The notes beneath the pieces were generated by a model. The model was not told the origin of the DNA, made no database searches, and saw only the letters and a list, made by a program, of their open reading frames with translations. This document shows, in pieces, positions 1 through 36,817 of a DNA stretch of 36,817 nt; position 1 is the first letter of the stretch; each line of letters begins with the position of its first letter. Origin of the DNA: Candidatus Goldiibacteriota bacterium (GTDB lineage: Bacteria > Oederibacteriota > JAAXVQ01); assembly GCA_020052235.1 (NCBI GenBank), contig JAGVPM010000142.1, positions 1 through 36,817 of the forward strand. Direction: 5' to 3'. Made by a program: the position numbers and the translations under genes.

Positions 1-327
1 CACCGCCACGCCGACCGCGACGAATACGTCCACGGCCACGCCGACATATACGTCAACATATACCGCTACGCCGACCGCGACGAATACGTCCACGGTGACG
101 CCGACATATACGTCAACATATACCGCTACGCCGACCGCGACGAATACATCCACGGCCACCCCGACCTATACTCCGACCTACACGGCCACGCCGACCGCGA
201 CGAATACGTCCACGGCCACGCCTACGTATACGTCAACATATACCGCTACGCCGACCGCGACGAATACGCCCACGGCCACGCCGACATATACGTCAACGTC
301 CACGGCCACGCCAAGTGCGACCAATAC
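1..327 (+). repeat. 60-bp in-frame tandem repeat encoding a 20-residue Thr/Pro unit
   Basis: The first five 60-base blocks are near-identical, with core ACGCCGACCGCGACGAATAC in each, followed by a degenerate sixth. Each unit encodes 20 residues of the type [20 protein letters not shown]. Copies differ by a few substitutions and no indels, so the frame is preserved. The array continues upstream of the window. There are no unique spacers, so it is a coding minisatellite and not a CRISPR array. Confidence 0.95.
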
Positions 328-2398
328 CTCGATGGCTACACCTACGATGACGGCCACTTCCACCAGCACTCTGACCATTACCACCGGCACACCGTCGGCA
401 ACAAGCTCGTTTACCTCCACGGCCACCGCCACACCGACTTCCACATCAACGGCTACAGTAACCGCCACCCCCACCAACACCCCGGCGGCGGATGCTTTTA
501 TCCAGGGTAATTTTTCCTTATTAAATCAGACGCAAAATTATGATTACATGGTGATCGCAACTTCGCAGAGCGGGATTCAAACCCTTTACTTGACGATTCC
601 CAACGGGTGGGCGGTACCCTCCACTCCGAGTTCCATGGTACAGGGTGGGCTGGTTTCATTTGCAGGAAATCAGATTGTAGTGAGTTATGCCACGCCTTGG
701 TCCGCTGGTTCGTACGACAGCATCACGTTGACGGCCACGGCACCCGGAACAGGCGGAACGTATTATTGGAATTCCTACTTGAATGACGGAACCTATCAAA
801 CGCGCACGACGGCGTCCAAGAGTCAAGCCGTGGTGGTGACTTCGCCTACGGGCACTTCGACCTTCACGGCTACAGCCACGGCCACTCCCACGATCACGTC
901 GACTTCCACCACGACCGCCACACCGACGGCGACTTCTACCTATACATCCACGGCTGTGTTTACATTTACAATTACGCCGACAGCTACGCCAACCTTTACC
1001 AGCACGGCCAGCTTCACCGCTACCTCTACGCCTACGGAGTCCTCCACCTACACGTTCACGCCGACGAATTCACCCACCATGACGTCCACGCCCTTGAATT
1101 CACCCACCGTAACTCAGACACTGACGAATTCGCCCACATTGACTTCGTCCGTAACGCAAACCGTAACGTTTACGATCACGGCCACGGCTACGATTACTCC
1201 AACCATCACGCCTACGCCCGCCTATCAGTTGATTTTGGTGGTTCCAAACGAATATTTTACGCCCGGGACGCCTCCGGGATATGCGGGAGCCGTGTTGCCT
1301 GCCACGGCGGGCTATCCGGTTTCCATTACCATACGCGCTGTGAATATGAGTACGTTCCAGATGCTGCCGGTGAATGATGTGTTAACCATGAGTTCGTCCG
1401 CCTTGGCGGATCAAATCCGCGATTTGTCGGCGCAGGTTAATTTGATAAACGGCGAGGCCAATGTCACGGTCCGTTTCATGGATCCGGGCACGACGTACCT
1501 GATTTCAGCAGCGCCGCAGACAAATACATTTATCCAAGCGGGCAGTACGCGTCCGATTCCCTGCAATGCGGGCACCTATTCGCAAAATCCTTTTGCTTTG
1601 ATGAATCATGCATCTTTGGCGCCCCTCACGGCCGTTCAAGGCGAACGCCAGCTGGCTATGCTTTTGCTGAATATTACCAATCCCAATGCCGCGGGATCGG
1701 CGGCGTATGAGGTGCGGGGCTTGACCATCACCGTGCAGGACCGCAACGGCCAGGGTATTCCGGCGCAGGATATTTTAGCGTCTCTGGCCATTTGGGATAA
1801 TGCGGCCAACACCGCTTTGACGCAGGTTAATGCCTGGCCTTCGCAGGAAAGGGTCTATGTGCCGTTTACGGCTTTTCAGGTGTTGGTGTATCCTGGGGAG
1901 ACCAGGGTTTTGCGCGTGGTGGTGGATTTGAATCCTGTGGGCACGCGCCCGGAACTCCGTCTGGGCGCCATTGCCGCCGGGGATGTGGATTGCGCGTTCT
2001 TGGACGGGACTTCCATTTTGGTGCGCGCTGCGGCGCCGGATGCATTCCCCATGAGATCGGACACGGTGGCGATTCGTTCGCGCGGGCTGAAAGATTCGTA
2101 TATTAATTATCCCAATCCTTTCGCGGCCGGCCGGCAGGTTACGCAGCTGGAATATTTCCTGGAACAAGACTCAACCGTCACCTTGAAAATTTACTCCATT
2201 GTCGGCGAACCGGTGCGCACATTGGCGGATGCCGAGACTCAGCCGGGCGCTCAAGGACTGCAACGGTATGTATGGGATGGGCGCAATGGAAAGGGCAATG
2301 TGGTGCTCAATGGCGTTTATTTTGCGGTGTTGACCGTCAAGCCGGTTTCGGGCGGCGCAGCGCAGACCGTGGTGCTGAAGCTGGCGGTGGTTAAATGA
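2..2398 (+). CDS. Large secreted/surface protein with Thr-Pro repeats and FlgD-like C-terminal domain (5' end outside window)
   Basis: The reading frame is open from the first bases of the window, so the true start lies upstream; the GTG at 95 is inside the repeat and is not a start. The visible part runs: Thr/Pro/Ala repeats encoded by a 60-bp DNA repeat; an Ig-like beta domain (about 490-840); a second Thr-rich linker (about 841-1220) with TNSPT units; a beta-rich region with no family I recognise (about 1225-2080); and a final domain starting at YINYPNPF that resembles the FlgD Ig-like or type IX sorting-like C-terminal domains (NPF motif, VWDGRNGKG, terminal VLKLAVVK). Such linkers usually space folded domains on the cell surface and may be glycosylated. 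It overlaps the next gene by four bases (ATGA). A surface adhesin or structural role is inference. Confidence 0.8.
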
Positions 2399-2418
2399 GT
2401 TTTAAGACGGAGCGGAGT

Positions 2419-3993
2419 ATGAAGCGTTGGATGAGCATAGCCATAATCGCAGGTGTGGTGGTTTGCCCGGGAATACGCGGCTGGGCAACGGTCAATGATG
2501 CGGGCACGCAAAATCCCTTTGAATTAGGAGCGGGTGCGCGCGCGTTGGCGCTTTCCGGCGCTTATCCTGCCATAGCCGATGATTCCACGGCTTTGTTTTG
2601 GAATCCGGCCGGGTTGGCGCGGGTGGAGCAAACCGAAGTTTCCGCCATGCACATTAATTTGCTCTTTGACACACCGTATGACTACCTTGGAGTTGCGTAT
2701 CCCTTATTGGATTGGGGCACCTTTGCGGTGGGCGCAGTGCGCTTGGCCACGAGCGGAATCATCACCAGAGATGAGAGCAGTTTCCGCACGGGTGAAGGCG
2801 AGGGAAGTTATGATTTGCGTGAATATTTATTTGGGTATGGGCGCGAGTGGTTTAAGGGGTTTAACGGCGGAGCGGTGGTCAAGGTGGATCAGCAGCGCTT
2901 ATTGGGAGACGCGGCCTCCGGCGTGGGGGTGGATTTGGGAGCCCAGTACCACGGCAGGCAGGAGTGGCCCGGGGGATTAGACTGGGAAAAAATGACCATT
3001 GGCATTGACGTGCAAAACGTGTTTGGTTCGCAGCTGCGTTTGGGCGCGGATACGGATGTATTGCCGCTGAATGTGCGCTCGGGATTGGCCTACACCGTGG
3101 ACGTGAAAGACCGGTGGCAGCAAAAAATAATTCTAGCCCTGGGCGCGGATAAGTCGACCTGGAGGGAATGGTGCTGGCGTATGGGGTTGGAGTACCAGGT
3201 GCTGGCAAGCCTGGCCCTGCGCGGCGGTCTCAATGCGTACGGATGGTCGGCGGGCGTTGGGGCGGAGTATGCCGGGGTGGGATTTGACTATGCCTTGAGC
3301 GGGCAGGAATTGGGAGTGACGCACCGGTTCTCGCTGACGTACAGGTTTGGCCCCAATGCCGCGCAACAGCGCGAGGAACGGGAGCGCCGCCGTCAGGAAG
3401 CCATGGACCGTGAAGCCACGGCCCGGGCCGAGGCCACCGTAAAAAAAATCCGCGACGAGTTGACGCAACAGCTGGAAAATAACGAGCTGAAATACAGCCG
3501 GGAGAAACAAGCCTTGCTGGCACAGCATGATAAAAGGGTTTCCAATGCCGTGGCAAAGGAACGGCAGAAATCAACGGAACAAAAAAATCAGCAATTGGCC
3601 CGTGAATATTTTAAAACCCTGCATTACTTCAACGGACTTAAAGATTATATGAATAAAAATTATAAAGACGCCGTGACTGAGTTTGAAACCGTAGCCAAAT
3701 TTGATCCGAAATACCTGGAACTGGCTGTATACTTGGAACGCTCGCGGCAGTTGGCCAAAGGGCAATTTATGGTGATGTCGCCGGAAACCTTGAAATTGTA
3801 TTACCGGGGGATTGATTATTACATGGATAATAAATTCAACGAGGCCATAGGCGCCTGGAAAAAGATTTTAATCACTGAACCCAGCAACCTGATGGTCATG
3901 CGGAATATTGAAGAAGCGGAAAATCGTTTGGTATTGCTGAACAAAACCGAAGGAACAGATCTCGGAAATACCTTGCCGGCCAATAAACCGTAA
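2419..3993 (+). CDS. PorV/PorQ-like outer-membrane barrel protein with coiled-coil and TPR tail
   Basis: I place the start at ATG 2419, preceded by GGAG-rich sequence, because it gives a clean signal peptide (MKRWMSIAIIAGVV...GWA). ATG 2395 in the same frame overlaps the previous stop and would bury the signal. Residues about 25-310 carry the PorV/PorQ/UPF0164 hallmarks GAGARALALSGAYPAIADDS and FWNPAGLA, expected to form an outer-membrane beta barrel. Residues about 315-395 are a charged coiled coil (REERERRRQEAMDRE and similar). Residues about 395-510 contain two or three TPR-like helical hairpins (YKDAVTEFETVAKFDP, FNEAIGAWKKILITEP). In the Bacteroidetes PorV acts as a shuttle of the type IX system. 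Here the directly upstream gene encodes a protein with a sorting-like C-terminal domain, so a role in surface assembly is plausible but inferred. Confidence 0.8.
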   Translation: MKRWMSIAIIAGVVVCPGIRGWATVNDAGTQNPFELGAGARALALSGAYPAIADDSTALFWNPAGLARVEQTEVSAMHINLLFDTPYDYLGVAYPLLDWGTFAVGAVRLATSGIITRDESSFRTGEGEGSYDLREYLFGYGREWFKGFNGGAVVKVDQQRLLGDAASGVGVDLGAQYHGRQEWPGGLDWEKMTIGIDVQNVFGSQLRLGADTDVLPLNVRSGLAYTVDVKDRWQQKIILALGADKSTWREWCWRMGLEYQVLASLALRGGLNAYGWSAGVGAEYAGVGFDYALSGQELGVTHRFSLTYRFGPNAAQQREERERRRQEAMDREATARAEATVKKIRDELTQQLENNELKYSREKQALLAQHDKRVSNAVAKERQKSTEQKNQQLAREYFKTLHYFNGLKDYMNKNYKDAVTEFETVAKFDPKYLELAVYLERSRQLAKGQFMVMSPETLKLYYRGIDYYMDNKFNEAIGAWKKILITEPSNLMVMRNIEEAENRLVLLNKTEGTDLGNTLPANKP

Positions 3994-4023
3994 TTTGGCC
4001 GTGTGACCGAGAGGCGATGCGTA

Positions 4024-4052
4024 TGCCGCCCTGAGTTGTTAACCGGGCGGCA
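4024..4052 (+). other. Stem-loop just upstream of a ribosome-binding site
   Basis: TGCCGCCC (4024-4031) pairs perfectly with GGGCGGCA (4045-4052) around a 13-base loop, ending three bases before the AAGGGAGA ribosome-binding site of the kinase/phosphatase gene. There is no T run, so it is not an obvious terminator. It could stabilise a processed 5' end or modulate translation from the TTG start. Confidence 0.5.
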
Positions 4053-4069
4053 CGAAAGGGAGAACGGTC

Positions 4070-6568
4070 TTGCCGATACTGTTGAATAAATTTTTTAAAC
4101 CCAAGGTGATAAAGCATTTCCAAATAGAAGTGCCGGCGGTGGAACACAGGTTGGGCGAAATCCGCGATTTTATTACCGGGATTGCGGCCAATGCCGGCTT
4201 TTCCCAGCACGAGATCAATAATTTAAAACTTGCGCTGGATGAGGCTTCCTCCAACGTTGTGCGCCACGCCTACAAAGGCATGGAACCGGGACCGATCCGC
4301 TTGGAGGTGGACTGGCGCCCGGGCGAATTGGATATCAGCTTGTTGGACCGCGGGCGCAGTTTTGATTGGAAGGGCAGCAAAACACCCGACTTGAACCGGT
4401 ATGTGGAGATTGGGAAAAAAGGCGGATTAGGTATTTGGTTTATCCGCAAGCTCATGGATGAAACGGACTATAAAGCCACCCCCAAAGGCAATACGCTCCG
4501 GCTAATAAAACGCAGTAAAACCGCCTTGAGTTCCATGCAGGCCGCCAAAGCGGTCAGTTCCTCCGAAGCGGCATTGCCGGCGATAACCTTGCCAATACCG
4601 GCGCCCACAGCCGCGGCTCCGGCCTCTACACAACCAGAAGAAGCTGCTCCGACGGTTCTGCCCCGCCGCTTGAGCGTGAAAGTTAAATTTTTACTTCCGG
4701 TTGTCGGTGTGGCCGCCGTGTTGGTTTTTGGCGTGTTTGCCTATATGTTCCGCAACCAGGATCAGACCGTGCGCGCGGAAATCATGGCCAATGCCGAGGA
4801 AGGCATCCGCCGTTTGGCCAATGATTCGGTGAATTATTTATTCAAACAGGATGATTTGCACTTGGCGGGGTTGGTCAAAACCGCAGTGAAGGTGGATCCC
4901 CGCCTTTCCTACGCATTTGTCGTAAATAATGAAGGCGTGATTTGGGCCCATTCGCAAACCAATAAAATGTTTCAGCACTTCTCGCCGCCGCCCGGCTTTA
5001 AATTTCCCGAACGTCAAAAGGTGTTGGTGCAGAAATACCAAGATCCCGACCAGGGTGCCATGCTTGATTTTTCGTTCCCGGTATGGATGCGGAATATGCA
5101 TATGGGTACCGCGCACTTGGGTATGAAATTGGAATCCATGGAACGCGAAATCCGGACCGGGCGCCGGAATGCCGTGGTTATTTTTATCATCGTGCTCATC
5201 CTGAGCACCCTGGGCGTTTACGTGCTGATGACGTTCCTGATCTCCCCGGTTGAAAAAATCGCGAACGGCATGCTGGCCATCAGCGCAGGGCGGCTGGATC
5301 ACCGCATCACCATCCGCAGCAATGACGAGTTCGGACAGATTGCCAAGATTTTTAATGATATGACCCGGCGGTTTAATGAAGCCCAGGGGCATTTATTGGA
5401 ACAGGAACTCGTTCAGCAGGAAATGCAGGTGGCGCAGGAAATTCAACACACCCTGTTGCCCCGCGAAGTGCCGCAGGTGGAAGGCTACGATGTGGCCAGT
5501 TTATACCGTTCGGCCAAGGAAGTCGGCGGTGATTATTTTGACTTCATGATGGTCGATGACAACATCATGGGCATTGCCGTGGCGGACGTATCCGGCAAGG
5601 GCGTGCCGGGATCTTTGGTTATGACCATGATCCGCACCGCCTTGCGCCTGGAAGCGCGCGGTAACCGTTCCGCCATTGACGTTATGGCCAAGGTTAATGA
5701 CTTTGTCACCCCGGATATGAAAAAAGGCATGTTCGTGACCATGTTCTATATAATTTTAAACGTCCGGCAGCGTGTGATTAATTTTTCCAGCGCGGGGCAT
5801 AATCCCATGATTTTATACCGTGCCGAAACCGACCAGATTTATTATTTGAAACCCCGCGGATTTCCCTTAGGCATCGATTTGCCGGATCCGGCTCTGTTTG
5901 TCAAATCCCTTACGCAGGAAACCGTGCATCTGAAGCAGGGGGATTTGATGCTGGCGTACACCGACGGAATTACCGAAGCCATGAATCCGAAACGGGAACA
6001 ATTCGGAGAACAGCGTTTGATTGATATCATCCGGACGCATCATCAGTTGAGTTCGCAGGAATTTGTGGAAGCGCTTTCGCAGGCCCTGGCTGATTTTACC
6101 CAGGAGTATCCACAAAACGACGATATTACCTGCGTGGTGGTGAAAGAAAAAATGATGGTTGGTGAAGTGCAGGCTAATTTGCGCCGAAAATTATTTTACT
6201 TGATCGAACATGATGGGCTGCCGGTGACTGAAGCCTGTCGGCAACTCAATGTTTCGGCCTCGACCTATTACCGCTTGAAGCGGCAAAAGGAAAAATACGG
6301 TGACAAGAGCTTCTTTGAAACCGATGATTCGCACAAAGCGGCTCCCATGCAGCAAATGTCGCTGGACGAACGGCATCAATTGCTGGTGTGGGTCGTGTCC
6401 AATCCGGATTGGGGTGCCAAACGTTTGGCGGATATTTTGGCCACGCCCGAAGGCGGCCAGATCAAAATGACTGAAAGGCAAGTATCCCAGGAATTGAAGC
6501 GCCTGCATTTGACCACGCGCGCGGAGCGCGAAACTTATGCGGCCAAGAAGAAAGTTGACGGGCATTAA
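4070..6568 (+). CDS. Transmembrane partner-switching regulator: RsbW-like kinase, HAMP, SpoIIE/RsbU phosphatase, C-terminal HTH region
   Basis: TTG start at 4070 with AAGGGAGA 7-8 bases upstream. Residues 15-147 form an HATPase domain of the anti-sigma-factor kinase type (LDEASSNVVRHAYKG N-box at 56-70, D93, GGLGIWF at 118-124). A Pro/Ala linker follows, then TM1 (about 207-227), an extracytoplasmic sensor of about 140 residues, TM2 (about 368-391), HAMP (about 392-446) and a PP2C/SpoIIE phosphatase (about 470-690). Metal-binding Asp positions are visible in GGDYFDF (486-492), ADVSGKG (505-511), TDGITEA (631-637) and NDDITC (683-688). Residues 701-745 form a helix-turn-helix (VTEACRQLNVSASTYYRLKR), and about 765-825 a second helical domain with PDWGA. 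Known relatives phosphorylate and dephosphorylate a STAS protein, which is the next gene. Having both opposing activities plus HTH domains in one chain is unusual. Confidence 0.9.
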   Translation: MPILLNKFFKPKVIKHFQIEVPAVEHRLGEIRDFITGIAANAGFSQHEINNLKLALDEASSNVVRHAYKGMEPGPIRLEVDWRPGELDISLLDRGRSFDWKGSKTPDLNRYVEIGKKGGLGIWFIRKLMDETDYKATPKGNTLRLIKRSKTALSSMQAAKAVSSSEAALPAITLPIPAPTAAAPASTQPEEAAPTVLPRRLSVKVKFLLPVVGVAAVLVFGVFAYMFRNQDQTVRAEIMANAEEGIRRLANDSVNYLFKQDDLHLAGLVKTAVKVDPRLSYAFVVNNEGVIWAHSQTNKMFQHFSPPPGFKFPERQKVLVQKYQDPDQGAMLDFSFPVWMRNMHMGTAHLGMKLESMEREIRTGRRNAVVIFIIVLILSTLGVYVLMTFLISPVEKIANGMLAISAGRLDHRITIRSNDEFGQIAKIFNDMTRRFNEAQGHLLEQELVQQEMQVAQEIQHTLLPREVPQVEGYDVASLYRSAKEVGGDYFDFMMVDDNIMGIAVADVSGKGVPGSLVMTMIRTALRLEARGNRSAIDVMAKVNDFVTPDMKKGMFVTMFYIILNVRQRVINFSSAGHNPMILYRAETDQIYYLKPRGFPLGIDLPDPALFVKSLTQETVHLKQGDLMLAYTDGITEAMNPKREQFGEQRLIDIIRTHHQLSSQEFVEALSQALADFTQEYPQNDDITCVVVKEKMMVGEVQANLRRKLFYLIEHDGLPVTEACRQLNVSASTYYRLKRQKEKYGDKSFFETDDSHKAAPMQQMSLDERHQLLVWVVSNPDWGAKRLADILATPEGGQIKMTERQVSQELKRLHLTTRAERETYAAKKKVDGH

Positions 6569-6613
6569 AAAGGTATGTTACCATCGCGATAAGTCATAAG
6601 GGGGCCTAACTCT

Positions 6614-7522
6614 ATGGACGGCATTCAAATTCAGGTTGAACGCGCTGAAGCCAATTCCGAAATTTCCGTTATCATGATCAACGGTTATATTGATACCACC
6701 ACCTCCAGCGAATTGGAACGCGTGATTCAAAATCTCCTGCGTGAACAAAGATATAAGATTATCGTGGATTTGTCGGGCGTGGATTATATCAGTTCAGCCG
6801 GCTGGGGTATTTTTATCTCTGAAATTAAAAATCTTCGCAGCCATCGCGGCGATTTGAAATTGGCCAATATGTCTCCCAATGTGAGCGAAGTGTATGAATT
6901 GCTGGAGTTTGCCACTATTTTAACGTCCGCCCCCAGTGTTCCCGACGCAGTGAAAATGTTTGATGGCGCTGCGGCTGAAATGGGAATGCCGCCGGTGAAA
7001 AAGCCGCTGGCGGGTCAACCGGCAGTTGCCACAGCGGCAACGGCTGCCCCCAAAGCAGCTGTTCCGCCTAAACCGCCAACCCCAACCGCGATAAACCGTC
7101 CTGCGGTGCCGCCTCCTGCAGGCAAAGTTCGTCCGACAACGGCCAATTCTGCAGCGAAAACATCACAGGAAGTCCCTGCGTCATCGGTGAAAATTCCAGC
7201 TCCGGTTCCGGCTCCAACTCCAATTTCGGCTCCATCTTCGGCTCCGGTTCCAGTATCAACTCCAGCTCCAGCTCCGGTTTCAACTCCGGCTCAGGAATCC
7301 GCGCCATTGACTTCAAAACCAACAGGGTTAGTCCCTTTAATTGATAGAATTCACGAGGTCGTGAAAGCGCACCCTGACTGGGGGGCGTGGAAAATGAAAG
7401 GGGAACTCAACCGGAGCCGCGGCAACCAACCTAAAGTAAGTTGGGGTGAAGTAAGGGCTGAATTAAAATTCAGCGGGTTGAAAACCAAGGAACAACGGTA
7501 TAACTTTTCGCGCAGCCGTTAA
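6614..7522 (+). CDS. STAS-domain anti-sigma-factor antagonist with C-terminal PDWGA helical domain
   Basis: ATG at 6614 with AAGGGGG at 6598-6604. Residues 1-115 are a STAS domain of the SpoIIAA/RsbV type, with candidate phospho-acceptor serines S60/S61 in DYISSAGWG. Residues about 120-230 are an Ala/Pro/Val-rich low-complexity linker. Residues about 232-300 form a helical domain (IHEVVKAHPDWGAWKMKGEL...EVRAELKFSGLKTKEQR) that aligns without gaps to the end of the upstream kinase/phosphatase. STAS antagonists are normally bare domains of about 100-120 residues, so the linker plus extra domain is an addition. The upstream protein should set the phosphorylation state of this one. Its binding target is not encoded nearby: no sigma factor is visible in the window. 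Confidence 0.88.
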   Translation: MDGIQIQVERAEANSEISVIMINGYIDTTTSSELERVIQNLLREQRYKIIVDLSGVDYISSAGWGIFISEIKNLRSHRGDLKLANMSPNVSEVYELLEFATILTSAPSVPDAVKMFDGAAAEMGMPPVKKPLAGQPAVATAATAAPKAAVPPKPPTPTAINRPAVPPPAGKVRPTTANSAAKTSQEVPASSVKIPAPVPAPTPISAPSSAPVPVSTPAPAPVSTPAQESAPLTSKPTGLVPLIDRIHEVVKAHPDWGAWKMKGELNRSRGNQPKVSWGEVRAELKFSGLKTKEQRYNFSRSR

Positions 7523-7551
7523 ATCCGCTGCGCGTTAAAGGAGATAAGCTT

Positions 7552-8667
7552 GTGAGCAGCTTCAGTTTTTCCACCACCATTCACGGTGCGGACCGGGATT
7601 ATACGGTTAAGACCATGAATTTCGATTCAATCCGGCGCGTGGTCATCAATTTAAGCGAACATGACCGCGTCATGAATACCCGTGAATTTTCCTATGATGC
7701 CAATTTGAACGATGATGAACTTATGGGACTGGTGAAGCGGAAACATGAAGAACGCGTGGAAAATCTTCAGGAACTTTTAAAGATTTCAGGCAAGTTGGAA
7801 CAAAAAAATGATCCGGACGCCAATCATAAATTGGGTTTGGTATTTTTAAATAACGGCCTGGGGCGGGAAGCGGCGGTTGAATTTGAACGTTCGTTGACCC
7901 AAGCACCCAATCAAGCTCCGATTTTAAATCATTTGGGCCAGGCCTATCTTCAGGAAGAACGGATGTTGGATGCGGAAAAAATTTTTCGCCAGGCGGTGGA
8001 GCTTAAACCGGAATACCCTGATTTGCATAATTACCTCGGTCTGGCGTTATTAAAATCCGGAAATTATACGGAAGCGCTTGCGGAATTTCAAAAGGCATTG
8101 TCAATTCATGCCGGGTATGCCGAGGCCCATTTTAACTACGGATTGTGCATCCTGTCTCAGGCGATTGCCGACGGAACACTGGGCGACGCGGCCAAGGTGG
8201 ATATGTTGGCGCACATCAGCCGTGCGGTGGAATTGAACGCGTATTATAATAATGAATACTATAAAATGGCCCAAGGCCACCTGGCGAAAAATCAATGGGC
8301 CGAAAGCCGCCAGGCATTGATTGAGGCCAAGACTTCCGTGTCCGCGCAAACCGGAAGTGAAATTTTTCATGAATTTTATTTGCGCCTGAAGTACGGCGAT
8401 GAAGGCGTGGACCGCCAGGCCACCGAACGTTATATTTTGCGCTTGGAGGAAATACTCGATAAAAATCCGCAATTCGTCGATGTCCATAACGACCTGGGCG
8501 TTGCCTACCTTACACAATGCCGTTTCCTGTTCAATCGCGCCATCAATGAGTTCAAACGCGCCCTTACTTTGAATGCCAATTATTCCAAAGCTCAGAAAAA
8601 TCTTAAGCTGGCCGAAAATGAAGGTAAAGGCTTTTTGATTCTTTTACGGGCCATTCTATATTTTTAA
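7552..8667 (+). CDS. TPR-repeat protein of the partner-switching operon
   Basis: GTG start at 7552 follows a good AAAGGAGA site, 29 bases after the STAS gene, so it is probably co-transcribed. There is no signal peptide, which indicates a cytoplasmic protein. The first 85 residues (HGADRDYTVKTMNFD..., then a charged helix) are not a family I recognise. From about residue 88 there are at least three canonical TPRs (ANHKLGLVFLNNGLGREAAV, APILNHLGQAYLQEERMLDA, LHNYLGLALLKSGNYTEALA) and further degenerate ones, including VHNDLGVAYLTQCRFLFNRA near the end. It may scaffold or be regulated by the STAS protein; that is inferred only from gene order. Confidence 0.85.
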   Translation: MSSFSFSTTIHGADRDYTVKTMNFDSIRRVVINLSEHDRVMNTREFSYDANLNDDELMGLVKRKHEERVENLQELLKISGKLEQKNDPDANHKLGLVFLNNGLGREAAVEFERSLTQAPNQAPILNHLGQAYLQEERMLDAEKIFRQAVELKPEYPDLHNYLGLALLKSGNYTEALAEFQKALSIHAGYAEAHFNYGLCILSQAIADGTLGDAAKVDMLAHISRAVELNAYYNNEYYKMAQGHLAKNQWAESRQALIEAKTSVSAQTGSEIFHEFYLRLKYGDEGVDRQATERYILRLEEILDKNPQFVDVHNDLGVAYLTQCRFLFNRAINEFKRALTLNANYSKAQKNLKLAENEGKGFLILLRAILYF

Positions 8668-8678
8668 CCTAATAAAAT

Positions 8679-8726
8679 CGGGCTGGAAAAATATCTTTAA
8701 AAAGAATATGATGGCCCGGTGTTTTT
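8679..8726 (+). terminator. Possible rho-independent terminator after the TPR gene
   Basis: CGGGC (8679-8683) pairs with GCCCG (8714-8718), with an imperfect internal stem (ATATCTT / AAGAATAT), followed by GTGTTTTT. The loop is long, so this is only moderately supported. Confidence 0.4.
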
Positions 8727-8761
8727 AATGCATAGGCAAATTTTAAGGGGCGGTGAAGCGC

Positions 8762-10021
8762 GTGTTGATTTTGGTGGTTAATTGCGGCAGTTCGTCATTG
8801 AAATATACGGTGTTTGAGGGTGAGCGGGAACTAACCTCGGGGCTGATTGAAAAAATCGGTGAAAAAATATCGGCATTTTCCTGCAAGGTAGGCTCGGAAA
8901 AAAAGACGTTGCCGGACCAACCGGTTGCTGATCATGAACAGGCCATTGCGCTCATGATGGATCAGATGATTAAAGACGGCATCATACGTCAACCGGCGGA
9001 TATTTTTGCAGTCGGGCATCGCGTGGTGCACGGAGGGCCTAATTATACGGACGCGGCGTTGGTGGATGAGGCTGTGCGCAATAATGCCATTGCCAAGGAA
9101 CTGGCGCCATTGCATTATCCCAATTATATAGGGATTGAAGCGTGCGTGAAAATGATGCCGCAAACTCCCCAGGTGGCCGTGTTTGACACTGCGTTTCACC
9201 AGACCATGCCTCCCAAAGCGTATGTGTATGCCTTGCCGTACAGGTTTTACACGGATTATAAAATCCGAAAATACGGATTTCACGGAACGTCGCATAAATA
9301 TGTGTCCCGGCGTGCCGCGGAATTGATGAAAAAATCTGCCAAGTCCGTCAATGTGATTACGTTGCATTTGGGAAACGGCTCTTCGTTAGCCGCGGTTCAA
9401 GGCGGCCGCTGCGTGGATACCAGCATGGGATTAACGCCTTTGGCGGGAGTGGTCATGGGCAGCCGCACCGGGGATATGGATCCGGCCATTGTGCCGTTTA
9501 TCATGGAACTGGAACATTTGACTCCGGCGCAAATGGATAAGCTGATGAATAAAGAGAGCGGAGTTTTAGGCTTATCCGGGGTTTCCAATGATTTGCGCGA
9601 AGTGATTGCCCAAGCGGAAACAGGCAACGAGCGGGCACGCCTGGCTTTGGATGTTTTTGCGTACAGCATTCAAAAATATATCGGCGCGTATCACGTGGTG
9701 GTGGGAGGAGCCCAGGCACTGGTGTTTACAGCCGGAATCGGGGAAAAAAGCCCTTATTTGCGCGAGCTGATTTGCCGCGGATTGAAGGGTATTGGCGTGA
9801 AATTGGATCCGGTTAAAAATAAAAAAAATATTTCCCGAGAGGCGGCTATCCATGCCCGCGGTTCGAAAATTCAAGTCTGGGTCGTGCCGACCCGGGAAGA
9901 GTATATGATTGCGGCGGAAAGTTTGCGGGTCATTCAAGCGGCGGGAATTGAGTTGCCCCTTGAGCCGGAAAAAACGGGGATTACGCGGAAGCCGGCGGCT
10001 GCGGCTAAGCGCAAAAAATAG
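8762..10021 (+). CDS. ackA: Acetate kinase
   Basis: Catalyses acetyl phosphate + ADP to acetate + ATP, the energy-yielding step of acetate fermentation in the cytoplasm. Signature blocks are all present: NCGSSSLKY near the N-terminus, GHRVVHGG, FDTAFHQTMP, YGFHGTSHKYVS, HLGNGSSLAAV, DTSMGLTPLAGVVMGSRTGD and FTAGIGEKSP. The start is set at GTG 8762 because AAGGGGCGGTGA then lies at a normal distance and the protein begins like other acetate kinases. GTG 8753 in the same frame would leave only two bases after AAGGGG. The family is usually near 400 residues; this one ends in a Lys/Arg/Ala-rich tail (KPAAAAKRKK) that looks like a dispensable extension. No phosphotransacetylase gene is adjacent. 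Confidence 0.96.
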   Translation: MLILVVNCGSSSLKYTVFEGERELTSGLIEKIGEKISAFSCKVGSEKKTLPDQPVADHEQAIALMMDQMIKDGIIRQPADIFAVGHRVVHGGPNYTDAALVDEAVRNNAIAKELAPLHYPNYIGIEACVKMMPQTPQVAVFDTAFHQTMPPKAYVYALPYRFYTDYKIRKYGFHGTSHKYVSRRAAELMKKSAKSVNVITLHLGNGSSLAAVQGGRCVDTSMGLTPLAGVVMGSRTGDMDPAIVPFIMELEHLTPAQMDKLMNKESGVLGLSGVSNDLREVIAQAETGNERARLALDVFAYSIQKYIGAYHVVVGGAQALVFTAGIGEKSPYLRELICRGLKGIGVKLDPVKNKKNISREAAIHARGSKIQVWVVPTREEYMIAAESLRVIQAAGIELPLEPEKTGITRKPAAAAKRKK

Positions 10022-10034
10022 TGGAAATATGCTC

Positions 10035-10063
10035 TTGACAAAAAGTGAATCTCCCGATATACT
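10035..10063 (+). promoter_or_regulatory. Strong sigma-70-type promoter of the small lipoprotein gene
   Basis: TTGACA at 10035-10040, a 17-base spacer and TATACT at 10058-10063: an almost perfect housekeeping promoter. Transcription should start near 10070, giving a leader of about 77 bases before the ATG at 10147. Confidence 0.85.
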
Positions 10064-10080
10064 TTCCCCAATTTAATTTT

Positions 10081-10140
10081 GCTTTATTTTCAATAGGGTT
10101 ATTGAATTGAAAATAGCCTATTCTTAAAGCAAGGAGGTGA
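10081..10140 (+). promoter_or_regulatory. Structured 5' leader and consensus ribosome-binding site
   Basis: Nested inverted repeats precede the ribosome-binding site: GCTTTA (10081-10086) with TAAAGC (10125-10130), and TTTTCAAT (10087-10094) with ATTGAAAA (10106-10113). An alternative pairing exists between AATAGG (10092-10097) and CCTATT (10117-10122). The stem ends exactly where a perfect AAGGAGGTGA (10131-10140) begins. The leader could stabilise the mRNA or switch between two folds. Confidence 0.6.
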
Positions 10141-10146
10141 AACTAG

Positions 10147-10344
10147 ATGAAGAAATTGATGATGATGTTGCTTGGTATCATGATCGCTGGTGTGATGATG
10201 GTCGGTTGTGGCCAGAAACAAGAGGCGGCTCAGGATGCGGCTCCTGCGGTTGAGCAGGCGGCTCCTGTGGCTGATCAGGCTGCGCCCGCGGCTGTTACCC
10301 CTGCTGCTCAGGAGGCGGCTCCTGCTGCTGCTCCGGCTCAGTAA
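10147..10344 (+). CDS. Small Ala/Pro/Gln-rich lipoprotein (65 residues)
   Basis: ATG 10147 lies six bases after the perfect AAGGAGGTGA. The N-terminus is a lipoprotein signal (MKKLMMMLLGIMIAGVMMVG then Cys21-Gly), so the mature protein is about 45 residues anchored through a lipidated cysteine. The mature part is almost entirely Ala, Pro, Gln, Glu, Val and Asp in a loose repeat (QAAPVADQAAP, QEAAPAAAP) with no recognisable fold. It has its own strong promoter, leader and terminator, so it forms a monocistronic, probably highly expressed unit. An abundant Lpp-like or spacer-type envelope lipoprotein is one idea; the function is unknown. Confidence 0.85.
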   Translation: MKKLMMMLLGIMIAGVMMVGCGQKQEAAQDAAPAVEQAAPVADQAAPAAVTPAAQEAAPAAAPAQ

Positions 10345-10363
10345 TCATGCGTTCAACCTTTTG

Positions 10364-10411
10364 ACGGTGGAGGCCTAAAAGAGTTCTTTTAGGTTTCCAC
10401 CGTTCTGTTTT
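10364..10411 (+). terminator. Rho-independent terminator of the small lipoprotein gene
   Basis: ACGGTGGAGGCCTAAAA (10364-10380) pairs with TTTTAGGTTTCCACCGT (10387-10403), with two G-U wobbles and a six-base loop, followed by TCTGTTTT. Confidence 0.85.
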
Positions 10412-10458
10412 CCTTGCTGAAGGCCTTTTATATTCCAAATACAGGAGTGAAATTGTTC

Positions 10459-10941
10459 ATGTCCTTGAAAAAGGCTCCGTGGATTTTTGGCCTCGTTCTG
10501 CTGCTGGCTGGATGCGGTACGCTGGATACCCGCATGACGGTTGAGCAAATGACCAATGCGCGCGTGGCCGTTGAGGCCGCCGAGCGTGCGGATGCGAAAA
10601 CATTTTCTCCGGATAGTTTACGCCATGCCCAGGATTCCTTGGCCATTGCCAATGATGCCTACTCCAATCGGGAATTTGAGCGGGCGTTCACATTTTCCAA
10701 AAAAGCCACCATTTATGCCCGCGTAGCCAAAACCCAGACTGACCAAAAACGATCTGAAGAAAAATTAAACGGTGCACGCGGCCAATTAACCGCGTTGCGC
10801 AAGCAAACCGAATCTGCCATGCAGTCCTTGCCGGCGGTCGAAGCCAATACTTTGACCGTACAGGCAGCTCCGGTTTCTGCGCCGGTTCCGGCAACAGCTT
10901 CGGGAGACACGGTGACACCGGTCTCCGGGGTGAAACCATGA
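10459..10941 (+). CDS. DUF4398-type lipoprotein
   Basis: I use ATG 10459, downstream of AGGAG (10443-10447), because it gives a lipoprotein signal with lipobox LLLAGC-G. The longer reading from 10414 has no ribosome-binding site and puts extra residues before the signal. The mature protein (RVAVEAAERADAKTFSPDS, LRHAQDSLAIANDAYSNREF, ERAFTFSKKATIYARVAKTQ) matches the helical DUF4398 pattern found next to or fused with OmpA-family proteins. It ends in a short Pro/Ala/Val tail. It overlaps the following OmpA-like gene by ATGA, so translation is probably coupled. A periplasmic envelope-structure role is inferred from this context. Confidence 0.82.
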   Translation: MSLKKAPWIFGLVLLLAGCGTLDTRMTVEQMTNARVAVEAAERADAKTFSPDSLRHAQDSLAIANDAYSNREFERAFTFSKKATIYARVAKTQTDQKRSEEKLNGARGQLTALRKQTESAMQSLPAVEANTLTVQAAPVSAPVPATASGDTVTPVSGVKP

Positions 10942-11867
10942 GGCGGCTGGCGCTGGGATTTATAGTGTTCGCGTTTTCGGCAGTTGGATGCGCGACTGTG
11001 CCGACCATGGTGCCGCAATCGCTTTTGGATGCCCGCACCGCACTGCAATTGGCACAAAAGGACCATGCGGATTTATTGGTTGCGGAGGATTTTCAAGCAG
11101 CGAAGCGCCAGTTGGACAAAGCCGAGGCATCCTTTGTTGCTGAACAAAATTTAGCGACCATTGAAGATTTGGCTTTTGAAGCCCAGGCCGACGCTCAAAT
11201 CGCTCAAGCCAACGCGCGTCGGCGTCAGGCGGATCAGGAATATGAAGAAGTTCAGCAGGCGTTGATTACGCAGCAAACTATGCTCATGGCTTTGCTGCAA
11301 AAAAATCAAGCCTTGCATTCTGCCATGCGGGACTTGCAGAAGACACAGGCCGATAAGACACTGGCGGATCAAAAAACGGCTGAAGCTCAAGCGGCCAAAG
11401 CCGAAGAAGCGCGCTTGCGCGCGGCGGCGGAGCGCGAGGCTGAAATGCTGCGCAAGGCCCAACAGATAAAAAATGCCCAAGTGACCCGGGATACCCGGGG
11501 GTTGGTCATCAATCTTTCGGGGAAAGTTTTGTTTGACAGCGGCAGTTCGCGTTTGCAGCAGGGCGCTTTGAGCCAACTGGATCAAGTGGCGCTGCTGTTG
11601 AAAGAGTATGCGGATTATCATGTGAAGATTGAAGGGCACACCGACAGCACCGGGGACCTTTTGACCAACAACACATTGTCGCAAGCGCGGGCTGAGAGTG
11701 TATTGAATTACTTGAATCAAAAGGGTATTTTGTTGGATAATCTGCAAGCGGTAGGCCTGGGCCCCACGCGCCCGCTGGCTTCCAATTCCACTACGGCCGG
11801 CCGTCAATTAAACCGCCGTGTGGAAATCATCCTGGAACGGAAAACGGAGAAAACCAACGCGCCGTGA
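10938..11867 (+). CDS. OmpA/Pal-family peptidoglycan-binding lipoprotein with N-terminal DUF4398-like coiled coil
   Basis: Signal peptide with lipobox SAVGC-A. Residues about 25-185 are a long helical, Ala/Gln/Glu-rich segment of DUF4398 type (LDARTALQLAQKDHADLLVA, EDLAFEAQADAQIAQANARR). Residues about 190-305 are the OmpA C-terminal domain, with VLFDSGSSRLQ, the diaminopimelate-binding region IEGHTDSTGD, LSQARAESV, GLGPTRPLASN and NRRVEI. The protein should be anchored by lipid in the outer membrane and bind peptidoglycan non-covalently. It begins inside the end of the preceding DUF4398 gene and overlaps the next gene by four bases, forming a tight three-lipoprotein operon. Confidence 0.92.
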   Translation: MRRLALGFIVFAFSAVGCATVPTMVPQSLLDARTALQLAQKDHADLLVAEDFQAAKRQLDKAEASFVAEQNLATIEDLAFEAQADAQIAQANARRRQADQEYEEVQQALITQQTMLMALLQKNQALHSAMRDLQKTQADKTLADQKTAEAQAAKAEEARLRAAAEREAEMLRKAQQIKNAQVTRDTRGLVINLSGKVLFDSGSSRLQQGALSQLDQVALLLKEYADYHVKIEGHTDSTGDLLTNNTLSQARAESVLNYLNQKGILLDNLQAVGLGPTRPLASNSTTAGRQLNRRVEIILERKTEKTNAP

Positions 11868-14155
11868 AGTCTTTGTGCCGTTTTACCCGGAAACATGCCT
11901 GGAATATTCTAAGCCTTGGGTCACTCTTACTGTACGCAGGCTGCGCCACGCAGCAGTTGGGAAAAACCCCGGAAAATGTCCTGAAATATCCCTACATAAC
12001 CGTTTCAACCGAAGAGTTGGCGGAATTCAAGTCTTTGATCGCCGCCCGGCCGGGTGAGTTTAAAAACGGCAAAGCGTATTTTTGGATTGCGCAAGACGCC
12101 TATAATCATTCCGAGTGGGATAATGCCGACAAAACGTACAGCGAATTATTGAGGCGTTTTCCGCATTCGGAATGGGCCGGCGTGGCCCGTTTGATGCAGG
12201 CGCGCACGCGGGCCAAATTGAAAAATGCCAATTCCGCTTTGGCCTTGTTGTATCCCATGGTCAAACCGTCACCCAAAGCCAATCCCGACCTTAAGGCTGC
12301 GGCTCTGGCCGTAGGGCGCGATATCATCAACGACGAGTTGACGTTGGCGGATCTGGGCAAGGTACGTACGGCCTATCCGGATACTCCTTGGGCTGCGCAG
12401 GCTTTGTTTGCCATGGGCAAGCGTACCCTGGATGCCGGCAGCCCCGATCAAGCCATTAAATTGTTTAAACAATTTATGGAAACTTACCCCCAGCATGAGT
12501 ATGCCGCCGGGGCGCAGGAATTAATTGAAAAAGCCAAACATTTGGCTCCAATCAACCGGTACAAACTGGGATGCATGTTGCCGTTGAGCGGACCGTATGC
12601 GCCCTATGGCAAAGCCATTAAGCAAGGACTGGAGCTGGCCGTGCAGCAAGTCAATATCCGCCGGCCCGAGGGGGAACAGATAACGCTGGTTATGGCCGAC
12701 AGCGAGTCCAATACCTCGGTCGTGCTGCGCGAATTACACAGGCTGGTTGAAGAAGAGAAAGTGATGGCCGTTATTGGTCCGGCTTTGTCAGTTTCAGTTA
12801 AGGCCGTGCTTCCGGAAATAAACAGCCTGCGCATCCCGGTCATTAGTCCCGCGGCATCCGAGCCCGGATTAACCCGGCAGTCGGCTTATTTTTTCCGCTA
12901 TCTGCTGACCAACGAACAACAGGGCGAGGCCATGGCTGAATATCTGGTTTTACGCCAAGGCATGCGGCGCGTCAGCGTGCTGCATTCGGAAAACCGTTAT
13001 GACCGGAGTTTGGCCGATGCGTTTGTGAAAAAGGTGGAACAGCTGGGCGGTCAAGTGGTGACCAATGTGGAGTATGCGGCCGGAACCACGGATTTTAAGG
13101 ATTCCATGATGGCGTTGGGCGGAGTGGATCCCGGGCCGTTGAAAAATCGTGAATTGGAAGAACGCAAGAGCATGGACCGTCTGTTGGAGACTTGGAGCCA
13201 GCAGATTGCCGATCAATTGGCTCCGGAAGCGCAGAAGGTCACGTTGGCGCAAGCTGCGCTGGCCACTCCCGTGGCCGACAAACGTGTGGCCATTGTCCGG
13301 TTCTCCGAATACGGAACCCTAACCCAGCAGGAGCAAATGGGTAAAAAAGTTTCGGAGCGGTTTTCCTATGCCCTGGCGGGCAAAGCCGGTTTGGAAGTAT
13401 TGACGCAACGCCAGACTTTTGACACCCTTAGGAAGCTGCAACTATCGCCCCTGGCGTTTGGACGGGAAGGCGCCAAGAAGTTCGGCGAAGCCATGAATGT
13501 GGGCTATGTGGTGGTGGGTTCCGTCGATCAGCGGGAGGAAGACGACCGCGTGCCTTTACCCGGCCGCGCGCTGCCGGTGCATTATAATATTTCCGTGCGG
13601 GTGTTGAACGCACGTTCGGGTCAGGAAGTTTTCAATGCCGCGCAGACCTGGGTGAAGATGATTGCCCCCGAGGCCAATGTACGGAATGTCGAAGCTTTGT
13701 ATTTGCCCGTGGCTTTGGAGGATGCAGTTTCCATTGTTCCGCAGCTGGCTTTTTACGATTTGTCCATGAAAGTATACGGGCCCGATGCCTGGATTTCACC
13801 CCGGCTGTTTCGGGAAGGTGTGGAAATTCTCAACGGCGTGGTGTTGGCCACCGGGTTTTGGGTGGACAATCCTGAGCCCGGATCGCACGCATTCGTCAAA
13901 CAGTTTATTGATGCCTACACGGCGCCTCCCTCCACCTTGTCCGCGCAGGCGTTTGACACCCTGCAATTGGTCGCCAAGGTATGCGGGCAATTGCCGCGCG
14001 ACAGCGTGTCCCGCGAGGACTTGGTGAGCGCCTTATTAAAGGAAACCGAATTTAACGGAGTGACCGGAAAAGCCTGGGTGGAGTCCGACGGTGAAATCCG
14101 GCGCGAGCCGTTTTTTTTAAAATTCGATCAAGGAATCCTGAAAAAGGAAGAATAA
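11864..14155 (+). CDS. LpoA-like lipoprotein: TPR, periplasmic-binding fold interrupted by a CsgG/FlgO-like domain
   Basis: GTG start overlaps the previous stop (GTGA). A lipobox (LLLYAGC) gives lipidation at C27. Residues about 45-230 are helical repeats of TolA/YbgF-TPR type (AKTYSELLRRFP-like and KLFKQFMETYPQHEYA). Residues 232-420 are the first part of a type 1 periplasmic-binding fold (LGCMLPLSGPYAPYGKAIK, AVIGPALS, PVISPAASEP). Residues 606-757 are the rest of that fold (VEALYLPVALEDAVSIVPQL, AFYDLSMKVYGPDAW, LSAQAFDTLQLVA). Between them, about 425-605 includes a domain (KRVAIVRFSEYGTL, LEVLTQRQTFDTLRK, VGYVVVGSVDQRE, ISVRVLNARSGQEVF) resembling CsgG/FlgO-type outer-membrane lipoproteins. 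LpoA-type proteins activate penicillin-binding proteins; the role here is inferred. Branched-chain amino-acid binding is less likely because no transporter genes are nearby. Confidence 0.8.
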   Translation: MKSLCRFTRKHAWNILSLGSLLLYAGCATQQLGKTPENVLKYPYITVSTEELAEFKSLIAARPGEFKNGKAYFWIAQDAYNHSEWDNADKTYSELLRRFPHSEWAGVARLMQARTRAKLKNANSALALLYPMVKPSPKANPDLKAAALAVGRDIINDELTLADLGKVRTAYPDTPWAAQALFAMGKRTLDAGSPDQAIKLFKQFMETYPQHEYAAGAQELIEKAKHLAPINRYKLGCMLPLSGPYAPYGKAIKQGLELAVQQVNIRRPEGEQITLVMADSESNTSVVLRELHRLVEEEKVMAVIGPALSVSVKAVLPEINSLRIPVISPAASEPGLTRQSAYFFRYLLTNEQQGEAMAEYLVLRQGMRRVSVLHSENRYDRSLADAFVKKVEQLGGQVVTNVEYAAGTTDFKDSMMALGGVDPGPLKNRELEERKSMDRLLETWSQQIADQLAPEAQKVTLAQAALATPVADKRVAIVRFSEYGTLTQQEQMGKKVSERFSYALAGKAGLEVLTQRQTFDTLRKLQLSPLAFGREGAKKFGEAMNVGYVVVGSVDQREEDDRVPLPGRALPVHYNISVRVLNARSGQEVFNAAQTWVKMIAPEANVRNVEALYLPVALEDAVSIVPQLAFYDLSMKVYGPDAWISPRLFREGVEILNGVVLATGFWVDNPEPGSHAFVKQFIDAYTAPPSTLSAQAFDTLQLVAKVCGQLPRDSVSREDLVSALLKETEFNGVTGKAWVESDGEIRREPFFLKFDQGILKKEE

Positions 14156-14157
14156 CC

Positions 14158-14185
14158 GTAGGGAACGGTTTTAAACCGTTCCTGA
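14158..14185. repeat. GTAGGG-type palindromic repeat, diverged copy
   Basis: Starts GTAGGGAACGG and folds as GGAACGGTT (14162-14170) with AACCGTTCC (14174-14182). Its right end has lost the CCTAC of the perfect copies at 18228 and 36210. It lies between the LpoA-like gene and hisS and may act as a weak transcript boundary, but there is no T run. Confidence 0.7.
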
Positions 14186-14205
14186 TAGGCGAAAGGGTAT
14201 GATTT

Positions 14206-15480
14206 ATGCGACAAAATTACACCTATCGCGGCGTCAAGGGCATGCGGGATGTTTTTCCCGAGGAAGCCCGCCGCTATCAGCAGTTGGAGCAGCGCGCGCG
14301 CGATTTGTTTTCCCAATACGGTTGCGGGGAGATCCGCACACCCTTGGTTGAACACACAGTGCTGTTTGAACGCGGCGTGGGGCAAGGCACGGACATTGTA
14401 AACAAAGAAATGTTTTACGTGCCCGCCAAAGACGAAGAAGCCGGCCCGGATGCGCTGCGCCGCATGGTGCTGCGCCCGGAAGCCACAGCCTCGGTGGCGC
14501 GTGCCTATGTGGAGCACGAGATCGACAAGACGGCCGGGGGCGTGCAGCGCTATTATTATATGGGCCCCATGTTCCGCTATGAGCGCCCGCAAAAAGGGCG
14601 TTTGCGCCAGTTTACCCAAATCGGCGTGGAATTGCTGGGGTCGCCATCCCCCGCGACTGATGCCGAAGCCATAGGCATGTTATTCGATTATTTGCAGTCC
14701 TTGTCCCTCGGGACACTGACGCTGATGCTCAACAGCGTGGGTTGCCCCGAATGCCGTCCCGGATATATCCAAGCTCTGCAAGCATTTGCCCGGTTAAAAC
14801 ATGCCGGATTATGCGAGGATTGCCGGGCGCGTTTGGAAAAAAATACTCTGCGTTTATTTGACTGCAAAAAGCCCGAATGCCGCGCGGTCATGGCTCAGGC
14901 GCCCAACATTCAATCTTCGCTTTGCGCCCCGTGCCGCACGCATCAGGATCAGGTGTTGCTGTATTTAACCGGCATCGGCATTACTCCGAAACTTGAATGG
15001 AGATTGATGCGCGGCTTGGATTATTACACCCGCACGGTCTTTGAGGTGGTCTCGGAAAATTTGGGAGCGCAAAATGCGGTGGCTGCCGGCGGGCGCTATG
15101 ATAACCTGGTGTCGGAATTGGAAGGCCCGGCAACTCCGGCCGTGGGTTGGTCCATGGGCATGGAACGTATTTTGGAACTAATGCCCGCAGCCGCGCCCGT
15201 GCCCATGTTTGATGTATTTGTGGTGGACCCCGGCCCGGATACGGCCGGGACGTTTGCGCATGTGACGTTTTTGCGCCGCCAAGGCGTGCGGGTGGGCCTG
15301 GAGCACGAGGGACGCAGCGTCAAAGCCCTGATGAAACGGGCGGATAAGGTAGGCGCGCGTTTCACCTTATTCGCCGGGAGCGGCGCGGACACGGATCGCA
15401 TTGAACTTAAAAATATGGCCAGCGGGGAACAGGTGAGCCTGACCTGGGATGAGATCGCGGAGCATATTCGAAATTTTTGA
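14206..15480 (+). CDS. hisS: Histidyl-tRNA synthetase
   Basis: Charges tRNA-His with histidine. ATG 14206 follows GAAAGGG. Class II motifs are visible: RGVKGMRDVFP at the start, motif 2 (YMGPMFRYERPQKGRLRQFTQ), the histidine-specific segment LMRGLDYYTRTVFEVV, the Gly-rich AAGGRYDNLVSELEG and motif 3 (GWSMGMERILEL). The C-terminal anticodon-binding domain follows (PMFDVFVVDPG to the end). At 424 residues it matches the family. The segment of about residues 180-250 carries several Cys pairs (GCPECR, LCEDCRARL, LCAPCR), as in many bacterial HisRS, which may bind zinc. Confidence 0.97.
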   Translation: MRQNYTYRGVKGMRDVFPEEARRYQQLEQRARDLFSQYGCGEIRTPLVEHTVLFERGVGQGTDIVNKEMFYVPAKDEEAGPDALRRMVLRPEATASVARAYVEHEIDKTAGGVQRYYYMGPMFRYERPQKGRLRQFTQIGVELLGSPSPATDAEAIGMLFDYLQSLSLGTLTLMLNSVGCPECRPGYIQALQAFARLKHAGLCEDCRARLEKNTLRLFDCKKPECRAVMAQAPNIQSSLCAPCRTHQDQVLLYLTGIGITPKLEWRLMRGLDYYTRTVFEVVSENLGAQNAVAAGGRYDNLVSELEGPATPAVGWSMGMERILELMPAAAPVPMFDVFVVDPGPDTAGTFAHVTFLRRQGVRVGLEHEGRSVKALMKRADKVGARFTLFAGSGADTDRIELKNMASGEQVSLTWDEIAEHIRNF

Positions 15481-15493
15481 GCGGGAGGATATT

Positions 15494-16204
15494 ATGGAAC
15501 CCGGTATTGTAAATCTGCTGGCTCAGGGCAATGGCCTTTTAGTCGCGGGATTAATTTTATTGGGGGCCGGGATGCTCATGTTGGTCATGACCATCAACGC
15601 CTTTGCAACTTCGCGGCTTAAGAAAAGCCATTTGCTGATGGCCCGGCGCAACCGCATGAGTTTGGGTTCCCTGCTGACCCGCGTGCTGCTCTCTTTTTTG
15701 CTTATCTTTTTCGCGCTCTCCGTATTTTTAACCGGCGCCGCCCTGCGGTCGTATACGATTTTTACCAAGCAGGACCTGGTTGGCCGTTTGGAATGCATGC
15801 AATACAACTCAGAGCAAAAATCCATGCTGGTAAAGTTGGTGGCCATTGTTCAGGGGCAGGAGCTGCATGCGCAAACATATGCGCTGCCCGGAGATCAATG
15901 GGAAGTCAATGCCCGGATTTTAAAATGGACCCCGCGCGCCAATTTGCTGGGCCTGCATACCGCGTACCGGTTGAATATGATTAAGGGAATTTACCAAAAT
16001 CCCGGCGATGAAACCAAACGCGCTCATCAGGCTTATGCCTTAAGTCCGGGCCAGGACTGGTTTTGGACCCTGCTCACGCGCTATCAAAAATATCTGCCCT
16101 TTGTCCAAGCCGTATACGGCAATGCCGTCTCCAATCCCATCCAACCCGGTGAAGTGTATGAAATTTATGTCACCACCTCGGGGTTGTCTGCGCAAAAAAG
16201 GTAA
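15494..16204 (+). CDS. Uncharacterised membrane protein with two N-terminal transmembrane segments
   Basis: I set the start at ATG 15494, seven bases after GGGAGG; the upstream in-frame extension to 15449 lies inside hisS. Two hydrophobic segments are clear: about residues 15-37 (LLVAGLILLGAGMLMLVMTI) and 55-80 (LLTRVLLSFLLIFFALSVFL). They are separated by a basic loop (RLKKSHLLMARRNR) expected in the cytoplasm. The remaining 150 residues should be extracytoplasmic and mix beta strands and helices (EWEVNARILKW-like, QPGEVYEIYVTTSG). I do not recognise a family. It lies 13 bases after hisS and is probably co-transcribed with it. Confidence 0.75.
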   Translation: MEPGIVNLLAQGNGLLVAGLILLGAGMLMLVMTINAFATSRLKKSHLLMARRNRMSLGSLLTRVLLSFLLIFFALSVFLTGAALRSYTIFTKQDLVGRLECMQYNSEQKSMLVKLVAIVQGQELHAQTYALPGDQWEVNARILKWTPRANLLGLHTAYRLNMIKGIYQNPGDETKRAHQAYALSPGQDWFWTLLTRYQKYLPFVQAVYGNAVSNPIQPGEVYEIYVTTSGLSAQKR

Positions 16205-16364
16205 TCAAACATTGCCAACGGCGCAGACAGGCTTTAGTATACCTGGCATTGCTTTTTTTCTCTGCTCTGTGGTATCCTTCATTTGTGGTTTTTTTAATTA
16301 TTTTTCATTGGAACCGTGGATTATGCTGCGGTGGAGTCGCATGATCTCAAAAGGAAACATTAAC

Positions 16365-16643
16365 ATGAAAGCTCCGATTGAATTTTTACCGCAAGCGATT
16401 GAAGTCTTGCGCAACTTAGGCGCCCGCAAAATACTTTTGTTCGGAAGCGCTGCGGTGTCACCGGAAACAGCCAAGGACATCGATTTGGCGGTGGAAGGCA
16501 TTCCACTTTCCCGTTTGCTGGAAGCCGACGTCGCCGTGCACGATATATTTCAATTTCCCACGGATTTAGTAAGTTATGAAGAGAACCCCTCCTTCTTTGA
16601 AATCATTCGGCGCTATGGAAGAGTGGTTTATGAACAAGGATAG
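16365..16643 (+). CDS. mntA: MntA-like minimal nucleotidyltransferase antitoxin
   Basis: The start is ATG 16365 with AAAAGGA upstream; ATG 16341 (eight codons earlier, GGTGGAG in front) is an alternative. The active-site pattern of minimal nucleotidyltransferases is present: FGSAAVSPETAKDIDLAV, that is GS, nine residues, then DxD. A possible third acidic position lies in PTDLVSYEE. In characterised type VII systems MntA transfers AMP to a tyrosine of the HepT toxin and silences it. Its last codons overlap the start of the HepT-like gene by 14 bases, which supports a paired unit. Confidence 0.85.
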   Translation: MKAPIEFLPQAIEVLRNLGARKILLFGSAAVSPETAKDIDLAVEGIPLSRLLEADVAVHDIFQFPTDLVSYEENPSFFEIIRRYGRVVYEQG

Positions 16644-17085
16644 GTTGGTTCAAGAAATAAATTATGAATTAGGCCAGCTCCGCCGATTGGGAGAAATCGC
16701 CGGACAGCTCTCGTCAATTAAAGTTGCAGAACGTCAATCCTGGGATTCGGCGGCCGCGGCCAAATATATTTCGGACCTGGTGCTTGGTTTGGAAAACCTT
16801 TGTAAGCGGCGTAACGTCGCATTGGGGCGAGTGATTACCGAAGGGCCGGACTCCCATCAGAATTTATTGGATGATTTTCTACAAGACAAGGCACTCGGGG
16901 GAAAACTCCCGCCTGAAATCGCCACACGGCTTAAGAAATACCTGCGCTTTCGTCATCGTTTTGTTCATGGTTATGGTCACGAGATCAACTGGGAGATCAT
17001 CGACGAGCCGTTGAGACTCCTGCCGGAAACCGTTTCGTTGCTTTCGGATATTTGGGAAACTTGGATACGCGAATTGCCTGCTTAA
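16630..17085 (+). CDS. hepT: HepT-like HEPN ribonuclease toxin
   Basis: ATG 16630 with GGAAGAG upstream; the earlier in-frame start at 16576 lies within mntA and is unlikely. The all-helical 151-residue protein contains the HEPN signature in RFRHRFVHGYG: R, four residues, H, then G-Y, matching the RX4HXY motif in which the Arg/His form the RNase site and the Tyr is the AMP-acceptor in studied HepT proteins. It is paired with the nucleotidyltransferase just upstream. Expected activity is tRNA or mRNA cleavage when released from its antitoxin. Confidence 0.87.
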   Translation: MNKDRLVQEINYELGQLRRLGEIAGQLSSIKVAERQSWDSAAAAKYISDLVLGLENLCKRRNVALGRVITEGPDSHQNLLDDFLQDKALGGKLPPEIATRLKKYLRFRHRFVHGYGHEINWEIIDEPLRLLPETVSLLSDIWETWIRELPA

Positions 17086-17250
17086 CCCCAAGATCGGCTT
17101 GCCTTTTTAATTGATAGCATTCAGGAATGCAACAGGGGCGGGCGGCGTATTTTAATAAGTTCTTACCTGAAATGTTTCAGATAGCTACAGAACATTGAAT
17201 GAATTGTCCTCTGGAATTTTATTGGGTTGCCTTTTTCCCTGTTTTAAAAA

Positions 17251-17301
17251 ACTTTATAAAGTAATGCACATATTGACAAACTTTATAAAGTTGTGTATGT
17301 T
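17251..17301 (+). promoter_or_regulatory. Promoter and twin palindromic operator of the HTH-Fic gene
   Basis: Two identical 12-base palindromes ACTTTATAAAGT lie at 17251-17262 and 17280-17291 (29 bases start to start). Between and around them, TTGACA (17273-17278), a 17-base spacer and TATGTT (17296-17301) make a promoter whose predicted start coincides with the ATG at 17308. The second palindrome fills the spacer, so a bound repressor would block the promoter. The stretch 17086-17250 before it shows only a short hairpin (17117-17130). Confidence 0.75.
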
Positions 17302-17307
17302 TGCCGT

Positions 17308-18225
17308 ATGACTATAAAGGAACAATTATCCCTGATTTCTAAGGTGTCGGGCAAGACGCAGGAGAAACTTGCGGTTGAGTTGAAAGTTTCCTTCCCGACG
17401 CTTAACAGTTGGATCAACGGCCGGTCTGAGCCGCGCGCTGATGCCCGGCAGCGCATACAGGAACTGTATAGCCGGCTCACAGGGCGGAATGTTGTTCCTG
17501 AAACTGAGCTTGAAGGAAAAAAACGCGCCATACTGCACACTGGCAAACAGTATCTGAATTTGGTTAAGCTGCTGCATACCCGTAAAGACCTGTATGACCA
17601 ATTTCTTTTGTCTCTGACCTATAATACCAACCGTATTGAAGGCAGCACGCTGACTGAGCCGGAAACTGCGGCGATTTTGTTTCAGAACTCCGCTTTGCCT
17701 GATAAGTCCATTATCGAGCACATGGAAGTTAAAAATCATCAGGCGGCATTCTCCTTGATGATGCAGTCTGCTTCCGCAGGGGAACCAATCACGGAAGAAT
17801 TTGTGCTTAAGCTCCATGCGAAATTGATGAATGGCATTAAAGAAGATGCTGGAATGTATCGCAGGCATGCTGTGCGTATCGCGGGTGCGCATGTGCCAAC
17901 TGCGAATTATATGAAACTCAGCGCACTTATGCCGGAACTGCTGGAGACTATCCGGAAAGGCGATAAAGATATCATTGGTTTTGCAGCGCGCATACATAGC
18001 CGTTTTGAACAGATACATCCATTCTCCGATGGCAATGGACGGGTGGGGCGTTTGTTGTTGTGGGCTATGTTGTTGCAGAAGAATATCGCGCCTGCCATCA
18101 TTGCTCAAGAGAACCGGCGGTACTATATTATGTATTTGAACCAATCGCAATTGCAGGATGATTACAGCCGGTTGGAAGATTTTGTTTGTGACGGGATTTT
18201 GGATGGGTACGCACTGTTGCAGTAA
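17308..18225 (+). CDS. HTH-Fic family protein (putative AMP transferase)
   Basis: ATG 17308 is chosen because the promoter places the transcription start there; GTG 17293 is the only upstream option and would fall in the promoter. Residues 1-55 form an XRE-like helix-turn-helix (KTQEKLAVELKVSFPTLNSWI). From about residue 85 this is a Fic protein. The inhibitory motif TNRIEG (S/TxxxEG) lies near residue 107, before the core. The catalytic motif HPFSDGNGRVGR, near residue 237, is complete. Fic enzymes usually transfer AMP to a hydroxyl of a target protein, and the N-terminal glutamate holds them inactive (class II). The HTH probably binds the adjacent palindromes and represses its own gene. Confidence 0.92.
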   Translation: MTIKEQLSLISKVSGKTQEKLAVELKVSFPTLNSWINGRSEPRADARQRIQELYSRLTGRNVVPETELEGKKRAILHTGKQYLNLVKLLHTRKDLYDQFLLSLTYNTNRIEGSTLTEPETAAILFQNSALPDKSIIEHMEVKNHQAAFSLMMQSASAGEPITEEFVLKLHAKLMNGIKEDAGMYRRHAVRIAGAHVPTANYMKLSALMPELLETIRKGDKDIIGFAARIHSRFEQIHPFSDGNGRVGRLLLWAMLLQKNIAPAIIAQENRRYYIMYLNQSQLQDDYSRLEDFVCDGILDGYALLQ

Positions 18226-18227
18226 AT

Positions 18228-18255
18228 GTAGGGAACAGGCATGCCTGTTCCCTAC
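18228..18255. repeat. GTAGGG-type palindromic repeat, perfect 28-bp copy
   Basis: The 28 bases from GTAGGGAACAGGCA to its exact reverse complement form a perfect palindrome. It occupies nearly all of the short gap between the convergent Fic and thiF-thiE genes, so it may serve as a bidirectional transcript end. Confidence 0.9.
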
Positions 18256-18263
18256 GGAAACAA

Positions 18264-19574
18264 TCAATCCTCTGCGTTCTCTGCGCCTCTGCGGTGTGTG
18301 CGGTGTGGCTGTTTACGAATTATGCTCTTCAGCCGCATAACTTTTTCAGCAATATCCTCCGCTCCCACAATTTCCGTAACCAAAGCCACGCAAGTCGCTC
18401 CATGCCGCACCACATCCGCGAGGTTGTGCTCCTTAATCCCACCAATGGCCACGAAGGGAATGGTTGCATTTTTCCGCGCATAGTCGAGGTACTCCAATCC
18501 CACGGCCGCGCAAACGTTGACCTTAGTTTGCGTTGTATACAGCGGCCCCACGCCAATATAATCCGCACCGCGTTTGATGGCAGCTTGTAGTTGCGCTGGT
18601 GAGTGCGTGGAGAGGCCGATGATTTTTTCATGTCCTAGGATGGCCCGGACGGATTCTATGGGCAGATCGTCTTGGCCAATATGCACGCCGTCGGCATCCA
18701 CCAGTTGGGCAATGGAGATGTCGTCGTTGATAATGAACGCGGCGTTAAACTTGCGAGTCAGTGCGCGCAAGGTGCGGCACTCAGCCAGTTTTTCCTTCAA
18801 TGATTTTTCCTTTTCGCGGTATTGAATAATTTTAATACCGGCCTGAAGCATTTGTGCGACCACATCTTCGTTGGAACGGCCTAAAGAATATTTCTCAGCA
18901 GTGATGCCGTACAGGTCTGTGGCCAGGAGAGCGGCTTTGGCAGCCAGGGAATGCGGTTTTCGATAGTCGCCTTCCAAGACCCAGGCTAAAACAATATCCG
19001 CTTGCTTGGCAGCCGCGACATTCACGCGCGGCGCCATGGGCGGGATATTGGGAGCCACGCCGGTGGTGAGATCGCCCACGAGGAAAAAGTTTTTAGCCGG
19101 GCGCTGGATGCGGATGCTGTCCGCGTCGCCCCACCCGGCCAAGCCGGAGGCTGAGACCAGCAGTTTATCCGAGTGCCAGTAGGTTTCGGCCAGCATCTTT
19201 TTTTCTGCCACTGTATCAAATGCCTCTACCACTACGGTGCAGGTTTCGAAAATGGCTTTGAGATTTTTGGGGTCCAGGCGCAGGGTGTGGGTCCGGATAT
19301 CCAAATCCGGATTAATGGCCAGCAAGTTGGTCTTGAGAGTATCTGCTTTGGGCAGGCCGAGTTGGTGCAGAAAATAAAATTGCCGGTTTAAATTGGACGC
19401 ATCGATCACATCAAAATCAACCAGCACAAAATGCTTGAAACCGGAACGCGCCAGGAATAAAGCACAGTTGGAACCTAAACCACCGGCTCCGGCTACGCCG
19501 ATCCGGGCAGCTTGGATTTTTTGAAACGTTTTCTCACCCATTCGTTCCAACAGGGATTGCTCAAAAGGATTCAT
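18264..19574 (-). CDS. thiFE: ThiF-ThiE fusion: ThiS adenylyltransferase plus thiamine phosphate synthase
   Basis: The start is ATG 19574 with GGAG eight bases upstream; GTG 19583 abuts that site. Residues about 1-205 are a ThiF/HesA-type E1-like domain (RIGVAGAGGLGSN nucleotide loop, LVDFDVIDASNLNRQFYF, GLPKADTLK). It activates the C-terminal glycine of ThiS with ATP. I see no cysteine in the segment after TTGVAPNIPPMAPR, as in short ThiF forms. Residues about 225-425 are ThiE (IIQYREKEKS, FIINDD, ADGVHIGQDDLP, GLSTHSPAQL, DYIGVGPLYTTQTK). It joins the thiazole and pyrimidine halves into thiamine phosphate. The final residues derive from a dispersed repeat. The fusion places an early and the joining step in one chain. 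Confidence 0.93.
   Translation of the reverse strand: MNPFEQSLLERMGEKTFQKIQAARIGVAGAGGLGSNCALFLARSGFKHFVLVDFDVIDASNLNRQFYFLHQLGLPKADTLKTNLLAINPDLDIRTHTLRLDPKNLKAIFETCTVVVEAFDTVAEKKMLAETYWHSDKLLVSASGLAGWGDADSIRIQRPAKNFFLVGDLTTGVAPNIPPMAPRVNVAAAKQADIVLAWVLEGDYRKPHSLAAKAALLATDLYGITAEKYSLGRSNEDVVAQMLQAGIKIIQYREKEKSLKEKLAECRTLRALTRKFNAAFIINDDISIAQLVDADGVHIGQDDLPIESVRAILGHEKIIGLSTHSPAQLQAAIKRGADYIGVGPLYTTQTKVNVCAAVGLEYLDYARKNATIPFVAIGGIKEHNLADVVRHGATCVALVTEIVGAEDIAEKVMRLKSIIRKQPHRTHRRGAENAED
18269..18296 (-). repeat. CCGCAGAGGCGC-type dispersed repeat forming the end of the ThiF-ThiE frame
   Basis: Reading on the minus strand, CACCGCAGAGGCGCAGAG followed by AACGCAGAGG is the same sequence type as the inverted repeat at 22140-22230. 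It encodes the last residues (HRRGAENAED) of the thiF-thiE product, so the repeat has supplied the stop codon context of that gene. Confidence 0.8.
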
Positions 19575-19596
19575 GCTATGCACTCCGGAAACTGGT

Positions 19597-20898
19597 TTAA
19601 TTCTTCTCGAAAAGCACCACCGAGTTCATGAGATTGCCGTGTTGATTGCCTTGGTTGAGCACCGGGCCCTGTTCGCCGAAGGTGAACGCGCCGATGAAAG
19701 GGGCGTTGCCCAGGGCGGCGTTCAGGGACGGGACGATTTGAGCAATGGATTTTTGCACAGCCAGCATGCTGCCGGCGGAATACAGATGCAGGCCGCCGGC
19801 AATTTGCGTGTTCGTAACACCGGCGTTTTGCAGCGCGAGTTGGACCGTGGCCGCGGAACGGTTGAGCAGGGAGGCTTCATCGCCTTGTAAAAGATAAAGG
19901 GCTTCGCCCTTGGGGACTTCGGCGAAAAGCGTCAGGGCTTTGGTTTGCGGATTCACGGACGCCGGATGCAAGGAAACATACATATCGGTTTGGCCTGAGG
20001 TGAATTTACGCGCCAAGGGATACAGATTGGTTTTGGCTAAAATGGAACCGCCTTGGGCAAAATCATCCTTGATGAGTCCGTTGGTCCATTCATTATAAAT
20101 ATCGGCCGCGGGTTTATTATCGAGGCTTAGCAAGGTACGGCCGTCGGTATTTGCTATGCCGTTTTTAGGTTTTTTGGCCAAAGGATAACCGCTGGCAAAT
20201 GAGTGGGAGATTTTGCCTTGGGTATAGAGGATGACCACGCTGACGCCGGAGCGGATCACTTGGTCATTGGCAAACGTTGCCCACTTGCCTTCCATGGCAT
20301 TGTCAGCAGCGGTGCTGCCGTAGATCGGGGTTTCCTTGCCGAACAGTTCCCGCAGCGCTTCCAGGCTGCGTTCTTCCAAGCCGGGCGTGGTTCCCAGCAA
20401 AATCATCGTGGGTTTGGCTTGCGGCGGGAGCAGGGCTTTTTGCACTGCTTCTTCAGCCGCATCCTTGACCAGGGCGGAAGTCATTTGCGGATCTTTGACA
20501 TTACGCCCGGCAATGCCTATTTTCATTTCCGGGGAAGCCAGGCCCAAAAGCGCCAGAGAGCCTTTTTTGCCCACGTGGACGCCGTCTTTGGTCATGACGC
20601 CGTAGCAGGAGGTGATGCCGAAAACAATACTGCCGGGAATTTGCGTGCGCACGGCGGTCAATAACTTGGTCAGGTCATACCCGGCGGTTGCATACATGAC
20701 CGTTAAATCCGGTGTTGCGATGTTTTTTTTCAAACCGCGAACTGCTTCCTCGGCCGCTTGGGTTTCAGAGTCATTCACGCTCCAGCCATACCCCAAGTCT
20801 GTTTTGGGGGCATGAGGCTTTGCACAACCGGACAGGGTAAGGGCTAAGCTTAAACCGAGGGCAAGCAAAACAGCGGGATAGAGGCGACGTGCGTTCAT
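19597..20898 (-). CDS. FIST-domain lipoprotein in the thiamine cluster
   Basis: ATG 20898 has AGGAGA eight bases upstream. The signal peptide ends in lipobox LTLSGC-A, so the protein is lipid-anchored outside the cytoplasm. Residues about 55-230 match the FIST N domain (LTVMYATAGYDLTKLLTAVR, GSIVFGITSCYGVM, PTMILLGTTPGLEER, PIYGSTAADNA). The remainder matches FIST C (LYLLQGDEASLLNRSAATV, GALYSAGSM-like GLHLYSAGSM, PFIGAFTFGEQGPV). FIST modules are thought to sense small ligands and are usually cytoplasmic parts of chemotaxis or GGDEF proteins. A free-standing lipoprotein between thiH and thiF-thiE suggests sensing or binding of a thiamine-related molecule, which is inference. Confidence 0.85.
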   Translation of the reverse strand: MNARRLYPAVLLALGLSLALTLSGCAKPHAPKTDLGYGWSVNDSETQAAEEAVRGLKKNIATPDLTVMYATAGYDLTKLLTAVRTQIPGSIVFGITSCYGVMTKDGVHVGKKGSLALLGLASPEMKIGIAGRNVKDPQMTSALVKDAAEEAVQKALLPPQAKPTMILLGTTPGLEERSLEALRELFGKETPIYGSTAADNAMEGKWATFANDQVIRSGVSVVILYTQGKISHSFASGYPLAKKPKNGIANTDGRTLLSLDNKPAADIYNEWTNGLIKDDFAQGGSILAKTNLYPLARKFTSGQTDMYVSLHPASVNPQTKALTLFAEVPKGEALYLLQGDEASLLNRSAATVQLALQNAGVTNTQIAGGLHLYSAGSMLAVQKSIAQIVPSLNAALGNAPFIGAFTFGEQGPVLNQGNQHGNLMNSVVLFEKN

Positions 20899-20931
20899 GT
20901 AATTTTCTCCTGTGAAAAATGATTATTTTTT

Positions 20932-20984
20932 TGTAGGGGCGATCCTTGTGATCGCCCGGGGCGAACATAAAGTTTGCCCCTACA
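20932..20984. repeat. GTAGGGG-type palindromic repeat, long copy with two inner hairpins
   Basis: The outer arms TGTAGGGGC (20932-20940) and GCCCCTACA (20976-20984) are complementary. Inside are two further hairpins: GGCGATC with GATCGCC, and GGGGCGAAC with GTTTGCCCC (one wobble). It looks like two repeat units joined. It lies in the gap between thiH and the FIST gene, so it may separate their transcripts. Confidence 0.85.
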
Positions 20985-21017
20985 TTAATGCAATCAAATA
21001 AACGCAATAATTATAAA

Positions 21018-22121
21018 TTACATAGAATGCCAGTCCGTGAAAATCGTTTGATATCCGGCAGCGCGAATGCCTGCCTGCATTTCAGGCACGTTGCGGTGAT
21101 CCGCAATTTCAAATTGTCCTACATTGTCTTCGGGCTGCGTATGTCCCCCAACGGCCGTGCTGGATCCTGCGGACATGCGCGTGATGCCTAAGGGCAAAAC
21201 ATGGTCGCGGAAGGCTACTGTTTCGCGCGTGGAAAGCGTTAGGCCCAGTCTGGGCATAAACAAGCGCGCGGCCAGAATATATTGCACAATGTCCGCATCG
21301 AGCACGGGCCGGATATTTTCAAAGCGGCCCGCATGGGGGCGCAAGCGCGGCAGGGAAAGGCTGACCTCTAAAGCTGGAAACGTGGTTTGCAGGCCGTGGG
21401 CGTGCAAGCCCGTGAAGAAAGCCTCGCGTTGCCATGAGTCCAAGCCCAACAAAGCGCCCAAATTGACGGCGCGGATACTGGCCAGCGCGGCCCGTTCCGG
21501 CGCCAGCAGGCGGTAGTGAAAATCCTTTTTCGGCCCCTTTAAATGCACGCGGCCGTAGATTTCCTCATTATAAGTTTCCTGATACAGTGTCAACTGATCC
21601 ACTCCGGCGGCGATTAAGCGTGCATAGTCGGATTGGTCCGCAGCGTAGATTTCAATGGCAATGGAAAGAAAGTGGTTTTTTAAAATTCGAATACAGTCAA
21701 TCAGGTAATCTACCGTGGCCTTGCCCTTGGCATCTCCGGTCAGGATCAAAATATGGCGGATGCCGTCTTGGGCAATGGCGCGCGCTTCGGTTGCAACTTC
21801 ATCCAGGGTGAGTTGCTTGCGGGGGATTTTGTTTTGCGCATTAAACCCGCAATAGGTGCAGGTGTTGGCGCAAAAATTTGAAAGATACATGGGGGAATAA
21901 AGCAAAATGGTTTTTCCGAAATGCTGCACGGTCAAGGCATGGGCTTTTTGGGCCATGACTTCTAAAAAAGGCCGGGCCGCCGGGGAGAGCAGGGCGGCAT
22001 AGTCATCCGGGGTTAGGAAATTTTTCGCCAAGGCTGCTTGGACGCGTTCGGGAGTGATATTCGCCCAGAAGGCATCCCAGTCGGTGTGGGCATATTTTTC
22101 AAGTTCAGCTTGGATCGCCAT
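21018..22121 (-). CDS. thiH: 2-iminoacetate synthase (tyrosine lyase), thiamine thiazole synthesis
   Basis: Radical SAM enzyme that cleaves tyrosine to give dehydroglycine for the thiazole ring. The SAM-cluster motif is NFCANTCTYCGFN (Cx3Cx2C). Other typical ThiH blocks are LLYSPMYLSN, ILILTGDAKGKATVDYL, YQETYNEEIYGRVHLKGPKK and MSAGSSTAVGGH. At 367 residues it is of normal length, and ATG 22121 has AAAGG upstream. It lies downstream of thiG, separated by an inverted repeat. Organisms with ThiH instead of the oxygen-dependent ThiO are typically anaerobic or facultative. Confidence 0.96.
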   Translation of the reverse strand: MAIQAELEKYAHTDWDAFWANITPERVQAALAKNFLTPDDYAALLSPAARPFLEVMAQKAHALTVQHFGKTILLYSPMYLSNFCANTCTYCGFNAQNKIPRKQLTLDEVATEARAIAQDGIRHILILTGDAKGKATVDYLIDCIRILKNHFLSIAIEIYAADQSDYARLIAAGVDQLTLYQETYNEEIYGRVHLKGPKKDFHYRLLAPERAALASIRAVNLGALLGLDSWQREAFFTGLHAHGLQTTFPALEVSLSLPRLRPHAGRFENIRPVLDADIVQYILAARLFMPRLGLTLSTRETVAFRDHVLPLGITRMSAGSSTAVGGHTQPEDNVGQFEIADHRNVPEMQAGIRAAGYQTIFTDWHSM

Positions 22122-22139
22122 AAGTAACCTTTTGTATTT

Positions 22140-22230
22140 ACCGCAGAGGCGCGGAGGTCGCGGAGAAAATCCTTAAGGACGCAGTTTTTATCTTTTGGGG
22201 ATTTCTCTGCGACCTCTGCGCTTCTGCGGT
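22140..22230. repeat. CCGCAGAGGCGC-type inverted repeat (long imperfect hairpin)
   Basis: The left arm starts ACCGCAGAGGCGCGGAGG (22140) and the right arm ends CTCTGCGCTTCTGCGGT (22230). They pair over about 32 bases with a few mismatches around a 26-base loop. It fills nearly the whole gap between thiG and thiH. A half-copy of the same family sits at 18269-18296. Confidence 0.88.
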
Positions 22231-22236
22231 GAAATT

Positions 22237-23031
22237 TTATCCTTCAGTTTTCTGCGTTAAAAATCCCGTCAAGGGGGACGAGGCTTGCGCCACTTGGCTG
22301 GTGGCCCCTAAGCCCGCCAGGTATGCCCGGCGTCCGGCCCGGATGGCTTCGGCAAATGCCTCGGCAATGGCCACGGGCTGGGGCGACGTTGCAATCGCGG
22401 TATTGAGCAAACACGCGGCCGCCCCCATTTCCATGGCGTCACAAGCATCCGAAGGTTTGCCAATGCCTGCGTCCACAATTACCGGCAGCGTCATTTCGTG
22501 AATGATGATCTCCAGCAATTCACGGGTTTTCAGTCCGCGGTTGGTTCCTATTGGCGCGCCCAAAGGCATCACGGCCGCAGCACCGGCATCGGCTAATTTA
22601 CGCGCCACCACCAAATCCGGGCTTATGTACGGCAGCACAACAAATCCTTCCTTGGCCAAAATCCGGGTAGCTTTGACAGTCTCATCGCCGTCCGGGAGCA
22701 GGTATTTGTTGTCCGCAATTACTTCAATTTTTATCCAGTTGCCGCACCCGGCCTCGCGCGCCAGGTGCGCAATGCGCACGGCTTCTTCGGCATTGCGGGC
22801 GCCGGAGGTATTGGGCAGAAGCTGGACTCCGGCGGGAATATGCGCCAATACATTGTCAGCCGGGGATTGGGCGTGCACGCGGCGCAGGGCAATGGTTATG
22901 ACTTGCGCGCCGGAGCGCTGCATGATTTCAGGGATCATCGCGTCCAGGGCGTATTTACCGCTGCCGATCATGAGCCGGCTGGTTAGACTGCGGCCGCCGA
23001 TGATCAACGCGTCGTTTATCAATTCGGACAT
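22237..23031 (-). CDS. thiG: Thiazole synthase
   Basis: Forms the thiazole phosphate ring from deoxyxylulose phosphate, dehydroglycine and ThiS thiocarboxylate. ATG 23031 follows GGAGG at a normal distance, four bases after the thiS stop; GTG 23046 in frame would overlap thiS. The TIM-barrel protein shows [20 protein letters not shown], the KIEVI lysine segment expected to carry the Schiff base, [10 protein letters not shown], and [17 protein letters not shown]. Length (264 residues) is normal, with a short C-terminal extension. Confidence 0.96.
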
Positions 23032-23035
23032 AAAA

Positions 23036-23236
23036 TTAACCTCCACCTACAAAGCGCAGAATTTCCAAGGCATCGTTCTCAGCCAATTTGATGGCGGCCC
23101 ACTCGGGTTGGCGGATAATCGCTCCATTGTATTCGACCACAATCGCGTCAGTCGGGTAGCCCTTAGCTTGCAGAAATTCGGCCAGGTTCATGGTGCGTTC
23201 CAGCGTCTCGCGGACCCCGTTTATGGAAAGGAACAT
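23036..23236 (-). CDS. thiS: Sulfur carrier protein ThiS
   Basis: A 66-residue ubiquitin-fold carrier. ATG 23236 has AGAGGTGA just upstream; the longer frame from 23275 lacks a ribosome-binding site and would extend the conserved start MFLSINGV. The C-terminus ends in Gly-Gly-Gly, as required for adenylation by ThiF and thiocarboxylate formation. It is the first gene of the minus-strand thiamine group thiS-thiG-thiH. I see no TPP riboswitch ahead of it. Confidence 0.93.
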
Positions 23237-23343
23237 GGGATCACCTCTTTCAATTGGGGTATAATACACCAACAAAATGAAATGGAAAGAAGAATTTTAC
23301 AGGTCATCCCCTGAGCGCGTCGTTGGCAAGTTTTGGGAAAAAA

Positions 23344-23372
23344 TTGCTAAAATATAGGAAATGTTGTAGTAT
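23344..23372 (+). promoter_or_regulatory. Probable promoter of the DUF2283 module
   Basis: TTGCTA (23344-23349), a 17-base spacer and TAGTAT (23367-23372). The predicted start is only a few bases before the ATG at 23383, and there is no clear ribosome-binding site, so the message would be nearly leaderless. Confidence 0.5.
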
Positions 23373-23382
23373 CAAAGTTGAT

Positions 23383-23625
23383 ATGAAGACCACACAATAT
23401 TTCCAGTATACTCGAAACCGGTCTGATCGTTCAGATATCAAAGATGAGTGGATAGAGCAAGCGATAATTAAACCTTTAAAGGAAGAAGTTCAAGCGGATG
23501 GCAGAATCAAAAAATGGGTGAAAATTGAGGCCGTGAATAGATTTCTTAGAGTGATTTTACTTGAAGATGGCGAAACTGTGCATAATGCATTTTTTGATAG
23601 AGGGTTCAAGGAGGATAAAGTATGA
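23383..23625 (+). CDS. Small basic protein paired with DUF2283 (putative toxin partner)
   Basis: ATG 23383 gives an 80-residue protein (MKTTQYFQYTRNRSDR..., IKKWVKIEAVNRFLRVILLE, DGETVHNAFFDRGF). This matches a common family of hypothetical proteins found directly before DUF2283 genes. The beta-strand pattern ending in VHNAFFDR loosely recalls RelE/BrnT-like or DUF4258-like toxins, but no catalytic assignment is safe. Base use is more AT-rich than the neighbours, suggesting transfer. It overlaps the next gene by ATGA. Confidence 0.78.
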   Translation: MKTTQYFQYTRNRSDRSDIKDEWIEQAIIKPLKEEVQADGRIKKWVKIEAVNRFLRVILLEDGETVHNAFFDRGFKEDKV

Positions 23626-23828
23626 AAATAAAATATTTTCCAGATACCGATACGGCAAATTTTGAATTTTCAGACATGCCGACGTATGAAACCAAAGAAA
23701 TAAACGAAGATATTTATATTGATCTTGATAAAAACGGAAATTTGGTCAACATGACGATTGAACATGCAAAAGTTAAAGCTGGGTTAACTGAATTTTCGTA
23801 CCAAGAAATAAAAAATAAAGTTGCATAA
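23622..23828 (+). CDS. DUF2283 family protein (putative antitoxin partner)
   Basis: Perfect AAGGAGG at 23608-23614, seven bases before ATG 23622. The 68-residue acidic protein (MKIKYFPDTDTANFEFSDM, TKEINEDIYIDLDKNGNLVN, MTIEHA) fits DUF2283, which has the pattern of a short DUF with a D-x-D...G strand turn. With its strong ribosome-binding site compared with the upstream gene, it would be made in excess, which fits an antitoxin. AT-rich relative to the flanking thi and ileS genes. Function is inferred from pairing only. Confidence 0.82.
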   Translation: MKIKYFPDTDTANFEFSDMPTYETKEINEDIYIDLDKNGNLVNMTIEHAKVKAGLTEFSYQEIKNKVA

Positions 23829-23902
23829 ATGTCCCGTTAGCCTCAAATCCCAATAAAAATATGGATCCGGCATTGGAAACCCGCAATTTAGGAGCAAAAG
23901 TT

Positions 23903-26692
23903 ATGGATTATCGTGAGACGTTAAATTTACCCAAGACCGACTTTCCCATGAAAGCGGATTTGAACACGCGCGAGCCGCAGCGGCAGGCGCACTGGAAAGA
24001 AATTGACCTATACGGCTTGCTGCACCAACATGGCAAAGGCCGGAAGAAATATGTCCTGCACGACGGTCCGCCCTATGCCAACGGCGATGTGCACATGGGC
24101 ACGGCGCTTAACAAAATTTCCAAAGACTTGGTCATGCGTTATAAATCCATGCGGGGCTTCCATACGCCCTATGTGCCGGGCTGGGATTGCCACGGCATGC
24201 CCATTGAACACAAGGTGGTTGAAACCTTGCCCGAAGCCGAGCGCAAGGACCGCCAACGTATCCGCACCGAATGCCGGAAATATGCGGAACGGTTTGTGGA
24301 CAAGCAACGCGGGCAGTTTAAACAATTGGGGATTTTAGGGGATTGGGAGCATCCGTATTTAACCATGTCGCCGGAATACCAGGCCGCCATTGTGCGCCTG
24401 TTCGGAGAATTGGCGTTGAAAGGCCTGATCTACCGCGGGTTAAAACCCGTGCATTGGTGCCCGGCCTGCCAGAGCGCCTTGGCTGAAGCGGAAGTGGAAT
24501 ATGAGGATCATACCAGTCCTTCGGTCACGGTGCGGTTTGAATTGGCCTCCGGCTGGCCTGAAAGTTTGGGGAACAAACCCGCGGGGAAAATTTACCTTCC
24601 GATCTGGACCACCACGCCTTGGACCTTGCCGGCCAACCGCGCGGTTTGCGTGCATCCGGAGTTCACCTATGCGCTCGTGGAATCAGAAGGCGAGCATTAT
24701 ATCCTGGCCAAAGAGCTGATTGAAGCCAATTGGAAAAATTTTGGCAAAGCGTATCGCGTGGTTTCCGAGACCAAAGGCCAAGCTCTCGAACACTTGACCT
24801 TGCAGCACCCGTTTTTGGCCTATCAAGTGCCGGTTATTTTGGGCGGGCATGTAACCTTGGATTCGGGCACGGGCTGTGTGCACACGGCCCCGGGGCACGG
24901 GCAGGAAGATTTTGTGGTGGGTAAACAGTACAAACTCGAAGTATTCAATCCGGTCGGTGAAAACGGCTGCTTTACTTCCGCCTTTCCTGAGATGCAAGGG
25001 CAGTTTGTGTTCAAGGCCAATCCGAAGATTGTTGAGCTGCTCAAGGAACGGGGCGCGTTGCTGCACTCGGAAAACGTGGCGCATTCGTACCCGCATTGCT
25101 GGCGGCACCACCAGCCGATTATTTTCCGCGCCACGGAACAGTGGTTTTTAAACGTGGATCGGGATGGATTCCGGCAGAAGCTTTTGGATATCATTCAAAA
25201 AGATGTGACCTGGGTGCCGGAAGCTTCGCGCAACCGCATTGCTTCCATGGTGGCCTCGCGCCCGGATTGGTGCTTGTCGCGCCAGCGCAACTGGGGCGTG
25301 CCGCTGCCGATTTTTTATTGTAAAGAATGCGGCGAACCCGTGATCCGGGAAGACGTGTTTAAAAAAGTCGAGGAACTGGTGCGCGCCCAAAACGCGGATG
25401 TCTGGTTTACACCCGAAGCCCGGGCCGTGCTGCCGGAAGGTTCGGCTTGCGCCAAATGCGGCGGCCGCGAGTTCAGGCAGGAAACGGATATCCTGGACGT
25501 ATGGTTTGATTCCGGTGCCAGCCACGCAGCCGTGCTGGCTTTGCGCCCGGAATTAAAATTTCCCGCTGACTTATATTTGGAAGGTTCGGATCAGCACCGC
25601 GGTTGGTTTCAAGTGTCCCTGTTAACCGCAGTTGCAACCATGGGCCAGGCTCCGTATCGTTCGGTGTTGACCCACGGCTATACAGTAGACGGCAATGGAA
25701 AAAAAATGTCCAAGTCGCTCGGCAACTTTATCACGGCCGAGGAAGGCATCAAACGTTACGGCGGCGCCGACATTCTGCGCTTGTGGGTCTGTTCGGAAAA
25801 CGTGCAGTTGGATATTCGTTTTTCAGATGAAATTTTCAAGCGCACGGTTGACGCCTATCGCCGCATGCGCAACACGCTTAGGTTTTTACTGGGGAACCTG
25901 GACGGTTTCAAACCCACACAAGTTGTGAAGTATAAAGAGTTGGCCGAGATGGATAAGTTGGTTTTGCATAAATTGGCCGTGCTGTTGGAGCAGTCGGGGG
26001 AAGCGTGTGATGCGTTTGATTTTTACCGCTTCTACCAAGCTCTGCATAATTTTTGCGCCGTGGATTTGTCGGCATTTTATTTTGATGTGCTTAAGGACCG
26101 TTTGTATGCTGACGGTGTCAAGTCTACCTCGCGCCTGGCTGCCCAAACTACGTTGTGGCATGTGTTGAATCATCTGGTTCGCCTCCTGGCGCCGATTTTG
26201 GTGCATACGGCGGACGAGACCTGGGAGTTTATGGGCAAACAAGGTTTGCTGGAAGCGAATGCGCCAAGTGCCTCCGTGCACCTTGCAACCTGGCTGCCCG
26301 CGCCCAAGGAATGGACGGATCTTAAACTGGCGCAGGATTGGGAGCATTTGTTTGAAATTCGGGCCGAGGTTCAGAAACAGCTGGAAGAAGCGCGCAATGC
26401 CAAGGTCATCGGGCATTCCTACGAAGCCAATGTGGAAATTCGCGCCCGCGGGGACAAGCGCACGTTCCTGGCTGCGCATGTAAAAGATTTAGAAGCTTTT
26501 TTCATAGTCTCCGGAGTTCAATTGGAAGACGCCGGCGCGGCCGGACCGGATTTGCAGATTAAAGTGATTGCATCGCAGGCTAAAAAATGCGAGCGTTGCT
26601 GGAGAATGGTGCCCAGCGTGGGCGTGCACGAACAGCACCCGACGTTATGCACGCGGTGCCATGACGCAGTTGACGCGTTGCCGAAAGCGTAA
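23903..26692 (+). CDS. ileS: Isoleucyl-tRNA synthetase
   Basis: Start at ATG 23903, eight bases after AGGAG; ATG 23861 has no site. The 929-residue class I enzyme shows all expected parts. The HIGH region reads PYANGDVHMGTALNK, with Thr in the place of the second His. The editing domain lies about residues 180-400 (WTTTPWTLPANRAV, GTGCVHTAPGHGQEDF). The tRNA and catalytic segments include WLSRQRNWGVPLPI-like LSRQRNWGVPLPIFYC, DVWFDSGASHAAVL and DQHRGWFQVSLL, and the loop KKMSKSLGN is complete. The C-terminal zinc finger is CERCW...CTRCH. lspA begins ten bases after it. No T-box leader is visible upstream. Confidence 0.97.
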   Translation: MDYRETLNLPKTDFPMKADLNTREPQRQAHWKEIDLYGLLHQHGKGRKKYVLHDGPPYANGDVHMGTALNKISKDLVMRYKSMRGFHTPYVPGWDCHGMPIEHKVVETLPEAERKDRQRIRTECRKYAERFVDKQRGQFKQLGILGDWEHPYLTMSPEYQAAIVRLFGELALKGLIYRGLKPVHWCPACQSALAEAEVEYEDHTSPSVTVRFELASGWPESLGNKPAGKIYLPIWTTTPWTLPANRAVCVHPEFTYALVESEGEHYILAKELIEANWKNFGKAYRVVSETKGQALEHLTLQHPFLAYQVPVILGGHVTLDSGTGCVHTAPGHGQEDFVVGKQYKLEVFNPVGENGCFTSAFPEMQGQFVFKANPKIVELLKERGALLHSENVAHSYPHCWRHHQPIIFRATEQWFLNVDRDGFRQKLLDIIQKDVTWVPEASRNRIASMVASRPDWCLSRQRNWGVPLPIFYCKECGEPVIREDVFKKVEELVRAQNADVWFTPEARAVLPEGSACAKCGGREFRQETDILDVWFDSGASHAAVLALRPELKFPADLYLEGSDQHRGWFQVSLLTAVATMGQAPYRSVLTHGYTVDGNGKKMSKSLGNFITAEEGIKRYGGADILRLWVCSENVQLDIRFSDEIFKRTVDAYRRMRNTLRFLLGNLDGFKPTQVVKYKELAEMDKLVLHKLAVLLEQSGEACDAFDFYRFYQALHNFCAVDLSAFYFDVLKDRLYADGVKSTSRLAAQTTLWHVLNHLVRLLAPILVHTADETWEFMGKQGLLEANAPSASVHLATWLPAPKEWTDLKLAQDWEHLFEIRAEVQKQLEEARNAKVIGHSYEANVEIRARGDKRTFLAAHVKDLEAFFIVSGVQLEDAGAAGPDLQIKVIASQAKKCERCWRMVPSVGVHEQHPTLCTRCHDAVDALPKA

Positions 26693-26702
26693 AGGATATA
26701 TC

Positions 26703-27245
26703 ATGACTGAAAACGAAACAATTCAAATGTCCATGCGGTTCCCAGCGGCTGCTAAACCCGTCTCCCGTTTTTTTTACTGGGTTACCGCGTTATTGGTTTT
26801 AATTCTTGATTGGGTGAGCAAATGGGTGGTGGTGCACACCATGCGGCCCATGCAGAGTATTCAGTTGATCGGTGATTATGTGGAATTTACTTTCCTGCGC
26901 AATTCCGGGGCCGCGTTCAGTTTGCTGGCCAATTCTCATGTGTCCTGGCGTTTATTTTTCATCGGCATTGCCATTGTCACCATTATTGTTTTGTCGGTTT
27001 TGGCGTACCGCGAAAAACAGGCTGGAATAATTTTTTTGCTGCCCCTGGGGCTTATTTGCGGCGGCGCTGCGGGCAATATGTGGGACCGCATCACCGTGGG
27101 CACGGTGGTTGATTTTATTGAAGTGGGCATTAAGGCACACCGCTTTCCCGTGTTCAACATCGCCGACTCGGCCGTGTGCATTGGGGTCTCCTGGCTGATA
27201 CTGGTCAATTTTCGGAAATCCTCAGAAATGTCGAAGGCGGAATAA
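26703..27245 (+). CDS. lspA: Lipoprotein signal peptidase (signal peptidase II)
   Basis: Cleaves signal peptides of diacylglyceryl-modified prolipoproteins in the inner membrane. ATG 26703 follows AAAGGA. Four hydrophobic helices are visible. Catalytic aspartates lie in WDRITVGTVVDFI and FNIADSAV, and FLRNSGAAFSLL is a typical block. The N-terminal 20 residues before the first helix are longer than usual. It lies between ileS and lgt as part of one transcript, a common ileS-lspA arrangement. Confidence 0.96.
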   Translation: MTENETIQMSMRFPAAAKPVSRFFYWVTALLVLILDWVSKWVVVHTMRPMQSIQLIGDYVEFTFLRNSGAAFSLLANSHVSWRLFFIGIAIVTIIVLSVLAYREKQAGIIFLLPLGLICGGAAGNMWDRITVGTVVDFIEVGIKAHRFPVFNIADSAVCIGVSWLILVNFRKSSEMSKAE

Positions 27246-27248
27246 TTT

Positions 27249-28004
27249 ATGCATCCGGATTTATTCACTCTGGGCCCATTGACCTTGCATACCTACGGCT
27301 TGTTGGTGGCGCTGGGGTTGGTGTTGGCGGCGTTTTTGGCGCAGCGCGGCGCCCGGGCTTTGAGTATTTCCCAGGATATGTTTTGGGATCTGAGTTTATG
27401 GATTATTTTAGGCGGCATGGCAGGCGCGCGGTTGTTGTACGTGATCGTGTGCTGGAAAGATTTTGCGCATGACCTATTGGGCATTTTCCGGATTTGGGAC
27501 GGAGGCTTGGTTTTTTACGGCGGCATAGCCGGGGGATTTTTATCCGGCTGGTGGTTTATACGCCGCCACAAATTGCCGTTTTGGGAGCTGGCCGATATTA
27601 TTGCCCCCACGATTCCCCTGGCGCATGTGTTGGGACGTTTGGGCTGCTTTTTTGCCGGATGTTGTTATGGCCGTGAGGATGCCCGGCTTGGCCTCATTTT
27701 TCCGGCCTTGGCGGACGGCATTCCCCATTTACCCACCCAGTTGTACGAAGCGGGGTTCAATCTTTTGTTGTTTGGCTTTTTATGGTGGCGCCGCAAGGCC
27801 CAGCGTCCGGCCGGGCGTTTGTTTTGGATGTACGTGATGTTGTACGCCGCCTGGCGTTTTGCCATTGAATTTTTACGCGGGGATGAAATCCGCGGAGCGT
27901 TTTTTTTGCCTTGGCTGCATACCTCGCAACTGGTGGCCGCAGTGGCCATTATCTTGGCGGCGTTTTTTTGGATTTATTTAGGCAAACGCGCGCGCCGGAC
28001 CTAA
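27249..28004 (+). CDS. lgt: Prolipoprotein diacylglyceryl transferase
   Basis: Transfers diacylglycerol from phosphatidylglycerol to the lipobox cysteine, the step before LspA. Signatures include LHTYGLLVALG, the GGLVFYGG block, GRLGCFFAGCCYG (the Lgt signature in its Cys-containing form), PTQLYEA and FLRGDEIRG. Seven hydrophobic segments are seen across 251 residues. It begins three bases after lspA, so the two successive lipoprotein-maturation enzymes are translated together. The window holds at least five lipoproteins that would be their substrates. Confidence 0.96.
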   Translation: MHPDLFTLGPLTLHTYGLLVALGLVLAAFLAQRGARALSISQDMFWDLSLWIILGGMAGARLLYVIVCWKDFAHDLLGIFRIWDGGLVFYGGIAGGFLSGWWFIRRHKLPFWELADIIAPTIPLAHVLGRLGCFFAGCCYGREDARLGLIFPALADGIPHLPTQLYEAGFNLLLFGFLWWRRKAQRPAGRLFWMYVMLYAAWRFAIEFLRGDEIRGAFFLPWLHTSQLVAAVAIILAAFFWIYLGKRARRT

Positions 28005-28069
28005 CCCTTGTTCCGGAATTATCCGAAACTAATTAAAATGAATGCAATGTTTGCTGCGAGATTGAAACC

Positions 28070-30244
28070 ATGAAGTCCTTGTCACCCATAACTAAAATTA
28101 TATATGCCGCACTCGGCGCAGGGTATGGATGGATGGTTTTGGCATCCTTGTGTTTGTCCCCGTTGAGCGCCTGGGGCAACGGGTCGTCCGCCCTCTCGGA
28201 AGATTACAGCGCCGAGATTGCATTTTACCGCGGTAATCTCAAACAAGCCCAGGATGAATACGAACGGTACATTTCCCGAAATCCCGACGACCAAGCCATG
28301 GCCATGAATCTGGCGGCCGTGCTTCTGGAACGCGGCGAGGGCCGGGACGCGGCACGCGTGTTGGAACGCGCGAATGTGCACGGGCATGAATTAGGGGAGG
28401 CGTATCTGGCGGCCGGGGAATTTGACCGCGCGGCCAAAGAACTGACCATTGCCTTGGGTCAGCCGGGATCGCATTGGCGCAGCCGTATTCTGCTGGGGTT
28501 GATTGCCGCGTCGCAAAACCGCCATCCCGAAGCCGTGGAGTTTTATTGGCGTGCATTAAACGAGGAAAAAAATCAACCGGCGGTTCACCTGATGATGGCC
28601 CGCTCCCTGGCGGCTTTAAGCCTGGAATCGCCGGACTCGGGCGAGTATTTTAAACAACGGGCGCGCGAGGAATACAAACGCGCTTTGAAAATTGACTGGA
28701 GCCTGTGGCAGGTGCATTGGGATCTGGCCAAATTTTATGAAGTTGAAAATCGTTGGGCGCAAGCTGCGCGCGAGTGGAATGAAGTGCGCGTGGTGCTGAG
28801 TAATGCTCCTGAAATTGAAGCGGCCATGAAGCGCGCCCAGCACATGATCGGTACGGCTCCTGCCGTGGCCACAGTGGAAGCCGCGCTCACCGTAGCCCCC
28901 ACGGCTACGGCCGTACCCACGCCGGTTCGGCCCCCCACGCCGGAAGTGGAAGTGCGTTTGCCTGCGATTATGTTTAAAGATATTCGCATCAAACCGTTGG
29001 GCCGGCCTAAGGATCCTTTGGTGCAGGTGGGTTTGGGTGAGAAAATGAAAGCCATTGGTTTCGGTTGTTCGGGCAACTGGATTGCCAAAGATCATCAAGG
29101 CAAGCGTTTTTGGGAAGGCGTGGCCGGCAAGGGATATAGGATCAAACCCGATGCCAAAGGGCGGTGGGTTTTAAAAAGTTGGGACGGGAAAACCTTGAAG
29201 CCGCTTCCGCGGTTAATTACCCTGGAACCCATCAATCCGGATCATGTTTTGGGCGTGGTAAATTTATTTCAGTCCACGGGATATTTTTGGGGCGGCGGGA
29301 CGCGGGCTACCCGGTATTACCGGGGCAAGTTGGTGGTTTTGCGTCAAAGCCAGGGATTGCGTTTGAACAATGTTTTGCCCATGGAGGATTATCTGGCCAG
29401 CGTGGTGCCAGCGGAAATGCCGGCCGAGTGGCCCATGGAGGCGCTTAAGGCACAAGCGGTGGTGGCGCGCACGGACTCCTTGCGGCGGCACGGTACGCAT
29501 TGGAAGCAGGGTTTTGATGTGTGCAATACGCCCCATTGCGCCGAGTACGCCGGGGTGCATTCGGAAGATCCGCGCGCCCTTGAAGCGTTGAGTGCAACAG
29601 CCGGCCAGTTGCTGTACCGGGGCAGTCATTTGGCGCCTGCGTTTTATTCCCATGCCTGCGGAGGAGTTACGCAGGATGTGGCGGATGCCTGGGGCGGCGG
29701 CAAGGATATTTTTGCCGAGTCCTGCGGCATTTACGATGAACCGGGCAACACCGTCACGTGCATCCGCCTGCCGTTTCCGCCCCGGGTTATCCGCGCCTGG
29801 ATTGGAAGCCAGCCGGACGTGTTGTGCGCGGATCCGAAATATTCCGGGATTGCCAGTTTTCGTTGGGTTAAAATTTTCAGCCAGGATGAACTGAAGACCA
29901 TGCTGAATCCGCGCTTCCATCTGGGCACGATCCAGAAATTGGAGGTTCTGGAGCGCAGCCGCAGCGGCTATGTGCGTTCTTTGCGGATTTCAGGAAACAA
30001 TGGCAGCATTACCCTGCAAGGGGACCGGGTACGGACACACCTGGGAGGGTTGCGGAGTAATTTGTTCATGATTTTAGCGATTCCCGAAGAGCGCGGCGGG
30101 TATCCCGTGCGTTGGGTTTTTTGGGGAGCAGGTTGGGGGCACGGCGTGGGCTTTTGCCAGGCCGGGTCCGCTGCCATGGCCGACAAAGGGTATGCTTATC
30201 AGGAAATTCTGCAACATTATTTTCCGGGATCGGAACTGCGCTAA
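28070..30244 (+). CDS. TPR protein with SpoIID/LytB lytic-transglycosylase domain
   Basis: N-terminal hydrophobic signal (about 8-36). Residues about 45-265 hold TPR-like repeats (EIAFYRGNLKQAQDEYERYI, QAMAMNLAAVLLERGEGRDA, VHWDLAKFYEVENRWAQAAR), followed by a Pro/Thr/Ala linker. Residues about 395-720 are SpoIID/LytB. Near residue 445 VVPAEMPAEWPMEALKAQA contains the Glu equivalent to the SpoIID catalytic residue, and YSHACGGVTQ, HLGGLRSN and GAGWGHGVGFCQAG are further signatures. SpoIID cleaves glycan strands lacking stem peptides. LytB-like relatives occur widely in non-sporulating bacteria and act in cell separation or wall remodelling, which I expect here. No spore genes are near. Confidence 0.92.
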   Translation: MKSLSPITKIIYAALGAGYGWMVLASLCLSPLSAWGNGSSALSEDYSAEIAFYRGNLKQAQDEYERYISRNPDDQAMAMNLAAVLLERGEGRDAARVLERANVHGHELGEAYLAAGEFDRAAKELTIALGQPGSHWRSRILLGLIAASQNRHPEAVEFYWRALNEEKNQPAVHLMMARSLAALSLESPDSGEYFKQRAREEYKRALKIDWSLWQVHWDLAKFYEVENRWAQAAREWNEVRVVLSNAPEIEAAMKRAQHMIGTAPAVATVEAALTVAPTATAVPTPVRPPTPEVEVRLPAIMFKDIRIKPLGRPKDPLVQVGLGEKMKAIGFGCSGNWIAKDHQGKRFWEGVAGKGYRIKPDAKGRWVLKSWDGKTLKPLPRLITLEPINPDHVLGVVNLFQSTGYFWGGGTRATRYYRGKLVVLRQSQGLRLNNVLPMEDYLASVVPAEMPAEWPMEALKAQAVVARTDSLRRHGTHWKQGFDVCNTPHCAEYAGVHSEDPRALEALSATAGQLLYRGSHLAPAFYSHACGGVTQDVADAWGGGKDIFAESCGIYDEPGNTVTCIRLPFPPRVIRAWIGSQPDVLCADPKYSGIASFRWVKIFSQDELKTMLNPRFHLGTIQKLEVLERSRSGYVRSLRISGNNGSITLQGDRVRTHLGGLRSNLFMILAIPEERGGYPVRWVFWGAGWGHGVGFCQAGSAAMADKGYAYQEILQHYFPGSELR

Positions 30245-30285
30245 CTTTCAATAGATGCTATTTAATAATAAATATTGAAAGTTAG
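30241..30285 (+). terminator. Hairpin spanning the stop codon of the SpoIID gene
   Basis: CTAACTTTCAAT (30241-30252) is the exact reverse complement of ATTGAAAGTTAG (30274-30285), with a 21-base AT-rich loop. The stop codon is inside the left arm. There is no T run, so it may be a transcript-end stabiliser instead of a true terminator. Confidence 0.5.
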
Positions 30286-30345
30286 GATAAATCGGGGTAC
30301 ACTTATAGTAGCCGCTGGAGCTACAGCAGAGCTTTGGATAAATAT

Positions 30346-30421
30346 TGTCATTTCGAGCGAAGCGAGAAATCTGATTCATACGTTTTTTAGATTTCTCGTC
30401 ACAAAGTTCCTCGAAATGACA
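30346..30421. repeat. TGTCATTTCGAGCG-type dispersed hairpin repeat
   Basis: Left arm TGTCATTTCGAGCGAAGC then GAGAAATCT; right arm AGATTTCTC then CTCGAAATGACA. This is a sequence type seen between genes in many unrelated bacterial genomes. Here it lies just before the AbiE-like pair in a gene-free stretch (30245-30471). Confidence 0.85.
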
Positions 30422-30471
30422 AGATATTTAGAAACGCAGATGTAGTGTTGGGAACACCGAGGAGGCACATT

Positions 30472-31170
30472 ATGTTTCTCGCACGCAGGCCATTGCAGAA
30501 TATTTTCAGTGATAAATCATCCCTGGTGCTGCGCGCCATGCTGCAGTCGCCCGGGCATACTTGGAAAATACCTGAGTTGTCAAAAATCGGGATTTCATTT
30601 GGGATGGCCAGCATTGTGCTAAACCTGGCGGAAAGCCTGGGTTACGTGGAACGGGTGCGCATTGGGCCGGGGAGTTTTTCCAAATTGATCCATGCCGAGA
30701 ATTTATTGCGGGATTGGAACCGCAACTATGCGTTTGACCGCAACCCGCACACCTATTACCATTCAGTGGACGATGATTTTTTAAACAAACTCAAGGACTA
30801 TTGCGAAGCCAAAAAAATCGGATATGCCTTAACCTTGTATTCCGCCAGCCGTTTGATTTCCCCGTACGTAAAAGACGACCGCAATTTTGTTTATTTGGAC
30901 ATCGATATAAAACAAGCTAAAACTGTTTTTCAGGACTTGGAAAATTCCCTGGGGCTTTTAAAACTGGTTAAAGGCGGGAATACCTGCTTGGCGGTTCCGT
31001 ACTACCGTAAATCGGTTTTTTGTGAATTGCAGATTTTGGGGCAGTTTCCGGCAGTGTCCAATCTCCAGTTGTACCTAGATTTGATGGGGTTGCCTCCGGC
31101 AGGGCGGGAAGAAGCACTGCATCTTTTGGATTATTGGAAAAAAAGGGGCATTCCTTTTGCCAAACCTTGA
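30472..31170 (+). CDS. AbiEi-like antitoxin/regulator of a type IV toxin-antitoxin pair
   Basis: ATG 30472 with GAGGAGG seven bases upstream. The 232-residue protein starts with a winged-helix-like region (SLVLRAMLQSPGHTWKIPEL, ASIVLNLAESLGYVERVRIG). Its C-terminal part (YALTLYSASRLISPYV, VFCELQILGQFPAVSNLQLY, LDLMGLPPAGREEALHLLDY) matches the AbiEi-family style, in which the HTH represses the operon. It is followed immediately by a nucleotidyltransferase gene, as expected for AbiE. AbiE systems can cause abortive phage infection. The family call rests on pattern and pairing. Confidence 0.72.
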   Translation: MFLARRPLQNIFSDKSSLVLRAMLQSPGHTWKIPELSKIGISFGMASIVLNLAESLGYVERVRIGPGSFSKLIHAENLLRDWNRNYAFDRNPHTYYHSVDDDFLNKLKDYCEAKKIGYALTLYSASRLISPYVKDDRNFVYLDIDIKQAKTVFQDLENSLGLLKLVKGGNTCLAVPYYRKSVFCELQILGQFPAVSNLQLYLDLMGLPPAGREEALHLLDYWKKRGIPFAKP

Positions 31171-31966
31171 CAGTATGGAAAATCAATTTTTAGACACGTT
31201 GGCCGTGCTGCACGAAGCTTTGGAAAAAATCATGGTTGTGGGCGGCTGGTGTCCCTACCTGTATGCCAAACATCTTTGGAAAAAAAAGCTTCCCAATATT
31301 CCCACTACCTTGGACATTGACCTGGGTGTGACTGAAACCGGTTCCAGGTTTTTTCCGCAGACCGTATACGACAAATTGAAAATCGAAGGGTTTGCCATGG
31401 AGCGGATTTATACGGAAGAAGCGGAGCCCATTGAGTTTATCAGCCGCCAGGGAAACGTGGATTTGAAATTGGAATTCATTACCTCGTTTTTAACCACGGA
31501 CGATACCCTCAACCGCTTTTTAGGCAAGCAACTGGCCTGCAACCGGATCGAAGCATTCGAAATTTTATTGGAAAATATAATTGCGCTCGAGATCGAACAT
31601 CAAGGCCGGCGGTTCAAAGTTCCGGTCCCCGATCCGGCGGCGTTTCTATTTCATAAAGGCATTTCGTTCGTCATGCGGGGAGATGAGTACAAAAGGGAGA
31701 AGGATTTGTTTTACCTGTATTTTATTTTCAAATATCATCCAAACCAGGCGGAGTTGCTCGCCAAACTGGCGGAATTTAAACGTTACGATCTGTACGGTAA
31801 TTTTGCTGAAAATTTGCAGGAATATTTTGGGGATTATAACCAGCCGGGGTTTGCCATCATCCGGAAGTTTTTAGGCGATACGGTTGACGCGCGTTCGGTG
31901 TACGCTGAAATTCGCAAAGATTTAAAAGCCTTGATGGCTTTGATTTCGGAAAAAAAGGAAGCCTGA
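31157..31966 (+). CDS. AbiEii-like nucleotidyltransferase (putative toxin)
   Basis: TTG 31157 has AAAAGGGG eight bases upstream and overlaps the AbiEi-like gene by 14 bases. ATG 31175 in the same frame is the alternative and would shorten the protein by six residues. The nucleotidyltransferase core is visible as MVVGGWCPYLYAKHLW followed by TTLDIDLGV, which supplies the paired Asp residues, and a later acidic strand VDLKLEFI. The C-terminal half is helical (FLFHKGISFVMRGDEYKREK). In AbiE systems this enzyme is the toxin and is thought to bind or transfer nucleotides. It ends one base into the next gene (TGATG), which suggests co-transcription with the rRNA-modification gene. Confidence 0.72.
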   Translation: MPNLDSMENQFLDTLAVLHEALEKIMVVGGWCPYLYAKHLWKKKLPNIPTTLDIDLGVTETGSRFFPQTVYDKLKIEGFAMERIYTEEAEPIEFISRQGNVDLKLEFITSFLTTDDTLNRFLGKQLACNRIEAFEILLENIIALEIEHQGRRFKVPVPDPAAFLFHKGISFVMRGDEYKREKDLFYLYFIFKYHPNQAELLAKLAEFKRYDLYGNFAENLQEYFGDYNQPGFAIIRKFLGDTVDARSVYAEIRKDLKALMALISEKKEA

Positions 31967-32931
31967 TGAAGAAAAATGAAATCCCGGGACCGGAAAATTA
32001 CACGATCCCGCCGGACCAGGCCGGGCAGCGTTTGGATGTGTTTGTTACGACCTTGCCGGCTGCGTTAACGCGTTCAACCGCAGCACGTCTAATTCACGAA
32101 GGCCATGTGCTGGTTGCCGGGCGTGCCGCCAAGCCGGGATTGGTGCTGCGGCTGGGAGACCAGGTGGCGGTGACTTTGCCCGCCGCCGTGCCTTCGCAGG
32201 TCGCGGCCCAAGCGCTGCCGCTTGAAATACTTTTTGAAGACGAGCATTTGGCCGTGATTAATAAACCCGCGGGCATGGTGACGCATCCGGCTCCGGGGCA
32301 TGCGGACGGGACGTTGGTGAATGCATTGTTGCATCACCTGAGCGGGCTGTCGGGCATCGGCGGGGAACAACGGCCGGGAATTGTTCACCGGTTGGACAAG
32401 GATACTTCCGGAGTTATGTTGGTGGCCAAACATGACCGCGCGCATCAAGCTTTATCAAGCGGGATTCAAGCCCGGACCATTCAACGTTTTTATCGCGCGG
32501 TTGTTTGGGGGAATTTGCCGCTGGTGCCGAAATTGATTGAGAATGATTTGGGGCGCGATCCTAAAAACCGGCAGCGCTTTACGGTGGTGTCCAAAGGCCG
32601 CCCGGCCAGTACGCTTATTTTGTCCCAGGAAATTTTAGGCAGCGGATTTTCACTTTTGGAAGTTAAAATCAATACCGGGCGCACGCATCAAATCCGCATC
32701 CATTGCCGGCATGTGGGCAATCCCATCGTGGGGGACCGTGTCTACGGAAAGTCCGGCGAGATCGGCGGTTTGGCGCGTTTGAAAATGACGCGCCCAGAGC
32801 GTCAATTGCTCCATGCCGCCCGGCTTGAATTTACGCATCCCTTTACCGGCCGGCCGGTGGTGGTGAAAGCCGAATGGCCCGGGGATTTTACAGCCTTTCT
32901 CAAACAATGCCGCGAGCGGAAGGAACGTTGA
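31966..32931 (+). CDS. rluD: RluA-family 23S rRNA pseudouridine synthase (RluD-like)
   Basis: Residues about 15-80 are an S4 RNA-binding domain (GQRLDVFVTTLPAALTRSTA, LIHEGHVLV). Residues about 90-305 are the RluA-type catalytic domain with VINKPAGMVTHPAPGH, GIVHRLDKDTSGVMLVAKHD (catalytic Asp near residue 144), INTGRTHQIRIH and GDRVYG. The S4 plus catalytic arrangement fits RluD, which modifies helix 69 of 23S rRNA; RluC is the main alternative. ATG 31966 overlaps the preceding stop by one base. Confidence 0.92.
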   Translation: MKKNEIPGPENYTIPPDQAGQRLDVFVTTLPAALTRSTAARLIHEGHVLVAGRAAKPGLVLRLGDQVAVTLPAAVPSQVAAQALPLEILFEDEHLAVINKPAGMVTHPAPGHADGTLVNALLHHLSGLSGIGGEQRPGIVHRLDKDTSGVMLVAKHDRAHQALSSGIQARTIQRFYRAVVWGNLPLVPKLIENDLGRDPKNRQRFTVVSKGRPASTLILSQEILGSGFSLLEVKINTGRTHQIRIHCRHVGNPIVGDRVYGKSGEIGGLARLKMTRPERQLLHAARLEFTHPFTGRPVVVKAEWPGDFTAFLKQCRERKER

Positions 32932-32940
32932 GCCGGCGCA

Positions 32941-32969
32941 TTGCAAAAATCGCCCGGATATGTTAAAGT
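32941..32969 (+). promoter_or_regulatory. Possible promoter before the cNMP-binding gene
   Basis: TTGCAA (32941-32946), a 17-base spacer and TAAAGT (32964-32969). Four of six bases match at -10. The leader to the ATG at 33096 would be about 120 bases; nothing else stands out in this gap. Confidence 0.3.
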
Positions 32970-33095
32970 AACGCTTCGGGTGTGGCCTGATATCATTCCA
33001 GACTTTTCCGGATTTAACTTCTCAAATTATCTGAGGCCGCGAATTGAATAGCCGTATTCATACGTTCGTCCCGGACAGCACTGTGGAGGCTGGGC

Positions 33096-33536
33096 ATGAT
33101 CGAGACCGCTGATTTGCAGCAAATTTCAATTTTTAAGGAATTGGCATCCTCGGAAATTGAACCCATCAAGCATCTGATTTTTGAAAGAACCTATAAGGCC
33201 GGTTCGACTTTGTTTTTAGAAGGCATGAAAGGCGAAGTTTTTTATATCATCAAACAGGGAAAAATTGAAATATTAAAGAAAAAAGACCTCCAAGAGATCC
33301 ATATTGCCACCCTGGGATCGGGACAATTCGTGGGTGAAATGTCCATTATTGATGATGAGCCGCGTTCGGCCACGGCCAAAGTTTTGGAAGATTCCGTGCT
33401 TTTCATTGTTACGAAAAAATGTTTTTTGGATATTATGCGCGCAACACCCGAAGGAGCCAATAAAATCCTCATGACCATGTTGAAAATTGTCAACCAACGC
33501 TTGCGCGATACCAACCGTAAGCTCGCCCAGAAATAA
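33096..33536 (+). CDS. Stand-alone cyclic-nucleotide-binding domain protein
   Basis: ATG 33096 with GGAGG six bases upstream. The 146-residue protein is a single CRP-type cNMP-binding domain: FKELASSEIEPIKHL, FLEGMKGEVFYIIKQGKIEI, and the phosphate-binding cassette GEMSIIDDEPRSATA. It ends in a short helix after the barrel and lacks the CRP HTH, so it cannot be a CRP-like transcription factor on its own. The cassette has Glu and Arg in the usual places, so it may bind cAMP, cGMP or a related ligand. The eight-base gap to the next gene suggests they are co-transcribed. Confidence 0.9.
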   Translation: MIETADLQQISIFKELASSEIEPIKHLIFERTYKAGSTLFLEGMKGEVFYIIKQGKIEILKKKDLQEIHIATLGSGQFVGEMSIIDDEPRSATAKVLEDSVLFIVTKKCFLDIMRATPEGANKILMTMLKIVNQRLRDTNRKLAQK

Positions 33537-33544
33537 TCACTTCC

Positions 33545-35260
33545 ATGCCGCGCTTGAATGTTTGGGATTTTTTTAAGGTTGGTATTTGTTTGGCCGGATT
33601 AGGCCTGTGGCTGACCGGCTGCGCCACCCCGGATACCCAACCGGGAGCACCCGGCTGGGCGCGCCAAGACGACGCCCGGTATGCCTTTGTGTCCGGGCAA
33701 TGGGCGCAACAACATGAAGACTGGCCGGCGGCGGCAGCGGCTTACCGCAGCGCGTTGCAGGCGGATCCTTACTCCCTTACCCTGTGGCAAGAACTTATTT
33801 TTACTCTCATGGAGATGGGGCAAGCCCGGCAAGCGGTGGATGAATTCAAGGCCGCGGCCGAGCAGAAGAAAAATGATCCGGCGTGGGTCTATTTAATGGG
33901 CGAGGCCTATGATGCGGCGGGAAATACCGCGGAGGCCGAGGCTAATTACCGCCGGGCTGCAACATCCGATAATCCTACCGCGGCCATGGTGGGGACCTTG
34001 GGCGTTTTGCTCGCAGAAGAAGAACGCTGGGAGGAGGCCATGCCCTGGCTGACCCGGGCCCTGGCTTTGGACCCGCACCATCGCGGTGCCCGCCGGGCCA
34101 TGGTGCAACATCAAATCGACCGGGGCGCGCATGCCCAAGCGCATGCCTTGCTGCAACAAGCCTTGGACGCGGATGCTGAAGATCCGGAATGGATGCTCCG
34201 TTTGGCCAAACTTCGGCAACTTGAAAACAAGCCGGACGAGGCCCGGAAGATTTACGAACGCGTGCTTAAGGAAGATCCTGATAACCTGGATGCACATCGC
34301 GCTTTGGCGGAAAAGCTGATGGAACAACAGGCTTGGGCAGGGGCTTTGGAACATTTGGAGTTTTTATCCCGGCATCAACCCGCGGATGGGTTGGTGAAGC
34401 GCAATTTAGCCGCCGTATATTTTGAAATGGGACAATGGGACGAGGCGCGTTCCATATTGCAGGCATTAATTGAACAGCATCAAGGCGACGCCTTGACTCA
34501 TTTCATGCTGGGAACCATTTACCGGCAAAAACATTTATGGCATTTGGCAGTGCAGGAATTATCAACCGCCTTGCGGTCGCCGGGCTTGCGTATCGATGCG
34601 GGTTTGGAATTGGCGCAGGCTTATCTGGAACTCCAAGAATCGGACAAAGCCGTGGAATTGCTGGAGTCCATGCATCCGGTGCTGGGAGATTATGCGCAGC
34701 GCTGGTTGCGGTACGCGATCGTGCTTTTGCGTTTGGGGAAACCGGCTCCGGCCCTTGAGGCCCTGCAACAGGCTGAAAAATTGGAGCCGCATGACGTTCA
34801 GGTTTTATTCCAGCAGGGCAGGGCTTATTTGGCGCTTAAACAGGTTTCCAAAGCCCTGGAACATTGGGAACGGGCGGTTCGCCGGGATCCCGGATTTGCC
34901 GAAGCGTTTAATCACCTGGCGTACACGTGCGCGGAAAACAATCTGCGTTTAACCGAAGCGGAAGTTTGGGCGCGCCGGGCCGTGTTGTTGGACCCGGACA
35001 ATGGAAATTACCGCGATTCGCTGGGTTGGGTGTACTATCAGCAGGGAAAGTATCCCGAAGCGTTAAAAGCGCTGCAAGGCGCTTTGGAAAAATTTAAAAC
35101 TCATCCCGAGGATATTGATCCGGCGGTTTATGAACATTTGGGGGATGTGTGCCAAAAATTGGATCAGAATGAAGTTGCGGGTAAAGCATGGGAACAGGCA
35201 TTGAAATTGAACCCGGACAATATCCGGTTGCAGGAAAAAATCAAGAGTCATATAAAATGA
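33545..35260 (+). CDS. TPR-rich lipoprotein
   Basis: ATG 33545 gives a lipoprotein signal with lipobox GLWLTGC-A. The rest of the 571-residue protein is a nearly continuous TPR solenoid. About twelve to fourteen repeats can be read, for example WPAAAAAYRSALQADPYSLT, DEARKIYERVLKEDPDNLDA, WDEARSILQALIEQHQGDAL, VSKALEHWERAVRRDPGFAE and YPEALKALQGALEKF. The C-terminal repeats (LRLTEAEVWARRAVLLDPDN, GNYRDSLGWVYYQQGKYPEA) resemble the LapB/BepA-type or outer-membrane assembly scaffolds. It is likely an envelope scaffold; the partner is unknown. ispE follows after 16 bases. Confidence 0.9.
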   Translation: MPRLNVWDFFKVGICLAGLGLWLTGCATPDTQPGAPGWARQDDARYAFVSGQWAQQHEDWPAAAAAYRSALQADPYSLTLWQELIFTLMEMGQARQAVDEFKAAAEQKKNDPAWVYLMGEAYDAAGNTAEAEANYRRAATSDNPTAAMVGTLGVLLAEEERWEEAMPWLTRALALDPHHRGARRAMVQHQIDRGAHAQAHALLQQALDADAEDPEWMLRLAKLRQLENKPDEARKIYERVLKEDPDNLDAHRALAEKLMEQQAWAGALEHLEFLSRHQPADGLVKRNLAAVYFEMGQWDEARSILQALIEQHQGDALTHFMLGTIYRQKHLWHLAVQELSTALRSPGLRIDAGLELAQAYLELQESDKAVELLESMHPVLGDYAQRWLRYAIVLLRLGKPAPALEALQQAEKLEPHDVQVLFQQGRAYLALKQVSKALEHWERAVRRDPGFAEAFNHLAYTCAENNLRLTEAEVWARRAVLLDPDNGNYRDSLGWVYYQQGKYPEALKALQGALEKFKTHPEDIDPAVYEHLGDVCQKLDQNEVAGKAWEQALKLNPDNIRLQEKIKSHIK

Positions 35261-35276
35261 AGAAAGCTGTGAACTT

Positions 35277-36140
35277 ATGAAGCATTTAACGGTTAAAGCG
35301 CCTGCGAAAATCAATTTGGTGTTGGAAGTGCTTAAACGCCGCAAAGACGGGTATCACGACATCCGCACGGTGATGCATACCCTGGAACTGGCGGATTCCC
35401 TGACCTTGACGGCCCGCCGCACGGATTTGGTGGTGTCGTGTGACCGTACGGATGTGCCCACCGATGAGCGCAATTTGGTGGTCAAGGCCGCCCAACTGTT
35501 GCGCGCAGAATATAAGGTTGAGCAGGGTGTGCATATTCACATTCAAAAACGCATACCGGTAGCCGCAGGCCTGGGCGGGGGAAGCAGCGACGGTGCCGCC
35601 GCGTTGGTCGGATTATGCCGTTTTTGGAATATACCTGTTGACTATGAACGTTTGCAGGGGTTGGCCGCCCAGTTGGGATCGGATGTGCCGTTTTTATTGC
35701 GGGGCGGATGCGCCCTGGGAACCGGGCGCGGCGACCGGATTTTTCCCTGGCAGGCGGCACCGGGATTATGGATGGTGTTGGTTAATCCGGGATTTGCCGT
35801 GCCCACACCCCTGATCTATAAAAATTTAAAATTGCCATTGACAAGGAGAAAAAATTATATTACCCTCTTGCGTCCGGCGATTTCCAAGAAAAACCCTGAA
35901 AAAATCGGGGAATATTTGTACAATCAACTTGAAACCGTAACCTTGAAAATGCATCCTGAAGTTCGCCGGATCAAAGAGATATTAGCGGCTTGCGGTGTTT
36001 CCGCAGCTTTGATGTCAGGGAGCGGGCCAACGGTTTTTGGCCTTTTACCGTCGCCTGAAGTCGGGCGCGTGGTGCTGAAAACCCTGGGGTCGCGTTATCC
36101 CTTTATTTGCATTACCCGCACCACGGGACCATTGGATTAA
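35277..36140 (+). CDS. ispE: 4-diphosphocytidyl-2-C-methyl-D-erythritol kinase
   Basis: GHMP kinase of the non-mevalonate isoprenoid pathway; it phosphorylates the 2-hydroxyl of CDP-methylerythritol with ATP. The N-terminal APAKINLVLEVLKRRKDGYH, the glycine-rich ATP loop PVAAGLGGGSSDGAAAL, the GSDVPFLLRGG segment with the catalytic Asp, and the C-terminal MSGSGPTVFGLL block are all present. Length (287 residues) matches the family. It is followed by a terminator and a tRNA gene. Confidence 0.96.
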   Translation: MKHLTVKAPAKINLVLEVLKRRKDGYHDIRTVMHTLELADSLTLTARRTDLVVSCDRTDVPTDERNLVVKAAQLLRAEYKVEQGVHIHIQKRIPVAAGLGGGSSDGAAALVGLCRFWNIPVDYERLQGLAAQLGSDVPFLLRGGCALGTGRGDRIFPWQAAPGLWMVLVNPGFAVPTPLIYKNLKLPLTRRKNYITLLRPAISKKNPEKIGEYLYNQLETVTLKMHPEVRRIKEILAACGVSAALMSGSGPTVFGLLPSPEVGRVVLKTLGSRYPFICITRTTGPLD

Positions 36141-36170
36141 AAAAACCTGCGGCTTGCCGCAGACGGGTTT
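36141..36170 (+). terminator. Rho-independent terminator after ispE
   Basis: CTGCGG (36147-36152) pairs with CCGCAG (36157-36162) around CTTG, flanked by AAACC and GGGTTT that can extend the stem, followed by ATTCG. The T tail is short, so termination may be partial. Confidence 0.65.
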
Positions 36171-36209
36171 ATTCGCAGGCGTTGACTGGTTTATTTGGAT
36201 ATGTTTATG

Positions 36210-36248
36210 GTAGGGGCGTATTGCAATACGCCCCTACGATTTTTTTTT
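36210..36248 (+). repeat. GTAGGGG-type palindromic repeat, perfect 28-bp copy followed by a T run
   Basis: The palindrome 36210-36237 begins GTAGGGGCGTATTG and equals its own reverse complement. It is followed by GA and nine T residues (36240-36248), so on the plus strand it has the exact shape of a rho-independent terminator. The tRNA begins only eight bases later. Confidence 0.9.
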
Positions 36249-36255
36249 AACACAT

Positions 36256-36329
36256 TGCCGGATCGTCCAATGGTAGGACTGCGGCCTTTGGAGCCGTCTA
36301 TCTAGGTTCGAATCCTAGTCCGGCAGCCA
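36256..36329 (+). tRNA. tRNA-Gln (anticodon UUG), CCA encoded
   Basis: Acceptor TGCCGGA pairs perfectly with TCCGGCA, giving the U1-A72 pair typical of tRNA-Gln. The D stem is GTCC/GGAC, the anticodon stem GCGGC/GCCGT with loop CTTTGGA (anticodon TTG), and the T arm CTAGG-TTCGAAT-CCTAG. Discriminator G and CCA are encoded. The anticodon reads CAA. Confidence 0.97.
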
Positions 36330-36371
36330 GTTTAAAATACTCGAACTTTTTGAGTTTGGGTTAAGTCGAAT

Positions 36372-36436
36372 AAAACAGAAATAGCTTTGGACAAAGTGGC
36401 GTTTTCGCTTTGAATTCCAAAGCTATTTCTGTTTTT
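36372..36436 (+). terminator. Long hairpin with T run downstream of tRNA-Gln
   Basis: AAAACAGAAATAGCTTTGGA (36372-36391) is the exact reverse complement of 36416-36435, with a further inner pair CAAAG/CTTTG, ending in TTTTT. A 20-bp stem is longer than needed for termination, so it may be an RNA structural element too. Confidence 0.75.
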
Positions 36437-36550
36437 GGCTAAAAACTGTTTTCCCTCAGGTTTCTCTCAGTTGAATTCTCTTCGCCTCTAAAATCTAAAA
36501 ATCCAGCCGAAATTCTCTCGGATTCTCTAAAATTGCAATAGGTTAAGTGA

Positions 36551-36618
36551 TTTGGGTTAAGTCCCATTTGGCTAATTTTTAGAATTTTGTCGTTGCTGAA
36601 AATGCCACTTAACCCAAA
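36551..36618 (+). repeat. Inverted repeat TTTGGGTTAAGT with a third direct copy upstream
   Basis: TTTGGGTTAAGT (36551-36562) pairs with ACTTAACCCAAA (36607-36618). A CATTT/AAATG pair two bases further in extends the stem across a mismatch. The same 12-mer occurs directly at 36355-36366. Confidence 0.8.
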
Positions 36619-36643
36619 TTCTGGAAAATATTTTTCCATGCAA

Positions 36644-36677
36644 ATAAACCTCTCGGCTTTGAAACCAAGAGGTTTAT
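36644..36677 (+). repeat. Perfect 10-bp hairpin in the non-coding stretch
   Basis: ATAAACCTCT (36644-36653) pairs with AGAGGTTTAT (36668-36677) around a 14-base loop. Next to it, TGGAAAA and TTTTCCA (36622-36638) form another small hairpin. Confidence 0.7.
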
Positions 36678-36802
36678 GCCAAATCTGCGCAGTTTGAAAA
36701 CCACAAATTCCGCCAGTAATTCCACCGAATAAATCTGAAAAATTCCTCTCTTATTGCCTTGATAGTGTGGCCGGGGTATGGCCCTATGTGATCAACAAAG
36801 CC

Positions 36803-36810
36803 AAAGGAGG
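36803..36810 (+). promoter_or_regulatory. Ribosome-binding site of a gene starting just beyond the window
   Basis: A strong AAAGGAGG lies seven bases before the end of the window, at a normal distance for a start codon at about 36818. The identity of that gene cannot be seen. Confidence 0.6.
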
Positions 36811-36817
36811 CGAAGCG

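Follow-up and report, generated by a model that had tools for sequence, protein, structure and literature searches.

Why would a signalling enzyme and the protein on which it presumably acts end in the same domain? This question is raised by two adjoining genes, here called A and B, in a stretch of DNA of 36,817 nucleotides (the window), where a predicted kinase/phosphatase is followed by a STAS protein. The window belongs to a 3.17 Mb genome of candidate division FCPU426, which is 99.3% complete. A and B represent partner switching in a new form, which is far more widespread than could be seen from the window alone.

Domain organization and gene neighbourhood of A and B

Gene A (4070..6568, + strand) comprises an open reading frame of 832 aa and encodes a membrane sensor kinase/phosphatase with a tandem HTH tail. 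Its domain order is HATPase_c_2, a transmembrane/sCache/transmembrane unit, HAMP, a SpoIIE-type PP2C phosphatase and two HTH domains, all located on the + strand. The N-terminal HATPase_c_2 domain (PF13581, residues 23-147, 4136..4510, Pfam E 2.9e-26) is a predicted serine kinase of the RsbW/SpoIIAB type with intact ATP motifs (EASSNVVRHAY and GGLG). A periplasmic sCache_3_2 sensor (residues 242-363, 4793..5158, Pfam E 1.3e-10) is enclosed by hydrophobic segments around residues 200-230 and 363-395, and is followed by the HAMP domain (residues 386-434, 5225..5371, Pfam E 3.9e-12) and by the SpoIIE-type PP2C serine phosphatase (residues 498-692, 5561..6145, Pfam E 1.7e-47), in which the metal-site motifs are intact. 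No receiver domain was found by a Pfam scan of A, which has the sCache/HAMP sensor in its place. The first HTH of the tail (about residues 697-752, 6158..6325), recognized from HTH_23 and from predicted helices at tail residues 2-18, 23-30 and 34-52, is absent from B. The second HTH, which contains the PDWGA motif (residues 760-828, 6347..6553), is homologous to the tail of B based on alignment, profiles and predicted fold. In a Pfam scan of the A tail alone, HTH_23 was matched with 26.9 bits (cut-off 24.6), whereas the match to HTH_32 remained below the cut-off (22.0 versus 33.7 bits).

Gene B (6614..7522, + strand, 302 aa) encodes a STAS domain (residues 11-112, 6644..6949, Pfam E 2.4e-17), a Pro/Ala-rich linker that differs between relatives (6965..7330) and a C-terminal HTH tail with a pI of 10.4 (residues 240-302, 7331..7519), which was identified by profiles and predicted fold. 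With the added linker and tail, B is not a single-domain STAS protein. The STAS motif YISSAGWG is invariant in all seven aligned relatives, and we take S61 in this motif as the putative phosphoserine by analogy with S58 of SpoIIAA. Scanned alone, the B tail passed no Pfam cut-off. The B tails of all 18 proteins analysed are strongly basic, with pI values of 9.8-11.2, and are attached to an acidic STAS domain; the pI values of A tails are 9.2-10.4, with the A tail of the window being weakly basic (+4).

In the order of the window, tailed A adjoins tailed B in six genomes (G000, G002, G004-G007). The genes are split between two contigs in G003, and B is cut off by a contig end in G001. The conserved gene order is PorV-TPR, A, B, TPR and acetate kinase. 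The conserved upstream neighbour of A is a PorV-like outer-membrane/TPR protein (2395..3993, + strand), which occupies the same place in a Zixiibacteriota locus (L131), and B is followed by a conserved TPR protein (7552..8667, + strand) with a relative in the same locus (E 3e-32). Elsewhere in the window, the product of the gene at 95-2398 begins with long Thr/Pro-rich TPT repeats and ends in a FlgD-Ig-like region, a layout that recalls surface proteins secreted by the FCB group, and a Fic/DOC gene (17293-18225, + strand) lies opposite an almost equally long open frame (17326-18267, - strand).

Homology of the two tails

The initial annotation aligned the last 60 or so residues of the two proteins without gaps. 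Around PDWGA (residue 779 in A, residue 254 in B) this alignment holds, but a local alignment places a three-residue gap before the motif. The listed shared positions coincide (P-D-W-G-A, L, G, Q, K, V, E-L-K, L, T and R), except for a proposed VV pair, of which a single V lines up. The tails of the window proteins are 34-36% identical, and their BLOSUM62 local score of 77 compares with a mean of 25 (SD 4.5) and a maximum of 49 for 5000 shuffles. Profile-profile alignment of 11 A tails with 7 B tails (hhalign) gave a probability of 96.9% and an E value of 2e-10 over 58 columns. With the window left out, a profile from 24 other A tails retrieved the B protein of the window (E 2e-14), and a profile from 28 other B tails retrieved its A protein (E 1e-11). 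The shuffles and the reciprocal profiles rule out a chance similarity.

AlphaFold2 models of the tails have four helices in common with equal spacing (offset 62), located at residues 69-81, 87-94, 106-115 and 121-134 in the second half of the A tail (mean pLDDT 83), and at residues 9-19, 25-34, 44-53 and 59-67 in the B tail (mean pLDDT 92). The A and B tails are members of one domain family, and their homology is firm. The proposed sharing of a tail by enzyme and substrate is borne out with one modification: A has two HTH domains, and B has the second only.

Searching the window genome with the B tail at E ≤ 10 identified two places only, the tails of A and B. This genome encodes seven STAS proteins, and B alone has a long frame, the other six being 123-148 aa long. 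It also encodes a stand-alone HATPase_c_2 protein of 167 aa. At another site (G000:C2:15490-17116), a STAS gene is located about 1 kb before a gene for a 421-aa HATPase_c_2 protein, possibly a separate partner-switching system without tails.

Relationship to transposases

Resemblance of the PDWGA domain to the HTH in front of transposase/integrase cores had been noted from the motif, and the profile searches agreed with it. The A-tail profile matched rve transposases across both HTHs with the same spacing (E values down to 6e-20 per genome). It picked up multicopy IS481-type and other transposases, and the rve domain was present in all three that were examined with Pfam. A profile built from three transposases alone retrieved both window tails, weakly. 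In Pfam, sequences from the A-tail alignment hit HTH_28, HTH_23, HTH_Tnp_1, HTH_29 and HTH_32; for the majority of B tails there is a weak match to HTH_21. Two matches (G009:C7, locus L069, and G054, locus L018) were transposases, not signalling proteins, and were set aside.

Judged from these profiles, the tail is a homologue of the N-terminal DNA-binding region of transposases, with both halves present in A and the second half in B. The rve integrase core was absent from both proteins in a Pfam scan, so the tails appear to be a captured domain and not a transposase. The N-terminal tandem HTH of IS481/IS3-type (rve) transposases (HTH_28/HTH_23 plus HTH_32/HTH_21) is similar to the whole A tail in both HTHs and in their spacing. 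In contrast to these transposases, A and B have no integrase core, and the A tail is fused to a signalling enzyme, the second half alone to a STAS protein. Foldseek searches with both tails gave no significant match, so the first-ranked neighbours serve as a hint only: for B these were Pax paired domains and for A it was TnsB, in each case in structures determined with DNA. A sequence search of the PDB with both tail alignments returned nothing meaningful.

Occurrence and age of the tailed proteins

Beyond FCPU426, several families in which a tailed kinase adjoins a tailed STAS protein were detected with a B-tail profile, and overall the arrangement recurs in at least four phyla. This pairing was found in FCPU426, Zixiibacteriota, a Calditrichota-like phylum (that of G117, provisionally assigned to Calditrichota), the phylum of G364 and the small phylum of G317. 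The STAS-tail profile matched 40 of 40 genomes in the G117 phylum, 81 of 82 in the G364 phylum, two of four in the G317 phylum, and 54 of 60 in the phylum of G340, which was taken as Zixiibacteriota. Three matches per genome, corresponding to two tailed STAS proteins and one kinase, are the commonest pattern in the G117 and G364 phyla. Weak matches in three genomes (G201, G330 and G380; loci L113-L115) were rejected, since on reading they were neither STAS nor kinase proteins.

In a tree of 57 tails, the A tails form one clade (support 96/93) and the B tails another (92/82), with the transposases outside; the tree is built on 70 columns, which are few, and the support for the B clade is moderate. 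The two clades differ in their conserved positions. Because the A and B tails each form their own clade across phyla, the duplication of the tail is old as judged from the tree. A transposase DNA-binding domain would have been recruited by both partners of a single signalling pathway prior to the divergence of several phyla. Among members of the window's order, conservation is 66-69% for the B tail and lower, 49-59%, for the A tail.

The two tails also occur separately. In the FCPU426 families f8 and f11, the kinase keeps its tail and the adjoining STAS protein is tailless. Other FCPU426 families (f7, f10, f13, f14 and f16; loci L048-L058) have a tailed kinase with no adjacent STAS gene, followed by histidine-biosynthesis-like genes, which are likely an operon. 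In Zixiibacteriota (L127-L133, L139 and several of L147-L162), the adjoining kinase has the kinase, sensor and PP2C domains without a tail, and the STAS tail is kept; the whole tailless kinases that were examined end at 655-695 aa, just past PP2C. With STAS-only tails in Zixiibacteriota and kinase-only tails in f8 and f11, neither tail seems to need the other, which argues for two DNA-binding domains rather than for an obligatory tail-tail lock. The tailless STAS proteins of FCPU426 families also show that some lineages can do without the STAS tail, and this counts against a role of B as a DNA regulator.

Several variant architectures were observed. In a 379-aa STAS protein (L134:5677-6816, - strand), the HTH tail domain is present twice, with a charged and probably coiled segment in between. 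Behind the HTH tail, two kinases of the family (L102:7292-10810 and L111:1733-5626) continue into a long acidic region and TPR-like repeats at the C-terminus; in the window, the A/B pair has TPR genes on either side.

Adenine runs at the STAS-tail junction

In 14 Zixiibacteriota loci (L127-L130, L132 and L147-L155), 9-11 consecutive A directly follow the STAS domain, its frame stops shortly afterwards, and the tail is encoded in the -1 frame (13 loci) or in the +1 frame (L155). Seven further loci of this phylum (L131, L156-L160 and L162) have an A10 run at the equivalent position, and here the tail is in frame. Across the 82.5 kb of the 14 split loci there are 14 runs of at least nine A/T, one per locus and always at the STAS-tail junction. 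Many bacteria select against slippage at a run length of nine A, and in Thermus thermophilus dnaX and in IS elements runs of about this length give rise to two protein products by transcriptional slippage (PMC1088944). The location of the runs at the junction and these functional precedents suggest that tailed and tailless STAS proteins may be produced from one gene by programmed slippage in Zixiibacteriota. A less probable explanation of the split frames is a homopolymer error in the assemblies. The Zixiibacteriota runs resemble those of dnaX and IS elements in their length of about nine, but their effect would be to add or omit the DNA-binding-type tail on a STAS protein. The window has no such run.

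Polysaccharide genes near tailed STAS genes

In the inspected loci of the G117 and G364 phyla, the second tailed STAS gene is located directly upstream of Poly_export and Wzc-like (GNVR/AAA_31) genes; this context was identified by Pfam in L103, L104, L108 and L141, and by similar gene order in L143. In the Zixiibacteriota locus L131, the gene order is PorV-TPR, kinase, STAS, GGDEF, Poly_export/SLBB and TPR. Tailed STAS genes are found beside polysaccharide-export genes in three phyla, and these neighbours in the relatives point to cell-surface polysaccharide as a putative target. A scan of the present window detected no polysaccharide gene.

Proposed function and alternative explanations

We propose that A and B would form a partner-switching pair with a DNA-binding STAS protein as the output. 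The sCache/HAMP sensor of A would set the balance between the RsbW-like kinase and the PP2C phosphatase acting on Ser61 of B, and B would combine a phosphorylation switch, a flexible linker and a single transposase-type HTH on DNA. Phosphorylation of B would decide whether it is bound by the kinase domain of A or free to act on DNA, and the tandem HTH of A would hold the enzyme and DNA, or the enzyme and B, at the same sites. We infer here the kinase and phosphatase reactions, the binding to DNA and the targets. The initial annotation had suggested that the common domain docks the two proteins together or lets both bind the same DNA, replacing the sigma-factor output. DNA binding by both proteins is the better-supported half of this proposal, based on the transposase homology, the basic tails and the non-significant Pax and TnsB neighbours, and we infer the replacement of the sigma-factor output as well. 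We lean towards the reading in which both tails bind DNA and B is a phosphorylation-controlled DNA-binding regulator, although several observations count against it: the conserved positions of the B tail include aromatic residues (GWW/GWF), which are unusual for a recognition helix, no Pfam cut-off is reached by the B tail on its own, the PDB gave no significant match, the basic character of the A tail in the window is weak, and the pair in the window has no polysaccharide gene next to it. The shared transposase-type tails and the recurrence of the A/B pairing across phyla suggest a switch acting on DNA directly, not via a sigma factor.

Alternatively, the transposase-type domain might have been reused for protein-protein contact, with the A and B tails binding each other or a common third protein. 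Such a docking tag would let the kinase/phosphatase find its own STAS protein among the many in the cell, and it would fit the matching presence of the tail on the enzyme and the adjoining substrate in most loci, its restriction to the one of seven STAS proteins in the window genome that lies beside the tailed kinase, and the presence of one tailed kinase and two tailed STAS proteins per genome in two phyla. However, each tail occurs without the other beside the same partner, the STAS tail next to many Zixiibacteriota kinases that end after PP2C and the kinase tail next to the tailless STAS proteins of f8 and f11, and this weakens the docking explanation. In addition, the A and B tails belong to separate clades with different conserved positions, and they are basic on both sides. 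We therefore consider docking rather unlikely, and obligatory tail-to-tail docking is disfavoured.

A classical sigma switch, in which an anti-sigma kinase is still relieved by the STAS domain and the role of the tails is limited to modulating or localizing the complex, is consistent with the complete RsbU/V/W-type domain set and with the stand-alone 167-aa HATPase_c_2 protein of the window genome. Nevertheless, it appears quite improbable, since no sigma-factor gene was found in a Pfam scan of the window ORFs, and a STAS tail that is conserved universally throughout whole phyla is likely to be central. Finally, a recent local duplication or gene conversion in the window genome, producing shared tails without specific function, would agree with adjoining genes whose tails are about one-third identical, but it is hardly credible, being contradicted by the separate A and B clades across phyla, by the distribution of the tails and by the better conservation of the B tail within the order.

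Returning to a switch that acts on DNA, A and B may, more tentatively, exemplify a widespread class of partner-switching systems in which the STAS protein is a phosphorylation-controlled DNA-binding regulator and a transposase-derived tail is common to enzyme and substrate. Such systems would control surface polysaccharide and would be tuned by slippage in some phyla.

Comparison with known partner-switching systems

The RsbU/RsbV/RsbW and SpoIIE/SpoIIAA/SpoIIAB systems of Bacillus have a separate kinase and phosphatase, a single-domain STAS protein and a sigma-factor output. A and B are similar to them in having a kinase, a PP2C phosphatase and a STAS domain with a conserved Ser, but we know of no HTH tails on any of these Bacillus proteins. 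Searches of open-access literature yielded no account of STAS or PP2C proteins ending in tails of this kind.

The closest characterized system to A and B is SypE/SypA of Vibrio fischeri, in which one protein, SypE, has both serine kinase and phosphatase activities acting on one Ser of the STAS protein SypA (PMC4517449, PMC8256260). The two proteins control the syp polysaccharide locus; how SypA works is recorded as unknown, with no known sigma-factor output (PMC4517449). Based on architecture and adjacency, A is likewise a predicted fusion of kinase and phosphatase adjoining its putative STAS partner B. However, SypE is a response regulator under a phosphorelay, whereas A has an sCache/HAMP membrane sensor instead, and SypA is a single STAS domain, with no HTH tail described on either SypE or SypA. 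The polysaccharide linkage of SypE/SypA is not seen in the window, but it is matched in the relatives of A and B from three phyla. For SypA and other STAS proteins that lack a sigma-factor partner, no known mechanism has been recorded. The tailed STAS protein, universal or nearly so in two phyla, carries an apparent DNA-binding output of its own, and thus the question of mechanism becomes a simple question of binding.
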